Assembly (NCBI GenBank): GCA_903847205.1
Contig: CAINDA010000072.1
Span: 1-64,000, forward strand
DNA length: 64,000 nt
Direction: 5' to 3'
Origin: an uncultured Bacteroidota bacterium
GTDB lineage: Bacteria > Bacteroidota > Bacteroidia > 2-12-FULL-35-15
Part shown: positions 1 through 64,000 of the stretch, piece by piece
How positions within the stretch are numbered: position 1 is the stretch's first letter
Layout of the letters: every line of letters starts with the position of its first letter
Made by a program: the position numbers and the translations under genes
Notes under the pieces: generated by a model
Told to the model about the DNA's origin: nothing
Seen by the model: only the letters and a program-made list of their open reading frames with translations
Database searches by the model: none

Positions 1-139
1 GAGAGGCTACGAATCAATGCTTGAATATTACTCAAAAGTATCTCCGCAATTTAATGAACCGCTGTATACGTGACCCGTACGTACAGTGGTGTGAGAGGCG
101 CACTCCGTCAGTGTTTGCTGGCGGAGCCGTCTACTCGAT
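1..139 (+). mobile_element. Group II intron, 3' end (domains V and VI), truncated by window edge
   Basis: Bases 58-90 fold as a textbook group II intron domain V. The 9-bp lower stem pairs 58-66 with 82-90 and includes one G-U pair. A two-base bulge (C80 G81) lies on the 3' strand, and a 4-bp upper stem (67-70 with 76-79) closes a 5-base loop. Domain VI follows: CTCCG and CAG at 112-120 pair with CTG and CGGAG at about 118-126. The terminal CTACTCGAT then ends near base 139, with a candidate branch-point A at 133. An open frame from base 2 to the TGA at 71-73 could be the tail of the intron-encoded reverse transcriptase, but too little is visible to identify it. The intron lies on the + strand, opposite to the neighbouring OmpA-like gene, and its 3' junction is about 9 bases beyond that gene's stop codon. 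The 5' end and reverse transcriptase domains are outside the window. Confidence 0.75.
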
Positions 140-148
140 TATCAGCAG

Positions 149-1390
149 TTATTCGTTTTCCAAGTATTTACATAAATAGTCATTTGGTTTCATCGGTCTG
201 TCTGATTCAAATACTTTGGTAAAATAGTTTTTCTTTATTACATACATATCTTTCCATCTTCTATATTTGAATTTGCTTAAAGGTTCTTTTAATACATAAG
301 CTGTCCCGCCTTCGTCATAAGCAACAATAGTTATTATTGGTTTCTTTGAATCGTTCACTTTGTCTAAAGCAAATTTTCTTTCAGTTATTTTATCTGCAAT
401 TGATAGGTAAGTTTCTTCAGGGTAGGTTTGACAAATTACTACATTGATAAATTGTGGAATCTTTATTTTATGTCCATCCTTTCTGCAAAGCACTCCAATT
501 GGTTTGTCTAAATTACAAGGAACTAAAGTGTCCATTTTGAAAACATAATACTGATTACCGTTTTCTTCATATGAGATTTCTGATTTAATATCTTTCCAAA
601 CCATTTGATTGTCCTTTCCTTTTACTCCTCCATAAAGTTTCATTGATTTATCAGGTACTCCATTCTTTGTAGGAATTTTTATTGTAACGAACTTTCCTTT
701 GTTTGGTTGTATTTCAACGCCTGCTACTGTCGGTTTAACAAACAGCATTCCAGCAGATGTTAAGCAATCCCCATTCGTAGCTCTTGTTATGGTATTATTG
801 TTTAACATATCGCACATAGTATAAATTTCAGTCAAATTAAAATCAATATCTTTTACTTTATAAGGATAAAAGGTTTCAGCACTTACAATTATTTGAGTTC
901 CTTTTCTTCCATAAATTATAGTATCGTTCTCTATTTTCTTTTTTTCTGGTTCAATCTTTTCTTTTTGTTTTGTAGCTACTGGGATTTCTTTTTCATTTGG
1001 AAGTTGTACAACAATTTCAACACATCTGTTTTTTCTTCTTTCATTCTTTGTGGCGTTTGAGAATAATGGGTTTAATTCTCCAAAATATTTATTAGTTATT
1101 TTCGTTTTGTCTATTCCTTTACTTATAAAATAGTTTGAAACGCTTAATGTCCTTCTTTTTGATATTCTCATATTTGTCTTTTCACTTCCAACAGTATCAG
1201 CGTGTCCAATAAGAGTTATCTCAAAGTCTTTGTTTTTTATTTTATCAATTAAACTGTCAACACGTAATTTGTTCTGCGGTGAAATTATAAACCTTCCCGA
1301 TTCAAAGAAAATGATTTTCTTCAAAGGTTTTTGTCCCACTACTGTTAGTGAAATAAATAAAAGTAAAATTGAAATTAGATGTGCTCTCAT
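149..1390 (-). CDS. OmpA-family outer membrane/periplasmic protein, possibly a gene cassette
   Basis: The 413-residue product starts at the ATG at 1390. A 15-codon upstream extension is possible but would precede an obvious signal peptide (MRAHLISILLLFISLTVVGQ). An OmpA C-terminal-type peptidoglycan-binding domain follows directly at about residues 25-130, with the usual features IIFFESG, ITLIGHADTVGS and KNRCVEIVV. The remaining ~270 residues match no family I recognise and contain repeated short beta-strand-like segments. OmpA domains normally sit at the C-terminus, so the N-terminal placement here is less common. The gene is solitary. A group II intron lies just beyond its stop codon and an attC-like palindrome lies just upstream, which suggests acquisition as a mobile cassette. 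The OmpA assignment is firm; the role of the C-terminal part is unknown. Confidence 0.8.
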   Translation of the reverse strand: MRAHLISILLLFISLTVVGQKPLKKIIFFESGRFIISPQNKLRVDSLIDKIKNKDFEITLIGHADTVGSEKTNMRISKRRTLSVSNYFISKGIDKTKITNKYFGELNPLFSNATKNERRKNRCVEIVVQLPNEKEIPVATKQKEKIEPEKKKIENDTIIYGRKGTQIIVSAETFYPYKVKDIDFNLTEIYTMCDMLNNNTITRATNGDCLTSAGMLFVKPTVAGVEIQPNKGKFVTIKIPTKNGVPDKSMKLYGGVKGKDNQMVWKDIKSEISYEENGNQYYVFKMDTLVPCNLDKPIGVLCRKDGHKIKIPQFINVVICQTYPEETYLSIADKITERKFALDKVNDSKKPIITIVAYDEGGTAYVLKEPLSKFKYRRWKDMYVIKKNYFTKVFESDRPMKPNDYLCKYLENE

Positions 1391-1406
1391 ATCGGTTCTT
1401 ATAATT

Positions 1407-1457
1407 GCTGATAACACCTCGCTAAACGCAACCATTGCGTTTATATCTTATAGCCGC
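1407..1457 (-). repeat. attC-like imperfect palindrome upstream of the OmpA-like gene
   Basis: On the + strand the outer arms read GCTGATAAC (1407-1415) and TTATAGCCGC (1448-1457). They enclose a perfect inner hairpin AAACGCAA-CCA-TTGCGTTT (1424-1442). Read on the - strand, the cassette direction, the site ends in GTTATCAGC. The complement of this, CTGCTGATAA, occurs immediately after the stop codon of the OmpA-like gene (139-148). Complementary ends on either side of one gene are what an integron cassette junction pair (R' and R'') would look like. The match to the canonical GTTRRRY/RYYYAAC core is imperfect, so this is an inference from layout rather than a certain attC. Confidence 0.4.
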
Positions 1458-1521
1458 TAAACGAAGCTGCGTCTATTTCCAGATTAACTTTAACTCTTTC
1501 CCTCACAAATATATCCAAATA

Positions 1522-1551
1522 AAAAAGACGAAGCCCCCGGCTTCGTCTTTT
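1522..1551 (-). terminator. Rho-independent terminator of the 1576-2526 gene
   Basis: The hairpin arms AAGACGAAGCC and GGCTTCGTCTT surround a short C-rich loop. On the - strand the hairpin is followed by a T run (the A run at 1521-1526). It lies 25 bases downstream of the stop codon of the gene ending at 1576. Confidence 0.85.
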
Positions 1552-1575
1552 CAATCCTAAAAAGCAAAAACCACC

Positions 1576-2526
1576 CTACGCAGCAGGCTGCTGCAAATTC
1601 AGCGTAACAGTAGTATTAGTAACCGCATCGCCATTGAGCGCAAAGCTATGGCCGTCTTTTAAAGTAACAGTTATTAAATAAGTTGCAGCACGGAGGCCTT
1701 TTAATTGATAGCTTCCATCGGCAGCACTTTTAACGGTTTTGCCTCTTTTTGCGCCGTCGTTAGGGCGGGCTTTAATTTTTGCATTTGCTTCGGGCAGTCC
1801 CAGCCTGTTTAATACATTGCCGGAAATTAAAGTATGGGCTTCATCATTACGGATGCGGGCAATAATTGCACTGTTGGTATAATCTTTCAGTTTTGTGGTA
1901 TCGCTTAATTTATACAGACGTTTACCATCATCCCATAAGCTTTTAATATCAGTTAAAAAATTATTAATCACTGTCATATTATTTACCACCAGGGCTGCTC
2001 TTGCATTTTCTTTGGTTGTTTGAGCAGCGCTGTCGTCAAAAATATGCTGCTTAACATCTGCCAAAGCAGTTTGAGCACCTGATGTATATCCCACAGCAGT
2101 TAAAGCAGTAATATTATTTGCAATATGTGTGAGCAGGGTGCTCAGTGCAAGGTTAAGACCTTCAATATCGCCGGAAGCAACTTTTTTTCTAACCGGGCTT
2201 ATTCCAAAATCTTTAGCGGCCACGGTTAAACCGGAAGCATCAGCCACATAACCTTCGAGCAGGTTCATAGTACCTCTAAGGGCAAGCACATTGGTAGCCA
2301 GCCGAAGCGTTATAACTTTTAATTCGCTGGTTAAAGTAACCGGATTAATTGCAGCATTAACCAAACCCAGGTTGGTTTGCAATGCGCTTAAAAAACCTGC
2401 AATATATTTTGTAGGTTTATAGGATGTAAAATCGGCTGAATCCCTGATGTAAGCGTTAATAGTTGATTGTCCGATAATGGGCACTTCTTCAATGCGTGCC
2501 TTAATAATTAGTGATGCGGCTGCCAT
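1576..2526 (-). CDS. Hypothetical protein with C-terminal carboxypeptidase-regulatory-like domain
   Basis: The product has 316 residues and no signal peptide or membrane segment. Residues ~1-225 are largely alpha-helical by composition (Ala/Leu/Thr/Asn rich) and I do not recognise them as a family. Residues ~232-316 resemble the carboxypeptidase D regulatory-like/Ig-type fold. The key features are a SGNVLNRLGLPEANAKI opening, a DGSYQLKGLRAATYLITV core and a final VTLNLQQP strand. Such domains usually occur in surface proteins, so the missing signal peptide is odd. The gene stands alone, with a TAnnTTTG -7 element 27 bases upstream of the ATG and its own terminator. It may be a structural or binding protein; no enzymatic residues are evident. 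Confidence 0.6.
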   Translation of the reverse strand: MAAASLIIKARIEEVPIIGQSTINAYIRDSADFTSYKPTKYIAGFLSALQTNLGLVNAAINPVTLTSELKVITLRLATNVLALRGTMNLLEGYVADASGLTVAAKDFGISPVRKKVASGDIEGLNLALSTLLTHIANNITALTAVGYTSGAQTALADVKQHIFDDSAAQTTKENARAALVVNNMTVINNFLTDIKSLWDDGKRLYKLSDTTKLKDYTNSAIIARIRNDEAHTLISGNVLNRLGLPEANAKIKARPNDGAKRGKTVKSAADGSYQLKGLRAATYLITVTLKDGHSFALNGDAVTNTTVTLNLQQPAA

Positions 2527-2552
2527 AATTTTTATATTAATTGGTTAGGAAG

Positions 2553-2560
2553 CAAATCTA
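2553..2560 (-). promoter_or_regulatory. -7 promoter element TAGATTTG for the 2526 gene
   Basis: This is an exact match to the Bacteroidota consensus TAnnTTTG on the - strand, 27 bases before the ATG at 2526. No clear -33 element is seen. Confidence 0.5.
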
Positions 2561-2798
2561 ATATTTAATTTCTGTAAACGGATAAAAAACCGCACCATTA
2601 TCAAGATAAATCTATTTCGTTTGACATAAATCAACGAAATATGATTTAAATCATAAAAAAATATGATCCAGCACCATTAATATGAAGATTTATCGTCTTA
2701 TTTTTTTCTGGTTCGGAGTTTATTCTAAAAAAAGAAGGAGGGTAAAACTAAACTTCGCACTATTGATTTGCAGATAAAATGCCCTAAAAGCTTCCTGT

Positions 2799-3096
2799 AA
2801 TGTTTCTGAAGTTTGCTGCAACACAACTAAAGCAAAAAATATTACCGCTGAGAGCTTCCGCAACACGTCTGAAGCAACGAAATAACGCTGCTGAGAGCAG
2901 CTGTAACACTGCTGAAGGAAAAAATAACGCTGCTGAGAGCTGCCGCAACACAGCTGAAGGAAAAATAACGCTGCTGAGAGCTGTCGCAACACTGCTGAAT
3001 CAAAAAATAACGCTGCTGAGAGCTGCCGCAACGCTGCTGAAGGAAAAATAACGCTGCTGAGAGTTGCCGCAACACTGCAGAAGGAAAAATAACGCT
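2799..3096. repeat. Tandem repeat, ~7 imperfect units of 41-43 bp
   Basis: Each unit begins TAACGCTGCTGAGAG and contains GCCGCAACACTGCTGAAGG. Unit starts are near 2840 (degenerate), 2883, 2925, 2966, 3008, 3049 and 3090, giving spacings of 43, 42, 41, 42, 41 and 41. The first unit (about 2799-2839) is the most diverged. Because the unit length is not a fixed multiple of three, the array cannot encode a regular protein repeat, and the open frames across it on both strands are artefacts. The flanks (2527-2798 and 3097-3158) hold AT-rich sequence and short CCAAT-type simple repeats with no gene. Confidence 0.85.
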
Positions 3097-3158
3097 GTTT
3101 TTAATGTTTTTTAACCAATGACCAATTAACCAAACCCAAATGCCCAATCAACCAATGC

Positions 3159-4412
3159 CTAATGACTAACATTTTGAACTTCATCCGCATTATGCTTATG
3201 CTTGAAGAAAATGGCAAACGCAACAGCAATTATCAAAGCATAAATTGCAAAACAAAGCCAGATAGAATGCCAGTCTTTCACATTGCCAGTAGTAAAATAA
3301 GTATCAATTATATAACCGCTGATAGAACTTCCGAGGATGGCTCCAAAACCGTTGGTCATCATCATAAATAACCCTTGAGCGCTTGAGCGGATTTTTGGGT
3401 CGGTAGTTGTTTCAACAAATAAAGACCCTGAAATATTAAAGAAATCGAATGCCATTCCGTAAACAATGCACGACATAATAATCATCCATAAACCGCCCGA
3501 AGGATCGCCGAAAGCAAACAATCCGAAACGCAGCACCCATGCAGCCATAGAAATTAACATTACCTGCTTAATGCCGAACCGTTTTAAAAAAAACGGGATT
3601 GCGAGGATAAACAATGTTTCCGAAATCTGCGAAATCGACATTATTATTGTTGAATATTTCACAACAAATGAATCGGCATACTGAGGTACTTTCGAAAAGT
3701 CCGACAGAAAAGCATCGCCGTACATGTTTGTCAATTGCAATGCCGCACCTAAAAGCATGGAGAATGCTAAAAACAATGCTATTTTATACGTCCCGAAAAG
3801 TTTAAAAGCATCTAAACCTAATTTCTGCACTAGCGATGCATTTTCAACAATCAGCTTCTGCGGAGGACATTTGGGTAATAAAAAAGAATAAATTCCTAAA
3901 ACAATAGAGGCTGCTGCCGAAATGTAAAACATATTTGCCGATGCTTTATTACCCGAAAGATTGGTCATCCACATAGCCGCAATAAAACCGATAGTTCCCC
4001 ATACCCTTATGGGCGGAAATACTTTCACCACATCAAAATTATTGTTTTTTAATATTGTATATGCAATTGAATTAGATAAGGCAATGGTGGGCATATAACA
4101 AAGCATGGCCATAAATATTATCCAAAAAAACGAAGAAGGAGTTGCAGCCTGCGGAAGGTAACAAAGTATTAAGCCTCCCATAATATGCAAAATGCCGTAT
4201 AATTTCTCAGCATTAATCCATTTGTCGGCAATTATCCCTGTAAGAGCAGGCATTATTATAGAAGATAGTCCCAGTGTTGAAAATATGGCGCCAAACTCGG
4301 CACCGCTCCATTGTTTTGTCGCAAACCAATAGTTCCCAACGGTTATTAACCAGGCTCCCCAGATAAAAAACTGAAGGAAGCTCATTAATATGAGACGATT
4401 TTTAATATTCAT
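3159..4412 (-). CDS. MFS nucleoside:H+ symporter (NupG/NHS family)
   Basis: The 417-residue protein has about 12 hydrophobic segments and is expected in the inner membrane. The N-terminal segment IKNRLILMSFLQFFIWGAW, the GIIADKW loop after the second helix and the FPPIRVWGTIGFIAAMW stretch are typical of the NHS family (E. coli NupG and XapB type), which imports nucleosides with protons. The start at 4412 (MNIKNR) fits the family. An in-frame extension of 16 residues upstream would place a poor hydrophobic stretch in front of helix 1. There is no neighbouring nucleoside-catabolic gene. The exact substrate cannot be read from the sequence. The start lies about 80 bp from the REP array at 4495. 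Confidence 0.82.
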   Translation of the reverse strand: MNIKNRLILMSFLQFFIWGAWLITVGNYWFATKQWSGAEFGAIFSTLGLSSIIMPALTGIIADKWINAEKLYGILHIMGGLILCYLPQAATPSSFFWIIFMAMLCYMPTIALSNSIAYTILKNNNFDVVKVFPPIRVWGTIGFIAAMWMTNLSGNKASANMFYISAAASIVLGIYSFLLPKCPPQKLIVENASLVQKLGLDAFKLFGTYKIALFLAFSMLLGAALQLTNMYGDAFLSDFSKVPQYADSFVVKYSTIIMSISQISETLFILAIPFFLKRFGIKQVMLISMAAWVLRFGLFAFGDPSGGLWMIIMSCIVYGMAFDFFNISGSLFVETTTDPKIRSSAQGLFMMMTNGFGAILGSSISGYIIDTYFTTGNVKDWHSIWLCFAIYALIIAVAFAIFFKHKHNADEVQNVSH

Positions 4413-4494
4413 GGGTATATTTATTTTAAAGAATGAAAAAATGAGGAAATTAGCATTCAATAAGAATCAACAGTTGCGTTATGATGCTCCGGGC

Positions 4495-4693
4495 TGTCAT
4501 GCTGAGCTTGTCGAAGCACTTGCGCTTGCTTCTTTGGCTGTCATGCTGAGCTTGTCGAAGCATCTGCGATGGCCTCCCGCGTTGTCATGCTGAGCTTGTC
4601 GAAGCACTTGCGCTTGCTTCTTTGGCTGTCATGCAGAGCCTGTCGAAGCATCTGCGATGGCCTCCCGCGTTGTCATCCAGAGCTTGTCGAAGG
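4495..4693 (+). repeat. REP array: five 24-bp repeats at an exact 44-bp period
   Basis: Copies of TGTCATGCTGAGCTTGTCGA(AGCA) start at 4495, 4539, 4583, 4627 and 4671, exactly 44 bp apart. The 20-bp intervals alternate between two sequences, CTTGCGCTTGCTTCTTTGGC and TCTGCGATGGCCTCCCGCGT, in the order A-B-A-B. The array therefore grew by duplication of an 88-bp block. The last copy differs slightly (CCAGAG, and AGGG instead of AGCA) and forms the left end of the GIY-YIG element. The core TGAGCTTGTCGA is a dispersed repeat familiar from many bacterial genomes. GC content is clearly above that of the surroundings. Confidence 0.9.
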
Positions 4694-5044
4694 GTGTGCA
4701 GGCCTTTCCATACGTGATTTTGATAATTCAGGAAGCAGCTCCCATTTACCTTCTATCAATGCTTTTTTCTTAGCTCTCGACCACCCTTTAATTTTCTTTT
4801 CAAATGCAATTGCTGAATTCGGATCAGAAAAAATTTCTGAAAACACGAGCTTTAATGGTCTTCTTAAATAAGTATAACAGTTCCTGTTAATTCCTAAAGC
4901 ATGTTCCTGAAATCTCTTTTCTGCATTATTGCTGACTCCGACATAATATGAATTATCAGAACATTCCAGTATATAAACATACATTGTTTTCAAATCAGTT
5001 CTGTGTTTAATGCTCCCCACACCCTTCGACAAGCTCAGGATGAC
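4672..5044 (-). mobile_element. Putative REP-bounded GIY-YIG element with 27-bp inverted ends
   Basis: The left end (4672-4698) and right end (5018-5044) are inverted copies of one 27-bp sequence with a single mismatch. Both contain GAGCTTGTCGAAGGGTGTG or GAGCTTGTCGAAGGG in the REP register. Between them lies only the GIY-YIG nuclease gene, whose stop codon is inside the left end. The element is 373 bp long. No target-site duplication is obvious. Mobility is an inference from this architecture. Confidence 0.5.
4673..4984 (-). CDS. GIY-YIG family single-domain nuclease
   Basis: The 103-residue protein is a stand-alone GIY-YIG domain of the YhbQ/UPF0213 type. Visible motifs are YVYILECSDNSYYVGVS (the GIY and YIG strands with catalytic Tyr), KRFQEH with the catalytic Arg, and AIAFEKKIKGWSRAKKKALI with the metal-binding Glu. 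The ATG at 4984 is chosen because the family begins MYVYIL; an upstream frame would translate the right inverted repeat. The last residues (PAHPSTSSG) are translated from the left REP copy, which also supplies the TGA stop. Members of this family are often found between copies of this type of repeat, so the nuclease may act on the repeat DNA or help spread it. That function is inferred. Confidence 0.8.
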   Translation of the reverse strand: MYVYILECSDNSYYVGVSNNAEKRFQEHALGINRNCYTYLRRPLKLVFSEIFSDPNSAIAFEKKIKGWSRAKKKALIEGKWELLPELSKSRMERPAHPSTSSG

Positions 5045-5171
5045 CACCCGCATTGTCGACAAGTATGCGATAGATTCTTAACTAAATGACTTTGATTTAC
5101 AATTGATATTACTATTCAAGAAAAGGTAAGATTGGATTTTTAATTCGTGTAATTAGTGTCGATTAAACCGA

Positions 5172-5765
5172 TTACGACTTTTTCCGGTTGTTCAATTCAT
5201 CTCTGATTTTAGAAGCCTTCTCATAATCCTCATCATGCAGAGCCGTTTCAAGCATCTGCTTTAATTCTTCCGTTGATTTTTTAAGGTAATCAGTCTCTTC
5301 AACTTCCACCATCTCTCCGGTAGACATATTATCATTGGCAAGTGCAAGTGTTTCCTCATCCAAAATAATTCCGGCCTGAGATAAAATAAATTCGTATGTA
5401 TTAATCGGACAGCTGAACCTCACAGCAAGTGCAATAGCATCAGATGTACGTGCATCAATCTCCACATCTTTTTGGCCGTCGCTGCAAATTAATTTGGCGA
5501 AAAAAATACCTTCAACCAGGTTATAAATAATCACTTCATTTATGCTGATATCAAAGCCTTTTGCAAAGCTTCTGAATAAATCATGAGTAAGCGGACGGCT
5601 TGGCGTCATTTTCTCCAGCTCAATAGCAATTGCCTGAGCCTCGAAACCGCCTATAATAATAGGCAGTCTGCGTTTACCTTTTGTTTCCCCTAAAACAAGC
5701 GCGTAAGCTCCCGTCTGGGTTTGGCTGTATGAAAGTCCGACAATTTCTAATTTAACTTTTTTCAC
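5172..5765 (-). CDS. Bifunctional nuclease (BFN/DUF151) domain protein with UVR motif
   Basis: The 197-residue protein starts with GTG at 5765. Residues 1-135 form a BFN/DUF151 domain, with KLEIVGLSYSQTQTGAYALV, RRLPIIIGGFEAQAIAIEL, a LTHDLFRSF segment and the RTSDAIALAVRF signature. The C-terminal ~40 residues form a UvrB/UvrC-type helical hairpin (LKQMLETALHDEDYEKASKI). BFN-domain proteins are described as nucleases acting on DNA and RNA, and this BFN+UVR layout is common in Bacteroidota. No operon partner is clear: etfA follows in the same direction upstream after 93 bp containing 14-bp repeats. Confidence 0.85.
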   Translation of the reverse strand: MKKVKLEIVGLSYSQTQTGAYALVLGETKGKRRLPIIIGGFEAQAIAIELEKMTPSRPLTHDLFRSFAKGFDISINEVIIYNLVEGIFFAKLICSDGQKDVEIDARTSDAIALAVRFSCPINTYEFILSQAGIILDEETLALANDNMSTGEMVEVEETDYLKKSTEELKQMLETALHDEDYEKASKIRDELNNRKKS

Positions 5766-5825
5766 TTTAAATTTTTTTTAATCCGCCTTTCAACACATTA
5801 ATTGCGGTTTAAGTTTATCAACTCT

Positions 5826-5860
5826 AAATCCTGATTCCCAAATCCTGATTCCTAAATCCT
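5826..5860. repeat. Short tandem repeat, 2.5 units of 14 bp (AAATCCTGATTCCC)
   Basis: Units start at 5826, 5840 and 5854. The repeat overlaps the last bases of etfA. A related AAATCC motif recurs at 6935-6962 and in the palindrome at 60095-60141. Confidence 0.7.
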
Positions 5861-6833
5861 AATTATGCCCTGCCTTGAAATTTTTTACTGCCTGAATTAA
5901 TTTCGGCACCACTTCAAATGCATCACCTACAATACCGTAATCGGCAGATTTAAAAAACGGTGCTTCCTTATCAGAATTAATTACAACAATAGTTTTACTT
6001 CCGTTAACACCAGCTAAATGCTGAATAGCGCCTGAAATACCGATAGCGAAATATAAATTCGGACGGATTGCAAGTCCAGTCTGTCCAACGTGTTCATGGT
6101 GTGATCTCCAGTTCATATCCGATACCGGGCGCGAACATGCTGTTGCAGCGCCAAGTGTTTTTGCCAGATCCTCAATCATTCCCCAGTTTTCAGGGCCTTT
6201 CAAACCGCGTCCTGCAGATACCACAATTTCAGCATCAGCTAAATTTAATTCGCTGGTATCCTGTTTTACTTCTTTTACTTTTATAAGAGAATTTACATTG
6301 TCAAGATTAACAGCAAAATCAGCTGTTTCAGCAGTATTATCAGTAAGCACTACCGGGAAAGAACTTGGCAGTAATGAAATAACTTTTTTAGCCGAATTAA
6401 TTTTATACTCAGCAGTTGCCTTGCCGGAAAATACATTCTTTTTTACAGTAAATGAATCTCCCGAAATAACCGGGTTATCAATAGCTCCTGCAACCATACC
6501 TGCTTTTAGGCGGGCTGCTAAACGAGGCGCAATAGCTTTGCCTGTAAAATCATGTGAAAAAATAATAACTGAAGCTCCTTCAGCAGCAGCAGCCTGTTCA
6601 ATTGCCGCAGTCAGATACTGTGAATCAAGATTAGCTAACTTATCATTTTTAAGTTTTAAAACTTTTTTAGCGCCTGCTTTTCCAAGATCAGCAATTGCAT
6701 CAGTGTCACCTGCAATAAGTGCCACAGCAGTAGTGTTTAACTGAGCTGCAATACGGCTACCGTAATTAACCGCCTCTAATGAAGATTTTTTAATCTTGCC
6801 TTTTGATATTTCTGTATATATGATTACTGACAT
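5859..6833 (-). CDS. etfA: Electron transfer flavoprotein subunit alpha
   Basis: The 324-residue protein matches the usual EtfA/FixB length. It pairs with EtfB to carry electrons from acyl-CoA dehydrogenases to the respiratory chain. The N-terminal part is the nucleotide-binding-like half. The C-terminal FAD-binding domain is clear: VVSAGRGLKGPENW, AACSRPVSD-type strand (GAATACSRPVSDMNW), GQTGLAIRPNLYFAIGISGA with the FAD-contacting Gln/Thr/Gly, and QHLAGVNGSKTIVVINSD near the end. The gene follows etfB in the same direction after a 132-bp spacer of simple repeats, so co-transcription from the etfB promoter is likely but the spacer is unusually long. Confidence 0.95.
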   Translation of the reverse strand: MSVIIYTEISKGKIKKSSLEAVNYGSRIAAQLNTTAVALIAGDTDAIADLGKAGAKKVLKLKNDKLANLDSQYLTAAIEQAAAAEGASVIIFSHDFTGKAIAPRLAARLKAGMVAGAIDNPVISGDSFTVKKNVFSGKATAEYKINSAKKVISLLPSSFPVVLTDNTAETADFAVNLDNVNSLIKVKEVKQDTSELNLADAEIVVSAGRGLKGPENWGMIEDLAKTLGAATACSRPVSDMNWRSHHEHVGQTGLAIRPNLYFAIGISGAIQHLAGVNGSKTIVVINSDKEAPFFKSADYGIVGDAFEVVPKLIQAVKNFKAGHN

Positions 6834-6850
6834 ACGCTGGTAATTTTAGA

Positions 6851-6928
6851 ATTGTTGAATTGTTATATTGTTGAATTGTTATATTGTTGTATTGTTAAGC
6901 TGTTGAATTATTAGATTATTGAATTATC
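6851..6928. repeat. Low-complexity TTGTTGAATTGTTATA repeat between etfB and etfA
   Basis: ATTGTTGAATTGTTATATTG is repeated with decay through the spacer. No gene or hairpin is seen. It separates two genes that are normally adjacent. Confidence 0.75.
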
Positions 6929-6965
6929 TGTTGCTAATTTCTTAATCCTAATTCCTTAATCCTTA

Positions 6966-7706
6966 TTAAAGAGCTTTCGCCTCGGTATGTAAAAGTTCAA
7001 TTAATTTTTCTGGAGTAGCAGCATCTACAAATTTGCAATCAGTGCGTCCTGCAGTAAGCTTATAGGCCATAACAGTTGTTAATTTATCAGAAGCAGCAGC
7101 AGGCACCACAGTAAGCGGTTTTGTACGTGCAGCCATAATACCTCTCATATTCGGGATGCGGGCCTCAGCCATTCCTTTGCTTGCCGATAATATTAATGGA
7201 AGCGGGCATTCAACTACTTCAGTACCCCCGTCAATATCATGTTCAATAGTTGCAGTTGTACCATTCATATCTAATTTGGTGGCCATAGAAACAAATGGCA
7301 GATTCAATAGTTCTGCAAGCATTCCGCCAACCATTGCACCGTTGTAATTAATAGTTTCCTTGCCGGCCATAATTAAATCAAAACCTTTGTCTTTCGCATA
7401 GGCAGCAATTTGTTCTGCAGCAGCAAAAGAATCATTCGGTTCAAAATCAATCCTTACAGCATCATCAGCTCCTAATGCAAGTCCTTTACGGATAGTCGCG
7501 TCACTGTCAGCTGCTCCAACATGAATAATGGTTACGGTTCCCCCAAGAGTTTCTTTCAATTCTAAAGCTCTAACAAGCGCGTACCACTCGTCAAAAGGGT
7601 TAATTATAAATTGAACACCTGCCGCATTAAAGGAAGTGTCGTTATTTGCGAAACTAATTTTCGCAGTTGTGTCAGGCACGTTACTAATACAAACTAATAT
7701 TTTCAT
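6966..7706 (-). CDS. etfB: Electron transfer flavoprotein subunit beta
   Basis: The 246-residue protein has the usual EtfB/FixA length. It starts MKILVCISNVPDT and contains FIINPFDEWYALVRALELKE, the AMP/nucleotide-binding loop region GKETINYNGAMVGGMLAELL and the LPLILSASKGMAEARIPNMRGIMAAR signature-like segment. It binds AMP and forms the EtfAB heterodimer that accepts electrons from acyl-CoA dehydrogenases. A TAAATTTG -7 element lies 35 bases upstream of the ATG. It is the first gene of the etfB-etfA unit. Confidence 0.95.
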   Translation of the reverse strand: MKILVCISNVPDTTAKISFANNDTSFNAAGVQFIINPFDEWYALVRALELKETLGGTVTIIHVGAADSDATIRKGLALGADDAVRIDFEPNDSFAAAEQIAAYAKDKGFDLIMAGKETINYNGAMVGGMLAELLNLPFVSMATKLDMNGTTATIEHDIDGGTEVVECPLPLILSASKGMAEARIPNMRGIMAARTKPLTVVPAAASDKLTTVMAYKLTAGRTDCKFVDAATPEKLIELLHTEAKAL

Positions 7707-7740
7707 AAAAATTGATTTTATAGTAAATTTTAAAAGATTG

Positions 7741-7748
7741 CAAATTTA
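7741..7748 (-). promoter_or_regulatory. -7 promoter element TAAATTTG for etfB
   Basis: Exact TAnnTTTG match on the - strand, 35 bases before the etfB start codon. No clear -33 motif. Confidence 0.5.
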
Positions 7749-7874
7749 ATAATATATGGCATATAAAAAAATGAATTTTCACACCTCTTTTTTTATGAAA
7801 AAACTTTTTATAAAATGTCATTACCATCATATAATTCCGCACCTCATTTATCAAAAACATCACAAAATTTCGGC

Positions 7875-7909
7875 TTTGCGCCATTGTGCATTAAAAACTG
7901 CTATCTTTG
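7875..7909 (+). promoter_or_regulatory. Promoter of the DUF4290 gene (TTTG / TATCTTTG)
   Basis: The -7 element TATCTTTG is at 7902-7909 and a TTTG at 7875-7878 could be the -33 element with a 23-base spacer, slightly long. The ATG at 7955 follows 45 bases later. Confidence 0.5.
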
Positions 7910-7954
7910 TTTACCCAATTACACATATTTATTACCAATCCTATAACAGACTAC

Positions 7955-8638
7955 ATGGAGTATAACACCAGTTTGCCGCACATGATTATTCCCGAGTACG
8001 GCCGAAATATTCAGAAAATGATTGATTTTGCTATTTCTGTTGAAGACCGCGAAGAGCGTAACAGAGTAGCACAGGCCATAATTAATGTAATGGGCCAGTT
8101 AAACCCGCATTTGCGCGATGTTACCGATTTTAAACATAAATTATGGGATCATATATTTATCATTTCTGATTTTAAGTTGGATGTTGATTCTCCATATCCT
8201 AAACCTACCCGCGAAACCTTTCAAACTAAGCCCGACAGAGTTTTTTATCCCAGCAATGATATCCGCTACAAGCACTATGGCAAAACGGTCGAACGCATTA
8301 TTGAAAAAGCAAAAGACTATCCTGAAGGAGATGAAAAAAACGCACTTGTAGAAAGCATTGCTAATTTAATGAAACGCTCCTACCTTACATGGAACCGCGA
8401 TTCAGTGAATGATGAAGTGATTTTAAAGCAGCTGCAGGAACTTTCTAAAGGAGAACTTAAATTGGCCGATTCATCGGCATTGCGGAGTACTCAAACATTT
8501 GTTCCCCGTCCTCCAGGCCAAAGCCGCGAACGCGATAAAAAGAAACCAGGCGGCGGAAAACAAAACACAGGAGGCTTCCGGAAAGATAATCCGGGTTCAG
8601 GCCCGAATCCAAATAATAAATTTAAACGTAAATTTTAA
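7955..8638 (+). CDS. DUF4290 domain protein
   Basis: The 227-residue protein starts at MEYNTSLPHMIIPEYGRNIQ, the typical opening of the Bacteroidota-restricted DUF4290 family. An in-frame extension to 7907 is rejected because the promoter -7 element overlaps it. The first ~180 residues are a helical domain (EDREERNRVAQAIINVMGQL, KHKLWDHIFIISDF). The last ~45 residues are a disordered, Pro/Gly/Lys/Arg-rich basic tail (PRPPGQSRERDKKKPGGGK) that may bind nucleic acid. No enzymatic function is known to me for the family. The gene is monocistronic, with its own promoter and terminator. Confidence 0.85.
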   Translation: MEYNTSLPHMIIPEYGRNIQKMIDFAISVEDREERNRVAQAIINVMGQLNPHLRDVTDFKHKLWDHIFIISDFKLDVDSPYPKPTRETFQTKPDRVFYPSNDIRYKHYGKTVERIIEKAKDYPEGDEKNALVESIANLMKRSYLTWNRDSVNDEVILKQLQELSKGELKLADSSALRSTQTFVPRPPGQSRERDKKKPGGGKQNTGGFRKDNPGSGPNPNNKFKRKF

Positions 8639-8640
8639 AT

Positions 8641-8674
8641 AAAATCCCGGTTCATTTGAGCCGGGAATTTTTTT
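8641..8674 (+). terminator. Rho-independent terminator of the DUF4290 gene
   Basis: The TCCCGG...CCGGGA stem (8645-8666) with an inner TCA/TGA extension is followed by a run of seven T. It begins just after the stop codon at 8638. Confidence 0.88.
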
Positions 8675-8825
8675 ATGATTTAAATTGTAATCATGATTTT
8701 AAAGGAGATTTCATGAATTACTTTTCTGCACCATATCTTCAATTATTAGCAAATGATAATTGCTGTTTAAATTTGCAGTAATTTTGGTGTTCTGTAATTC
8801 TTAATATTTCTTAATAAAAAAATTG

Positions 8826-10760
8826 ATGAATCTCCTTTACTGCAATAGCTTAACGCAATATTCAAGATACAAAACACGCATAGTTAACATCGGTGATGTC
8901 CCTATGGGAGGCGGTAATCCTATCCGGATACAGTCGATGACTACCACCGATACAATGGACACAATAGCTACCGTTGAACAAAGTATCCGTATGATTGATG
9001 CCGGCTGCGAATATGTCCGTATTACGGCACCCAGTCTTAAAGAAGCAAAAAATTTAGAGCTGATAAAAAAAGAATTACGGGCCCGCGGTTACAATACTCC
9101 CCTTATTGCAGATATTCATTTTACTCCGAATGCAGCTGAACTTGCCGCGCGCATTGTTGAAAAGGTAAGGGTGAATCCCGGAAACTATGCCGACAAAAAA
9201 AAATTCGAATCTATTGATTATACCGATAATGATTATGAAATAGAATTAGAACGCATCCGCGAAAGGTTTACACCGCTTGTGAAAATCTGCAAAGAATACG
9301 GAACTGCAATGCGTATCGGCACTAACCACGGCTCTTTGAGCGACCGTATTTTAAGCCGTTACGGTGATACGCCGCTGGGGATGGCAGAAAGCGCTTTAGA
9401 ATTTTTACGCATCTGCGAAGACAATAATTATTACAGCATTGTACTTTCAATGAAAGCCAGCAATACTCAGGTAATGGTTCAGGCATACCGACTTCTGATT
9501 CAAAAAATGCAGGACTACAAAATGAATTATCCTTTGCACTTAGGTGTTACCGAAGCAGGTGAAGGTGAAGACGGCCGCATTAAATCGGCAGTGGGTATCG
9601 GCGCTTTATTGGAAGACGGTATTGGTGATACAGTGCGTGTTTCATTAACCGAAGATCCTGAGTTTGAAATCCCTGTTGCAAAGGCACTGACTGCGCGCTA
9701 TTCAAACCGCATGCTTCATGAACCTATCCCTCCGGTTGAGAACCTGCCGTATAACCCTTATGATTACAAAAGAAGAGAAACAAAAGAAGTTATAAATATC
9801 GGCGGACTCAATGTACCTCGAGTAATTGCGGACTACAGCGGGAAACAAAAGATAAGCCCTGCTTCATTATTTGCTGCCGGTTATAATTATTCTTTACCTC
9901 TTGATAAATGGAATTTAACCGAGCAGGCATGCGATTATATTTTTGCCGGTGAAAATGAAATTAATTTTCAAATCCCAGGAACATTAGGAATAATATACGA
10001 TTCAGAGGTTTGGAAAAACTTAGAAAATAAAACAAGATGCTATCCCTTATTTTCTTCGGACGAATATTTTACAACGGATGAAAAATCAAATGAGTTGAAT
10101 TTTGTAAGTGTTGATATTGATTTTTTAACCGAATTCTGCAGCAGTTCAGAAAGCATTCAATTCGACAATACAGCTGTATTAGTTTTTGAAACTTCTAATG
10201 AGCACGGCATGGCTGAACAGCGCCGCATGTTTGTTGAACTGATGAATAAAAACGCCGATGTTCCTGTTATTATAAAACGAAATTATACTAATATTACTGA
10301 AGAAAAATTTCAGCTGCATGCCGCAACTGATGCAGGAGCATTGTTTTTAGATGGCTTCGGCGACGGTCTTTGGATAAAGCAAAAGAACTGCACATCTCCG
10401 AAAAATCTGAATGCAGCAGCATTTGGAATACTGCAGGCTGCGCGCATGCGAATCTCAAAAACAGAATATATTTCATGCCCTTCCTGCGGGAGAACACTTT
10501 TCGATCTTCAGGAAACTACTTCAAAAATCCGAAACAGAACCGATCATTTAAAAGGAATAAAAATAGGTATCATGGGCTGTATAGTAAACGGGCCGGGTGA
10601 AATGGCCGATGCAGACTATGGTTATGTAGGCACCGGTGTCGGTAAAATAACTCTTTACAAAGGAAAAGAAGTGGTGGAACGCAATGTTAATTCGGAAAAA
10701 GCTGTAGATGCCCTTGTGGACTTAATTAAAAAACACGGCGACTGGGTTGAAAAAATCTGA
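8826..10760 (+). CDS. ispG: 4-hydroxy-3-methylbut-2-enyl diphosphate synthase (long form)
   Basis: The enzyme makes HMBPP from MEcPP in the MEP isoprenoid pathway and carries a [4Fe-4S] cluster. The 644-residue product is the long IspG form of Bacteroidota, Chlamydiae and plants, with an extra domain inserted between the TIM barrel and the cluster domain. The barrel begins with VPMGGGNPIRIQSMTTTDT and holds GANPGNYADKKKF-like (VRVNPGNYADKKKF). The cluster domain at the C-terminus shows CPSCGR near residue 551 and GCIVNGPGEMADADYGYVG near residue 585, which supply the three Cys ligands and the conserved Glu. The ATG at 8826 is preferred over the in-frame TTG one codon earlier. It is a single-gene unit, and its 3' end converges with the desaturase gene. 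Confidence 0.95.
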   Translation: MNLLYCNSLTQYSRYKTRIVNIGDVPMGGGNPIRIQSMTTTDTMDTIATVEQSIRMIDAGCEYVRITAPSLKEAKNLELIKKELRARGYNTPLIADIHFTPNAAELAARIVEKVRVNPGNYADKKKFESIDYTDNDYEIELERIRERFTPLVKICKEYGTAMRIGTNHGSLSDRILSRYGDTPLGMAESALEFLRICEDNNYYSIVLSMKASNTQVMVQAYRLLIQKMQDYKMNYPLHLGVTEAGEGEDGRIKSAVGIGALLEDGIGDTVRVSLTEDPEFEIPVAKALTARYSNRMLHEPIPPVENLPYNPYDYKRRETKEVINIGGLNVPRVIADYSGKQKISPASLFAAGYNYSLPLDKWNLTEQACDYIFAGENEINFQIPGTLGIIYDSEVWKNLENKTRCYPLFSSDEYFTTDEKSNELNFVSVDIDFLTEFCSSSESIQFDNTAVLVFETSNEHGMAEQRRMFVELMNKNADVPVIIKRNYTNITEEKFQLHAATDAGALFLDGFGDGLWIKQKNCTSPKNLNAAAFGILQAARMRISKTEYISCPSCGRTLFDLQETTSKIRNRTDHLKGIKIGIMGCIVNGPGEMADADYGYVGTGVGKITLYKGKEVVERNVNSEKAVDALVDLIKKHGDWVEKI

Positions 10761-10792
10761 ACTGTATAATTTTTTCCATCTTCTCCAATGCA

Positions 10793-11911
10793 TTATCCCA
10801 TGCTGTCAGCAACAGCCATAAAAGAAGTGTCGTTTTTACCCAGTCTTGAAATCACACGCAGGTGTGACAAAAAAGCCGAACCAAAACTTTCGTTACACAG
10901 ATATTTGACTCCAAACTCTTTTGCTGTCTGCTCCACTATTGGGGCAATTTTGGGATAATGAACATGGCAGATTCGCGGGAACAAATGATGAATGGCCTGA
11001 AAATTCAAGCCGCCAAGAAAAAAGGTCAAAAACCAATTGTGTGTTGCAAAATCAGCAGTAGTATTCAACTGATGTATCGCCCATTCATTTTCAATGTTTC
11101 CTTTTTCATCTGGTACAGGAAATGTAGTGTCTTCAACTATGTGTGCTAATTGGAATACAACACTTAGTATCAGACCTGCAACCATGTGCAGCGACAAAAA
11201 TCCAAGTAGTACCTGGCCAATATTCAGGTGAAGCAGAACAACCGGCAAAACTATAATATAACCCCAGTAAAATAATTTCCAGGCAATAATATTAAGCAGT
11301 GTTTTAATCCGGTCAGTTTTGCTTTCGCGGTTATGACCTTCCCTGATGAACTGAAAATATTGAATAAAATCTTTCACTGTTGTCCAGTAAAGCGACATAA
11401 TCGAATAGAATAAAAACACATACACAATCTGGAATTTCTGAACTTTTTTATATTCGCCTGCAGGTGAAAAGCGCATAATCACTTTGTTATCAATATCCTT
11501 GTCGTGTTTATAGATATTCGTATAGGTATGATGCAGCACGTTGTGCTGGGTTTTCCAGTTTTTGTTATCCCCGCCCACTATGCTAAGTGATAAGCTGAAC
11601 AATTTATTTACGAAAGAATTTGACGAATATGCGCCATGATTGGCGTCGTGCATTATGCTCATGCCTATTCCTGCAAGTCCAAGGCCCATAACTAAAGAGC
11701 AAAGCCACATTCCTAAAAGGCTGTATCCTTGTGTCATTATTAAAAAGTATGGAATGAAATAAAGGCTTAGCATGAAAATAGTTTTGAAAACCATTGTTGC
11801 ATTGGCATTCTGGGAAATATTATTTTCTATAAAATAATTATCAACGCGCTCCTTCAATGTATTGAAAAACTGTGTTTTATTTTTGTTTGTAAATTTTACT
11901 TTTTGCAGCAT
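10793..11911 (-). CDS. Membrane fatty acid desaturase (acyl-CoA/acyl-lipid type)
   Basis: The 372-residue di-iron membrane enzyme introduces double bonds into acyl chains. All three histidine boxes are present: HDANH (residues 88-92), HNVLHH (123-128) and QAIHH near residue 315. Hydrophobic pairs around residues 43-85 and 205-260 would anchor it in the inner membrane. The spacing resembles front-end/linoleoyl-CoA desaturases (FADS type). No N-terminal cytochrome b5 domain is present, so electrons must come from another protein. The ATG at 11911 (MLQKVKF) is chosen; the frame extends to a TTG at 11938. A TATCTTTG promoter element lies at 11985. Regiospecificity cannot be inferred. Confidence 0.9.
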   Translation of the reverse strand: MLQKVKFTNKNKTQFFNTLKERVDNYFIENNISQNANATMVFKTIFMLSLYFIPYFLIMTQGYSLLGMWLCSLVMGLGLAGIGMSIMHDANHGAYSSNSFVNKLFSLSLSIVGGDNKNWKTQHNVLHHTYTNIYKHDKDIDNKVIMRFSPAGEYKKVQKFQIVYVFLFYSIMSLYWTTVKDFIQYFQFIREGHNRESKTDRIKTLLNIIAWKLFYWGYIIVLPVVLLHLNIGQVLLGFLSLHMVAGLILSVVFQLAHIVEDTTFPVPDEKGNIENEWAIHQLNTTADFATHNWFLTFFLGGLNFQAIHHLFPRICHVHYPKIAPIVEQTAKEFGVKYLCNESFGSAFLSHLRVISRLGKNDTSFMAVADSMG

Positions 11912-11984
11912 CAAACGTTTTTTTAGTTTAAATATCAAAAATTTCTGACGAATTTTTTTAAATAAGCCATGATTTTGTACATCA

Positions 11985-11992
11985 CAAAGATA
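11985..11992 (-). promoter_or_regulatory. -7 promoter element TATCTTTG for the desaturase gene
   Basis: Exact TAnnTTTG match on the - strand. A TTG at 12015-12017 could be the -33 element with a 22-base spacer. It is back to back with the kup promoter. Confidence 0.55.
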
Positions 11993-12220
11993 GTCAAAAT
12001 TAATTGTTTATTTTCAAGTGCAGCTTTCGGGAGTGTGCATCATAATATAGACAGGTGCTTCAGGGGATATCCAAAGCTGAATTTTAATTTTAAGATGTTC
12101 TGTGATATCTCCCGGCACTAAATTCTCACTATAAAATTCAATCAGGGAATGATGAGTAAAAATTAAATCCGTTACCCCGTATTTTTTTTCTTTTGATACA
12201 TCAGCAGTTATTATATTTAG

Positions 12221-12228
12221 TAGCTTTG
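12221..12228 (+). promoter_or_regulatory. -7 promoter element TAGCTTTG for kup
   Basis: Exact TAnnTTTG match, 28 bases before the kup ATG. A TTTG at 12192-12195 is the nearest -33 candidate, with a long 25-base spacer. Confidence 0.5.
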
Positions 12229-12256
12229 CGCTCCTTTTTATTACTACATCCAGCCC

Positions 12257-14197
12257 ATGGGCAAAGACAATCATTTAATTCATAAAGTATCAGCAGGCGC
12301 GCTGCTTGTAACCCTCGGTATAATTTTCGGAGATATTGGTACTTCCCCTTTGTATGTTATGAAAGCAATTGTCGGCGACCGCCTGATTGATGCCGAAAAT
12401 ATTAAAGGCGGGCTTTCATGCATATTTTGGACGCTGACATTGCAGACCACTTTAAAATATGTAATCCTTACGCTTAGAGCGGATAATAAGGGCGAAGGCG
12501 GTATTTTTTCTTTATACGCACTTGTAAAAAGAGCAAAAATTAAATGGTTAATGTTCCCCGCTATCATTGGCGGAAGTACATTGTTAGCGGATGGTATCAT
12601 TACTCCACCCATATCTGTTGCCTCAGCTGTTGAAGGTCTTCGGACATTTAATCCAGATATTAATACTGTTCCTCTTGTTATTGCTATTCTGGCTGGGTTA
12701 TTTTTAATCCAGCAGTTTGGAACAAAGTTTATTGGTAAATTTTTTGGCCCCGCAATGTTGATTTGGTTTTTAATGTTAAGCATTTTAGGAGCCTTTCAAA
12801 TGTCTGGTAATATGAGTGTAATTACTGCTGTAAATCCATATTATGCTTATAAGCTCTTGTTTCTTCACCCCGGAGGGTTTTTAGTTTTAGGGGCAGTATT
12901 CCTTTGTACCACCGGCGCAGAAGCATTATACTCCGACCTCGGCCATTGCGGGCGAGAAAATATCCGCATCAGCTGGATCTTTGTTAAAACCGCACTGCTC
13001 TTAAATTATTTCGGGCAGGGAGCATGGTTAATGGAACAGCAAGGCAAAATGCTTACAACAAATCCTTTTTTCAGTATCATGCCTGAGTGGTTTATTCCTG
13101 CGGGTATTGTTATTGCAACCTTAGCGGCTATTGTTGCCAGTCAGGCTTTAATCAGCGGATCATTTACTCTTATTAACGAGGCCATGCGCTTAAATTTCTG
13201 GCCGAAACTGAGGGTGAAATATCCTACTGATTTAAAAGGGCAGTTATACATTCCATCTATCAATTGGCTGCTTCTTGCGGGCTGCATTGCTATTGTTCTT
13301 TATTTCAAGGAATCATCAGGTATGGAAGCTGCGTACGGTTTAGCAATTGTACTCACTATGTTAATGACAACTACATTACTTGCTTATTACATGGTGATAA
13401 AGCGCTACAATAAAGTTTTTATTTTAGTTTGTCTTGTAATGTATCTCACAATCGAGACCTCATTTCTGATTGCTAATCTGAATAAATTCATGCATGGGGG
13501 CTGGATTACCATCTTAATTGCAAGTGCGCTCATTATGGTGATGCTAATATGGTTTCAAGCGCGTAAAATCAGAAATCGTTATGTTGAATTTGTGAAGCTT
13601 TCTGATTACCTGCCTGTATTGGAGGATTTAAGCAAGGATTTAAGCGTTCCTAAATATGCAACTCATTTAGTTTACCTAACAAGTGCAAATAACAGGCGTG
13701 AAATCGAATCAAAAATTATTTATTCAATTATGCAGAAGCAGCCTAAACGTGCTGATATATATTGGTTTGTGCATGTTGATGTTGTGGATGAACCTTATCG
13801 TATGGAATATAAAGTGAGCGAATTTATTCATGACGATGTTATCCGTATTGATTTCAGATTAGGATTTAGAATTGCTCCTAAGGTAAATTTGATGTTCCGT
13901 AAAGTGGTGGAAGATATGGTAACAAACAAAGAAGTGGATATTACCAGCCGCTATAAATCATTAAATAAAAATAATATTATCGGCGATTTCCGTTTTGTAG
14001 TTATCGAGAAATTTTTATCGTATGAAAATGAACTTCCTTTCTATGAGAAATTTATACTTGACATCCATTCATTCTTAAAACATCTCAGTTTGTCTGAAGC
14101 AAAAGCTTTTGGATTAGATACGAGCTCAGTTACAGTTGAAACTGTTCCATTAATTATTGCACCGCCTAAAGAGATTTATTTAAAGAGGATAGAATAA
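12257..14197 (+). CDS. kup: Low-affinity potassium transporter Kup
   Basis: The 646-residue K+:H+ symporter of the KUP/HAK/KT family has the family's usual length. It begins GALLVTLGIIFGDIGTSPLYVMKAI, the diagnostic KUP motif with the conserved Asp and Tyr near the K+ site. About 12 membrane helices occupy residues 15-445, including LTLQTTLKYVILTLRADNKGEGG and GAEALYSDLGHCG. The C-terminal ~200 residues form the soluble cytoplasmic domain (HLVYLTSANNRREIESKIIYS). The gene is monocistronic: its own -7 element lies upstream and a strong bidirectional terminator lies downstream. It is divergent from the desaturase gene. Confidence 0.95.
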   Translation: MGKDNHLIHKVSAGALLVTLGIIFGDIGTSPLYVMKAIVGDRLIDAENIKGGLSCIFWTLTLQTTLKYVILTLRADNKGEGGIFSLYALVKRAKIKWLMFPAIIGGSTLLADGIITPPISVASAVEGLRTFNPDINTVPLVIAILAGLFLIQQFGTKFIGKFFGPAMLIWFLMLSILGAFQMSGNMSVITAVNPYYAYKLLFLHPGGFLVLGAVFLCTTGAEALYSDLGHCGRENIRISWIFVKTALLLNYFGQGAWLMEQQGKMLTTNPFFSIMPEWFIPAGIVIATLAAIVASQALISGSFTLINEAMRLNFWPKLRVKYPTDLKGQLYIPSINWLLLAGCIAIVLYFKESSGMEAAYGLAIVLTMLMTTTLLAYYMVIKRYNKVFILVCLVMYLTIETSFLIANLNKFMHGGWITILIASALIMVMLIWFQARKIRNRYVEFVKLSDYLPVLEDLSKDLSVPKYATHLVYLTSANNRREIESKIIYSIMQKQPKRADIYWFVHVDVVDEPYRMEYKVSEFIHDDVIRIDFRLGFRIAPKVNLMFRKVVEDMVTNKEVDITSRYKSLNKNNIIGDFRFVVIEKFLSYENELPFYEKFILDIHSFLKHLSLSEAKAFGLDTSSVTVETVPLIIAPPKEIYLKRIE

Positions 14198-14341
14198 TGG
14201 GTTTTGAAAATAAAACTTTAACTTCTTTATCGATCTTTCCTGATTCAAAATTAAATTAAGCTGAAGCCCTGCAAACATGTGGTAGAATCAGATTGACGAA
14301 ATGTGGTAGGGTATAAACTCGAACAATGAATTCAAAAACCG

Positions 14342-14383
14342 CGTGCCCTGATAAACTGATTATCAGGGCACGACGTTTTTTTT
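14342..14383. terminator. Bidirectional terminator between kup and the large surface protein gene
   Basis: The perfect 13-bp stem CGTGCCCTGATAA/TTATCAGGGCACG (14342-14354 with 14360-14372) has a 5-base loop. A T run follows at 14376-14383, and an A run precedes it near 14335. It can serve both converging genes. The 14198-14341 stretch contains only two copies of ATGTGGTAG and no gene. Confidence 0.9.
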
Positions 14384-14464
14384 AAAGAATGCAAACCCTG
14401 TTATTATGAGCCTGCCCGATATTTTATAAACGCTAATACATTTAAAATATCTTTCTAAGAATCC

Positions 14465-17400
14465 TTAATTATTCTGTTTGATAATTCGTAATGTTTTATT
14501 TAGATCTCCCTGAGTGATTCTAAGCAGGTAGATACCCGCTTTTAAGTCATTTCCGAAATTTATCTGGGAGGTTGCTTCAACATTATTTTTAACAAGTACT
14601 TCCTTTCCGGTAACATCATAAACTCTGATATCAACAGGGGATTTATCATCTGAAGTAATTTGAAGATTAAAATTATCAGATGAAGGATTAGGGTAAACAA
14701 AAGCTGACATACCTACTAAGGCCTCTGTTCCACTTTGATTATTGCTGCTGCTGTTTTCATCCTCTATGTTGAAAGACCTTACAGCGTTGCAGCTGCTGCA
14801 AACAGTATTCCAGTTCCAAGAAGTATATTCCGATTCCACTTTCTGCCCTATAAACATTCCTTTCATGGCTATAGCTGCAGCGTTTGTTCCTTCTGTTTTT
14901 ATTTCTCCTTTAGAGTATATAGATCCTGTAAATAAACATCCCTTTTCAATTTCCACATCGCCGTCACAATAAATTACAAGGCCTTTTGAACCTGAGTTAA
15001 AGGAGGTATATTCGCCCAATTCTATATTGCCGGCAACCCTAATCTCTGTGCATCCTTTGAATGAAATTGACGCATGTGAACCTGTGGTTAAACTTTTGAC
15101 ATAAACTATGGGCTGTGTAAAAGAAGCCGCAGCATTGTTTCCTAAATTAACTTTACTGTAAATAGAATCACTCAGTGTTACAGAGGCATTGTTCGCGAAA
15201 TTTTTATTTTTATTGGAGTGGCTGCAATTCAAAGAAGAGCCGTCGCAATGGTGATTACAGCTTCCCGAATTATTTGAACAAACGTGATTGCATTTTCCTG
15301 GAATGTTCTGACAGTATGGATTAGTCTTGTATGCAGGCAATGTTATTGCTGCGGAAGTGAAAATTTTAACAGCCGCAATACTTGAAGAATTAACAGAAAT
15401 ATTATGAGCTTCAGCAAACGTATTGTTTCCAATAATAGAAGAATGATTTTCTACTTCAATCCCGCCATTCATTGAGGTGGCACCAACTCCGCCAGATTGA
15501 ACAAAAGAATAGTTTTCAAATTCCAATTCATCTTTTGCAATAACAGTATAGGAAGACAAAAGGCTGGATGCATTATAGGAAACTGTGTAAGATGCAGATG
15601 CTGTACAGCCATAACTGTTGGTAACCGTAACTGAATTTATTCCTGAAGCATATACATTTTTTGATGGTGATGTTTCAGCGCTGCTCCACAAATAAGATAC
15701 ATCAGTTGAAGAATTCGCATTTAAAACAACTGCGCCTCCTTGGCAGAAACCAGGTAATAAGCTTTGTGATATTGATACTGCGGGAATGTTCCCGGTAACG
15801 GTAACTATGGACTGACATGAAGAAGTATTACCGCTGTAATCTTTCACGGTTAAGGTCACAGCATTGTTACCAATATCGGAACAGGTAAATGAATTGCGGT
15901 TAAGTGTAATAGTTGAAATTCCTACATTGTCATGACTGCCGTTATTTATAGTACTTGATGTAATTACTGTGGTGCCGCCCGACAATGATACTGAAGCATT
16001 TTTACAAATGGCTATCGGCGGAATATTATCCCCTGATGTAATTGTTACAACTGCTGTGGTAACAGCACTGCATCCATTTGCATCCATCACGGTGTATGAA
16101 TAAGTACCTGCTGCCAAATCGGTAAAGACACCGGTTCCAGAGTATGGGGATGTACCGGCTGATGCAGTAACTGTAATTGCTGAAGAATTTACTAATGATG
16201 ATGCAACAGGGAGCGGATTCACAATTAGAGTGCCTGGATTTGAAAATACTGAAGGAGAGCAAGTACCAGTCACTGCACATCGGTACTGAAAACCATTCAC
16301 TGTATTTGAGGCAGCTGTGATGGTAAGAGCGTTTGTAGTAACGCCGCTGTATAAGGCGCTGCTGTAAATATTTGTAAATCCATTGCCTTGATTAACCTGC
16401 CACTGGTATGTTAATCCTGTTCCGAAAGCGGCTGTTGTAAAAACCGCACTACCGCCCGAACAAACACTCACATTACCTGTATTAGCTGTAATACTTGGAG
16501 GGATACATGGTGAGCATCCCGAAAGGAAACAGCCGCCTGTGTATAGCCATCCATTATTGCCACCCATATCCTGACTGTTAACGGGAGCAGATCCTGCATT
16601 AAACACGGCTCCTCCCAAGGCGCTTATGTCGGAAAGACGGACATAATCCCAGCAAATGGTACCGTTTGTTTTTGAGATAATGCTGGGAACACCGGCTATG
16701 CTTGATTGAACTCTGATTGGTAAAGCTCCGGTACCTTGCGCACAAATGTTTCCCCCGTTTATAATAGTCTGAGTTTCTCCTGCGGTAAGGGTATAGGTAT
16801 AACCAGGAGAAAATTTTAAATTATTAAAGGTATTACTGCCTAAAAGATCTCCATTTTTGGCAATAGTAACATTGTTGCAGGTATTACTATTATACAAAAC
16901 AGCATTTGCAGAAAAAGATACATCATGAAAATTACCTCCTTGTATGAATCCGTCAGAAGCAAAAGAAACATCATTAACGGTATTGTTATCAATTATTTTT
17001 CCTAACGCTGATCCTATAAAGAAAATATTATTATAAGTAAATCCCCCCCCGTTAAAATCCTGTTCCCCTCCGCTTGTCCCAGTGCCGTTAATAGTGGACG
17101 TGCCTGAATTAATTGTCATACCGGTATGATTAATATCCCAGATTAAGCCGTTGAATGATAAATTAAAAATGGAAGATCCCATATTAAGCGTTCTGTTTGA
17201 GGAAGTATTTGAATTAAAAGCGTAGGCATTTACTGTTTTATTATTTGTTGTTAATATACCGTTATTAAGATAAATCCAGTAGTTGCAGGTTAATGCATCT
17301 TGCAAAGTCCACGCACCTCCGATACCGTCAAAGGTTATTGAGGTATTAATTGAACGGCCTGCTGTAGTTATTGTCTGTCCAACAGTTGTAGCACCGAAAA

Positions 17401-20101
17401 CAAGAGAACCTGTAAAATTGAAAGCCATGCTTGGAGTAAGAGTCATGGAACCGAATATTTTTAAAGTATTTGAATAATCTCCAAACAATGCGGGTGAATT
17501 TGTAACACCAGTCCACACCATATTATTGGCGTATGCAGTAGGAACATTAATAGTAACCATTTGTCCGGCAAGAGAAAACGAATTTGCATCAAAAAAGGCA
17601 TTATCTATTGGTGTAGGAGAACATCCTGAAGGAGTGCCTCCACTTGTTGCTGCCCAATGGCTGCCATCATTCCAATTCCCTCCATTTCCCACCCAATAAA
17701 GATTTTTTGGAAGAAGAGGGCTTATATTCATCCCTGAATTATTGCTTAAATCAATCGCATTATTAGCAGTGAACACGGCTCCTCCTCCTGCATTAATATC
17801 TTTAAGTGTAACATAAGACAGGGCCACGGAACCAGAGCTTTTGGCAATATTTGCTTTACTGCCTCCCGTACCCGATTTTATGTCAATAAGAGCACCGCAG
17901 CTTCCTGATGCTGACATTACTGAATTTATTGTCTGTGTTGAACCGCCTGCCAGGGTGTAGGTGTGGCCCGGGGTTAAAGTTAAACTGTTAAAAACATTGC
18001 TGCTGTAAATATCACCGTCTTTTAAAATGGTTACGTTATTACAGCTATTGTTGTTATATAACACTGCGTTTGCGGCGAAGGAAACATCATGAAAACTGCC
18101 GCCTTGAATAAATCCGTCGGAAGAAAAAGAGACATCATTAATGGTGTTATTATCTATCACTTTTCCTAAGGCAGCCCCTATAAAGAATATATTATTGTAC
18201 GTAAATCCTCCGCCGATAAAATCCTGTTCACCACCGCTTATCCCCGTTCCGTTGATTGTAGACGTTCCGGCATTAATGGTCATTCCGGTATGATTAATAT
18301 TCCAGATGGTTCCGTTAAACGAAAGGTTAAAAACAGATGAACCCATATTAAGAACCCTTGCAGTGCTGGTAAGAGAATTGAATGCATAGGCATTTACAGT
18401 ATTATTATTAGTTGTTAATGTGCCATTATTAAGGTAAATCCAGTAACTGCATGAAAGTGCGTCTTGTAATGTCCAGCCGCCTCCAGTACCATCAAATGTC
18501 ATTGAAGTATTTATGATGTTGCCCGCTGTTGTTATTGTTTGACCATTTGAAACAGCTTCAAAATAGATTGAACCTGAAAAGTTAAATGTCATTCCGGCAG
18601 CAAGTGTCAGCGACCCATAAATATTCAATGTGTTAGAGTAATCCCCATAAAAAGTTGGATTATTAGTAACTCCGGTCCAATTCATATTATTTAGGTTTGC
18701 TGTAGGAACATTAACAGTAACAATCTGCCCGGTTTGAGTAAAGGAATTAGCATCAAAAAAAACATTGTCTATCGGTGAAGGAGAACACCCTGCAGAAACG
18801 CCGCCACTCATAGTTGACCAATGGGCGCCGTCATTCCAGTTTCCGCTGTTTCCAACCCAGAATAATTTTTTTGAAGCAAGCACACTTATTGACCATCCTG
18901 TATTATTTCCAAAATCATTAGCATTATTAGCTGCGAAAGATGCTCCTCCAAATGCATTAATATCTTTTAATGAAACAAATGATAATGCAATGGTACCAGC
19001 AGATTTATTTATTGAGGCCTGGCTGCCTGGAGTACTTGATTTTATTTCAATAAGGGCACCGCAGTTTCCGTTTGCTGTCAATGTTGAATTTATTGTTTGT
19101 GTTGTACCGTTGGTTAATATGTAGGAATAACCGGGGCTTAGAGTTAAGTTATTAAACGTATTACTGCTTGATATCGCGCCATTGTTATTGATAGTAACAT
19201 TATTGTAAGTGCAATTGCTGGTCATAAAGGCACCAGCAGAAAAAGTAACGTTGTGAAAAGTGCAATTACCTTGAATATATCCGTCATTGGCAAATGAAAC
19301 ATCATGGATAATACTATTGCCATTAATCTTTCCGGGCTGTGTACCGGTAAAAAAAATATCGTTGTAAGTAAATCCCCCTCCGTAAAAATCCTGGCTTCCT
19401 CCGCTTGTGCCTACTCCCCTGATGGTGGAAGTACCTGAATTCAGTGTCATTCCAGTTGGATTGATTTCCCAGATAGAACCGTAGAAGGAGAAATTAAAAG
19501 TGGAAGCCCCCATATTAATTGCCCTGGCGGCGCTGGATATAGAAGTGAAAGCATATGCATTCACTGTTTGATTATTTGTATTTAAAGTGCCGTTGTTCAA
19601 GTAAATCCATCCTGTATTCAGCGCATCCTGCAATGTCCAGCTGCCGCCGATACCATTAAATGTTAATGATGTATTTATTAAGCTGCCTGCAGTGGTTATT
19701 GTCTGCCCTAAAGAAACTGCTTCAAAACTGACAGGGCCGCCGAAATTGAATAACATTCCGGAAGCAAGAGTTAATGAACCGTAAATTTTTAACGTGTTGG
19801 TGTAATCCCCATAAAATGCGGGTGTTTTTGCCACACCGGTCCAGGTCATGTTTGCACATTGAACAATAGGCTGGTCTACGGTTACTGTCTGGCCTGTAAT
19901 AGGAAATGAAAGAGCATCAAAAAAAACATTATCAGTTGACTGAGGCACTTGTGTTCGGAATACAGTACCGCCTGAAGTGCTTGCCCAGTGGGAAGAAAAA
20001 TCAGACCAGCTGCCAGAACCGCCTACCCAAAAATAATTTACGCCAAGCATATTAAAACCTGACAAAATAATTGCAAAGAAAAGAGTGATTTTTATTTTCA
20101 T
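14465..20101 (-). CDS. Giant T9SS-secreted surface protein with three large repeats
   Basis: The 1878-residue protein starts with a signal peptide (MKIKITLFFAIILSGFNMLG). It then has three ~388-residue repeats beginning near residues 23, 411 and 800. Each opens with a FWVG.SG.W.D..HW segment followed by DN.FFDA.SF, and continues as Asn/Thr/Gly-rich beta strands that suggest a beta-helix. Ig-like/HYR-like beta domains follow from ~1195 to ~1540. A Cys/His-rich stretch at ~1592-1635 contains repeated CNH..C motifs (CNHVC, CNHHC, NCSH) and may bind metal. A polymer-type beta-helix region follows (~1640-1750). The end is a type A T9SS sorting domain (~1790-1878; VYPNPSSDNFNLQI ... GIYLLRI). It is probably exported by T9SS and attached to or released from the cell surface as an adhesin-like protein. 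Its function is not known. Confidence 0.88.
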   Translation of the reverse strand: MKIKITLFFAIILSGFNMLGVNYFWVGGSGSWSDFSSHWASTSGGTVFRTQVPQSTDNVFFDALSFPITGQTVTVDQPIVQCANMTWTGVAKTPAFYGDYTNTLKIYGSLTLASGMLFNFGGPVSFEAVSLGQTITTAGSLINTSLTFNGIGGSWTLQDALNTGWIYLNNGTLNTNNQTVNAYAFTSISSAARAINMGASTFNFSFYGSIWEINPTGMTLNSGTSTIRGVGTSGGSQDFYGGGFTYNDIFFTGTQPGKINGNSIIHDVSFANDGYIQGNCTFHNVTFSAGAFMTSNCTYNNVTINNNGAISSSNTFNNLTLSPGYSYILTNGTTQTINSTLTANGNCGALIEIKSSTPGSQASINKSAGTIALSFVSLKDINAFGGASFAANNANDFGNNTGWSISVLASKKLFWVGNSGNWNDGAHWSTMSGGVSAGCSPSPIDNVFFDANSFTQTGQIVTVNVPTANLNNMNWTGVTNNPTFYGDYSNTLNIYGSLTLAAGMTFNFSGSIYFEAVSNGQTITTAGNIINTSMTFDGTGGGWTLQDALSCSYWIYLNNGTLTTNNNTVNAYAFNSLTSTARVLNMGSSVFNLSFNGTIWNINHTGMTINAGTSTINGTGISGGEQDFIGGGFTYNNIFFIGAALGKVIDNNTINDVSFSSDGFIQGGSFHDVSFAANAVLYNNNSCNNVTILKDGDIYSSNVFNSLTLTPGHTYTLAGGSTQTINSVMSASGSCGALIDIKSGTGGSKANIAKSSGSVALSYVTLKDINAGGGAVFTANNAIDLSNNSGMNISPLLPKNLYWVGNGGNWNDGSHWAATSGGTPSGCSPTPIDNAFFDANSFSLAGQMVTINVPTAYANNMVWTGVTNSPALFGDYSNTLKIFGSMTLTPSMAFNFTGSLVFGATTVGQTITTAGRSINTSITFDGIGGAWTLQDALTCNYWIYLNNGILTTNNKTVNAYAFNSNTSSNRTLNMGSSIFNLSFNGLIWDINHTGMTINSGTSTINGTGTSGGEQDFNGGGFTYNNIFFIGSALGKIIDNNTVNDVSFASDGFIQGGNFHDVSFSANAVLYNSNTCNNVTIAKNGDLLGSNTFNNLKFSPGYTYTLTAGETQTIINGGNICAQGTGALPIRVQSSIAGVPSIISKTNGTICWDYVRLSDISALGGAVFNAGSAPVNSQDMGGNNGWLYTGGCFLSGCSPCIPPSITANTGNVSVCSGGSAVFTTAAFGTGLTYQWQVNQGNGFTNIYSSALYSGVTTNALTITAASNTVNGFQYRCAVTGTCSPSVFSNPGTLIVNPLPVASSLVNSSAITVTASAGTSPYSGTGVFTDLAAGTYSYTVMDANGCSAVTTAVVTITSGDNIPPIAICKNASVSLSGGTTVITSSTINNGSHDNVGISTITLNRNSFTCSDIGNNAVTLTVKDYSGNTSSCQSIVTVTGNIPAVSISQSLLPGFCQGGAVVLNANSSTDVSYLWSSAETSPSKNVYASGINSVTVTNSYGCTASASYTVSYNASSLLSSYTVIAKDELEFENYSFVQSGGVGATSMNGGIEVENHSSIIGNNTFAEAHNISVNSSSIAAVKIFTSAAITLPAYKTNPYCQNIPGKCNHVCSNNSGSCNHHCDGSSLNCSHSNKNKNFANNASVTLSDSIYSKVNLGNNAAASFTQPIVYVKSLTTGSHASISFKGCTEIRVAGNIELGEYTSFNSGSKGLVIYCDGDVEIEKGCLFTGSIYSKGEIKTEGTNAAAIAMKGMFIGQKVESEYTSWNWNTVCSSCNAVRSFNIEDENSSSNNQSGTEALVGMSAFVYPNPSSDNFNLQITSDDKSPVDIRVYDVTGKEVLVKNNVEATSQINFGNDLKAGIYLLRITQGDLNKTLRIIKQNN

Positions 20102-20493
20102 TTAATGTTCCAATTAGTGATGGTTTTACATGTGAAAAAACAACGAATGTATTGTACTTTTTCGGAGACAAAAGTAAATATTAAAAAAGGATCAAAGGGC
20201 TGAAATACGGTGGTTTTACCAAAGGAGGCGTTAATCGGTAAGGATAAAGATGGCGTTTGCAACGTTTATTTTATAGGGCAATTTTGGGAAAATAAGTGGA
20301 AAGTACTGCTGAGTATGGGGTACAGCCTTTAGGTTATCTTGCTTTTGCTTTTTTTGTTTTTATACGAACAAATTTTAAACTATATGCTTCGGGTGTGAGT
20401 TTAGAGTTGGTATTTTAACTTGCAGAGCTGAGCCGGCCGATAAAAATAAAACGTAAAAAAATAGAATTAAAACATTTAAGAAATCCTGATTAA
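20102..20493. other. Intergenic region, no gene seen
   Basis: This 392-bp stretch separates two genes that both read leftward. Apart from the promoter element at 20169-20176, I see only AT-rich sequence with a T-rich run near 20345-20365. No open frame, hairpin terminator or repeat stands out. Confidence 0.6.
20169..20176 (-). promoter_or_regulatory. -7 promoter element TACTTTTG for the large surface protein
   Basis: Exact TAnnTTTG match on the - strand, 67 bases before the ATG at 20101. A TTTG at 20193-20196 gives a short 16-base spacer to a possible -33 element. Confidence 0.45.
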
Positions 20494-21213
20494 TTATTTC
20501 CCTCCGGCAACAGGAGCCTTGTCTGATACGTTCAGTAGTTCTACTTCATAAATTAAAGCAGAGTTGGGAGGAATTATTCCTGCGAGTCCCTTTTCCCCAA
20601 ATCCAAGAGCAGATGGAATGTACACCCTCCATAAAGAACCTGCAGGCATAATTTGCAAAATTTCGCTCATGCCTGGTATTACTGTATTGGCAGTAGTTTT
20701 AACAGGACTGTTTTTCGGATATGTATCTTCAAATTGTTTCCCGCCAGCTAAGTAGCCTTTTAAATGCACCTGAACTGAATCGGTAAGCTGCGGGCGTTTT
20801 CCTAAGCCGGCTTTAATAATGGTATAGCAGACTCCGCTTGGAAGTATTCCCAATCCGGGTTTTCCTTTAATACTTTCAAAAAGTTGTTTCTCCTGCAGGG
20901 CACTTCGCGCTGCAGTGTTATGTTTCAAGTAATTATCCAGCAGGCGGGGAATGCTGTCGGCATTTACAAGTAATGGTTTGTTTTGGAGTGCATCGTCAAG
21001 GCCTTTGTTAAATATTGCCGGTGTGCTGATCACAAAACCATTGGTGTTGATATACAGCCCGAGGTAAGCACCAAGAATATACTGTATTGAATCAGCCGAG
21101 GTGGTTATTTTTACTGCAGGTGCAGTATTTGCTGCTTTGATCGGGGTTATTGGCTTTTGCGCGGAGACAGCTAAAGAGATAAACATTACTGAGGTGAAAA
21201 TTATTCTTTTCAT
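20494..21213 (-). CDS. Secreted FKBP-type peptidyl-prolyl cis-trans isomerase
   Basis: The 239-residue protein catalyses proline isomerisation, probably in the periplasm. The ATG at 21213 opens a clear signal peptide (MKRIIFTSVMFISLAVSAQ); a 17-codon upstream extension would destroy it. Residues ~40-120 form the FKBP N-terminal dimerisation-type helices (DSIQYILGAYLGLYINTNG, FNKGLDDALQNKPLL). Residues ~135-235 form the FKBP catalytic domain (VQVHLKGYLAGGKQFEDTY, VIPGMSEILQIMPAGSLWRVYIPSALGFGEKG, IPPNSALIYEVELLNV). The layout resembles FkpA/Mip-type chaperone isomerases. It lies alone, downstream of the tamL gene direction, and may assist folding of envelope proteins. Confidence 0.92.
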   Translation of the reverse strand: MKRIIFTSVMFISLAVSAQKPITPIKAANTAPAVKITTSADSIQYILGAYLGLYINTNGFVISTPAIFNKGLDDALQNKPLLVNADSIPRLLDNYLKHNTAARSALQEKQLFESIKGKPGLGILPSGVCYTIIKAGLGKRPQLTDSVQVHLKGYLAGGKQFEDTYPKNSPVKTTANTVIPGMSEILQIMPAGSLWRVYIPSALGFGEKGLAGIIPPNSALIYEVELLNVSDKAPVAGGK

Positions 21214-21423
21214 TTTATGGATGATAATTGTATAATTTTTTATTGATAGAATCATTAATACCAATTTTTCTATTTAGAAAAATAATTTCACAAAACTCAG
21301 TTTAATTTACTGCTCCTGCAAATAATATTTTAAAATTATCTAGAACATTGCTGTAAGTGTCAGTGAGGCCTTAAATTAATTTTAAGAAATTATGAATTAT
21401 CAAATTGGCTGAAATAATTTCAA

Positions 21424-23907
21424 TTAAAAAGGGTATCCAATACCAATATTAAAGCCTAAAAAATTATACTTATTATCAGAATGCGAACCACGGTAATCTT
21501 GTTTCCAGCTTGAATCAAACAAATGCTGAAGTACCCAGCGTTTACTTTCTTCAAACTGAGGATCCCTGGCTTTTATACCTAAGTCAAACCTGATAATAAA
21601 AAAACTAAAATCTGCGCGGATACCGACTCCAGTTCCAATGGCTATTTCTTTATAAAATCTGTTAAATTGAAAATCCCCGCCAACGCGCGATGGATCTGGC
21701 TGCCGAAGCCATGTATTTCCTCCGTCAATAAAAATTGCGCCGTTAATTATTTTAAATAATTTTAGTCGGAGTTCTACATTTCCTTCTAACTGCCCGTCCC
21801 CGATCTGATCAAATGAAAATGTGTTGTTGGAAGATGAACCTGGACCGAGGGTGCGTGACTGCCATGCCCGGATGCCGTTGGCTCCGCCGCTGAAAAAACT
21901 GCGCTCAAAGGGCAATGACGGGAAATTTGCAAACGGTTTACCCATACCAGCAGCAATACGGAAAACTATTTTGTTTATCTCATTTTTGTTATAATAAAAG
22001 CGGTAATCGGCATCCACACGCAGGTACTGTGAATACGCAACATTCAGTAATGTATAACTTCCCTCTTCTTTTGCAAAGGTATTGGCATGAATAGAATTTG
22101 CCAGATCATAAGCACCTTTTAAAATGTTACCAGATGATTCGGCATTTAATTTAAAAAAAGAAAAGTTTTTTTGTTTTTTTAAATCTTGTTCATCGTAAGT
22201 ATAAGTATAGCGTGTGCTGGTAGATAAGTGATTGCTAAAACTGTTTTTAATGAATTTGTTATTAAGACTGTTAAGATAATTTTCAAAATCTGGCTGCAAT
22301 CCAACTTTCACCATATTGATAACAAGCGGGCTGAAAGCATGGTGTATTTTTGCATTTTCTTTCCAGGTATAGCCCAATGAAAAGTTAAGGATACTGCGTA
22401 TATAATCCGGTCTGCGCTCATAGTTAAGAGCACTTGTAAATATTGTTTTAGGGTTAGATTTTTTTGTGTTCTTTACTCCGAACGGCATTAAAAAACGCGG
22501 AAAATAAATATTGATTTCGGGTCCAAACTGCACGGTATTGAATGTTTGAACATTGGTTGTTTTATTATCTGTGTTTTGGTTTAAGGGTCTTTGCGCTTCG
22601 GTACCGCCTTTCAACCGAAGTTCAAACACTTCGGCGCCTTTAAATAAATTACGATTTTGAAAAACAATACTTCCGGAAACACCTAACTGGCCTGATCTGT
22701 TGGTGCCTTCGGTTTCAACAGTGAATGATTGTTTTAATATAGGGCTGAGCAGTAAAATACAATCAAGATTGGTGCTGCCAGGAGTCTGGGTGAAATTTAT
22801 GCTGATTGATTTAAATGCTTTAAGTTCCGAAAGGCGCTTATAAGTATCATCAACATTTTTTAATTGGTATAACTCTCCCTGACGGATAAAGACTGCATCA
22901 AGTAATACTTTGGTTTTATATCTTAATTTTTCTTTGTGAACAATATTATATCCTTCAACAAGCAATGTATCTTTATGAACATCATCAGCTTTTTTTGATA
23001 TAAAATCCGGCTGGATATAAATATTATTAATAAAAAAACGTTTATGAGGAGCTTCAACTATAGAATCAGAATAATCATTGAATTTTCGGGCAAAGTTTTT
23101 TATGCCCATGGTAATATTTACTTTTCTGCTCCCGATGGTGGTATCAATCTCAAAATAAATATAATCTTTTGTAAAAAGAAAATACCCATTATTATTTAAT
23201 TGTGCTGTAACCCGGTCTCTTTCCTTTTGAATTACATCTACATCGTAGTTATTACCCTTTAAAATCAATGAATTGGTGCTGTCGGAAAAAACATAATATT
23301 TCAGCTGATCATCGGGTATTTTATAAAAAAGCTGATTGAAGGTATAGGGCGCCGAAACTTTTATATTGTAATAAACATCAACTTTTTTTCTTCGTTTGTA
23401 GTGAATGGAATCACTCACTGAATTAATAAAATAACCTTTACTATTTAAAAATAATTTAATCTGTTTTGCAGATTTCTGCATCAATGAAGAGTCGAATATT
23501 ACTGGGGGTTCGCTGATTTCTAGGAGCCATTCACCAAAAAGAGCCCTTTCGCTTTTCTTTTCTTTTTTGCCCTTTGCAACACGCTTTGCATTTTTGTCTG
23601 CAAGTTTATTGTCGTGAAGAATACGTTTTCGTTTTATCTTATTTTCATTTGCCATATTATGCAGCCATAAATGGAAACGGAATACTCCTAAAATTTTACG
23701 GTTAGGCTTTTGCTTGATATAAGTTTCAAAATCATTTTTATCGATTTTGGTGTCTTTATCAAAAATGAAATTTTTATTGAGAAGGTATTCCGCTTTGGAG
23801 AGCTTTTTTGCCGGATTGCAGGCATAAAAAAGCAATGGCAGTAAAGCTGTGAATAGTAATTTTATGTAGGAAGATTGTGTCAATGTATCAATTTGAAAAT
23901 TTATCAA
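21424..23907 (-). CDS. TamL-like lipoprotein of the BamA/Omp85 family
   Basis: The up to 827-residue protein has a C-terminal Omp85/surface-antigen beta-barrel (~residues 380-827). The barrel ends GYPF with a terminal aromatic residue and includes FFSGGANGIRAWQSRTLGPGS, the conserved substrate-loop-like (L6-type) motif, and GNVELRLKLFKIINGAIFIDGGNTW. N-terminal POTRA-like segments (SKGYFINSVSD, LNNNGYFLFTKDYIYF) precede it. The signal peptide ends in LLFYAC, a lipobox, so the mature protein is lipidated at Cys30. This is the hallmark of TamL, the Bacteroidota TamA counterpart that works with TamB. No ATG precedes the lipobox: starts could be the TTG at 23907 or the TTG at 23883. tamB lies 2.5 kb away in the same orientation. 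Confidence 0.85.
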   Translation of the reverse strand: MINFQIDTLTQSSYIKLLFTALLPLLFYACNPAKKLSKAEYLLNKNFIFDKDTKIDKNDFETYIKQKPNRKILGVFRFHLWLHNMANENKIKRKRILHDNKLADKNAKRVAKGKKEKKSERALFGEWLLEISEPPVIFDSSLMQKSAKQIKLFLNSKGYFINSVSDSIHYKRRKKVDVYYNIKVSAPYTFNQLFYKIPDDQLKYYVFSDSTNSLILKGNNYDVDVIQKERDRVTAQLNNNGYFLFTKDYIYFEIDTTIGSRKVNITMGIKNFARKFNDYSDSIVEAPHKRFFINNIYIQPDFISKKADDVHKDTLLVEGYNIVHKEKLRYKTKVLLDAVFIRQGELYQLKNVDDTYKRLSELKAFKSISINFTQTPGSTNLDCILLLSPILKQSFTVETEGTNRSGQLGVSGSIVFQNRNLFKGAEVFELRLKGGTEAQRPLNQNTDNKTTNVQTFNTVQFGPEINIYFPRFLMPFGVKNTKKSNPKTIFTSALNYERRPDYIRSILNFSLGYTWKENAKIHHAFSPLVINMVKVGLQPDFENYLNSLNNKFIKNSFSNHLSTSTRYTYTYDEQDLKKQKNFSFFKLNAESSGNILKGAYDLANSIHANTFAKEEGSYTLLNVAYSQYLRVDADYRFYYNKNEINKIVFRIAAGMGKPFANFPSLPFERSFFSGGANGIRAWQSRTLGPGSSSNNTFSFDQIGDGQLEGNVELRLKLFKIINGAIFIDGGNTWLRQPDPSRVGGDFQFNRFYKEIAIGTGVGIRADFSFFIIRFDLGIKARDPQFEESKRWVLQHLFDSSWKQDYRGSHSDNKYNFLGFNIGIGYPF

Positions 23908-24010
23908 TTTGAAAATTAAATAAGTTGATTATCAAATCAGCACACTTGCCCGACTGAAAAGACATCACTCGTTCTGAGGGTTATCAAATTAACAACGGCT
24001 GCTAAATTAC

Positions 24011-24018
24011 TATATTTG
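24011..24018 (+). promoter_or_regulatory. -7 promoter element TATATTTG for the RNA methyltransferase gene
   Basis: Exact TAnnTTTG match, 23 bases before the ATG at 24042. No clear -33 element. Confidence 0.5.
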
Positions 24019-24041
24019 CCGAAATAAAATTTGATAATAAA

Positions 24042-24809
24042 ATGCTGTCGAAAAACCAACTGAAGTTTGTGAACTCGTTGAAACAAAAAAAATTCAGAGA
24101 GGAGCATAACTCTTTTACAGCTGAAGGAACTAAAATTGTATCCGAGCTGCTTCATTCGAGAATAAAAGTGAAGCAGGTGTATGCGTCTGCTGATTTTTTG
24201 AACCGTATATCTATTGATAAAAGTATTGAATCTGTTGAGGTGAAAATCAGCGAGCTTGAGCGTATATCTTCACTTACAAGCCCTAATGAAGTTCTTGCGG
24301 TCTGCGAAATCCCGAGCTGCGAACTGAATAAAAACGAATTGAATGATAAGCTTACATTGGTATTGGACAACATTAAAGACCCGGGCAACCTAGGAACACT
24401 AATCCGTATTGCTGATTGGTTTGGAATTGACTCCATTATTTGCAGCCATGAAACTGCCGATGCATTTAATCCTAAAGTTGTGCAGGCTACAATGGGGTCG
24501 ATTGCGAGAATAAAACTTCACTATACAGATCTGGCTGATTTTTTTAAAAAAAATAATTCAGATATTTCACTGCCTGTTTACGGTGCTTTGCTTGAGGGAG
24601 AAAGTATTTACGGGAAAAAGTTAACAGCTTCCGGCTTTATTATTATCGGCAATGAATCGAAAGGGATTTCGAATCATTTACTCCCATATATTTCTGACAA
24701 AATAAGCATCCCGTCATTTTCACATTTTAAATCAGCTGCTGGTGAAGCTGAATCATTAAATGCAGCTATTGCAGCAGCTCTTATATGTTCAGAATTCAGA
24801 AGGAGATAA
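24042..24809 (+). CDS. SpoU/TrmH-family RNA 2'-O-methyltransferase
   Basis: The 255-residue enzyme transfers a methyl group from SAM to a ribose 2'-OH in rRNA or tRNA. Residues ~1-95 form the substrate-binding domain (KNQLKFVNSLKQKKFREEHNSFTAEG), related to the L30e-like domain of RlmB-type enzymes. The C-terminal SPOUT knot shows all three family motifs: LDNIKDPGNLGTLIRIADWFG (motif 1, catalytic Arg), IIIGNESKGIS (motif 2) and GEAESLNAAIAAALIC (motif 3). The target nucleotide cannot be deduced. It is divergent from tamL and monocistronic. Confidence 0.9.
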   Translation: MLSKNQLKFVNSLKQKKFREEHNSFTAEGTKIVSELLHSRIKVKQVYASADFLNRISIDKSIESVEVKISELERISSLTSPNEVLAVCEIPSCELNKNELNDKLTLVLDNIKDPGNLGTLIRIADWFGIDSIICSHETADAFNPKVVQATMGSIARIKLHYTDLADFFKKNNSDISLPVYGALLEGESIYGKKLTASGFIIIGNESKGISNHLLPYISDKISIPSFSHFKSAAGEAESLNAAIAAALICSEFRRR

Positions 24810-24891
24810 GATAATTTGTTGAATTGGAAATGAATTTAATTAGAGGTCTGTCCATAGAGTCCGCTAATTCAATTATATAAAAAAAGCCTGC

Positions 24892-25033
24892 CTCAGATTC
24901 ACAAATTTAAAAGAAAATAAATTTTATTAATCTGTGAATCTGGTGCTAATTTTGACTTGATTTTTTCAACCCACTCAGCAGTCTGCTTTTCCAATGTTCT
25001 TTCGTATTTGATGCCGCTGACCGGTAACAATTA
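24892..25033 (-). other. Short orphan open frame with a flanking 10-bp inverted repeat
   Basis: On the - strand a 43-codon frame runs from a TTG at 25030 to the TGA at 24899, between two in-frame stops. Its composition looks protein-like (GIKYERTLEKQTAEWVEKIK) but no ATG is present. It may be the remnant of a larger gene. CAGATTCACA (24894-24903) and TGTGAATCTG (24932-24941) form a perfect inverted repeat over its end. No family is recognised. Confidence 0.25.
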
Positions 25034-25075
25034 ATTGATAAATTTTCAAATTTCAAAATTTCCAAATTGTCTTAG

Positions 25076-25083
25076 TATCTTTG
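25076..25083 (+). promoter_or_regulatory. -7 promoter element TATCTTTG for ribBA
   Basis: Exact TAnnTTTG match, 16 bases before the ribBA ATG. The leader is only about 10 bases, too short for an FMN riboswitch. Confidence 0.5.
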
Positions 25084-25099
25084 TGAAAATATAAAAAAA

Positions 25100-26314
25100 A
25101 TGAAATCTGTATTAAATACAATCAGCGAAGCTCTCGAAGACTTAAAGGCTGGCAGAGTAATTATTGTAGTGGATGATGAAAATAGAGAAAATGAAGGCGA
25201 TTTTATTGCTGCAGCATCCAAGGTTACCCCGGAAATAGTGAATTTTATGGCTACTCACGGCCGCGGACTTATCTGTGCTGCAATTACTGAGGAACGCTGT
25301 GCACAGCTGGGGCTTGAAATGATGGTAAGCAACAATACCTCTCAAAATACTACAGCTTTTACTGTTTCCATTGATCTGCTGGGATACGGATGTACTTCCG
25401 GCATTTCAGCAAGTGACCGCTCTAAAACTATTCAAGCTCTGGTTAATCCTGATATAAAGCCTGAAGAGTTCGGCAAGCCAGGGCATATTTTTCCGCTCAA
25501 AGCTAAAAACGGCGGTGTACTGCGTAGAGCAGGGCATACCGAAGCAACCATTGATCTTGCCCGTCTGGCAGGTTTTGAATCTGCAGGCGCATTAGTTGAA
25601 ATTATGAATGAAGACGGCACAATGGCGCGTCTGCCTCAATTGCTTGATATTGCTAAAAAATTTGATTTGAAAATTATTTCTATTGAAGATCTGATTGCTT
25701 ATCGTATTAAAAATGAAAGCATCATTATTAAAGATGTTGAGGTGAAAATGCCCACTAAATGGGGTAGTTTTCAATTAACTGCCTACCGCCAGACAACCAA
25801 CAACCAGGAACATCTTGCATTGACAAAAGGAACTTGGGGAAAAGATGAACCGATTTTGGTTCGCGTACATTCATCTTGTTTAACAGGCGACGTTTTTGGA
25901 TCTTGCCGCTGCGACTGCGGCCCGCAGCTTCAGAAGTCAATGGAAATGATTGAAAAGGAAGGGAAGGGTGTAATCTTATATATGAACCAGGAAGGGCGGG
26001 GGATAGGGCTGCTGAACAAATTAAAAGCATATAAACTTCAGGAAGAAGGACGTGATACAGTTGAAGCAAATCTTGAATTGGGTTTCGGAATGGACGAACG
26101 GGATTATGGCGTAGGTGCACAGATTCTGCGTGATTTAGGTGCAGTCAAAATTCGTTTGATGAGTAATAATCCTAAGAAGCGCGCCGGACTTATCGGCTAC
26201 GGATTAGAAATTGTTGAAAATGTTGCAATTGAAATTGAATCGAACGAACATAATAAATTTTATCTTCAGACAAAGCGTGATAAAATGGGGCATTCATTAA
26301 AATTGGATAAATAA
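25100..26314 (+). CDS. ribBA: Bifunctional DHBP synthase / GTP cyclohydrolase II
   Basis: The 404-residue riboflavin-pathway enzyme has two halves. The RibB half (residues ~1-205) makes 3,4-dihydroxy-2-butanone 4-phosphate. It shows [25 protein letters not shown] and [19 protein letters not shown]. The RibA half (~206-404) opens GTP. It shows [20 protein letters not shown] with the three zinc-binding Cys, [11 protein letters not shown] and [16 protein letters not shown]. Both active sites look intact, so this is a true bifunctional enzyme. It is a single-gene unit with a TATCTTTG element just upstream. No other riboflavin gene is in the window. Confidence 0.97.
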
Positions 26315-26407
26315 TTAAATAAATTACCGCCTGATAGAAAAATATTTTTGATTTAAAAGAAAGAGGGTTCAGCAAATATATCAGCCGGCTGATTATTGGT
26401 TAATGGC

Positions 26408-29400
26408 CTACTGTGGTGAGGAATTCGGGTCGACTGTAATTATTTTTTCGGGTACTTTCTCTTTTGGTTTTTTATCTTTTTTTCCACGGGCTTTCTGCAG
26501 ATACCTTTTAAAAAGTTCTCCGATAGTATCAAATTCCTCCCTGTAAAAAATCCCGACTCCCTGCGTATATAAGCTGTTTGAGTATATCTGGCTGTTGTCG
26601 TTTGTTTTGTTAAACGTTTTTACTTTCACTTTTCCGTCGTCCGTTAATTTATATTCAATATTAACATCGCCTACAATATTATTGGTACTCTGAGCTGTAT
26701 TCACGTTATTATTAACACCCACGTTACTTTCAACCGATAATTTATCATTAAATAACTGGGTGGATAAAGCAACTTCCAGCTCTTTTTTACTTATAGCATC
26801 ACCTGGCCTGTAATTAACCCCCACATCAAAATCTTTACTGATTTTGCTTAACATATTACTCAACTGGTTTGATAATAATTCGGTGGAATTTGCTCCTGCA
26901 ACAGAACCGGCCATAGAGCCGACTGAAAGGTTATTTACGTTTCCGGCAATTGCATAAGGTGTCACAAAACTATTAAGGATAAGCAGTGAAAAAACCTGAC
27001 GGTTCATTTCCGTTTCATTATTAATATAGCTTAATACAGTTTGACGAATACTAGCATCTACAGTTGGAAGCCCGACATTAAAATTAATTTCGGGAGACAA
27101 GAGTTCACCGGTCATCAGCAGTTTAAGATCCACAGGATATCTTTTAGTATAAACACTTGAAGAGTCAAGGGGGAAAAATGGCCTGATGGATGCTCGTGCT
27201 TTGTAAACAGTGCTCAAATTAATATCCGCTTTATAAGGCACCCCGCTCCATTTTATGGTTCCTCCTTTTTCAAGATCAAATTTTTTATTTATAATATTTT
27301 TAAGAGTAAATAAATAATCACCGTTTTCAATTACATAATCACCAAACATTTTAAAATCACCTTTTGTATTAATTTCCAATTTTATATTTCCATTTCCGCG
27401 GCTTTTAATTATATCGCCAACTTTTTGATCAAATATCAACTGAACTTCAGCATCTGGTGTTACATCCAAATCAAAATTAAGTTCAAGGCCGTTTAAGTTT
27501 ACTTTGTAATTATTTTTGAGGCTGATACCGCTGCTGTCCTTTTTAATAAAGGTGATAAAATTATTTTCGTTTACATCGCCCCCCCCGGAAAGAGGTATAT
27601 ATAATTTCGTTAATTCAGTTTTTGAAAGCATATTTAATTTATCCGACTTATCGCTCGAAGTAACACTTTCTGTTTTGACATTTGCTGTAATCAAAATATT
27701 ATCGGTGTAGCCCGAAAGGTTTACAACACCACTAACGAAAGCCTTCCCATAGTATAAACTGTTGTTTTTTTCGGTTGTATTCAGGCACATGAATTTTTTT
27801 GGATGAATATCAAAATCAAGCTGAAAATTTTTAAAATTTTCATGATATACTTTTCCAGTAACAACTGCTTTATTTCCATTGATATCAATCAGCTTCATGT
27901 TTTCAACACCGAACGAATTGTTGTCGATAATAATATCCTGCGAAAAATTATAGGATGTGTTTAAATAATCGAATGTTATTTTTTTTGCATTTACATTGAT
28001 GCTGCCGGATAATTTAGGTTTTTTTAATTCTCCTTTCACGGTAAGATTTCCTGAGAAAAAACCTTTGAAATCAGAGCAGTATTCTTTAACAAAAGGTGCA
28101 AACAGCTGCAGCTGCATTGCCTGCAGGTTAAGTTTTAAATCAATATTTTCCTGAGTTTTTTTAGGATAATAATTTCCCGAAAATAAAATGTTAGGCACAA
28201 TTCCCTGCGAGAAAGAACCCTGCACATACAATGCTTCCTTAGTATTATCCCATTCGGTTTTTATATCACCGTCTCCCATTTCATTATCATTTACAAACAA
28301 TGATTTAAAATTATTATTACTCTCGAACAAGGGGTCGTGATAAGCGTCTGTTACAATAGATTCGCCATTAATTCTTCCCTTAAAATTAACTCCCGCAACC
28401 TTTGTAAATAAATTGAGGTTAGCCAGATTAAAATTAGTAAGCGACAGCTTTATCTGATCTTCTTTATTTTCAGACAACATTCCGTTTAATGAAATGAGCT
28501 GCGTACCATGCTCAATTGTGAGGTTATTCACTGTAATGTAACTTGAGTCAATAATAATTTCGTTCTTCTTATTTATATTCCATGATGTATCCGACACAAC
28601 AAGCTGAGAGGGAAGTATCTTAAATTTAATTATATCATTTTGATTAAAAAGGAAGAAAGCCTTAATATCGCCTTTGTATTCACTGCTGGTTTTATTATCC
28701 CAAGTCATATCTAAATTCAAACTGTCGGAATTAGTAACAGTGTTGATTTTAAAATCCTTCAGTGATGCGCTGTCGCTGATATACAATCGGTCGCAGCCGG
28801 TACTGAACTGCAATTCTTTTGCAGCTTTTGCATTTACGGTCCAGTTTTTTAAAACAAAATCAGAAAAAGTAAGTTTGCTTGAACTTCCTGTTAATAGTAA
28901 CTCATCAGAGGTTGAGTTAAAACTGCCTCTAATTAAAGTTTTAGGAGCAACTGTTAATTTCGGGATAAATAATCGGGTAACAGCATCTGTTTTTTTGAAC
29001 AAAAAACTGTACTCGAAATTTTGCGGCAGGATACTTTGCTGATTTGATTTATTAAAAAAATAGGAGGGGAGATAGCTGCTTAATAATTTCCGCATGGATA
29101 CCGGGAGTTCTAGTATTTTAAATTTTCCGATTACGGAAGCATCCATAAAATCAGAAACTACTTTGATTGATTTAATTCCATTTTCTTCTTCCGAAGTAAG
29201 ATTAAATGCACTCATTTTATAAGTTTCATTTTCTTGTAGAAGAATTGTATTATCAAAATTGATGCTGCCTATTAAATTATCAATATTACTTCCGGTAACG
29301 TTAATTATAAGCTGTGTTGAAAGCTGTGTTTTTTTTGTGGTTTTTATAAAATGCAAAGCTCCTAAATCAGCGTTGTTCAGCGTTGAAATAAAATCGAGTT

Positions 29401-30904
29401 GCGGCAGTTTTTGAGAAAAATCCACCTTGCCCAAAAAGTCAAAATCAATATTATCATCTTTTACATTTAGTTTTCCTTTAAAAACCCGCTTTGCCGCATC
29501 GCCTTCTATTGCTATGTTTTTATAGTTGTAATTATTGAAATCTAAACTTGTAATCGAACCATTTAATTTAGCCGCAATATCATTCAGTGTAAACCCTGAT
29601 CCGTCAATGTCAACATTGGCGGTTATCTTTCCCAATAAATTTGCCCCCAAAAAACTGCCGAAATCAAATGCTTCTGATTTTAATTTACCCTTGTAGGATT
29701 CTTTGTCTTTTTTATCATCATGATGAACTGCGAGGTCAGTTGACAAGCTGCCTAAAGCGGATGAAAAATTACCGTAAGAATAAAAGTCGTTGTACAAGCC
29801 TGTGAATGTTCCCTTAAATTTCATATTGCCTAATTTTGCAATATTAGCAGGTATGTTTAATGTTTGATGGGATGTAAAAGGCGGGATTGGAATCTTTTTA
29901 AGATCATTGTAATTTGTTTTTAACTGCTCAACATTTAGATAAATAACTGTTTCCTCAATTTTGGGAAGGCCGGTTAATTTAACATCTCCGATAAACTGCG
30001 TATTTGTCTGCCCCAATTTTATGTTCATATTTTTGCCGCGCAGATCTTTTATTTTTCCGCTTATTTTCCCCGAAACAATAAGATTTCTGTAAAGCCCTTT
30101 GAGTGAAGGAGCAAAGTAGGCGATATCATTCATTTCAACCTGTGAATGATTGAAGTCGGCTTTGAGGGTTACCAGATTTATGAAATCATTAAAATCGTTG
30201 TATTGGTTATATTTAAAAGTTAAATCGGTGGCAATGGTGCTTTCTGGAGTTTTTATTTTGAGTGCATCAAGCTGAATTCCATTTGGACTTACTTTAGCGA
30301 AGCAGCTTAAATTTTGAAGCATGAAACCGCTTTTTTCGCTTAGGGATAAATAATCAATTGTGCTGATGATAGTATCGCTTTCAATACGTATATCTGAAAG
30401 CCTGCTGTTAATTGCGCTTGCATGAATGTCTGAAAAATTAATACCGGCACTCCCTGAAGTATCATGCTCATTGCGGTAGGAAAAATCAGAATTTAGTAAA
30501 GTAACTTCTCTAAAGCTGATATCCCATGGCGCCGCTGGACTTTTCTTTATAGTATCCTTGCTGCTGAAAGCATCGATAATAAATTGAAGATTCAAATTAT
30601 TGTCATCTTTATATTTTACCAAAGAAGTTTTGGTATTAAATAAAACAATATTGTAAAAATAAATTTTTCGTTTTTTTATACTGATACTGCCGATATCTAA
30701 TTTTAATTTTTTTGAATAAAGTAAAGTATCGTGATGCTGATCCTCGACATACACATTTTCCAATACCAGTTTTTTAAAAAATTCAATGTCAACACTGCCT
30801 ATATCAACGCGTGTATGAAGTTTCCCCGACAAATATGAAGCCGCCTGCTTTGCGGCATAGACCTGCACACTGCGGACTTGAATCAACAGAAACAGCAGTA
30901 TCAA
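26408..30904 (-). CDS. TamB-like translocation/assembly protein (DUF490)
   Basis: The ~1498-residue protein spans the periplasm and works with TamL/TamA in outer-membrane assembly or lipid transport. It has an N-terminal signal anchor, then long AsmA-like beta-rich repeats. The C-terminal DUF490/TamB domain (~1050-1480) contains GDYLFTLKNIINKKFDLEKGGTIKWSG, SLLILNSFVTPYAI and VGVNYRPGDA. The first usable codon in frame is a TTG at 30904, but this cuts the anchor short. The frame stays open for 23 codons upstream, to a stop at 30974, and reads NKDIKKLSNILFRIIASVIF before joining LLILLFLLIQ. That is a complete anchor, yet it has no ATG, GTG or TTG; only ATA or ATT codons are available. The start is therefore unresolved. 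A TamL gene lies 2.5 kb away. Confidence 0.88.
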   Translation of the reverse strand: MILLFLLIQVRSVQVYAAKQAASYLSGKLHTRVDIGSVDIEFFKKLVLENVYVEDQHHDTLLYSKKLKLDIGSISIKKRKIYFYNIVLFNTKTSLVKYKDDNNLNLQFIIDAFSSKDTIKKSPAAPWDISFREVTLLNSDFSYRNEHDTSGSAGINFSDIHASAINSRLSDIRIESDTIISTIDYLSLSEKSGFMLQNLSCFAKVSPNGIQLDALKIKTPESTIATDLTFKYNQYNDFNDFINLVTLKADFNHSQVEMNDIAYFAPSLKGLYRNLIVSGKISGKIKDLRGKNMNIKLGQTNTQFIGDVKLTGLPKIEETVIYLNVEQLKTNYNDLKKIPIPPFTSHQTLNIPANIAKLGNMKFKGTFTGLYNDFYSYGNFSSALGSLSTDLAVHHDDKKDKESYKGKLKSEAFDFGSFLGANLLGKITANVDIDGSGFTLNDIAAKLNGSITSLDFNNYNYKNIAIEGDAAKRVFKGKLNVKDDNIDFDFLGKVDFSQKLPQLDFISTLNNADLGALHFIKTTKKTQLSTQLIINVTGSNIDNLIGSINFDNTILLQENETYKMSAFNLTSEEENGIKSIKVVSDFMDASVIGKFKILELPVSMRKLLSSYLPSYFFNKSNQQSILPQNFEYSFLFKKTDAVTRLFIPKLTVAPKTLIRGSFNSTSDELLLTGSSSKLTFSDFVLKNWTVNAKAAKELQFSTGCDRLYISDSASLKDFKINTVTNSDSLNLDMTWDNKTSSEYKGDIKAFFLFNQNDIIKFKILPSQLVVSDTSWNINKKNEIIIDSSYITVNNLTIEHGTQLISLNGMLSENKEDQIKLSLTNFNLANLNLFTKVAGVNFKGRINGESIVTDAYHDPLFESNNNFKSLFVNDNEMGDGDIKTEWDNTKEALYVQGSFSQGIVPNILFSGNYYPKKTQENIDLKLNLQAMQLQLFAPFVKEYCSDFKGFFSGNLTVKGELKKPKLSGSINVNAKKITFDYLNTSYNFSQDIIIDNNSFGVENMKLIDINGNKAVVTGKVYHENFKNFQLDFDIHPKKFMCLNTTEKNNSLYYGKAFVSGVVNLSGYTDNILITANVKTESVTSSDKSDKLNMLSKTELTKLYIPLSGGGDVNENNFITFIKKDSSGISLKNNYKVNLNGLELNFDLDVTPDAEVQLIFDQKVGDIIKSRGNGNIKLEINTKGDFKMFGDYVIENGDYLFTLKNIINKKFDLEKGGTIKWSGVPYKADINLSTVYKARASIRPFFPLDSSSVYTKRYPVDLKLLMTGELLSPEINFNVGLPTVDASIRQTVLSYINNETEMNRQVFSLLILNSFVTPYAIAGNVNNLSVGSMAGSVAGANSTELLSNQLSNMLSKISKDFDVGVNYRPGDAISKKELEVALSTQLFNDKLSVESNVGVNNNVNTAQSTNNIVGDVNIEYKLTDDGKVKVKTFNKTNDNSQIYSNSLYTQGVGIFYREEFDTIGELFKRYLQKARGKKDKKPKEKVPEKIITVDPNSSPQ

Positions 30905-31111
30905 TAAAAAGATGACTGATGCTATAATCCTGAATAATATGTTGGAAAGTTTTTTAATATCTTTGTTTATTACTTAAGCGTGTTATTTATGCTTAAAAAA
31001 TTAAGGCAGATTAAATTTATTTGTTACATAAATATTTAAAATTGCAGCTTGAATTAAAATATAATTTGCAGCTGTCTGCGGACTAAAAAATTAAATGCGA
31101 AGTTAAGGAAT

Positions 31112-32167
31112 ATGAGCAAAACAATCATCATATTGGGAATTGAATCATCCTGCGATGATACCGCTGCAGCTGTTATTAAGAACGGCAAATTACTTGCCAA
31201 TATTGTTGCTTCCCAAAGCGTGCATAAAGCATACGGAGGAGTAGTGCCTGAATTAGCTTCTCGCGCACATCAGCAGAATATTATTCCCGTGGTTGATCAG
31301 GCTCTGAAACAAGCCGGTATTGATAAACATGAAATCAGCGCTGTTGCTTTCACCCGCGGTCCAGGCTTAATGGGATCTTTATTAGTAGGAACATCTTTTG
31401 CTAAGGCTTTTGCGCTGGGGTTAAATATTCCCCTTATTGAAGTTAATCACATGCAGGGTCATATTCTGGCACATTTTATTGATGATATCAGCAGCGGACC
31501 GGATCAAATTTCAGTTTTTAAATTTCCTTCATTTCCTTTTTTATGTCTCACAGTTTCTGGCGGACACACGCAGATAGTGCTGATAAAAGATTTTTTTGAC
31601 ATGCAGATAATCGGTGAAACGATTGATGATGCTGCGGGAGAAGCCTTTGATAAAGCAGCAAAAATAATGGGCCTGCCTTATCCCGGCGGGCCGTTGATTG
31701 ACAAATTTGCAAATGAAGGAAACCCGAAAGCCTTCATTTTTTCAAAGCCGCAAGCACCGGAACTTAACTACAGCTTCAGCGGATTAAAAACCGGCTTTAT
31801 GAATTTTATCGCCAACCGGACTGCCGTAAACCCACATTTTGTTGAAGAAAATAAAGCAGACATTTGCGCATCAATTCAATATACTATTATTGAGATATTG
31901 ATGAACAAACTAAAGATGGCAGTTAAACAAACTGGTATCAGTCAAATAGCAATTGCCGGCGGAGTTTCTGCTAATTCAGGCCTAAGGAACGCCTTGCATG
32001 AGGCAGCTGAACATTTGGGATGGCAGGTTTTTATTCCAAAATTTGAATATTGTACCGATAATGCCGCTATGATTGCAATAACAGGTTATTATAAATATTT
32101 AAAGGATGATTTTGCGTCACAGTCCTCAACTCCGCTTCCAAGGTATGTTTTAGGCAATAAGGCTTAA
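31112..32167 (+). CDS. tsaD: tRNA N6-adenosine threonylcarbamoyltransferase
   Basis: The 351-residue enzyme (Kae1/Gcp/YgjD family) attaches the threonylcarbamoyl group to A37 of ANN-decoding tRNAs, giving t6A. The ASKHA ATPase fold is evident: LGIESSCDDTAAAVI at the N-terminus, HMQGHILAHF with the two metal-binding His, SGGHTQIVLI, GEAFDKAAKIMGLPYPGGP, and AIAGGVSANSGLRNAL near the end. The gene is divergent from tamB. The window also encodes MtaB, which acts on the t6A product. Confidence 0.97.
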   Translation: MSKTIIILGIESSCDDTAAAVIKNGKLLANIVASQSVHKAYGGVVPELASRAHQQNIIPVVDQALKQAGIDKHEISAVAFTRGPGLMGSLLVGTSFAKAFALGLNIPLIEVNHMQGHILAHFIDDISSGPDQISVFKFPSFPFLCLTVSGGHTQIVLIKDFFDMQIIGETIDDAAGEAFDKAAKIMGLPYPGGPLIDKFANEGNPKAFIFSKPQAPELNYSFSGLKTGFMNFIANRTAVNPHFVEENKADICASIQYTIIEILMNKLKMAVKQTGISQIAIAGGVSANSGLRNALHEAAEHLGWQVFIPKFEYCTDNAAMIAITGYYKYLKDDFASQSSTPLPRYVLGNKA

Positions 32168-32454
32168 AGCCGATGCCTAGAGTTAATGGAAAATATTTTT
32201 TGATTGTTTATTTAGATTCTAGTTCCTTCCTAGTATGGGGGCTGAAAATGTTTAATTTTTTTCGTTCCCCTTCCGTGTTCAATTATTTGAGGCCATGGTG
32301 AAAATTTATTTAACTTACCTTTAGTTGAATTCCTTTATAACCTTCGTCAAGATTGGATTATAGAAAAAAAGTTATGCTCGGATTATGCGATGTTCGGAGG
32401 GTAACTAAAAGGGTAACTCTAATTTGAGATTTGATAGTTGACTAATTCGACAAA
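32168..32454. other. Intergenic region beside tRNA-Ser, with repeated GGGTAACT
   Basis: There is no open frame. Two direct copies of GGGTAACT start at 32399 and 32411. The location next to a tRNA gene would suit a decayed integration site, but no integrase fragment is readable. Confidence 0.35.
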
Positions 32455-32456
32455 TA

Positions 32457-32498
32457 AAAAACCGTAAACAACTTTAAATAAGTCGTTTACGGTTTTTG
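32457..32498 (-). terminator. Terminator of the tRNA-Ser gene
   Basis: The imperfect stem ACCGTAAACAACT/AGTCGTTTACGGT (32461-32473 with 32481-32493) has a 7-base loop. On the - strand the T run corresponds to the A run at 32456-32461. It begins right after the tRNA 3' end. Confidence 0.85.
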
Positions 32499-32502
32499 TC
32501 AG

Positions 32503-32587
32503 CGGAGAAATAGGGATTCGAACCCCAGGACCTGTTACAGTCAACAGTTTTCAAGACTGCCGCAATAGACCACTCTGCCATTTCTCC
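32503..32587 (-). tRNA. tRNA-Ser (UGA anticodon)
   Basis: The - strand folds as an 85-nt class II tRNA. The 7-bp acceptor stem GGAGAAA/TTTCTCC is perfect, with a G discriminator. The D arm begins GGCAGAGTGG, the anticodon loop is CTTGAAA with anticodon TGA, a long variable arm follows, and the T arm contains GGTTCGAATCC. The 3' CCA is not encoded. The long variable arm and anticodon both fit tRNA-Ser reading UCN. A TACTTTTG promoter element and a terminator flank it. Confidence 0.95.
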
Positions 32588-32592
32588 AGCGA

Positions 32593-32600
32593 CAAAAGTA
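32593..32600 (-). promoter_or_regulatory. -7 promoter element TACTTTTG for tRNA-Ser
   Basis: Exact TAnnTTTG match on the - strand, ending 5 bases before the mature tRNA 5' end. This predicts a very short 5' leader. Confidence 0.5.
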
Positions 32601-32650
32601 GTATTATTTTGATTTCACACGTAATAAATGAAAAAAAAATATTTATTGCT

Positions 32651-32658
32651 TAACTTTG
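32651..32658 (+). promoter_or_regulatory. -7 promoter element TAACTTTG for the GWxTD gene
   Basis: Exact TAnnTTTG match, 36 bases before the ATG at 32695. No clear -33 element. Confidence 0.5.
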
Positions 32659-32694
32659 CAATTCTCCCCGATATATATGTAAAAATAATTTTAA

Positions 32695-34143
32695 ATGAAA
32701 AAGTGCCTTTTTTCTTTATGTTCAGCTGTTTTAATTGCGTTCACTGCTTCCGCTGCACAAAGCGTTACTGCTTACTTAACTTATGCAGCGTTTAATCTGC
32801 CTGTAAAAGGGCCCTATATCGAAACCTATTTGTCGGTTATCGGCAGTTCGGTAAAGTTTGTAAAAAATGCCAATGGGAAATTTCAGGGTGCAGTTGATAT
32901 TGGAATAACCTTTACCCAGAATAATGAAATCAAAAGTGCTCAGAAGTATACGCTGAACAGCCAGGAAATGGCCGATACAAGCAAGGGGGGTCCTAATTTT
33001 ATTGATCTGCAGCGTTACGTTTTAGCAAATGGAACTTACAGCATGGAGATATCAATAGCTGATAAAAATAAATCAGAAGCTAAGCCGTTTGTTTCTGTAG
33101 TGCCCGTTACCATTAACTTTACTGACGACAGGGTAATGATTTCGGATATTCAGCTGCTGGAATCATTTGTTAAATCAGCGGTTCCCAGTGTGTTAACAAA
33201 AAGCGGTTACGATCTTGTTCCCTACGTTTCCACTTATTATCCTGAAAACTGCACTATAATAAAATTTTATGCAGAAATATATAATTCCAAAAAAATAATA
33301 GGGGAGGGGCAGAAATTGGTGATGAATTATTTTATCGAATCTGATGGGAAAAAGGTTAAACTAAGCGATTATAGTGCATTTTCGAAGCAGACTGCTGCTG
33401 AAGTAAACACGCTGCTGGCTGAATTTAATATCGAAGCACTTCCTTCAGGTAATTATTACTTGGTAATTGAAGTACGTGATAAAGAGAATAAAATTCAGGC
33501 GGAACAAAAATGTTTTATCCAACGAAAAAACAGCCATGGCAGGCTGAGTTTGGAAGATTTAAAATCGGTAAATGTTACCAATACTTTTGTGAGTTTCTAT
33601 AAAAGTGTTGACACTTTATCAGATTACATCCGCATGCTCCGCCCAATTTCAAGTTCTTCTGAAGTTCTTTATGCCGAAAATCAATTGAAAAGTAAAAACT
33701 TAGAAATGATGCAGCAGTTCTTTTATACTTTTTGGAAATCGAGAAGCGAAACAAATGCTCAATTGATGTGGTTTGAATATTACAAAGAAGTAATGAAAGT
33801 AAACAAGGTATTCGGTACTCACAGTTTAAAAGGCTACGAAAGCGACCGAGGGAGAGTATATCTTCAATACGGACCTCCAACCTCAAGAGACAAAGTTGAT
33901 TTGGATGAACGCAATTCTAAACCTTATGAAATATGGCAGTATGATAAATTGTCTGACAAGTCCAAAGTATTGACTAATCCAAGTAATTCTCAATCAAATA
34001 AAAAATTTGTATTTGTTAATTCCGATTTAATTACCAATACATTTAAATTAATACATTCTACTGCCTTAGGCGAAATATACAACGACAGCTGGCAGAGTCA
34101 AGCCGGAGATAATGCGCAGGATAATTTTGATAATCCAAGATAA
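32695..34143 (+). CDS. GWxTD domain-containing secreted protein
   Basis: The 482-residue protein starts with a signal peptide (MKKCLFSLCSAVLIAFTASA). Residues ~25-290 are beta-rich, with Ig-like segments (SVTAYLTYAAFNLPVKGPYIETYLSV; LPSGNYYLVIEVRDKENKIQ). The C-terminal domain (~residues 330-440) resembles the GWxTD family. It contains FYTFWKSRSE, YYKEVMKVNKVFG, GYESDRGRVYLQYGPP and YEIWQYD. The family's name-giving GWxTD motif reads GYESD here, so the Trp and Thr are replaced. The family occurs in Bacteroidota and Acidobacteria; its function is not known to me. The protein is probably periplasmic or surface exposed. The glycosyltransferase gene follows after 77 bp but may have its own promoter. 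Confidence 0.85.
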   Translation: MKKCLFSLCSAVLIAFTASAAQSVTAYLTYAAFNLPVKGPYIETYLSVIGSSVKFVKNANGKFQGAVDIGITFTQNNEIKSAQKYTLNSQEMADTSKGGPNFIDLQRYVLANGTYSMEISIADKNKSEAKPFVSVVPVTINFTDDRVMISDIQLLESFVKSAVPSVLTKSGYDLVPYVSTYYPENCTIIKFYAEIYNSKKIIGEGQKLVMNYFIESDGKKVKLSDYSAFSKQTAAEVNTLLAEFNIEALPSGNYYLVIEVRDKENKIQAEQKCFIQRKNSHGRLSLEDLKSVNVTNTFVSFYKSVDTLSDYIRMLRPISSSSEVLYAENQLKSKNLEMMQQFFYTFWKSRSETNAQLMWFEYYKEVMKVNKVFGTHSLKGYESDRGRVYLQYGPPTSRDKVDLDERNSKPYEIWQYDKLSDKSKVLTNPSNSQSNKKFVFVNSDLITNTFKLIHSTALGEIYNDSWQSQAGDNAQDNFDNPR

Positions 34144-34208
34144 TATCCGAAATCATGTCTGCATTTTAAAATAGATGAGGACAGGGTTAAATTTCTTTTT
34201 TATTCCCA

Positions 34209-34216
34209 TACATTTG
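34209..34216 (+). promoter_or_regulatory. -7 promoter element TACATTTG directly before the glycosyltransferase ATG
   Basis: Exact TAnnTTTG match ending 4 bases before the ATG at 34221. If used, transcription would start at or next to the ATG, giving a leaderless mRNA. A chance match is also possible. Confidence 0.3.
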
Positions 34217-34220
34217 TTTT

Positions 34221-35249
34221 ATGAAGATTGCGGTAGTCATTTTAAATTGGAACGGGAAAAGTTTTCTTGAAAAATTCCTCCCTTCTGTAATTGCCTGCAA
34301 TCCGCCTGATACAGATGTTATAGTTGCAGATAACGCTTCTACCGATGATTCTGTTTCATTTCTTACTGCTCAATATTCTCAGGTTAAAATCATTCAGAAT
34401 AGCTCTAACGGAGGCTTTGCCAAAGGTTATAACGAGGCTCTGAAGCAAGTTAAAGCTGAATATTATATTTTATTAAATTCGGATGTTGAAGTTACCCCAA
34501 ATTGGATTGAGCCGATAATAAAATTAATGGATCAAGACAGCTCCATTGTGGCCTGCCAGCCGAAGATAAGAAGTTTTGTAGATAAAAAGTTTTTTGAATA
34601 TGCCGGTGCATCAGGCGGTTTCATTGATAAATATGGTTATCCTTTTTGTCGCGGCAGGATTTTTGAAAATCTTGAAGAAGACAAAGGACAATATAACGAT
34701 ACCCGTGAAGTATTCTGGGCTACTGGTGCCTGTTTTTTTGTAAGAGCTTCGAATTACCTGCAGTCAGGCGGTTTTGACGAAGATTTTTTTGCCCACATGG
34801 AAGAAATTGATTTGTGCTGGAGGTTTAAAAACGCTGGTTATAAAATTATGTGCTGTCCGGATGCGGTTGTTTATCATGTGGGCGGGGGCACATTAAATAA
34901 AACAAGTCCACAAAAAACATTTTTAAATTTCCGGAATAATTTGATGATGATCACTAAAAATCATCCGCCTGAATATTTATATTTAAAATTATTTATTCGG
35001 TTTCTGCTCGATGGTATTGCTGGTCTAAAATATCTATTATCTGGTGAGTTCGGCCATTTCATGGCGGTAATAAAAGCGCATTTTAATTTTTATGCTTCGT
35101 TTGGGAAAACACTTCAGAAAAGAAAATTATTGCGGAAGCAGGTGAAAAAATATACTGATACTGCTGTATATCACCGAAGCATAATTGCGGATTACTATTT
35201 AAGAGGTAAAAAAACTTTTGCGGAGATTAATAGTAAGAATTGGTTTTAA
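34221..35249 (+). CDS. Glycosyltransferase family 2 (rhamnosyltransferase-like)
   Basis: The 342-residue GT-A fold enzyme transfers a sugar from a nucleotide donor. It begins VVILNWNGKSFLEKFLPSV, then VIVADNASTDDSV, NGGFAKGYNEAL, and LLNSDVEVTPNW with the DxD-like SDVE metal site. FWATGACFFVRAS, GGFDEDFFAHMEEIDLCWRF (acceptor ED motif) and YHVGGGTL follow. This set is typical of the WcaA/RfbF-like GT2 enzymes used in cell-surface polysaccharide synthesis. A C-terminal helical region with moderately hydrophobic segments (LFIRFLLDGIAGLKYLLSG) may associate with the membrane. No polysaccharide cluster surrounds it, so the substrate is unknown. Confidence 0.92.
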   Translation: MKIAVVILNWNGKSFLEKFLPSVIACNPPDTDVIVADNASTDDSVSFLTAQYSQVKIIQNSSNGGFAKGYNEALKQVKAEYYILLNSDVEVTPNWIEPIIKLMDQDSSIVACQPKIRSFVDKKFFEYAGASGGFIDKYGYPFCRGRIFENLEEDKGQYNDTREVFWATGACFFVRASNYLQSGGFDEDFFAHMEEIDLCWRFKNAGYKIMCCPDAVVYHVGGGTLNKTSPQKTFLNFRNNLMMITKNHPPEYLYLKLFIRFLLDGIAGLKYLLSGEFGHFMAVIKAHFNFYASFGKTLQKRKLLRKQVKKYTDTAVYHRSIIADYYLRGKKTFAEINSKNWF

Positions 35250-35279
35250 TAAATCTCTGAAAAGGGCTGTAAATAATAA

Positions 35280-35310
35280 GACCTGACAGGTTTTGAAAAC
35301 CTATCAGGTC
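35280..35310. repeat. Near-perfect palindrome GACCTGACAGG...CCTATCAGGTC
   Basis: The 31-bp palindrome pairs GACCTGACAGGTTTT with AAAACCTATCAGGTC (one mismatch). It lies between the convergent glycosyltransferase and condensin genes. It has no strong T run, so it could be a weak bidirectional terminator or a dispersed palindromic repeat. Similar sequences are common between genes in Bacteroidota. Confidence 0.75.
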
Positions 35311-35339
35311 AATGATACAAAATTCGATAAAATTTAAAT

Positions 35340-35864
35340 TTACTCCTGTTCTGCATTTTCAAATTTCACAATATCTGCTGCAAAATCCATGAAAAATTTG
35401 TGTGCCGATGTAAAAACAAAACGATTATCAGAAGTTTTTTCTATAATGTTTCTGCGGTTAAGCGTATTGATAAAGTTTTTCCGTGAGTCAGTATCCTTGA
35501 GCTGCTTGTTTGATAAAATCAAATCGATGTAAGAAGAGTTGGTGAAGTAATTTTCAATTTCTTCCATTTCAAATTCACTGAATTGGATTCTCTCCAAAAA
35601 GTTTTTGCCGTCGCGGTCGAGCTCATAGCTTAATAAGGCAATAAAAATACAAATGTCACGTGAAAGCATTTCATTTGATTCATCAGAAACCAGGTAAATG
35701 AAATCCTGAGTGATTTTTAAATCATAATTAAATGATGATTTAAAAAAATATGTATATGACTGCTCATTATCTTTTAAAACTGCAAAGGTGCGTTCAGTAG
35801 GCAGCACAAATTTACCGCTCATTAAATCTTCTACAATTTGGCGGTGGTGATTAGGAAATTCCAT
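35340..35864 (-). CDS. Condensin MksE/JetB-like KITE subunit
   Basis: The 174-residue protein is predicted to be a tandem winged-helix (KITE) subunit that binds the kleisin of an SMC complex. It begins HHRQIVEDLMSGKFVLPTERTFAVLKDNE, continues YTYFFKSSFNYDLKITQDFIYLV (beta-wing pattern), and has an RDICIFIALLSYELDRDGKNFL helix. This order fits MksE/JetB. It is the third gene of an operon and overlaps the upstream kleisin-like gene by 14 bp, which implies coupled translation. The assignment rests on size, pattern and operon context, since KITE proteins are poorly conserved. Confidence 0.65.
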   Translation of the reverse strand: MEFPNHHRQIVEDLMSGKFVLPTERTFAVLKDNEQSYTYFFKSSFNYDLKITQDFIYLVSDESNEMLSRDICIFIALLSYELDRDGKNFLERIQFSEFEMEEIENYFTNSSYIDLILSNKQLKDTDSRKNFINTLNRRNIIEKTSDNRFVFTSAHKFFMDFAADIVKFENAEQE

Positions 35865-37044
35865 GATTATTAATTGTTATTTTAGGAACTGTTATTGTTA
35901 AATCGTTAATTTTTATTTTGTCAAATTCAGGTTTTATGCCGAAGTCCCGCTCAATGTCCTCATCAAAGGCAAGTGTGGTAAGAGCAAAGAATTTTGAAAT
36001 CTCAACTTTTTTGTATTCTTCCTTTAAAGTTTTATTACACCATTTAAAGAAATTGTCAACAGGCAGATTTGATTTTAATTTCTGAGTAAAAAATTCTTTA
36101 TCAAAAATCCATTTCTCATCCGAATTTTCTTCATCCTCAAAATAAACATCCGCATCATTTTTAAACTGCTCAAAAATTTCGGCAGCATTAAAAAATGTGT
36201 TTTTAGAATAAATATTTGTTCTCTTTCCTTCAAATAATTCAGGAACTTTCTGTTTGTAAGGATTTTTTAAGAAAGTGATCCAGCCTGTTAAAATAATTGA
36301 TTCTGTTCTGATGCGTTCAATCAATGGCAACAGCTCATTGGTTAATATTTTCGACTGGCGCAGCAAATTATCATTCACCTGAATTAGTTGAAAATAGAGC
36401 TTTTCAAATATTACACGCGTTGTTTCATCATCAAATTTTAAGCGGTATTTGTTGGTGTATTCCGATATATCGTATAATTTATTTGCAATTGAAGATGCAT
36501 GATTGATATCCAGAATTTTATTCAAAGGAATGATGTATTCATCAATCCAGCGGGATGCCCGTACAATTTTTTCGCGGTAATCAATTTTTTTAACATTGGC
36601 TTTCAGTTCACGAGTTTCATTCAATAAACTGATGGTGTTTTTTTCTACCATCTCGTAGAATGCCCTTATTTCATTGGCTAATTCGGTTAAGCGCTGATTT
36701 AAAAGCACTTTATCGCCGTTAATGTTTTCTTTTATTTTTCTGAATAATTCGGCAATTGAAACGTGATATTTTTCAATTGTTTCGGGCAGCATTGGTTTAA
36801 ACTCGCTTAAAATAAACTCAATCAGGTTATAATAAACAGTTCGTATTTCGAAATTATCGTTAACCGGACTTAATATTTTATAGTCCAGCAGCTGCGATTT
36901 AATATTGCTGCTGTGTTTTGATGTAATCTGATTCAACGTTTCAAAAGTAATCACACCGCCTTTCGACTGTGTTTCGTACAGTTCATTGATGATATCAAAA
37001 TACTCCAGCAAAAAGCGCAGTATTGTTCTAGGTTCTGCTATCAT
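35851..37044 (-). CDS. Condensin MksF/JetA-like kleisin subunit
   Basis: The 397-residue protein is predicted to bridge the SMC heads. The N-terminal ~90 residues look like a winged helix (ILRFLLEYFDIINELYETQS; TFETLNQITSKHSSNIKSQL). A long helical middle follows (~95-275, coiled-coil-like), and the C-terminal region (~290-397) may be a second winged helix (FFTQKLKSNLPVDNFFKWC). This matches the architecture of MksF and JetA. The gene starts 4 bp after the SMC stop and overlaps the KITE gene. No nuclease motif is present. The kleisin role is inferred mainly from the operon. Confidence 0.6.
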   Translation of the reverse strand: MIAEPRTILRFLLEYFDIINELYETQSKGGVITFETLNQITSKHSSNIKSQLLDYKILSPVNDNFEIRTVYYNLIEFILSEFKPMLPETIEKYHVSIAELFRKIKENINGDKVLLNQRLTELANEIRAFYEMVEKNTISLLNETRELKANVKKIDYREKIVRASRWIDEYIIPLNKILDINHASSIANKLYDISEYTNKYRLKFDDETTRVIFEKLYFQLIQVNDNLLRQSKILTNELLPLIERIRTESIILTGWITFLKNPYKQKVPELFEGKRTNIYSKNTFFNAAEIFEQFKNDADVYFEDEENSDEKWIFDKEFFTQKLKSNLPVDNFFKWCNKTLKEEYKKVEISKFFALTTLAFDEDIERDFGIKPEFDKIKINDLTITVPKITINNHGIS

Positions 37045-37047
37045 CTC

Positions 37048-39735
37048 TTATTTTGTTTTTGCTGCTTTAGTAATGGGCTGCACTGTTCCGTTACGTTCAA
37101 CTATAACAGCATTTTGTTTTTCGTTGATATTTATTTTTCCTTTTGAAGGATAAATAAAATAATATTTATTGAATCCTTCAACCGCATCAGGTGCAGCAAA
37201 AATCGGCAGGAAATTATGATCCTTGCAGAATTTCACAATCTCCGGGCGGTTTTGTTTATCAATGGTTGCAACCTCATCAATAAATAAAGCAATTTTGTTC
37301 TGCTCATCGGTAACAGCAAGTCTGTTGATGATTGACATGATCATCACTAAACGTATCATTCTGTCGGTACCATCTGATTCTACCTGGTTTGCAAGATCCA
37401 CGCGTTTATCGGTTCCTTTGATATGAAGTAATAATTCGATATTAAATAATTCATCAAAACTTACTTTACGGCCGCTATCGAGATAAGTATTTAATACTTT
37501 TAAATTTTCACTTTGGTCAAATTCAAAACTCATCTGACCATTGAACTCCTGGATAGAAGCAATTTTTTTAAGCTCACCGATGATACGTTCGTTATCCAAT
37601 AAATCAATTTTCATTGATTCGATATTGGAGATACGTGTGGAGGAAAGTTTCTCGTTGAATTTTGTATAAACAAACTGTTTGAACTCTTCGTAACGCTTTA
37701 ACAGCGTGTATGCAGGATTTGCAAACTGTGTGGATATACTGGATAATAAACCGTCTATACTGCGTTCCTTATCAGCCAGACAGGCAATTTCATCTTCCAC
37801 AAAATTGATAAATTGTACAATGTCTGCACTGTTGTTGCGCAAGCGGTATTTTAGATTATCAAAAGTGGCATCCTTTTTCACTTTTAATTCTACCCTGTCT
37901 TTCTGATGGATTTGTATTTTAGAAAAAATATAATCCAGGTTGTCGTTGGTTTCGTATTCTGTAGGTTCCAGGTTAATGGACTCTACTTCAATTTTACGTT
38001 CCTTCAATTCCCTCACTCTAAGCTCCAATGCGCGTTTTTCTTCCTGCAGTTTATCAAACATAATCTGCTTCTGCGAAATTTCTTTTACCAATGAACTTAA
38101 AAATTCTTCAAGTTCTTTCTTTTCGTTTGTAAGACTTTTTACATCAGCAGTTATTGCCTTGATATGCTTTTCTAAGGCCGGTTTACTTTCAATGCGTCTT
38201 ACTTTTTCCTTAATTAATTCAATCTCGGTTAAAATTACTTTTAATTTCGAATCAATTTTTTCTTTGTCAACAACAGTTTTTAAAAGCTCTTCAGTCTGCT
38301 TTTTTTCTAACAGAAGCACTTTTAATTCATCTTTTAATTCTTTTACCGATTTAAATTCTTTTAGAGTGATGCCTTTTGTAATATCAATTTCGCCGTCAAA
38401 AATGGCAAGCAGTTTTGCGGATATTTTTTGAATAGGCTTTTTAATCTGTTTGCTTGGCAGGCTGGTAACCTGTTCTGACAAAACAGAATTTAAGAGCTGT
38501 TTCACTTCTTCGTTATCCGAAATTTTATGAATCAGTAAATTATTATAATTTTCAACTTGATTTTCGAGAGAGGCAATCTGGTAATTTAACTTATCAATAC
38601 GAAGTTCCAGCTGTTTACTGGAAAGCTTTTGAATTTCAATAGTAGTGAAGCGCGTTTCAATTTCCTTGCGGTCTTTATCCAGATTACGAAGCGATTCTTT
38701 TAAAAAATCAACTGATTCATATTTGTGGATTTCGTCCAATTCGTTTTGCTTTTCAGAAAGCAGATTGGTTTTATTTTTAATATCGGCATTTTTTTCACCG
38801 ATGTAGGATGCATAATTTAATTCTTTGGGTTTTAAAATTTCATTGATTTCATTATGCACTGCTGCAATATGCCTTCCTCTTTCGATGGATGAGATTTCTA
38901 ATTCAGGGATAGCAGCTGTGTATGAGCTGTTGAAAGCAGAAATCAACTCGCTTACTATTTTTGTTTTTGAATTGTATAACTTCACTAACTCGCGAAACTC
39001 CAGAAAATCAGTACGTACAGACTTGATGCTTTTAATTTCTTCGTTAATGCGCAATAAATCGGTTATGTCTTTTTTGTTTTTCTGAGAGAAGTTTAAACTT
39101 TCATTTTCGCGGTTATCGGCAATAATCAAGGACTCCTTAAGAGTTTTGTTGGTAATCAGTTTTGAGTTGATCAGGTAACGGTATACTTTAGAAAAGTTGT
39201 TGCTCAAACCATCTGCTTTTACTGTGTCTTCAAGCCATACAACAGCATTGTTTTTTGTTCCGCGGTGATATACCAGATTAAATACATCTGACTTAGTAGC
39301 AAATTTGCTGTGAATAATTCCTTTTGCATCAAGCTTTGCAAGCGCTTCATCAAAATTAAGGAGACGCTGATGCGCACCTTCGTTTTCGAAAAAATACTCT
39401 TCGTTATACTCGCTGTCTATTTTATAATATTCCAACTCCCCGTCCGTATTGCGTTTCACAAGGATGCAGTAGTAACCTAATTTATTTATCTCAAACACTA
39501 AAAAACTTTTGTTATGAGTAGGGAAGTAGTGGTGGATAGTTTCTTTATCGCCTTTACGCTGACCGCTGAATGACATTTTTTGTCCGTCAACAACAAACAA
39601 AAAGTTTAAGGCGTAAATCAGCGTGCTTTTGCCGATGTTATTCGGCCCTACTAACTGCATTGAATCGCAGTTGTCCAGCTTCATTTCGGCTTTACCGTAG
39701 CCTTTTGAGTTAATAAGAGAAATTCTTGTAAGCAT
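37048..39735 (-). CDS. MksB/JetC-like SMC ATPase
   Basis: The 895-residue SMC-type ATPase would drive DNA loop extrusion or condensation. Walker A is GPNNIGKST (residues 30-38). Two long coiled-coil arms (~200-400 and ~450-770) surround a short hinge-like region. The C-terminal head has an ESDGTDRMIRLVMIMSI signature-like helix (from residue 786) and Walker B IALFIDE (815-821) with the catalytic Glu821. A FLPIFAAPDA strand, equivalent to the H/D-loop region, follows. The arms are much shorter than in canonical SMC (~1150-1200 residues), as in MksB. It is the first gene of the operon, with a TATATTTG element 30 bases upstream. RecN/SbcC-like identity is less likely because of the two partner genes. 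Confidence 0.75.
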   Translation of the reverse strand: MLTRISLINSKGYGKAEMKLDNCDSMQLVGPNNIGKSTLIYALNFLFVVDGQKMSFSGQRKGDKETIHHYFPTHNKSFLVFEINKLGYYCILVKRNTDGELEYYKIDSEYNEEYFFENEGAHQRLLNFDEALAKLDAKGIIHSKFATKSDVFNLVYHRGTKNNAVVWLEDTVKADGLSNNFSKVYRYLINSKLITNKTLKESLIIADNRENESLNFSQKNKKDITDLLRINEEIKSIKSVRTDFLEFRELVKLYNSKTKIVSELISAFNSSYTAAIPELEISSIERGRHIAAVHNEINEILKPKELNYASYIGEKNADIKNKTNLLSEKQNELDEIHKYESVDFLKESLRNLDKDRKEIETRFTTIEIQKLSSKQLELRIDKLNYQIASLENQVENYNNLLIHKISDNEEVKQLLNSVLSEQVTSLPSKQIKKPIQKISAKLLAIFDGEIDITKGITLKEFKSVKELKDELKVLLLEKKQTEELLKTVVDKEKIDSKLKVILTEIELIKEKVRRIESKPALEKHIKAITADVKSLTNEKKELEEFLSSLVKEISQKQIMFDKLQEEKRALELRVRELKERKIEVESINLEPTEYETNDNLDYIFSKIQIHQKDRVELKVKKDATFDNLKYRLRNNSADIVQFINFVEDEIACLADKERSIDGLLSSISTQFANPAYTLLKRYEEFKQFVYTKFNEKLSSTRISNIESMKIDLLDNERIIGELKKIASIQEFNGQMSFEFDQSENLKVLNTYLDSGRKVSFDELFNIELLLHIKGTDKRVDLANQVESDGTDRMIRLVMIMSIINRLAVTDEQNKIALFIDEVATIDKQNRPEIVKFCKDHNFLPIFAAPDAVEGFNKYYFIYPSKGKININEKQNAVIVERNGTVQPITKAAKTK

Positions 39736-39765
39736 TTTTTCTGAGTTTCAAAATTATTTGGGAAT

Positions 39766-39773
39766 CAAATATA
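39766..39773 (-). promoter_or_regulatory. -7 promoter element TATATTTG for the condensin operon
   Basis: Exact TAnnTTTG match on the - strand, 30 bases before the SMC ATG. It suggests the three genes are transcribed as an independent unit. Confidence 0.5.
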
Positions 39774-39954
39774 CTCAGATGCCTGTCAGGATTTAGGAGG
39801 TGTTTAAGGTGTTAATAACAAATCGTTGAAATTGAAATGATTACAATAATTTTTGTTGAAAAATTAAAATTATTGGTTTGTGAAAAACCGTATTATTAAA
39901 GGTTTTAAGAATATACCTTTGAATTGTTTTGCTTATCGAGCATCAGCGCGTGTG

Positions 39955-42192
39955 CTATACCCTTATGCCGATTACTAAAATATCATCCACCTGCTCTAAG
40001 CTCCCTTTCCAATTTGTTATTGTTTTTGTCAGAATTATTTTTTGTTCTGCCATTGATTTGTCCTGCATTGAAAGCAAAAGATTTTCTATCTGTTTATATT
40101 TAAATTTTTTTCCGTTTTCGCCGCCGAACTGGTCAGCATAACCATCCGTAAAGGTATAAATTGTATCGCCTTTTTTCAGCGGTATTGCCTGCTGTATAAA
40201 TGCTTTGTCAGTTTCATTATATTTACCTACGGGCATTTTGTCGGCTTTGTATTCTATTAGTTGCTTATCTCTTACAATCCACAAAGGATTGTTGGCGGCA
40301 GCATAAGTTAATGTTAACGAATCAAAATCAAATTTACAAAGCACGCAGTCCATGCCGTCTTTAGAGTTTTCGGTTCCTTTGGGATTGAGTGCTTTTATTA
40401 TGTTTTTCCGCTGTTCATTTATTATGTCGCTTGGCTCTGTGAGATTACGTTCAATTAAATTTTCATTTAAAAAGCTGATGTTTAATAAACTCATAAATGC
40501 CCCGGGAACCCCATGCCCTGTGCAATCGCATGTAGCAATGTAAAAAGCATTGTTATGTTTAACAGCCCAGTAGAAATCACCGCTTACAATATCTTTCGGC
40601 TGATAAAGAATGAAGAAATCAGCAGGGAGGTTCTTGCTTATATATTCCTCATTGGTAAGCATTACCTGCTGTATTCGTAATGCGTAGTTGATGCTGTCGG
40701 TTATTTTTTTATTCTTTTCTTCAATCAGCAAATATGCGGCATCAACTAATTCCTTTTGATCTTCAATTATATGTTTCTGTCTCTGGGTAACACGCCAGCG
40801 ATTGTACATAAAACCAGAAAATATTAAAACAAACAATAAACTGAAACCAACAAAAAACAATATAAATTTCTGTTTTTGTTTTTCTTTTTGTGCAATGGCA
40901 TCTTTTTTTCCCTGCTCTGCTTTCAGTGTGTTTTCTTTAATATCAAACTGATACTGCATCTGCCATTTTACAATTTTTTTTGTGTTCTCATCATTTTTTA
41001 AACTATCTCTATAGTTGAAATATTTTTTATAATTGTCATACGCACTCTGCCATTTTCCATTAGCGCTGTCCAATAAAGACAGATTGCAGTAACTTTCCGT
41101 AATTAACTTTTTGCTATTTATTTTCAGTGCAAACAAAAGCGCATTATCCAGAGCTTTTTTTGCGTCAGCAAGTTTTTTTAATTTAATATTCAGCATGCCA
41201 ATATCAACATAAGATTCGGCCATACCGTATTTATTTCCTATTTCTTCTTCAATTTTTAAAGAGGACTGATAATTCTTCATAGCCTCCGGATAATTTCCCT
41301 GATTTTTATAAATTAATCCAATGTTGCTGTACGATGCAGCGATTCCCTGCTTATCCCTGATTTCTTTTCTTATTTCCAGTGAAGCAGAATAATTTTTTAA
41401 GGCTTCTGAATAATTTGCCTGATCGTAATAAATTAAACCAATGTTATTGTAGGAATCTGCAATTCCGTTTTTATCGCCGATCTCTTCCCTTATTTTTAGC
41501 GAAGCAAGGCAGTTAACTAATGCCTCGGTATAATTATTCTGCCCGTAGTAAATAAGTCCGATATTATTATAATCTGCGGCGCATCCGCTTTTATCTCCTA
41601 TTTCTTTTTTTATTTCGAGAGAAGCCAGATAATTTTTCAATGCTTCGGGATAATTTCCATGGAATTTATAAATGCTTCCGATGTTGCCGTATGAAGTAGC
41701 TATCCCTTTTTTATCGCCGATTTCTTCTTTTATTTTAAGGGAAATAGCGTAATTTTCCATTGCTTCTGTGTATTTGCCCTGCTCCATATAAATAATGCCG
41801 ATATTATTGTATGAAGATGCAATTCCGATTTTATCTCCTATTTCTTTTCTGATTTTAATAGCGGTGAAATAATTTTTCAAAGCCTCGGCATAGCGGCCCT
41901 GGTACCAGCAGCTGATGCCGATATTATTATATGCTTTTGCTATTCCTTTTTTAAAACCCAGCTTTTCAGCGGACAGCATGGCCAGATGTGCAAATGAATC
42001 GGCCTTGGAATAATCTGCTGTTTTTAAGAGTTCAAAGCTCAGGAGGTTGTAAGTAATTACGCGGTTTGTATCTTCTTTAACAATTTTAAGATTGTTTTGA
42101 AGTGAATCAATTGCAGCATTTTGGGCAAAGGAATATCTTGCAATAAAGGTGGTAACAAAAAATAATAGAAAGCAGCATGTAAACTTTTTCAT
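39955..42192 (-). CDS. TPR-containing membrane SpoIIE/PP2C-type phosphatase
   Basis: The 745-residue protein has a signal peptide (MKKFTCCFLLFFVTTFIARYSFAQ). About eight 40-residue TPR units follow (~30-370; repeated NNIGLIYYDQANYSEALKNY). A transmembrane helix lies at ~425-450 (FILFFVGFSLLFVLIFSGF), then a linker coiled coil. The C-terminal domain (~510-745) is a SpoIIE/RsbU Ser/Thr phosphatase. Metal-binding motifs are visible: SGDFYW, DCTGHGVPGAFMS, DGMDCVL, FTDGYADQ and VDDILVIG. The periplasmic TPR domain probably senses a ligand or protein and controls the cytoplasmic phosphatase. An in-frame ATG six codons upstream (42210) is an alternative start. No anti-sigma or anti-anti-sigma partner is nearby. 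Confidence 0.92.
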   Translation of the reverse strand: MKKFTCCFLLFFVTTFIARYSFAQNAAIDSLQNNLKIVKEDTNRVITYNLLSFELLKTADYSKADSFAHLAMLSAEKLGFKKGIAKAYNNIGISCWYQGRYAEALKNYFTAIKIRKEIGDKIGIASSYNNIGIIYMEQGKYTEAMENYAISLKIKEEIGDKKGIATSYGNIGSIYKFHGNYPEALKNYLASLEIKKEIGDKSGCAADYNNIGLIYYGQNNYTEALVNCLASLKIREEIGDKNGIADSYNNIGLIYYDQANYSEALKNYSASLEIRKEIRDKQGIAASYSNIGLIYKNQGNYPEAMKNYQSSLKIEEEIGNKYGMAESYVDIGMLNIKLKKLADAKKALDNALLFALKINSKKLITESYCNLSLLDSANGKWQSAYDNYKKYFNYRDSLKNDENTKKIVKWQMQYQFDIKENTLKAEQGKKDAIAQKEKQKQKFILFFVGFSLLFVLIFSGFMYNRWRVTQRQKHIIEDQKELVDAAYLLIEEKNKKITDSINYALRIQQVMLTNEEYISKNLPADFFILYQPKDIVSGDFYWAVKHNNAFYIATCDCTGHGVPGAFMSLLNISFLNENLIERNLTEPSDIINEQRKNIIKALNPKGTENSKDGMDCVLCKFDFDSLTLTYAAANNPLWIVRDKQLIEYKADKMPVGKYNETDKAFIQQAIPLKKGDTIYTFTDGYADQFGGENGKKFKYKQIENLLLSMQDKSMAEQKIILTKTITNWKGSLEQVDDILVIGIRV

Positions 42193-42243
42193 CTTGTTTT
42201 TGTTTGACATTTATTTTCCGAAAAAAAATAAATGCCTTTGAAA

Positions 42244-43578
42244 TTATGTCAAAAAAGAAATCTCTTCCGAATAATTATTGATTAACATAGAGCCGTCGGC
42301 ATCCAGCTCTTTAAGAGTTACCATCCTCAATTGGTTCATTAAATCTGCATTATAAGGCACTTTAACTTTTATATAATTATCGGTAAAGCCATGCATCACC
42401 CCGTCTTTATGATCCCTCTCAAATAATACTAATCGTGTTTCACCTAAATGCTGTTCATAGAAATGACGCAGTTTTTTTGCAGAAAGTATGCGCAGCATTT
42501 TATTGCGTTTTTTACGGATGTTTTGTGGAACGGCATTGTCCAGCCCTATTGCATCCGTATTATCCCGTTCGGAATAAGTAAATACATGCAGATAGGATAT
42601 ATTTAATTCATTCAGGAAATTATAAGTCTCTAAAAAATCTTCATCTGTTTCGCCCGGAAACCCGGTAATAACATCTACTCCAATGCAGCAGTGAGGCATA
42701 AGAGTTTTTATTTTCAGTACCCGTTCCGAGTATAATTCACGCAGATAGCGGCGGCGCATGGCTTTTAATATTTTGTTGCTGCCCGACTGCAGCGGGATAT
42801 GAAAATGAGGTACAAATTTTTTCGACTTTGCAACATATTCAATAATTTCATCTTTAAGCAGATTGGGCTCAATGGATGAGATACGGAAGCGCTCAATGCC
42901 TTCAACAGTATCTAACTTTTTTACTAAATCAAAAAAAGTTTCTTCTTTACGATTACTGATTTTTGATTGATTGTTTCCGAAATCACCAAGATTAACTCCT
43001 GTAAGCACAATCTCTTTTACATCCAGCTTAGCAATGTCAGATGCATTTTTAAAAGCATTTTCAATAGTATCGCTTCTGCTGATGCCGCGCGCTAATGGGA
43101 TGGTGCAGAATGAGCAGTTATAATCGCAGCCGTCCTGCACTTTTAAAAACACGCGCGTACGGCCTCCGAACGAATAGGCATCCACAAAAAAGTCGGCTTC
43201 TTCAATTTCGCAGCTGTAAATTTCAGCTTTTGTTTTTTTAGTTAAATCATTCAGGTAATTCAGCAGTTTAAATTTTTCAGAAGCCCCCAGCACTAAATCA
43301 ACACCATCGATTGATGCAATTTCTTCCGGCTTTAATTGCGCATAACAGCCTACTACAACAATGTAGGCATCAGGCGAAATAGTTAATGCTGCTTTTACTA
43401 TCTGCTTGCATTCCTTGTCGGCATTGGCAGTAACCGAACAGGTATTAATAACATACACATCCGAAGGCTGATCAAAGCCTACTTTTTGATAGCCCTGCTC
43501 TTCAAACAAACGGGCAATAGCCGAAGTTTCAGAGAAATTAAGTTTACAGCCGAGTGTATGGAATGCCGCTTTTTTCAT
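42244..43578 (-). CDS. mtaB: tRNA t6A37 methylthiotransferase
   Basis: The 444-residue radical SAM enzyme adds a methylthio group to t6A37, making ms2t6A. The N-terminal MTTase domain holds three cluster Cys, in TLGCKLN, NTCSVT and VVGCYAQL. The radical SAM CxxxCxxC is in DGCDYNCSFCTIPLARG. VITGFPGETDEDF and SYLHVFTYSERDNTDA follow, and a TRAM-like C-terminus ends the protein. The sequence is closer to MtaB than to MiaB (C-terminal length and the SxRDNT motif). A -7-like TACCTTCG is at 43588-43595. The window's tsaD makes its substrate. Confidence 0.92.
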   Translation of the reverse strand: MKKAAFHTLGCKLNFSETSAIARLFEEQGYQKVGFDQPSDVYVINTCSVTANADKECKQIVKAALTISPDAYIVVVGCYAQLKPEEIASIDGVDLVLGASEKFKLLNYLNDLTKKTKAEIYSCEIEEADFFVDAYSFGGRTRVFLKVQDGCDYNCSFCTIPLARGISRSDTIENAFKNASDIAKLDVKEIVLTGVNLGDFGNNQSKISNRKEETFFDLVKKLDTVEGIERFRISSIEPNLLKDEIIEYVAKSKKFVPHFHIPLQSGSNKILKAMRRRYLRELYSERVLKIKTLMPHCCIGVDVITGFPGETDEDFLETYNFLNELNISYLHVFTYSERDNTDAIGLDNAVPQNIRKKRNKMLRILSAKKLRHFYEQHLGETRLVLFERDHKDGVMHGFTDNYIKVKVPYNADLMNQLRMVTLKELDADGSMLINNYSEEISFLT

Positions 43579-43795
43579 TAGGTGCGAAGGTAATAAATTC
43601 CAGTGGAATAAAACCTAATTTCTGAGGGGACTGCAAATCATAAAGATCCTCTATATGGGCCGGCATAATTTCAAAATGGCGCTTATTGATCGAGGGATAT
43701 TGCTAATTTAATTGAACCCAAATGTGATTGAGTAAAATATTTAATCTTGTAAAAGATTCACGGATAAAAGTCAACCCCAATAATAAAAGGATAAT

Positions 43796-44377
43796 TTAAA
43801 ATTTCAATAATTCCTCATACAATTCCCTTACAGGCAGGCCCATCACATTAAAATATGAGCCTTCAATTTTCTCAACTGCAATATAACCTATCCAGTCCTG
43901 CGCACCGTAGGCTCCAGCTTTATCATAAGGATTAAAATTATGGATATAATATTCTATTTCTTCCTGCGAAAGTGATTTGAAATAAACATCAGTTACAGCA
44001 TAAAATGTTTTTGTTCCGCTGCTTGATTTTAAACATACTCCTGTAAATACTTTATGCATTTTACCGGATAATAGTTTGAGCATGCGCACAGCATCTTCAA
44101 AATTTTCAGGTTTATTGAGTACCTGATTTTCTACCCATACAATAGTGTCGGCAGTAATTACTATGGTATTGTCGGTTAACTCCGCAGTAAAAGCGTCTGC
44201 TTTTTTCCGGCATAAATAAAGAGGGATTTCTTCGGCTTTTAAATTTTCAGGGAAACTTTCGTCCACATCTTTTGTGTGCACTTCAAAATCCAATCCTAAT
44301 TCTTTCAGCAGATATTGGCGTCGCGGAGATTTTGAAGCCAGTATTAATTTGTTTTTTTTTAATTCTTTAAACAGCAT
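43796..44377 (-). CDS. maf: Maf-family nucleoside triphosphate pyrophosphatase
   Basis: The 193-residue enzyme hydrolyses non-canonical or excess (d)NTPs, such as dTTP and UTP. Family motifs are present: ILASKSPRRQYLLKELGLDF at the N-terminus, VDESFP, VITADTIVWV with the catalytic Asp, LNKPENFEDAVRMLKLLSGKMHKVFTGV, and YDKAGAYGAQDWIG at the end. The ATG at 44377 is chosen over an upstream TTG at 44392. It lies downstream of the C10 protease but is separated from it by a terminator, so it is probably transcribed separately. Confidence 0.93.
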   Translation of the reverse strand: MLFKELKKNKLILASKSPRRQYLLKELGLDFEVHTKDVDESFPENLKAEEIPLYLCRKKADAFTAELTDNTIVITADTIVWVENQVLNKPENFEDAVRMLKLLSGKMHKVFTGVCLKSSSGTKTFYAVTDVYFKSLSQEEIEYYIHNFNPYDKAGAYGAQDWIGYIAVEKIEGSYFNVMGLPVRELYEELLKF

Positions 44378-44400
44378 AAGGATGAATTTCAATATTAAAA

Positions 44401-44427
44401 AAAAAGCCCTGTTTGAGCAGGGCTTTT
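44401..44427 (-). terminator. Terminator of the C10 protease gene
   Basis: The AAAAGCCCTG/CAGGGCTTTT stem has a 6-base loop. On the - strand a long T run follows (the A run at 44397-44405). It is 17 bases beyond the protease stop codon. Confidence 0.88.
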
Positions 44428-44443
44428 CATAAGATATTATTTT

Positions 44444-46726
44444 CTATTGTTTAATAAATTTAATAAGCTTTTGTGTATCAGCAGCAGTAACTTTTACAAA
44501 ATATACACCTGCATGAAGCGATGTAATATCTACCTGCGCTGATTCGCTGCTCTGACCGATATTAATAACCGACTGCCCAAGCATATTAATAATTTGAATA
44601 TTGCTTATCGCATACGAAGCCTTAACAGTTAAATTATCATGTGCAGGGTTAGGATAAATTTCAAATGATTCTTCGGCATTTATTGAAGTAATACCGGTTG
44701 CCATTGCAGAAATATTAATATTATCGAGATAAAGCCAGTCACCCCATCCTGAGCGGTTTTCAAAGGCAAGCATTACATTCGCATGCCCTGTTAAAGAAGC
44801 GAGACTTACTGTTTCTGTCCTCCACTGAGAGGAAGTCGGTGCCCAGCAGGTTTGTGAGGCAGCGTAAGTCGGTGCTGTAGCAAGTGTTGTTCCGCCTTTG
44901 TTATATATTTGATTCCAAGTTGAACCGCAGTCAATAGAAGAATACACAACAAGGGTATCAGAATATAAAACTCCGCCTGAAGTGCAAGGGGTATAAGCAA
45001 CATCAAAGTTAAGAGTAGATGTTCCGGAAGACATATTATAACTTTGGGTGTAAAAGCGGTCTTTCTTTCCTGTCATATTTCCAGTTCCATTTCCATTGCA
45101 GTTATTAAACCCGATAGAATGCGAACCGGTGTGAAATACAGTAGTACTGATTTCCCATGCAGCATCATTATCCGGATTAGAAATTGACCATCCCGTTGGA
45201 AGATTTGAGCTCGCTTCCAAACCTTCAACAAGAGGAAGGCTCACACCTGAAATGCTTACATTAAAGGAGCTCACTGCCTGATTGTTTGCCGCATTGCCGT
45301 CAACGCCGCTGTTTGGGCTGCTTGTATAACAGGTTAAGGTATGCACGCCTGCAGAAGCAGTAACAGCAGGCAAGGTTATATTAACAGTCTGTCCGTTAGC
45401 CAAAGAACCGCTCCAGTTATGGGTTTGAACACCATTGTTGTCTACTTTATAATTGATAACACATGATGTAAGTGTATTTCCGCCGTAATTTTTTATTTGA
45501 ACTGAGGGGGTTATGGTGCCGCTGCATGATATTCCGGATGGAGAAATAACAGCAGCAACTCCGGCATCCAAAGGATTAGCAGGCAGAGGCTGAATGCCAA
45601 GCAGGGCAGCATTTTGTTGAGAAAAACGAATTGTTCCAGGGTTTAAAGCATTGATTCCATAATAACCATCATTATATCCCCCCCATCCCCAATTCATATG
45701 AAAGTTATTGCTGGCATCATAGCCGTCACAAACCCAGGTATGCCCTCCTGCAGATGAATCAGCGCCTATATATTGAATCGGTCTTCCAATGTCTAAATCG
45801 CTTTTTAATAAAGTTATCCAGGCCGCATCGGCATAGTTGGCTTTATCATACCCCTGAATGGTGCTTGGATCATATCCGAAATAAGTAATGTAAGAGTTTT
45901 GTGCACTTGGTGATCCGCCGCCGTAATCTATAACCTGCGCACCGCTGCCATTAGGATCATAATCCATTTCAACACTAACTCCGCATTGGTAATTGAGAGT
46001 TGCAACGCTGGTATTCGCAGAAGAAATGCTGTTAGGCATATTTGCCCAGTTATAGGTTGTGGCGCCGTAATTTGCAGAAAGCGTTCCATACTGATTGGTA
46101 TATCCTCCGGCGGTGCAGTCGCAATAAGAGCTGGATCCTGTACCCATAGCAGGATAACTCCAGAACCTCATTATCTGCGCCATTGCTGTCGCTACGCAGC
46201 CTGTTACAGAATTACTTGGACACATTGCATTATAATAAGGCGATTGATTCCAGGTAGTATGAACTAAAGGTGCAAGACTCATCAAACTTGCACTTGAGGT
46301 CAAAGCTTTCTGATTATTTTGAAGGGCAGTCCATTCTTGTGTAATCTCAAGATCGGCCTGTAAATTATTTGCTCTAATATAATCGATTTCATTTTTGCGT
46401 TGATGAAGCCAGTTTGAAATATTTGACTTAGCTGCCGGCTGAACAAACTGCATTATTGTTGAGTAGCCGATTATGGCATGTGCTGCATCTTCTGAAGAAA
46501 CAATTACAAAACCGTCAGAGGAATTAATATTAAATACAAAATAATCTGGCTGGCCGTTGTCTGAATTTTCAGTAAATGCCAATGTTACTGATGAAATTAA
46601 AGTTTTTGAATTCTGCCTGTAAAAATTCTCAGCAACCGATTTGGCCATTGTCAATGTGATTGGGTTTGCCCTGATAATGCTTGTTCCTAGAACAATTACA
46701 ATGAGTGAGTAGAGAAGTTTTTTCAT
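44444..46726 (-). CDS. C10-family (streptopain-like) cysteine protease, T9SS cargo
   Basis: The 760-residue secreted protease has a signal peptide (residues 1-20), then a Spi-type inhibitory propeptide (~21-150; DGFVIVSSEDAAHAIIGYS). The C10 catalytic domain (~155-370) has Cys177 in SVTGCVATAMAQIM, His329 in GGHTWVCDGY, and Asn345/Trp346 in HMNWGWGGYNDG. A CARDB-like beta domain (~385-490) and a jelly-roll MAM-like domain (~500-675) follow. A type A T9SS sorting domain ends it (~685-760; FEIYPNPAHDNLTVKA ... GVYFVKVT). It is probably secreted as a zymogen and cleaved outside the cell. Both catalytic residues are intact, so it should be active. Confidence 0.95.
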   Translation of the reverse strand: MKKLLYSLIVIVLGTSIIRANPITLTMAKSVAENFYRQNSKTLISSVTLAFTENSDNGQPDYFVFNINSSDGFVIVSSEDAAHAIIGYSTIMQFVQPAAKSNISNWLHQRKNEIDYIRANNLQADLEITQEWTALQNNQKALTSSASLMSLAPLVHTTWNQSPYYNAMCPSNSVTGCVATAMAQIMRFWSYPAMGTGSSSYCDCTAGGYTNQYGTLSANYGATTYNWANMPNSISSANTSVATLNYQCGVSVEMDYDPNGSGAQVIDYGGGSPSAQNSYITYFGYDPSTIQGYDKANYADAAWITLLKSDLDIGRPIQYIGADSSAGGHTWVCDGYDASNNFHMNWGWGGYNDGYYGINALNPGTIRFSQQNAALLGIQPLPANPLDAGVAAVISPSGISCSGTITPSVQIKNYGGNTLTSCVINYKVDNNGVQTHNWSGSLANGQTVNITLPAVTASAGVHTLTCYTSSPNSGVDGNAANNQAVSSFNVSISGVSLPLVEGLEASSNLPTGWSISNPDNDAAWEISTTVFHTGSHSIGFNNCNGNGTGNMTGKKDRFYTQSYNMSSGTSTLNFDVAYTPCTSGGVLYSDTLVVYSSIDCGSTWNQIYNKGGTTLATAPTYAASQTCWAPTSSQWRTETVSLASLTGHANVMLAFENRSGWGDWLYLDNINISAMATGITSINAEESFEIYPNPAHDNLTVKASYAISNIQIINMLGQSVINIGQSSESAQVDITSLHAGVYFVKVTAADTQKLIKFIKQ

Positions 46727-46938
46727 AGTATTTCCTTTTTAAGGTTCAGCCGAAGATAACTTTTCAAAAATAAAAAAACAAATTTTTTGGGGTAATGTTA
46801 TCAACAAAAAAGCAGGAGCAAAGGAAATTTAAGCTTTTAATAAAAGGGAATTTAATTAAAATTTTATGAGATTTTTTTTGGGCTTGGGGTTGGAAAAGCC
46901 TATAAGGCAGGAAGGTAAATTACCAAATTAATTCCAAA

Positions 46939-47487
46939 TTAATTGACGACACTTATTATTTCAACTTGTTTATCTTTTATTTTTTTCAACCCTTTAAAAT
47001 AGGGGTTTTCCATAGTACTTTGTGTTGAAAGCCAATGAGCACTATTTTCTTGATTTCCTTCGGGGGTGTAATTATAATAAATCGTAACAATGTTAAAATT
47101 TAAATTCTTTAATAAAACATAAAAACTGTCGGTTAAAAAATCAAAGTAAACACATTGGTGATTAAAGTCTTTTTTTTGATCCAATAACTCATGACTGTTT
47201 TGCAGTATTTTTCCAACCTGTTTATTAAAAATTATTAATTGAAATTTATTTAAACCGGTTTTATTAATGGAAGGTATATAATTGTTTATGTCTTTTGCAT
47301 ATTTTTCAGCGCCCTCAGTATCCCCGCTCAAAAGTGAATTTTCAATTTTTAAATAACTGTCAAACATAGTATTCAAGGCTGTTTTTACTAAAGAAGGAAT
47401 ACTGTCTGGAAGCGCCGAGAACTTAGCTTGTGAGGGATATGTAATTAAGTTTAGTAGTAAAAAGCCGATTATTGTAATAGTTTTCAT
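46939..47487 (-). CDS. Divergent DUF3347-family secreted protein
   Basis: The 182-residue protein has a signal peptide (MKTITIIGFLLLNLITYPSQA). Its helical body (VKTALNTMFDSYLKIENSLLSGDTEGAEKYAKDI) and C-terminal ENSAHWLSTQSTMENPYFKG segment fit DUF3347, a periplasmic four-helix domain linked to heavy-metal efflux systems. The usual CPM/Cys-Met metal residues before the WLS motif are missing: the region reads IYYNYTPEGNQENSAHWLS. It may therefore have lost metal binding. No metal transport gene is nearby. Confidence 0.6.
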   Translation of the reverse strand: MKTITIIGFLLLNLITYPSQAKFSALPDSIPSLVKTALNTMFDSYLKIENSLLSGDTEGAEKYAKDINNYIPSINKTGLNKFQLIIFNKQVGKILQNSHELLDQKKDFNHQCVYFDFLTDSFYVLLKNLNFNIVTIYYNYTPEGNQENSAHWLSTQSTMENPYFKGLKKIKDKQVEIISVVN

Positions 47488-48034
47488 TTAAATGAGGCAG
47501 GAATTATTTTGCCGGAATATTTTATAATTTATTATAATTCAAGGAAATTCTGTGTAGAAATAGTTTTAAAAATATTCTGTTTTAAGTTTTTTAAATTATG
47601 TACAATTAAAAAAAATGGTCAAATTGTTTCCTTAAAGACTCTATAAATTGGACCGTGCGAAGATAGTAATTTTGAAATCAGCTGCCTATAAAACAAATTG
47701 CTATTCTTTTTTATCTCCAACATGATTCTTCGAAAAATAAATCCCCGCCTAACCACAGCTTCATTGACAAACAAATTCAATAATCTGTGGAATTTCTTTC
47801 TGAGATTTGAGTTAGGAAAAACTTCAGATTCTAATTTTTATGGGAATCACGAGCAAAGTTTAAATAATGAAAGCAACAATGAAATAATATTTTTTATATC
47901 GAACATAAATGATATTTTTGTTTGACCTAAAAACACTGCTAAGTACTCTCCTTTTTATAACCTGCACTCAAAAGGGTTTTGAAAGAATTTGATTGAAAAT
48001 TGTCCTTTAATAAGTATTAAAGCCGAAGAATGAA
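47488..48034. other. Intergenic region with a possible GMC-operon promoter
   Basis: This 547-bp AT-rich stretch divides the DUF3347 gene from the GMC operon. A TAnnTTTG match (TATTTTTG, 47913-47920) lies 114 bases upstream of the GMC ATG and could be its promoter. A 75-codon + strand frame at 47698-47925 has low-complexity composition and is probably not a gene. Confidence 0.45.
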
Positions 48035-49636
48035 ATGAAAATTTACGATTATATTATTATTGGTTCCGGTTTTGGCGGTTCTGTTTCAGCTATGCGGCTT
48101 GCAGAAAAGGGATATTCGGTATTAATTATTGAAAAAGGGAAAAATTATAAGATTGAAGATTTCCCTAAAACAAATTGGAATTTCAAAAAGTTTTTCTGGG
48201 CTCCAATGCTGGGTTGGTTTGGGATTCAGAAAATTACTTTTTTTTCGCAGGTAATGATTTTGAGCGGTGTTGGTGTTGGCGGCGGGAGTTTAGTTTATGC
48301 AAACACTCACATGATGCCGCCGGATGAATTTTTTAATAATCCTTCCTGGTCTCAATTCGGAGATTGGAAAAAAACACTTCTGCCTTTTTATGAAAAAGCC
48401 CGTTTCATGCTTGGAACGGTGCCGAATAAATCCCTGTATCGGGCAGATGATATATTGAAAGAAGTTGCTGATGAAATGAACCGATCTTCCTCTTTCAAAA
48501 ATGTAGATGTGGGTGTGTACTTCGGTGATAAAGAAAAAGAAACCGACCCTTACTTTAACGGGCAGGGGCCAATGAGGAAAGGATGCACCGAATGTTCAGG
48601 CTGCATGGTTGGATGTAAATTTAATGCAAAAAATATGCTTGATAAAAATTATCTGTATTTCGCGCAAAAATTCGGAGCTGAAATTATTTCCGAGCGGGAA
48701 GCGAAAAGCATTGAATTTAAAGACGGCATTTATTCTATTGAAACTGTTTCAAGTACTTCGCGTTTTTCAAAAAAGAAAGAAACATTTTTCAGTAAAGGTT
48801 TGGTTGTTTCCGGCGGTGTGCTTGGCACAATGGACATTCTCTTAAAACAAAAGCATGAATATAAAACTCTTTCGAAGCTCTCTGAACAATTAGGAGAAAA
48901 TATCCGCACCAATTCCGAAATGCTTTGCGGAGTAACTGCTCCGAAAGAAAAACTAAATCACGGAATTGCTATTTCATCCGTGTTTAATCCCGATGACCAT
49001 ACTCATATTGAAATTGTAAAATATCCAGATGACTCCAATGCAATGAAGGCTTTTGCCACACTTGCCACCGGGGCCGGCCATCCGTTGCTGCGGATTGCAA
49101 AACTTTTTGGAAATATAATTATTCATCCAGTCTTGTTCTGTAAACAACTTTTCGGGAAAAACTGGGCGCACCGTTCTGTGATTTTTTTAGTGATGCAGAA
49201 TTTAGACAACTCTATGAAAATGATCCACAAGAAGTTTCCTTTTTCTCGGGTTTCGCTTTTGAACAAAAAAGAAAATCATGTCCCGGCCTATATCGGCATT
49301 GGTCAGGAAACAATGATGAGGTACGCAAAAAAAATAAATGGACTTCCGCAGAATGCTGTAACGGAAGTACTCTTCAACATGTCATCAACAGCGCATATTT
49401 TAGGCGGCTGCCCAATGGGGAAAAATGACAAAGAAGGAGTCGTGAGCGAAAAATTCGAAGTTTTAAATTACCCGAATATGTATGTACTCGACGGCTCAAT
49501 AATTCAAGGCAATCTTGGTGTAAATCCCGCTTTAACTATTACTGCATTATCGGAATATGCAATGTCTTTGATTCCTGAAAAAGCAGGAAACAAAAACACT
49601 TCCCTGAAAGAACGAATGAAAGCAGGAAGACAATAA
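48035..49636 (+). CDS. GMC-family FAD oxidoreductase (cholesterol oxidase-like)
   Basis: The 533-residue flavoprotein oxidises alcohols. The Rossmann FAD motif is at the N-terminus (YIIIGSGFGGSVSAMRLAEKG), and GVGVGGGSLVYANTHMMPP is the GMC glycine-rich loop. The C-terminal GMC domain has GGCPMGKNDKEGVV and YVLDGSIIQGNLGVNPALTITALSEYA. A four-Cys cluster (GCTECSGCMVGCKFNAKN) lies at ~195-212. It occurs in a subset of GMC proteins and resembles an iron-sulfur or metal site. There is no twin-arginine signal. It is the first gene of a four-gene unit, and the next gene starts 37 bp later. It could act on long-chain or sterol-type alcohols; the substrate is unknown. Confidence 0.88.
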   Translation: MKIYDYIIIGSGFGGSVSAMRLAEKGYSVLIIEKGKNYKIEDFPKTNWNFKKFFWAPMLGWFGIQKITFFSQVMILSGVGVGGGSLVYANTHMMPPDEFFNNPSWSQFGDWKKTLLPFYEKARFMLGTVPNKSLYRADDILKEVADEMNRSSSFKNVDVGVYFGDKEKETDPYFNGQGPMRKGCTECSGCMVGCKFNAKNMLDKNYLYFAQKFGAEIISEREAKSIEFKDGIYSIETVSSTSRFSKKKETFFSKGLVVSGGVLGTMDILLKQKHEYKTLSKLSEQLGENIRTNSEMLCGVTAPKEKLNHGIAISSVFNPDDHTHIEIVKYPDDSNAMKAFATLATGAGHPLLRIAKLFGNIIIHPVLFCKQLFGKNWAHRSVIFLVMQNLDNSMKMIHKKFPFSRVSLLNKKENHVPAYIGIGQETMMRYAKKINGLPQNAVTEVLFNMSSTAHILGGCPMGKNDKEGVVSEKFEVLNYPNMYVLDGSIIQGNLGVNPALTITALSEYAMSLIPEKAGNKNTSLKERMKAGRQ

Positions 49637-49673
49637 TAAAATAAGGAAAACACTCAAAAAGAAGAACGAGAAA

Positions 49674-51329
49674 ATGGAACCAGCAGCTGAAAATAGTAAT
49701 TTATGGAGGTGGGGAAATCCTGCAAATGCTGTTCATCTCAGCCAATTCCCAAAACTGAAATTATTTCTTGAAAATAAATTCGGAACGAAATTAAATCCAG
49801 ATATCAAAATTCCTTCTTTCAAATCGGCACCTTCCCGCTTCAGTGAAAACGATTTGAAAAATATTTTTCCGGACTTGAAACAAAATCAAGTTTCCCTGCA
49901 AGAGCATGACCGTCTGAGATTCACTTTTGGTAAAAGTTATTACGACGTTATCAAAATGCTAACAACACAAAAAATTTTCTCTCCCGATTTTGTTTTGTTT
50001 CCTGAAACTATTGAAGACATTTCCTATATTTTAAAACAAGCTGTAAAAAATAAAATAAAAATTATCACTTTCGGCGGCGGGAGTAATGTGGTTGGTGCAT
50101 TTGATACTGATGCATCAATGCCTGTCTGCGTGCTCAATATGGAACGGTTAAACCGCCTTATTGAAATTGATTATGATTCTCACACAGCTACTTTTGAAAC
50201 CGGAATTTTCGGTCCGGAGCTTGAAAAAATATTGAATGAAAAAAATTTTACGCTCGGTCATTTTCCGCAGTCATTTGAATTTTCAACTCTTGGCGGATGG
50301 CTTGCACTGCGCTCTGCCGGCCAGGAATCGGGACTTTACGGAAAAATAGAAGACATTGTTTTGCAGATGAAAATTGTTACGCCGGCCGGAATCATCGAGA
50401 ACATAGGGTTTCCACGCCATGCCTGCGGACCGGATTTCCACCATTTATTTTTAGGTTCGGAAGGAACACTCGGAATTATTGCTCAGGCTAAACTGCGAAT
50501 TCATAAAAAACCGGAAAACTATTTTTGGAAAATAGCGCTTTTCAGAAACTTTGAAAATGGGGCTGAAGCACTTCAGGAAATAATTCAGGCTGGTATTCAC
50601 CCAGCTGTTGCGCGGTTCTCGGATATATCGGAAACAAAGCTGTCTTCACTTATCAGTCATACAGAAAAAAAAGGATTTCAAAAAATTGTTCAGTCTTTAA
50701 TGAAATCATGGTTAAAATCAAAAGGATATAATGAGCCATGTGTTTTGATGATGCGTTTTGCGGTTAGAAACGACAGTGATTATACTGCTGCAAATACTGC
50801 CGCCCAGATTGCAAAAAAACATGGTGCGCAAAAACTGCCTTCATCAGTGGCAGCCAGCTGGGAAAAAACACGTTTCTCTCTTCCCTATCTTCGAGATACA
50901 CTTGTTGAACACCGCGTTTTTATTGACACTTTTGAAACTGTTACTTATTGGAAAAATCTTGTACCTCTTTATCATCACATAAAAAAAGCCTTGAAATCAA
51001 ACAGTGATTATTTTGATAAAGGAGGAATATTGCTATGCCACATTTCCCATGTTTACGAAACAGGCGCTTCGCTTTATTTTACAATGATTACTGCACAGGA
51101 AAAAGAAAATGAAATTGAGCAGTGGCAGCGCCTGAAAAAAATTGTTTCTGATGCAATCTTAGAAAACGGCGGAGCAATAAGCCACCATCACGGAATAGGC
51201 AAGGATCATCAGAATTGGTATTTGCAGCAGCTTAACCCTGAAACGAAAAAGTTTTTGCAAGCCATAAAAAATTATATCGATCCTGAAAACATTTTAAATC
51301 CCGGAAAATTAATTGATGCGAAGAGTTAA
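49674..51329 (+). CDS. Alkyldihydroxyacetonephosphate synthase-like FAD enzyme
   Basis: The 551-residue protein belongs to the FAD-linked oxidase family with an FAD-binding (PCMH) domain at ~95-275 and an FAD-oxidase C-terminal domain. ITFGGGSNVVGAF and the LGGWLALRSAGQESGLYGKIED segment match the flavin-binding loops. Near the end, GAISHHHGIGKDHQNWY is the His-rich loop of alkyl-DHAP synthase (AGPS), the enzyme that exchanges acyl for alkyl on DHAP in ether-lipid synthesis. N-terminal LWRWGNP and FPDLKQNQVSL also match AGPS. The stop codon overlaps the next gene by 14 bp, so translation is coupled. D-lactate dehydrogenase-like alternatives are less likely because of the HHH loop. Confidence 0.85.
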   Translation: MEPAAENSNLWRWGNPANAVHLSQFPKLKLFLENKFGTKLNPDIKIPSFKSAPSRFSENDLKNIFPDLKQNQVSLQEHDRLRFTFGKSYYDVIKMLTTQKIFSPDFVLFPETIEDISYILKQAVKNKIKIITFGGGSNVVGAFDTDASMPVCVLNMERLNRLIEIDYDSHTATFETGIFGPELEKILNEKNFTLGHFPQSFEFSTLGGWLALRSAGQESGLYGKIEDIVLQMKIVTPAGIIENIGFPRHACGPDFHHLFLGSEGTLGIIAQAKLRIHKKPENYFWKIALFRNFENGAEALQEIIQAGIHPAVARFSDISETKLSSLISHTEKKGFQKIVQSLMKSWLKSKGYNEPCVLMMRFAVRNDSDYTAANTAAQIAKKHGAQKLPSSVAASWEKTRFSLPYLRDTLVEHRVFIDTFETVTYWKNLVPLYHHIKKALKSNSDYFDKGGILLCHISHVYETGASLYFTMITAQEKENEIEQWQRLKKIVSDAILENGGAISHHHGIGKDHQNWYLQQLNPETKKFLQAIKNYIDPENILNPGKLIDAKS

Positions 51330-52863
51330 TAACATAGATAAATTTTCGGAAGCAGTTTTTGATGTGGCTATTTTAGGCGGAGGCATCACAGGCGCTGGAA
51401 TTTTACGTGAGGCGGCAAAACGCGGTTATAAATGTATTCTTCTCGAAAAAAATGATTTTGCAAGCGGCACAAGTTCAAAGTCAGCAAAGCTTGTGCATGG
51501 CGGTTTACGATACTTACAGCATGGGAAAATCGGCTTGGTAAGAGAGGGCTTGCGCGAACGAAATTATCTCCTGAAAAATTTTCCGCATCTTGTGAAACCG
51601 CAGCAATTTTTATTTCCGGTTTATTCTACTTCTTCGGTACTTCAATTACACATTGGAATGTGGCTTTACAAAACACTCAGCTATGATAAGGATATTGCAG
51701 TTTATTCTTTTTTGAATAAACAAAAAACCCTTGAAAAATTCCCTCCTATTAATGAGGAAAAGTTGAAAGGAAGTTTTTTGTTTTACGACGCTGTTACCAA
51801 TGATGCAAGACTTTGCAATGAAATAGTTGCTGCAGCTCAGCAGAATAAGGCGGCAGCTTTTAATTACTGTGAATTTGTTTCAGCTGAAGATAAAAAAGAT
51901 TTTTTTCTTATTCACTGTAAGGATAAAATTGAAAATAGAGATGCAGTGTTTTCGGCAAAGTTTATTATTAATGCTACCGGGCACTGGACTGACGAAACAC
52001 TGAGGAAGTTAGATTTTAAAATCTCTGGATTAGTTGCGCCGAGTAAGGGAATTCATTTAGTTTTTTTAAAAGAAAAATTTCCGGCGGATGCCGCAATTTT
52101 ATTTTCATCATACGCAAATGACGGGCGCTCCATGTATGCTGTGCCATGGGAAAACAACAGCGTTGTGATAGGTACAACTGATACTGAAAAAATTGAAGGT
52201 TTAGATGATGTTAAGGCCAATGAAAATGATATTCAATATATTTTAAAAAGCATTCAATGTTTTGCACCGGCGCTTAATATTTCAGAGAAAGATATATTAA
52301 GCAGTTTTGCAGGACTGCGTCCACTGCTAAAGGATAATGGTTTAAGCAAAGACCGGGCACGTGATTACAAATGCACATGGGTTGGTGAAAGAATAATTAC
52401 TATTGCAGGCGGTAAATTAACAAGTTTTCATGCCATGGCGAAAACAGCTGTGAATAAACTTGGAGAAAAAATTTCATCTGAAATTTCGGCATCACCTTCT
52501 ATAAAGTCTGAACAAAATAAATTGGCTGCTCCAACTGACGGGCTTGATTCTTTCGCTGAAAAAATGAAACTTAAATATGGCAGCCAATCTGAATTAATTT
52601 TAAAAATTATTTCTGAAGCACCCGAATGTAAAGAATATTTGCATAAAACATTTTCTGTTTCTGCCGCAGAAATTATTTATTTTATCCGTTATCAAAATTG
52701 CTGTCACCTTGATGATATGCTTACAAGACGCTTGTCGATCAGTTACGTACTGAAAAGTTTTTCGGATAAAAAATTTATTGTCGAAAAAACAGCAGCCATA
52801 ATGGCGAAAGAAAACAACTGGACAGAAAAAGAAACCGCTTCTGAAATTTTGCAATTTCTTTAA
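51316..52863 (+). CDS. glpD: FAD-dependent glycerol-3-phosphate dehydrogenase
   Basis: The 515-residue enzyme oxidises glycerol 3-phosphate to DHAP and passes electrons to quinones. VAILGGGITGAGILREAAKRGYK is the FAD motif. SGTSSKSAKLVHGGLRYLQHGKIGLVREGLRER is the GlpD signature region. GIHLVFLK, VPWENNSVVIGTTDTE and FAGLRPLLKD follow. The C-terminal cap domain (~400-515) is complete. The ATG at 51316 is preferred to the TTG one codon earlier. It overlaps the AGPS-like gene, and its product DHAP is the backbone precursor that AGPS-type enzymes use. Confidence 0.95.
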   Translation: MRRVNNIDKFSEAVFDVAILGGGITGAGILREAAKRGYKCILLEKNDFASGTSSKSAKLVHGGLRYLQHGKIGLVREGLRERNYLLKNFPHLVKPQQFLFPVYSTSSVLQLHIGMWLYKTLSYDKDIAVYSFLNKQKTLEKFPPINEEKLKGSFLFYDAVTNDARLCNEIVAAAQQNKAAAFNYCEFVSAEDKKDFFLIHCKDKIENRDAVFSAKFIINATGHWTDETLRKLDFKISGLVAPSKGIHLVFLKEKFPADAAILFSSYANDGRSMYAVPWENNSVVIGTTDTEKIEGLDDVKANENDIQYILKSIQCFAPALNISEKDILSSFAGLRPLLKDNGLSKDRARDYKCTWVGERIITIAGGKLTSFHAMAKTAVNKLGEKISSEISASPSIKSEQNKLAAPTDGLDSFAEKMKLKYGSQSELILKIISEAPECKEYLHKTFSVSAAEIIYFIRYQNCCHLDDMLTRRLSISYVLKSFSDKKFIVEKTAAIMAKENNWTEKETASEILQFL

Positions 52864-52869
52864 AAAAAT

Positions 52870-53691
52870 ATGGTTAACATGACTTCCTCAAAACCATTCT
52901 TTCAGTCAGATAAACCACTTAATTTCGGTCATCGGGGCTTTGCAGGCCAATACCCGGAAAATACGATTTTATCTTATCAAAAGGCAATTGATGCAGGTGC
53001 TGATATTCTTGAAATGGATATTCAGTTAACAAGCGATAACAAGCTGTTAGTATTTCATGACGACACATTGGATAGGATGACAAACGGCACGGGGAATGTG
53101 CAGGAGAAATCTCTCGTTGAAATTAAAAAACTAAATGTTGGATGCAATACTCCTTTTCAGGGAAACGGAAAAGATATATTCCCTTTTAAAAATTCAGAAT
53201 TGAAAGTGCCTTTATTATCAGAGGTTTTCAATGCATTTCCGAAATACAGGTTTAATATTGATATAAAGCAGCACGAAAAAAAAGTAAGTGAAGCGCTGCT
53301 CGGAACTATAAAAGAATTCAAATTTGAGGATAAAGTTTTGGCGGCCTCGGATGATTATCAAACCATAAAATATTTCAGGAGCCTTTCAAAGGGAACAATT
53401 GCTACTGGCGCTTCTTACCGTGAAGTCGGACATTTTGTTTTTCTGAAAAGTATAAAAATGCTTAAGCGGTTTCCTTATGAGGCTGATGCATTTCAGATAC
53501 CGGAAACTTATTGTGGGATAAGAATTATTACAGAAAGCTTAATTAATGAAGCGCATAAAAAAAACATTGCTGTTCATCCATGGACTATCAATGAAACTGA
53601 TGATATGAAACGGCTGCTAAACTGGGGCGTTGATGGAATTATGACAGATTTCCCAGACAGATTGAATGCAATTCTCTCAAAGAAAATTTAA
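52870..53691 (+). CDS. Glycerophosphodiester phosphodiesterase
   Basis: The 273-residue GDPD/UgpQ-type enzyme hydrolyses glycerophosphodiesters to glycerol 3-phosphate and an alcohol. NFGHRGFAGQYPENT supplies the catalytic His and Glu, and ILEMDIQLTSDNKLLVFHDD supplies the metal-binding Glu/Asp and second His. VHPWTINETDDMKRLLNWGVDGIMTDFP is the typical C-terminus. No signal peptide is present, so it is cytoplasmic. It begins 6 bp after glpD and is the last gene of the cluster. Its product feeds glpD directly. Confidence 0.93.
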   Translation: MVNMTSSKPFFQSDKPLNFGHRGFAGQYPENTILSYQKAIDAGADILEMDIQLTSDNKLLVFHDDTLDRMTNGTGNVQEKSLVEIKKLNVGCNTPFQGNGKDIFPFKNSELKVPLLSEVFNAFPKYRFNIDIKQHEKKVSEALLGTIKEFKFEDKVLAASDDYQTIKYFRSLSKGTIATGASYREVGHFVFLKSIKMLKRFPYEADAFQIPETYCGIRIITESLINEAHKKNIAVHPWTINETDDMKRLLNWGVDGIMTDFPDRLNAILSKKI

Positions 53692-53784
53692 AATCAGTTG
53701 AATTTTTTTATCTGGCAATGCTATTATAATATAGATTTATTAATTTTAACTATTTGACTTTCTATGAATTTTAAAAATAATTTC

Positions 53785-54240
53785 ATGAAAACAATATTTG
53801 TCTTTGCCTTAAGTATTGCATGCTTTAGCGGGAGCGGACAAACCGCCGGAATATATAAAAAACTTAAAACTGACAGCGCTATGACTTACACAGCAACCTT
53901 CCAAATAAAAAAATGTGATAAAATAATACTACGTTATTACAAGAAAATGTCTGACTCAAGAGATGGTGTTACAACCAAAAGCAAAGAGATCACCGATAAA
54001 GTTATTTTACAAAAAATACTTTTACTCTTGAAACAATTACCTGACAAAGGAGATATGATGATAAAAATGGGGGATGTTCCTATATTAGAAGTACTAATGA
54101 CTATTGATAAAGGCGAAACCGTTTATTTTACCTTCTATGATAAGATGATAAAAGCGCCGGATACATCCTTTTATTCTGGTACTGCGCCAGCTGAAGAAAA
54201 AAAGCTGTTTGATCTTTTAACTTCTATTCTGAATAAATAA
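53785..54240 (+). CDS. Small secreted hypothetical protein
   Basis: The 151-residue product from the ATG at 53785 starts with a signal peptide (MKTIFVFALSIACFSGSGQ). An ATG seven codons upstream (53764) is an alternative. The mature part alternates Lys-rich strands (YTATFQIKKCDKIILRYYKKM) and a helix (KVILQKILLLLKQLPDKGD), suggesting a small alpha/beta fold. I recognise no family. It lies 93 bp after the GDPD gene, with a strong terminator downstream. It could be a periplasmic protein of the same transcription unit, but nothing links it to lipid metabolism. Confidence 0.65.
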   Translation: MKTIFVFALSIACFSGSGQTAGIYKKLKTDSAMTYTATFQIKKCDKIILRYYKKMSDSRDGVTTKSKEITDKVILQKILLLLKQLPDKGDMMIKMGDVPILEVLMTIDKGETVYFTFYDKMIKAPDTSFYSGTAPAEEKKLFDLLTSILNK

Positions 54241-54280
54241 GTATTGAAATTTTTTTGGATCTTGAGAAGATGTAATAAAA

Positions 54281-54318
54281 AAAAGTTCAGCATGTTGAAT
54301 AATGCTGAACCTTTTTTT
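54281..54318. terminator. Bidirectional terminator between the small secreted protein and fabI
   Basis: The perfect GTTCAGCAT/ATGCTGAAC stem (54285-54293 with 54302-54310) has an 8-base loop, with an A run before and a T run after. It serves both convergent genes. Confidence 0.9.
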
Positions 54319-54357
54319 AAATATTATTTTACGATTATCTCACTTTTTCTTTCAAGA

Positions 54358-55173
54358 CTATTTTGCACCAAATTTCGCTATCGCTTCAGCACTTGCTCCT
54401 GTTGATGAGTAGCCTCCGTCGTGAAATAAATTCTGCATAGTAACCATCCTTGTTAAATCAGAAAACAAAGTGATACAGTAATCAGCGCAAGCTGCGGCGC
54501 TTGCATTGCCTAAGGGAGCAATTGAGTCTGCAAAGCTGTAAAAATCGTCAAAACCATTTATACCTGTACCTGCAGTAGTTTTGGTGGGCGACTGGGAAAC
54601 TGTATTTATACGCACTTTTTTATCTTTCCCGTAGTGATACCCGAAGCTGCGGGTTATTGATTCCAGCATTGCTTTAATATCAGCCATATCAGTATAAAAA
54701 GGGTAGGTGCGCTGAGCGGCCATATAAGTAAGAGCTACTACACTGCCGTATTCATTAATGGCATCCATCTTTTTTGCAACACTTAACATTTTATGAAGCG
54801 ACAATGCAGATACATCAATGCCTTTCATAAAATATTCGTAGTTCAATTCTGTGTAAGGTATCTTTTTACGAATGTTTACGCTCATGCCGATGGAGTGAAG
54901 GACAAAATCGATTTTGCCGCCTAAAACTTCCTGGGATTGGCTGAACAGGTTAGTTAAGTCCTCAACACTTGTAGCGTCAGCGGGAATAATCTCTGATTTT
55001 GTTTTTTCTGCCAGCTCTTTTATTTCACCCATACGCATCGCTATTGGGGCATTTGATAAAACAAATACAGCACCTTCTTCGTGAGCCTTTTCAGCTACTT
55101 TCCAGGCAATGGAATTTTCATCTAAAGCTCCCGTGATAATACCTCTTTTTCCTTTTAATAAGTTGAATGACAT
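54358..55173 (-). CDS. fabI: NADH-dependent enoyl-[acyl-carrier-protein] reductase
   Basis: The 271-residue SDR-type reductase performs the last step of the fatty acid elongation cycle. GIITGALDENSIAWKVAEKA is the cofactor motif. FVLHSIGMS matches the second conserved region, and the Tyr-x6-Lys pair is in YTDMADIKAML. VRINTVSQSPTKT is the typical SxSPxxT-type loop after the catalytic helix. The sequence is divergent from E. coli FabI, as expected for the Bacteroidota branch. A TATATTTG element lies 37 bases upstream. Confidence 0.93.
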   Translation of the reverse strand: MSFNLLKGKRGIITGALDENSIAWKVAEKAHEEGAVFVLSNAPIAMRMGEIKELAEKTKSEIIPADATSVEDLTNLFSQSQEVLGGKIDFVLHSIGMSVNIRKKIPYTELNYEYFMKGIDVSALSLHKMLSVAKKMDAINEYGSVVALTYMAAQRTYPFYTDMADIKAMLESITRSFGYHYGKDKKVRINTVSQSPTKTTAGTGINGFDDFYSFADSIAPLGNASAAACADYCITLFSDLTRMVTMQNLFHDGGYSSTGASAEAIAKFGAK

Positions 55174-55209
55174 ATTTTAATTATAAATTTTTGTTCAAGT
55201 AATGGATTA

Positions 55210-55217
55210 CAAATATA
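55210..55217 (-). promoter_or_regulatory. -7 promoter element TATATTTG for fabI
   Basis: Exact TAnnTTTG match on the - strand, 36 bases before the fabI ATG. No clear -33 element. Confidence 0.5.
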
Positions 55218-55338
55218 GAGTTTATCGGCATTAATCTGAATAAGATTTTTTTGGATTTAATTAGCAGCTGTTTTTCCATCAAATTGAAGGCTTAGTATCT
55301 TCAATTGTATTAAATGTTTTTTATCAAAATAGAAAAAA

Positions 55339-56088
55339 CTACTGATTAGTTAAATTATCAATTATAATTGAGACCTGCCAAATATGATTCGAATCAAAAT
55401 TGCTGTCATGTGAATGATACGCATACTGGTTATAGTAGCCTGTTTCAACAGCAAGGTTATCACTGATATTATATCCTAAACCTATAAAAAATCTGTTCTG
55501 ATCAAATAATTTATACCCTGTTACTTTGCTTTCTCCGTTGATAAATAATTCATTTGACAGAATAGTGTATGCACTTTTCTTATCATAAATTTTATGGCAG
55601 AGCAGTTTTTGGTATTTGAGCATGTACCTCCCTCGAAATACGGTTTCAAAAATATTACCGCGGTCTTTAATTTCCCGAATTTCTGTTCTGAACCTATTAG
55701 AGATTGTGTTTGTCCCCAATAATTTGTAAAACTGTCCCTGAAAAGCAATTCTATATTCGGGATAATCTCTTTGTCCCATATCGGAAATTGGATAATTGTA
55801 CCATAAACCGGCAAATGCAGAAAGTTTAATGGATGGCACAGGATAATAATGTATCCAGGGGCGTATTGTAAGCTGTTCCCCATATTTCAGGAAAGAAATT
55901 TTCTCGTAAGGGCTTTGACGAGAATATTGAAAATCGCACTGCCATTTCAATTTTTTACTTATCCGCCCCAATAAATCTGCCTCAGACCATAACTGGGTTG
56001 TATTATTAATTTTTTTATCCTGTGCAGTCACTGTTAAAATAATAAGAGAAAAAAAGGATATACAATAAAGCTTGTAAGGATACTTCAT
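55339..56088 (-). CDS. DUF2490-family outer membrane protein
   Basis: The 249-residue protein has a signal peptide (MKYPYKLYCISFFSLIILTVTAQ). It is made of amphipathic beta strands (LKWQCDFQYSRQSPYEKISF; LSAFAGLWYNYP; YRIAFQGQFYKLLG; NRFRTEIREI; LAVETGYYNQYAY). It ends in an aromatic-rich strand. This pattern matches DUF2490, a small outer-membrane beta-barrel of unknown function. It follows recN by 75 bp in the same direction and may be co-transcribed. Confidence 0.82.
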   Translation of the reverse strand: MKYPYKLYCISFFSLIILTVTAQDKKINNTTQLWSEADLLGRISKKLKWQCDFQYSRQSPYEKISFLKYGEQLTIRPWIHYYPVPSIKLSAFAGLWYNYPISDMGQRDYPEYRIAFQGQFYKLLGTNTISNRFRTEIREIKDRGNIFETVFRGRYMLKYQKLLCHKIYDKKSAYTILSNELFINGESKVTGYKLFDQNRFFIGLGYNISDNLAVETGYYNQYAYHSHDSNFDSNHIWQVSIIIDNLTNQ

Positions 56089-56163
56089 TTTAGATAAGTA
56101 CAGAAAATTTTATAAAATTAAGTTGGAGCAATTACTAACGGTTGTTTTTTAACACTATTGAAT

Positions 56164-57819
56164 TCAATTTTTAAGAAGTTCTTTCGCATTGCTTATTGCT
56201 GCTGCAGTGGGCGTTCCAGAGCTCAGCATTTTTGCAATTTCCTGAACCCGCTCTTCTTCGGTAAGTTTTTTGACGGCACTGTAAGTTTTTTTATTTTTTT
56301 CTTCTTTAAAAACAAACAAATGCGACTGTCCTTTTACAGCAATCTGAGGAAGGTGGGTAATAGCAATTACCTGCATAGAATTCGACATCAAATTCATTAT
56401 GTTTCCCACTTTATCAGCTATTTCACCTGAAACACCTGTATCGATTTCATCAAAAATAATAGTTGGAAGAGCTGAGAGCTGAGCAATTAAAGATTTTATG
56501 CTTAGCATAAGGCGGGATAATTCTCCGCCGGAAGCAGCTTTATTTAAATCTTTAAAATCACTGCCTTTGTTGGCCGAGAATAAAAAATTTATTTTATCTG
56601 CACCGTCTGCATTTAAAACTACCGTTTCAATATGTTCCACTTTCAGCTGGGCATGGGGCATTGACAAAGATGACAACAGTGCAGCAATTTCTTTTTCAAT
56701 TTTAGGAATTACTCTTTTTCTGTCAGCCGTAATCTTTTTTGCAAGTGTTATTAAAGATTTTTGAACGCTGCTTAACTCATTTTTTGTTTTCTCAATTTCT
56801 GTTTCAAGTGAGCTGAAATCAAGCAGTTTGTTGCTTAATTCGTTTTTTAAAACAATTAATTCATCAATCTCTTTCACCTGATGTTTCTGCTGTAATCTGT
56901 ATATTGTATCTAATCGGATTGTTAATTCCTCAATACGTTTAGGATCGTACACAATATCCTGCTCAAGGCTTTCAAGCTCATTGCTGATATCTTTCAATTC
57001 AATAAAAGAACTGTTAAGCCTGATACTTAATTCATTTATTTCAGGCTTGTACTTTGCAAAGGAAGCTATCAGTATTTTTATTTCACTCAATGACGAAAGT
57101 AAATTCTGCTCTCCGCCGTTTAAACCGGATGAAGCTTTTGAAAGATTTAGTTTTATTTCTTCAGCATTATTCAGCGTTTCCAGCTCCTGCTCAATCCCTG
57201 CCTGTTCTCCCGATTTTAAATCAGCATCTTCTAATTCATTAAATTGAAATTGAAAATAATCTAATTCTTTTTTTGCCTGCGATTCCTTTAGAAGCAGTTC
57301 ATTTAAAGTTTTTTCCAACCCTTTGAACTGTTTGAAACTGCCTGCATATTCATTTAATGCTACGGCATGATCTGCATACGCATCCACTACTGAAAGTTGA
57401 AACTGGCTTCCATTAAGTGTTAATGTTTCATGCTGTGAGTGAATATCTATAAGACGTTCAGCGAGACTTTTTAATAGGCCGAGCGTAACGGGGGTATCAT
57501 TGATGAATGCACGGGACTTACCTTCTGGATTTATTTCTCTGCGGATAGTTGTAATAACTTCATAATCCAGCTCATTCGCCGAAAAAAAATCTTTTAAAGA
57601 ATATTCTTTGAGAATGAAAGATGCTTCAACAATACACTTACTGTTTTTATCAAGCAGCGCTTGGGTATCAGCTCTGCTTCCTGCAACAAGCCCTAAAGCA
57701 CCCAGTAATATTGATTTACCGGCACCGGTTTCGCCGGTAATAATTGTCAGGCCTTTCGAAAAATCAACTTCGAGTTTATCAATTAAAGCATAATTGCGGA
57801 TGGATAAATGCTGCAGCAT
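56164..57819 (-). CDS. recN: DNA repair protein RecN
   Basis: The 551-residue SMC-like ATPase acts in double-strand break repair. Walker A GETGAGKS is at residues 29-36. Two coiled-coil arms (~150-240 and ~280-380) flank a short tip. The C-terminal head has AASGGELSRLMLSIKSL (signature) and PTIIFDEIDTGVSGEIADKV (Walker B with the D-loop). VIAITHLPQIAVKGQSHLFV is the typical H-loop region. Length and order fit RecN well. It lies downstream of porD in the conserved bamD-rpoZ-coaBC-porD-recN block. Confidence 0.95.
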   Translation of the reverse strand: MLQHLSIRNYALIDKLEVDFSKGLTIITGETGAGKSILLGALGLVAGSRADTQALLDKNSKCIVEASFILKEYSLKDFFSANELDYEVITTIRREINPEGKSRAFINDTPVTLGLLKSLAERLIDIHSQHETLTLNGSQFQLSVVDAYADHAVALNEYAGSFKQFKGLEKTLNELLLKESQAKKELDYFQFQFNELEDADLKSGEQAGIEQELETLNNAEEIKLNLSKASSGLNGGEQNLLSSLSEIKILIASFAKYKPEINELSIRLNSSFIELKDISNELESLEQDIVYDPKRIEELTIRLDTIYRLQQKHQVKEIDELIVLKNELSNKLLDFSSLETEIEKTKNELSSVQKSLITLAKKITADRKRVIPKIEKEIAALLSSLSMPHAQLKVEHIETVVLNADGADKINFLFSANKGSDFKDLNKAASGGELSRLMLSIKSLIAQLSALPTIIFDEIDTGVSGEIADKVGNIMNLMSNSMQVIAITHLPQIAVKGQSHLFVFKEEKNKKTYSAVKKLTEEERVQEIAKMLSSGTPTAAAISNAKELLKN

Positions 57820-57858
57820 GGAATATAAATCAATTAATAAAAATCACACTGCTAAGTT

Positions 57859-57938
57859 AGTTTGAAAGTTTGAAAGTTTAAAGTTTTCGGAAATGTAATT
57901 TATAACAGACTTTCAAACTTTGAACTTTTCAAATTAAA
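57859..57938. repeat. Imperfect inverted repeat GTTTGAAAG.../CTTTCAAAC
   Basis: GTTTGAAAGTTTGAAAGTTT (57860-57880) is followed by the inverted form CTTTCAAACTTTGAAC near 57912-57930. It separates porD and recN. It has no T run of terminator quality. The low-complexity arms make its origin unclear. Confidence 0.55.
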
Positions 57939-57954
57939 TTTTATAAATTTAACT

Positions 57955-58854
57955 TTACTGAGCAGCCATTATTTTTTGATACTTATTGCTGTTTGTAGGA
58001 TCTATTTCATTCAGGAGGTTTACCACTTTTGCTTTTTCATCAGCGAATGCACCTGAATAAATATTTATTACCTCATCTGCTTTAGCAGTAAAAAAGACCT
58101 GCAGGCTGAATGACAGTGGTTTTATTTGATGTATTTTTTTGAGGTCTTCTAAACTTTCATAAATTACGGTGCGCGCAGTTTCTTTATTATCGGCCATTAT
58201 ATCCATTCCCAAGCGGTGATATTTATACATACATTCACGAAGAGACACAAATGATGCATCTAACATATTATTAATTATCCAATACCGGTTTTTGGTGCCG
58301 TCAAATGCCTTCCAGCCAAGGTCGCTTGAGCTTTGCGCATTGTTTACAATGGCTAATGATTTTTGCAGATAGGGTGTGCCGCCATTTAATGAAAATGAAT
58401 CATAATCTAATCCTATCATCAGGTAGGCATAATAAGCAAGAATGGATGTAAGATTAGATAAATGTGCGTTTTCAGTAAAGTCAAGAGGTTGGTTTTCCAG
58501 GTATTTAAACTGAATGTCGTTATCATTAAAATTTAAAAGCACAGAATTATAAGATGTTTTAAAAACCGGTCTTCGAAGCTGTACCTGAAGTGTACCTTTA
58601 AATTCTTCAGTAGAGATACGTTCTGTAACGTTTATTAAAATGCTGCAGTCAAGTCTTTCGCTGTTTTTAAAAGCATCACCCGTCCATTTTTTATTATTCA
58701 TAAACTCAAAAATGGCGGTCTGCAAGGTCTCAAACACTCTCTTATCAGTTCCTTGTATCTGCTGCGATAAAACTTGAATCTGGCAGTTCAATTCCTGTGA
58801 AAAGGATTTTTGTAATAAGAAAAGAAAAAATATGGATACAAATAATCTGCGCAC
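57955..58854 (-). CDS. porD: T9SS protein PorD (DUF4835)
   Basis: The 299-residue DUF4835 protein starts with GTG at 58854 and a signal peptide (MRRLFVSIFFLFLLQKSFSQ). It opens LNCQIQVLSQQIQGTDKRVFETLQTAIFEFMNN, the family's conserved start. LQVQLRRPVFKTSYNSVLLNFNDNDIQFKY and LTSILAYYAYLMIGLDYDSFS follow. DUF4835 corresponds to PorD, implicated in T9SS function. Its gene lies next to coaBC (4-bp gap) as in other Bacteroidota. The window's two T9SS cargo proteins depend on this system. Confidence 0.9.
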   Translation of the reverse strand: MRRLFVSIFFLFLLQKSFSQELNCQIQVLSQQIQGTDKRVFETLQTAIFEFMNNKKWTGDAFKNSERLDCSILINVTERISTEEFKGTLQVQLRRPVFKTSYNSVLLNFNDNDIQFKYLENQPLDFTENAHLSNLTSILAYYAYLMIGLDYDSFSLNGGTPYLQKSLAIVNNAQSSSDLGWKAFDGTKNRYWIINNMLDASFVSLRECMYKYHRLGMDIMADNKETARTVIYESLEDLKKIHQIKPLSFSLQVFFTAKADEVINIYSGAFADEKAKVVNLLNEIDPTNSNKYQKIMAAQ

Positions 58855-58858
58855 GTTT

Positions 58859-60070
58859 TTAATTCTTAATTCTCAATTTATAATTTTGAATTTCTTTAAG
58901 GATATCTTTGGCCGCTTCAGGCTTACTCTTTAACTTAAATTCTGAAGTTTTATTGTTCTTATCGATAATTGTTATTTTGTTGGTATCCGTTTTAAAACCG
59001 GCACCGTTATCATTCAAAGAATTTAATATAATTAAATCAAGGTTTTTATTTTTTATTTTCGATTTTGCATTCTTGATTTCATTCTCGGTTTCAAGCGAGA
59101 AGCCGATTAATAACTGATTTGATTTTTTTAATTTACCCAATTCAGCCAACGTATCTATTGTGGGAATTAATTTAATATTTTCAGGTGCGTCCGCTTTTTT
59201 TATTTTTTGATTGGCAGCTTTAGCGGGTTTAAAGTCAGCGACAGCAGCTGAAAGCACAGAAATATCGGCTGATTGAAATGCTTTTGATGCAACATTAAAT
59301 AATTCTTCTGCTGAAGTAATATCAATCCGTTTAATAGAAGTATTGATAGTTTTTAAACTGTTGGGACCGCATACCAGCGTTACTTCTGCACCTTGATTGG
59401 CAAATTCCTCGGCAATAGAAAAACCCATTTTTCCCGATGAGTGATTACCGATAAACCGCACTGGGTCTATTGCTTCGTAGGTAGGGCCGGCTGTTACCAA
59501 AACTTTTTTTCCAGAAAAAGGCAGCTGCTGAGTTAACGCTTTTGATAGATAGGCAGCAATATCTTCGGCTTCAGCCATACGGCCCTCGCCATTCAAACCG
59601 CTTGCCAGTTCACCGGTTCCGGGAGGAATGATTCCGATGCCGAATGATTTTAAATGCTTTAAATTTTCAGCCGTTGCCGGATGTTTATACATATCCAGAT
59701 CCATTGCAGGTGCTATGTAAACCTTGCAGCGCGCAGATAGATAAGCAGCAAGTAATAAATTATCGCATATTCCGTTGGCCATTTTGGCAATGGTATTTGC
59801 AGATGCAGGAGCAATTATAAATGCATCAGCCCAGAGACCAAGTTCAACGTGGTTATTCCACAGTCTGGTTTTGTCTTTTACAAAATCAATTAAAACGGGA
59901 TTCTTAGAAAGGGCAGAAAGTGTGAGGGGAGTGATGAAATCAACAGACGCAGGTGTCATAATTACTTTAACATCAGCACCAGCTTTTATAAGTAATCGAA
60001 TTAAAAAAGCTGATTTATAAGCAGCAATGCTGGCTGTTACACCAAGAATGATTTTTTTATTGCGCAGCAT
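58859..60070 (-). CDS. coaBC: Bifunctional phosphopantothenoylcysteine decarboxylase/synthase
   Basis: The 403-residue enzyme (Dfp) makes 4'-phosphopantetheine for CoA. The N-terminal CoaC half binds FMN: ILGVTASIAAYKSAFLIRLL, WNNHVELGLWADAFIIAPASANT with the catalytic His, and YIAPAMDLDMYKHPAT. The C-terminal CoaB half has VTAGPTYEAIDPVRFIGNHSSGKMG and VSILSAAVADFKPAK-like ISVLSAAVADF, with a KITIID end segment. The gene lies between rpoZ and porD. Confidence 0.95.
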   Translation of the reverse strand: MLRNKKIILGVTASIAAYKSAFLIRLLIKAGADVKVIMTPASVDFITPLTLSALSKNPVLIDFVKDKTRLWNNHVELGLWADAFIIAPASANTIAKMANGICDNLLLAAYLSARCKVYIAPAMDLDMYKHPATAENLKHLKSFGIGIIPPGTGELASGLNGEGRMAEAEDIAAYLSKALTQQLPFSGKKVLVTAGPTYEAIDPVRFIGNHSSGKMGFSIAEEFANQGAEVTLVCGPNSLKTINTSIKRIDITSAEELFNVASKAFQSADISVLSAAVADFKPAKAANQKIKKADAPENIKLIPTIDTLAELGKLKKSNQLLIGFSLETENEIKNAKSKIKNKNLDLIILNSLNDNGAGFKTDTNKITIIDKNNKTSEFKLKSKPEAAKDILKEIQNYKLRIKN

Positions 60071-60094
60071 CTTTTTAAAAATTAGAATTAAAAG

Positions 60095-60141
60095 ATAAAG
60101 GATTTAGGATTGCATTAAAATCATTCCTAAATCCTTTATCC
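60095..60141. repeat. Perfect 16-bp inverted repeat GATAAAGGATTTAGGA/TCCTAAATCCTTTATC
   Basis: The arms at 60095-60110 and 60126-60141 enclose a 15-base loop between rpoZ and coaBC. It lacks a T run. The AAATCC core is shared with short repeats near etfA. It may be a dispersed palindrome that lets the mRNA fold between co-transcribed genes. Confidence 0.8.
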
Positions 60142-60148
60142 TTAATAC

Positions 60149-60478
60149 TTATTTCTCTGTTTCAGTTGTTGGGTTACGGTGATAAATTTTACCGTCAAAA
60201 AACTCCTGAATTGCAATCAAAGAAGGCTTTGGAAGACGCTCGTAAAATTTTGAAATTTCAATCTGCTCGCGGTTTTCAAAAATCTCCTCTAAATTATCGG
60301 TACTAGTGGCAAATTCGGCCAGCTTATTTGTTAACTCCTCTTTTATCTCCGCACTGATTTGGTTAGCGCGTTTCGAAATAATAGCAATACTTTCATAAAT
60401 ATTACCGGTTTTGCCATCGAAATCTCTTAAATCCCTTGTAGTTGTTGTTAAATCGGCTGTTGTTTTTTTGTAGTCCAT
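60149..60478 (-). CDS. rpoZ: RNA polymerase omega subunit (RpoZ-like)
   Basis: The 109-residue protein has the Bacteroidota omega pattern: KTGNIYESIAIISKRANQISAEIKEELTNKLAEF is the helical core that binds RpoC. FYERLPKPSLIAIQEFFDGKIYHRNP is a lineage-specific C-terminal extension. It begins 4 bp after bamD and is followed by coaBC. Confidence 0.9.
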   Translation of the reverse strand: MDYKKTTADLTTTTRDLRDFDGKTGNIYESIAIISKRANQISAEIKEELTNKLAEFATSTDNLEEIFENREQIEISKFYERLPKPSLIAIQEFFDGKIYHRNPTTETEK

Positions 60479-60482
60479 TTTT

Positions 60483-61367
60483 CTATGATGTTGGTTTGTT
60501 ATACTTTTCTAAATTTTTTAAAGCACTCGAATAAATACTTTCTGCCTCTTTTAAATAGATTCCTGAAGGAAATGCATCTACAAATTTTAGATATGAATCA
60601 ACGGCAGCTTTAAAACGCTCCTGCTTTTTTGATTCAATACTGTTTAATGCCAGCAGGTAGTAAGATTTAATAATTAAATAATCTAATTCTTCTGTATGTT
60701 TTGTATCGGCAAAATCTTTTAAGTGATTGTTGAATGCAGTGACAGCAGCTTTGTAGTTACTCATGTTATAATATAACATTGCGTTTTCATAGGACTTACG
60801 TTCAAGTTTGCCTCTTAATTTATCTAAAATTTTATTGCATTCGACAATACGTCCGCTTTTAGGATACAGGTTAGTGAAACGCTGAAATTCCCTGATTGCA
60901 AGCTTAGTATCGGCCTGATCAAGACTATATTCTGGCGAACTTAAATAAAAACAATAAGCATTCATATAAGCGCACTCTTCAACATGCACATTGTTTGGAA
61001 ATGTTTTCACAAAATTGCGGAATTGATATCCAGCAACAATAAAGTCCTGCAGGTTATAATTGCAGTAAGCATAATAATAATGTACTTCCTCGGCTTTTGC
61101 GGTACCCCTGTAAACACTCATCAATTCTTCAAAAAGAGTCTGAGCACGGGTATAATCTTTTTTGTCAAAATATTTAACAGCAGCAACGTACTTTGCTTCC
61201 ATATCACCGCTTTTGACAAGTTTATTAAATTTGCCGATGGTAAGATCAAAGCGTTTCTTTTTGTCGCTGCTGTCCTCAGATTCGTAAACTCTTTTTTCTG
61301 TATTGCACGACGCAATACCCCAAAGCAGAAGCACCGAAAATAATATGTTAAACTGTTTTTTTAGCAT
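60483..61367 (-). CDS. bamD: Outer membrane protein assembly factor BamD
   Basis: The 294-residue lipoprotein of the BAM complex has a signal peptide ending in the lipobox WGIASC (lipidated Cys21). The rest is TPR-like: AVKYFDKKDYTRAQTLFEELMSVY, YYAYCNYNLQDFIVAGYQFRNFVKTFP, AIREFQRFTNLYPKSGRI, and AMLYYNMSNYKAAVTAFNNHLKDF. These fit BamD. It is the first gene of the bamD-rpoZ-coaBC-porD-recN block, with a TATCTTTG element only 10 bases upstream of the ATG. Confidence 0.93.
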   Translation of the reverse strand: MLKKQFNILFSVLLLWGIASCNTEKRVYESEDSSDKKKRFDLTIGKFNKLVKSGDMEAKYVAAVKYFDKKDYTRAQTLFEELMSVYRGTAKAEEVHYYYAYCNYNLQDFIVAGYQFRNFVKTFPNNVHVEECAYMNAYCFYLSSPEYSLDQADTKLAIREFQRFTNLYPKSGRIVECNKILDKLRGKLERKSYENAMLYYNMSNYKAAVTAFNNHLKDFADTKHTEELDYLIIKSYYLLALNSIESKKQERFKAAVDSYLKFVDAFPSGIYLKEAESIYSSALKNLEKYNKPTS

Positions 61368-61377
61368 AAGGCGACTG

Positions 61378-61385
61378 CAAAGATA
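61378..61385 (-). promoter_or_regulatory. -7 promoter element TATCTTTG close to the bamD start
   Basis: Exact TAnnTTTG match on the - strand. Only 10 bases separate it from the ATG, so the 5' untranslated region would be about 5 bases or less. Confidence 0.5.
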
Positions 61386-61649
61386 CGTTTTTTGATTTAA
61401 ACAGCGTGCTTTTTGTTTTTTTTATGGATTGCCGGATTTCTGATCATAAAATTGAACTGGATCCAGAAATAATCTATTTTGTGTTATTAATAAGGTGTGA
61501 TTTTTTTCTCAAGCTGAAAACTTTAGAAAATATAATTTGCAGCGAATGGCTTCTATCAAAACAAAATGTCAAAAATAAAACGGGATGTGTTTTATTAATG
61601 GAGCCATTTGGTCAGTGAGAAAAAGGACTGCTTTTTGTATCTTAAGCTT

Positions 61650-63437
61650 TTACATTCGCTCCGGCACTTCAATTCCAAGCAGTTTCATTGAGGCTTTAAT
61701 GGCTGTTCCGATTGTTTTTGATAGATGCAGGCGGAATAAAATTAAATCTTTTTGTTCTTCCTTTAAAATTGGAACATCATGATAATACTGGCTGAATTCT
61801 TTTGCAAGATCATAAACATAGTTTGCTATCAGCGCAGGGCTGTATTCAGAAGCTGCCTCCTTTAAAATGGAATTAAAATTATATAATCTGATGATCAATC
61901 CTTTTTCCTTAGACATCAGGTTAACAGGAAATACAAGAGGAGCTGTGCTTTCTAAGCCGGGAATTTCGGCTGCTTTACGCAATAAGGCCTGTATCCTCAC
62001 ATAATTGAATTGGATGAAAGGGGCTGTGTTGCCATTAAAATCAATAGATTCGGCAGGGTTGAAAAGCATTTTCTTTTTAGGGTCAACTTTCAGCATGAAA
62101 TATTTTAGTGCTCCTAATCCAATTGTACGATATAATTTTTCTGAATCTTCCTTACTTAAACCTTCTGCTTTCCCCAGCTCTTTGGACGTTGCAGCAGCTG
62201 TATCAATCATTTCCTGCATCAACTCATCAGCATCAACAACAGTTCCTTCCCTCGATTTCATCTTGCCTTCAGGCAGTTCAACCATACCATAGGATAGATG
62301 ATATAAACCTGCTGACCAATCATAACCTAACTTTTTAAGTGTGAGAAACAAAACTTTAAAATGATAATCCTGCTCGTTTGCAACGGTATAAATCATTTTT
62401 TCGAAATGCTCTTCTTCGGCGCGCTGCACAGCTGTTCCAAGATCCTGAGTCATATACACTGATGTGCCGTCTGCACGCAGCAATGTTTTTTCATCTAAGC
62501 CGTCAGCAGTTAAATCAATATATACCGAGTTGTCTGATCTCCGTTTTAAAATACCTTTTGCCAGCCCTTCATCAATAATATTTTTTCCCAGCAAATAGGT
62601 TTTGCTTTCGAAATAAATTTTATCAAAATCAACTCCAAGCATATTATAGGTGGCTTCGAAACCCGCATATACCCAGTTGTTCATCATCAACCAAAGGCTG
62701 CGGACTTTTTCATCATTGGCTTCCCATTTAAAAAGCATCTCTTGTGCTACGAGCATCAAGGGGGCCTGCTTTTCAGCATCTTCCTTGCTTTTTCCCTGAG
62801 AGATTAAGGCTTCAATTTCTTTTTTATAATGCTTATCAAACTCCACATAATATTTACCAACAAGGTGATCGCCTTTCATTCCGCATGATTCGGGAGTTTC
62901 GCCGTTTCCCCATTTTTGCCATGCCAGCATTGATTTGCAGATATGAATGCCGCGGTCGTTCACCAGATTTGTTTTAATAACTTTATTGCCGGCGGCTTTT
63001 AAAATTTCAGCAACTGAATAACCAAGCAGGTTGTTGCGGACGTGGCCAAGATGCAAAGGTTTATTGGTATTGGGGGAAGAATATTCTATCATTACAGTTG
63101 GAGCATCTGCCCGTAATTCCGCATTAATAAAAGGTTGCCCGCTGATAGATTTAAGATAAGAAAGCCAGTAAGCATCAGAAATTACAATGTTTAAAAAGCC
63201 TTTAATTACATTAAAACCTGCCACTTCAGGAGTGTTGGCTAAAAGAAAGTTTCCGATTTCAGCCGCCGTTTCTTCCGGTTTCTTTTTTGAAATTTTTAAA
63301 AAATTAAAAACCACTAATGTTAGGTCACCTTCAAAATCAGGGTTTGTTTTTTCAAATGTTATTTTTTCTATGGATGCATTGTAAAGAAACAGTAATGCTT
63401 CTTTTGTTTTTTCGCCAAGTTTTTTTTCGATGTCCAT
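61650..63437 (-). CDS. argS: Arginyl-tRNA synthetase
   Basis: The 595-residue class I synthetase charges tRNA-Arg. The N-terminal additional domain (~1-110) contains VIKGFLNIVIS. The catalytic core has EYSSPNTNKPLHLGHVRNN (the HIGH-type motif, HLGH) and GKMKSREGTVVDADELM, the KMSKS-equivalent region of ArgRS. The C-terminal anticodon-binding domain (~480-595) ends ASMKLLGIEVPERM. Length is normal for bacteria. It is monocistronic with a TACTTTTG element 27 bases upstream. Confidence 0.96.
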   Translation of the reverse strand: MDIEKKLGEKTKEALLFLYNASIEKITFEKTNPDFEGDLTLVVFNFLKISKKKPEETAAEIGNFLLANTPEVAGFNVIKGFLNIVISDAYWLSYLKSISGQPFINAELRADAPTVMIEYSSPNTNKPLHLGHVRNNLLGYSVAEILKAAGNKVIKTNLVNDRGIHICKSMLAWQKWGNGETPESCGMKGDHLVGKYYVEFDKHYKKEIEALISQGKSKEDAEKQAPLMLVAQEMLFKWEANDEKVRSLWLMMNNWVYAGFEATYNMLGVDFDKIYFESKTYLLGKNIIDEGLAKGILKRRSDNSVYIDLTADGLDEKTLLRADGTSVYMTQDLGTAVQRAEEEHFEKMIYTVANEQDYHFKVLFLTLKKLGYDWSAGLYHLSYGMVELPEGKMKSREGTVVDADELMQEMIDTAAATSKELGKAEGLSKEDSEKLYRTIGLGALKYFMLKVDPKKKMLFNPAESIDFNGNTAPFIQFNYVRIQALLRKAAEIPGLESTAPLVFPVNLMSKEKGLIIRLYNFNSILKEAASEYSPALIANYVYDLAKEFSQYYHDVPILKEEQKDLILFRLHLSKTIGTAIKASMKLLGIEVPERM

Positions 63438-63464
63438 TATTCTCAGTTGTGATAATTAGGAAGG

Positions 63465-63472
63465 CAAAAGTA
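63465..63472 (-). promoter_or_regulatory. -7 promoter element TACTTTTG for argS
   Basis: Exact TAnnTTTG match on the - strand, 27 bases before the argS ATG. No clear -33 element. Confidence 0.5.
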
Positions 63473-63706
63473 TTAAAAAGATTTTTCAAGTTCAGATATA
63501 AAAAATCTCGAGAGCTTTAATTTTTTTACAATATATTAAAGGTGCAGATCTTGAAGAGAAAAAAATTAATGAATTTTAACGATACATTAATTAGATAATA
63601 ATGTGCCTTTTTTAGCACAATAAATCGAACCTGTTTTTAATCGAAAAATAATTAACGCAATGATAATAGTTATAAATATTTTAAATTAAAACAGCGATTC
63701 TAAAAT

Positions 63707-64000
63707 CTAAAAATATTTTTTTATTTTTTCAAGAAATGCCAAGGGAGCTTGGCAAGGCTTATTAATTGCTGTTTTTATAAATACAAGAGAAGTGGAAGCA
63801 GTATTTAACAATTCGTTTTTCTGATTATAAATTTCATAATCAAAACAAATTTTCGCAGTCGGCAATTCCTTTACCGAAGTTTTAATAACCAGCAAATCGT
63901 CATATACAGCTGGTTTTAAATACTTAATGCTGCATTCGTAAACGGGTAACATAATTCCATTATCTTCCATTTCTTTATAGGAAGTCCCTAACTGCCGCAA
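63707..64000 (-). CDS. Acyl-CoA thioesterase (YbgC/FadM type), partial
   Basis: The gene is cut by the window edge, and the 97 residues visible are the C-terminal two-thirds of a hotdog-fold thioesterase. LGTSYKEMEDNGIMLPVYECSIKYLKPAVYDDLLVIKTSV is the region after the missing catalytic N-terminus in the YbgC/4-hydroxybenzoyl-CoA thioesterase family. It continues ICFDYEIYNQKNELLNTASTSLVFI and stops normally. The Met at the visible start is probably internal, because the catalytic Asp-containing N-terminus should lie beyond base 64000. Confidence 0.82.
   Translation of the reverse strand: MRQLGTSYKEMEDNGIMLPVYECSIKYLKPAVYDDLLVIKTSVKELPTAKICFDYEIYNQKNELLNTASTSLVFIKTAINKPCQAPLAFLEKIKKYF

Follow-up and report, generated by a model that had tools for sequence, protein, structure and literature searches.

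In the class of SMC complexes to which MukBEF, MksBEF and Wadjet belong, a kleisin and KITE proteins join ATP-driven SMC dimers, and DNA loops are extruded (PMC10586767, PMC10123090). Wadjet cuts circular DNA only, and the total-extrusion model holds that it does so after the circle has been fully extruded (PMC10586767, PMC10123090). A review regards as unresolved both where Wadjet came from and how it relates to MukBEF and MksBEF (PMC10586767), and a Hi-C study found arm alignment in a Bacteroides in which there is no known condensin (PMC10197239). Here we describe an operon in a 64-kb window (the whole stretch of 64,000 nucleotides that was analysed, from an uncultured Bacteroidota bacterium) that in our judgement probably encodes a MukBEF/JetABC-type condensin, the only one known in a lineage lacking Smc-ScpAB, with a nuclease as an optional component; its chromosome function is inferred.

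The operon shares with MksBEF of the Pseudomonas aeruginosa type an SMC protein, a putative kleisin and a KITE protein, the lack of a nuclease, a match to MksE and an inferred chromosome role. It differs in gene order (smc-kleisin-kite instead of mksF-E-B), in the 895-residue length of its SMC protein, in a kleisin without a detectable sequence match and in having no Smc-ScpAB alongside; mksFEB(G) operons depart from the window's family both in order, which is B-[G]-F-E in the family, and in sequence. Wadjet (JetABCD or MksBEFG) has the same three-subunit core, and relatives of the window's operon carry a TOPRIM JetD-like gene, but the window lacks JetD, the order in the relatives is C-D-A-B, and PADLOC Jet profiles gave only a weak, partial JetC1 match to the SMC protein and no match for the 397- and 174-residue proteins. 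MukBEF of enterobacteria is likewise a nuclease-free condensin in place of Smc-ScpAB, and MukB is the best fold match, whereas its gene order is different, its SMC protein is much longer (MukB, 1,486 residues) and its lineage is independent. The likeness to Smc-ScpAB lies in the presumed cellular role; ScpA and a long canonical Smc were not found in the window's order. Lamassu, which pairs an LmuA effector with an LmuB-like SMC protein, was considered and rejected: the partner here is MksE, and a weak LmuB match was seen only in the SMC protein of one relative (L064).

All three genes lie on the minus strand. The gene for the SMC-type ATPase (MksB/JetC/MukB-like; 37048..39735, read from 39735 to 37048), assigned from its open reading frame, motifs and fold, is followed after a 3-bp gap by the putative kleisin gene (MksF/JetA-like; 35851..37044, 397 residues), for which we rely on a structural model, a weak match to NF040857 and its position in the operon. 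This gene overlaps by 14 bp the KITE (MksE) gene (35340..35864, 174 residues), identified with Pfam PF21980. The gap between smc and the kleisin gene (37045..37047) is the site of a nuclease gene in relatives and is empty here. A -7 promoter element, TATATTTG (39766..39773, minus strand), stands 38 nt upstream of the smc ATG. The TANNTTTG box was present in all 23 of 23 orthologs, at about -34 to -39 and in one case at -22 (alternative start), with a chance expectation of about 0.066 per 120 nt. An earlier note, made from the letters of the window alone, had described three co-directional genes with this gap and overlap and a -7 element of their own, and the open reading frame coordinates and the box agree with it. 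It had also pointed out that the SMC gene comes first, unlike in the known mksF-mksE-mksB order (PMC10123090), and smc-kleisin-kite is indeed the order in all relatives; in nearly all orthologs the gene set is complete, in this order and with the 14-bp overlap. Comparison with the nearest relative gave dN/dS values of 0.022 for smc, 0.049 for the kleisin gene and 0.029 for the kite gene, whereas two neighbouring genes, mtaB and one for a glycosyltransferase, gave 0.035 and 0.094, respectively. The low values (0.02-0.05) indicate three real genes under strong purifying selection. At one locus (L010:3484-8000), 4.5 kb encoding two exported-looking proteins of 318 and 1,149 residues separate smc from the kleisin gene in an otherwise intact operon. 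In one MAG (L029 / L067), the smc open reading frame is in two pieces (520 and 351 residues), owing to either a frameshift or an assembly error.

The 174-residue protein matched Pfam PF21980 MksE at 74.8 bits, far above the cut-off of 27; in control genomes, the family was detected in E. coli and C. glutamicum. On this sequence evidence it is a KITE subunit of the MksE family, as the earlier description of a winged-helix-like, KITE-type protein had proposed. The SMC-type ATPase has a Walker A motif (GPNNIGKST) and a Walker B motif (IALFIDE), and its structural model has a split ABC head, modelled at low confidence, two coiled-coil arms and a small hinge at about residues 405-463. A fold search with this model placed MukB at ranks 1-4 (E 8e-12), Rad50 (ranks 5-6) and condensin next, and JetC after them, and hhalign aligned the N-terminal head with a same-genus MksB (DUF3584) at 98% probability. 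With its head, arms, hinge and MukB/MksB-like fold, the protein is the SMC-like ATPase that an MksBEF complex contains.

Assignment of the 397-residue protein rests on its fold only, because hhalign comparisons with MukF and other Mks kleisins were negative; sequence profiles likewise gave no significant match linking it to known kleisins. Its AlphaFold model (pLDDT 70.8) has a winged helix at both ends, a helical middle and a long neck helix, and a Foldseek search with this model put JetA of E. coli at the top (prob 0.92, E 1e-3), a second JetA next and MukE-MukF seventh. The earlier note had suggested comparing this protein with kleisins by structure, and JetA is indeed the best solved match, at modest confidence. 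Given a medium-confidence model and a modest match, the protein is likely, but not proven, to be a kleisin. Searching the PDB by sequence, with individual proteins as well as with profiles, returned nothing meaningful. The NCBIfam entry NF040857, which weakly matches the putative kleisin and not the SMC protein, is named MksB and is only 412 residues long; the name may be misassigned. Taken together, the MksE match, the MukB/JetC-like SMC protein and the JetA-like kleisin model support the reading in the earlier note of a stand-alone condensin of the Mks class without a nuclease gene.

The complex is a near-constant feature of the window's GTDB order, which consists of one genus: MksE was found in 31 of 36 genomes, and in 25 of the 26 of good quality. 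SMC orthologs within the order are 71-94% identical, and the operon often adjoins mtaB. ScpA was found in none of these 36 genomes, nor did any contain a canonical Smc over the cut-off (best match 50.6 bits, cut-off 567), so that a scan of related genomes for gene order, JetD and a separate SMC-ScpAB, the check foreseen in the earlier note, shows the order kept and detects neither Smc nor ScpA. A second order, reached via the locus L037, has the complex in six of seven genomes at 30% identity; five of its six loci are complete, three-gene operons with a 3-bp gap, and ScpA was not found there either. In a sample of the phylum, ScpA was present in 248 of 297 genomes and the profile of the window's kleisin matched two. 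In a sample of the class (395 genomes), the complex was found in 47-48, one kleisin being a degraded fragment, and ScpA in 81; the two occurred together only in G221, where the operon contains a nuclease gene, against an expected overlap of about ten (Fisher p ~1e-4, shared ancestry ignored). Replacement cannot be concluded merely from the absence of ScpAB, because about 267 of the 395 genomes have neither system; ScpB was not among the survey profiles, and many of the genomes are MAGs. The pattern suggests, without proving it, that the complex has replaced Smc-ScpAB. No homologs were found in a plasmid collection searched with two kleisin queries or in a phage collection searched with the SMC protein.

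The nuclease gene, where present, occupies a fixed place. In the relatives L042, L043/L062, L044, L045, L064, L082 and L090, smc and the kleisin gene are separated by a TOPRIM JetD-like gene of 263-279 codons, and G221, the genome that has ScpA, shows the order smc, JetD-like gene (263 residues), kleisin gene, kite, with products 48, 52 and 58% identical to the window's three proteins. The JetD-like proteins of the relatives have TOPRIM-type motifs in common (VEN...DYD...EQ). That of L082 scores 26.7 with Pfam JetD_C, over the cut-off of 22, and those of L044, L062, L064 and L090 fall below it or match DUF7281 only; against another Mks operon's JetD, profile comparison gave 93-96%. A purpose-built HMM found no TOPRIM/JetD-like gene in the 64-kb window or beside any nuclease-less locus, in line with the earlier remark that none lies on either side of the operon, and the gene is absent from the core loci of the order. 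JetD_C (PF09983) itself gave one match across the order, a negative that we discarded, as G001 contains three JetD-like genes that the same search did not pick up.

A tree built from 55 concatenated rows indicated that the nuclease state has changed at least five times. A topology that unites L082 and L090 in one nuclease-bearing clade was rejected (p-AU 3e-6), and L082 grouped with strong support with L074 and L078, which belong to the same genus and lack the nuclease. The locus is syntenic, with aroC and topA (named from sequence) downstream in all four loci of the genus (L074, L078, L080 and L082). Since the sisters of L082 lack the nuclease at a syntenic locus, the gene was gained or lost in place. 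Between L082 and L090 the JetD-like proteins are 36% identical and the SMC proteins 59%, a mismatch that fits either separate acquisition or fast JetD evolution. We do not assert that the window's operon was derived by nuclease loss, as a loss-only scenario needs 15 losses against five changes under parsimony and JetD has not diverged in step with the SMC protein, a pattern that repeated acquisition would fit. Only for the order reached via L037, which is nested among nuclease-bearing operons, is nuclease loss the simplest reading.

If the operon is a chromosomal condensin, the SMC ATPase, kleisin and KITE proteins would extrude loops of chromosomal DNA, loop extrusion being itself inferred. 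In the Bacteroidota family, with its order smc-(nuclease)-kleisin-kite, the JetD-like TOPRIM nuclease is an optional fourth gene in a fixed slot, and with the slot empty, as in the window, the complex would be expected to organise DNA but not to cut it. A chromosome may be too large for full extrusion, in which case the presence or absence of JetD would be harmless to it, and this would explain why the slot is optional. The direction of nuclease gain or loss, loop extrusion and the chromosome role are all inferred.

The earlier note had left two roles open, chromosome organisation and defence with a nuclease encoded elsewhere. Conservation of the core operon and the lack of detectable Smc and ScpA favour the former. 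Wadjet-like defence against plasmids by a nuclease acting in trans is unlikely, but cannot be excluded, because the JetD_C search is insensitive to the JetD subtype of the relatives and absence from the order is therefore not shown; moreover, among the operon's nearest relatives beyond the order are nuclease-bearing ones (L064, L082, L090 and L042-L045). Against this stand an operon that is near-universal, vertically conserved and syntenic, with its own conserved promoter, the lack of a JetD-like gene in the window or next to nuclease-less loci, and the existence in the same genus of defence copies elsewhere that bring their own JetD-like gene, with a WYL-type regulator in G001 and G002. G001, of the window's genus, has the core operon and three nuclease-bearing systems (L060, L061 and L062), each preceded by a WYL/HTH-type regulator, recognised with Pfam in L062 (over the cut-off) and L061 (just under it) and in L060 by near-identical sequence; the core operon has no such regulator and keeps its own promoter. 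In total, G001 contains four Mks/Wadjet-like operons (L060, L061, L062 and L063).

A chromosome condensin might also block or compact foreign DNA without cutting it. Extrusion of loops on small circles is inherent to the class (PMC10586767) and the nuclease seems to plug into the complex as a module, but there is no direct evidence for such a double role and no sequence feature that would distinguish it, and we give it slightly less credence still than a nuclease in trans. The idea that the genes form a repair ATPase set of the SbcC/Rad50 or RecN type, which the earlier note had named as a refuting outcome, is very unlikely. In its favour are P-loop similarity to SbcC and RecN over 50-69 columns and the place of Rad50 at ranks 5-6 of the fold search. 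Against it, MukB takes ranks 1-4 in that search and JetC follows, the 895-residue protein has no CxxC zinc hook, the operon has no SbcD/Mre11 gene, the partners are MksE and a protein with a JetA-like model, and a separate RecN-like gene is present in the genome (window ~57816..56290). A condensin remains our preferred reading. In the relatives G602 and G584, which lack ScpA, no other complex of this kind was found than one that includes a JetD-like nuclease, apparently intact, and sister species of both have the operon without it, in the case of G602 at the same locus. It is conceivable, though we hold this only tentatively, that one complex both folds the chromosome and cuts small foreign circles, the nuclease being swapped into and out of a standing condensin.

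Several Bacteroidota lineages have a missing condensin, for which the complex is a candidate; it was not seen in the Bacteroides group of the Hi-C study. No published description of this condensin family was found in the literature searched, which did not cover subscription papers or preprints. The nuclease gene comes and goes at a fixed slot, even among members of one genus whose loci are syntenic, and this variable slot links a probable housekeeping machine to Wadjet defence and makes a switch between condensin and defence testable in natural pairs of close relatives. At L080 and L082, both of one genus, parA-parB and other genes (named from sequence) lie upstream of the operon; its position a few genes downstream of parA-parB hints at ParB-linked loading.
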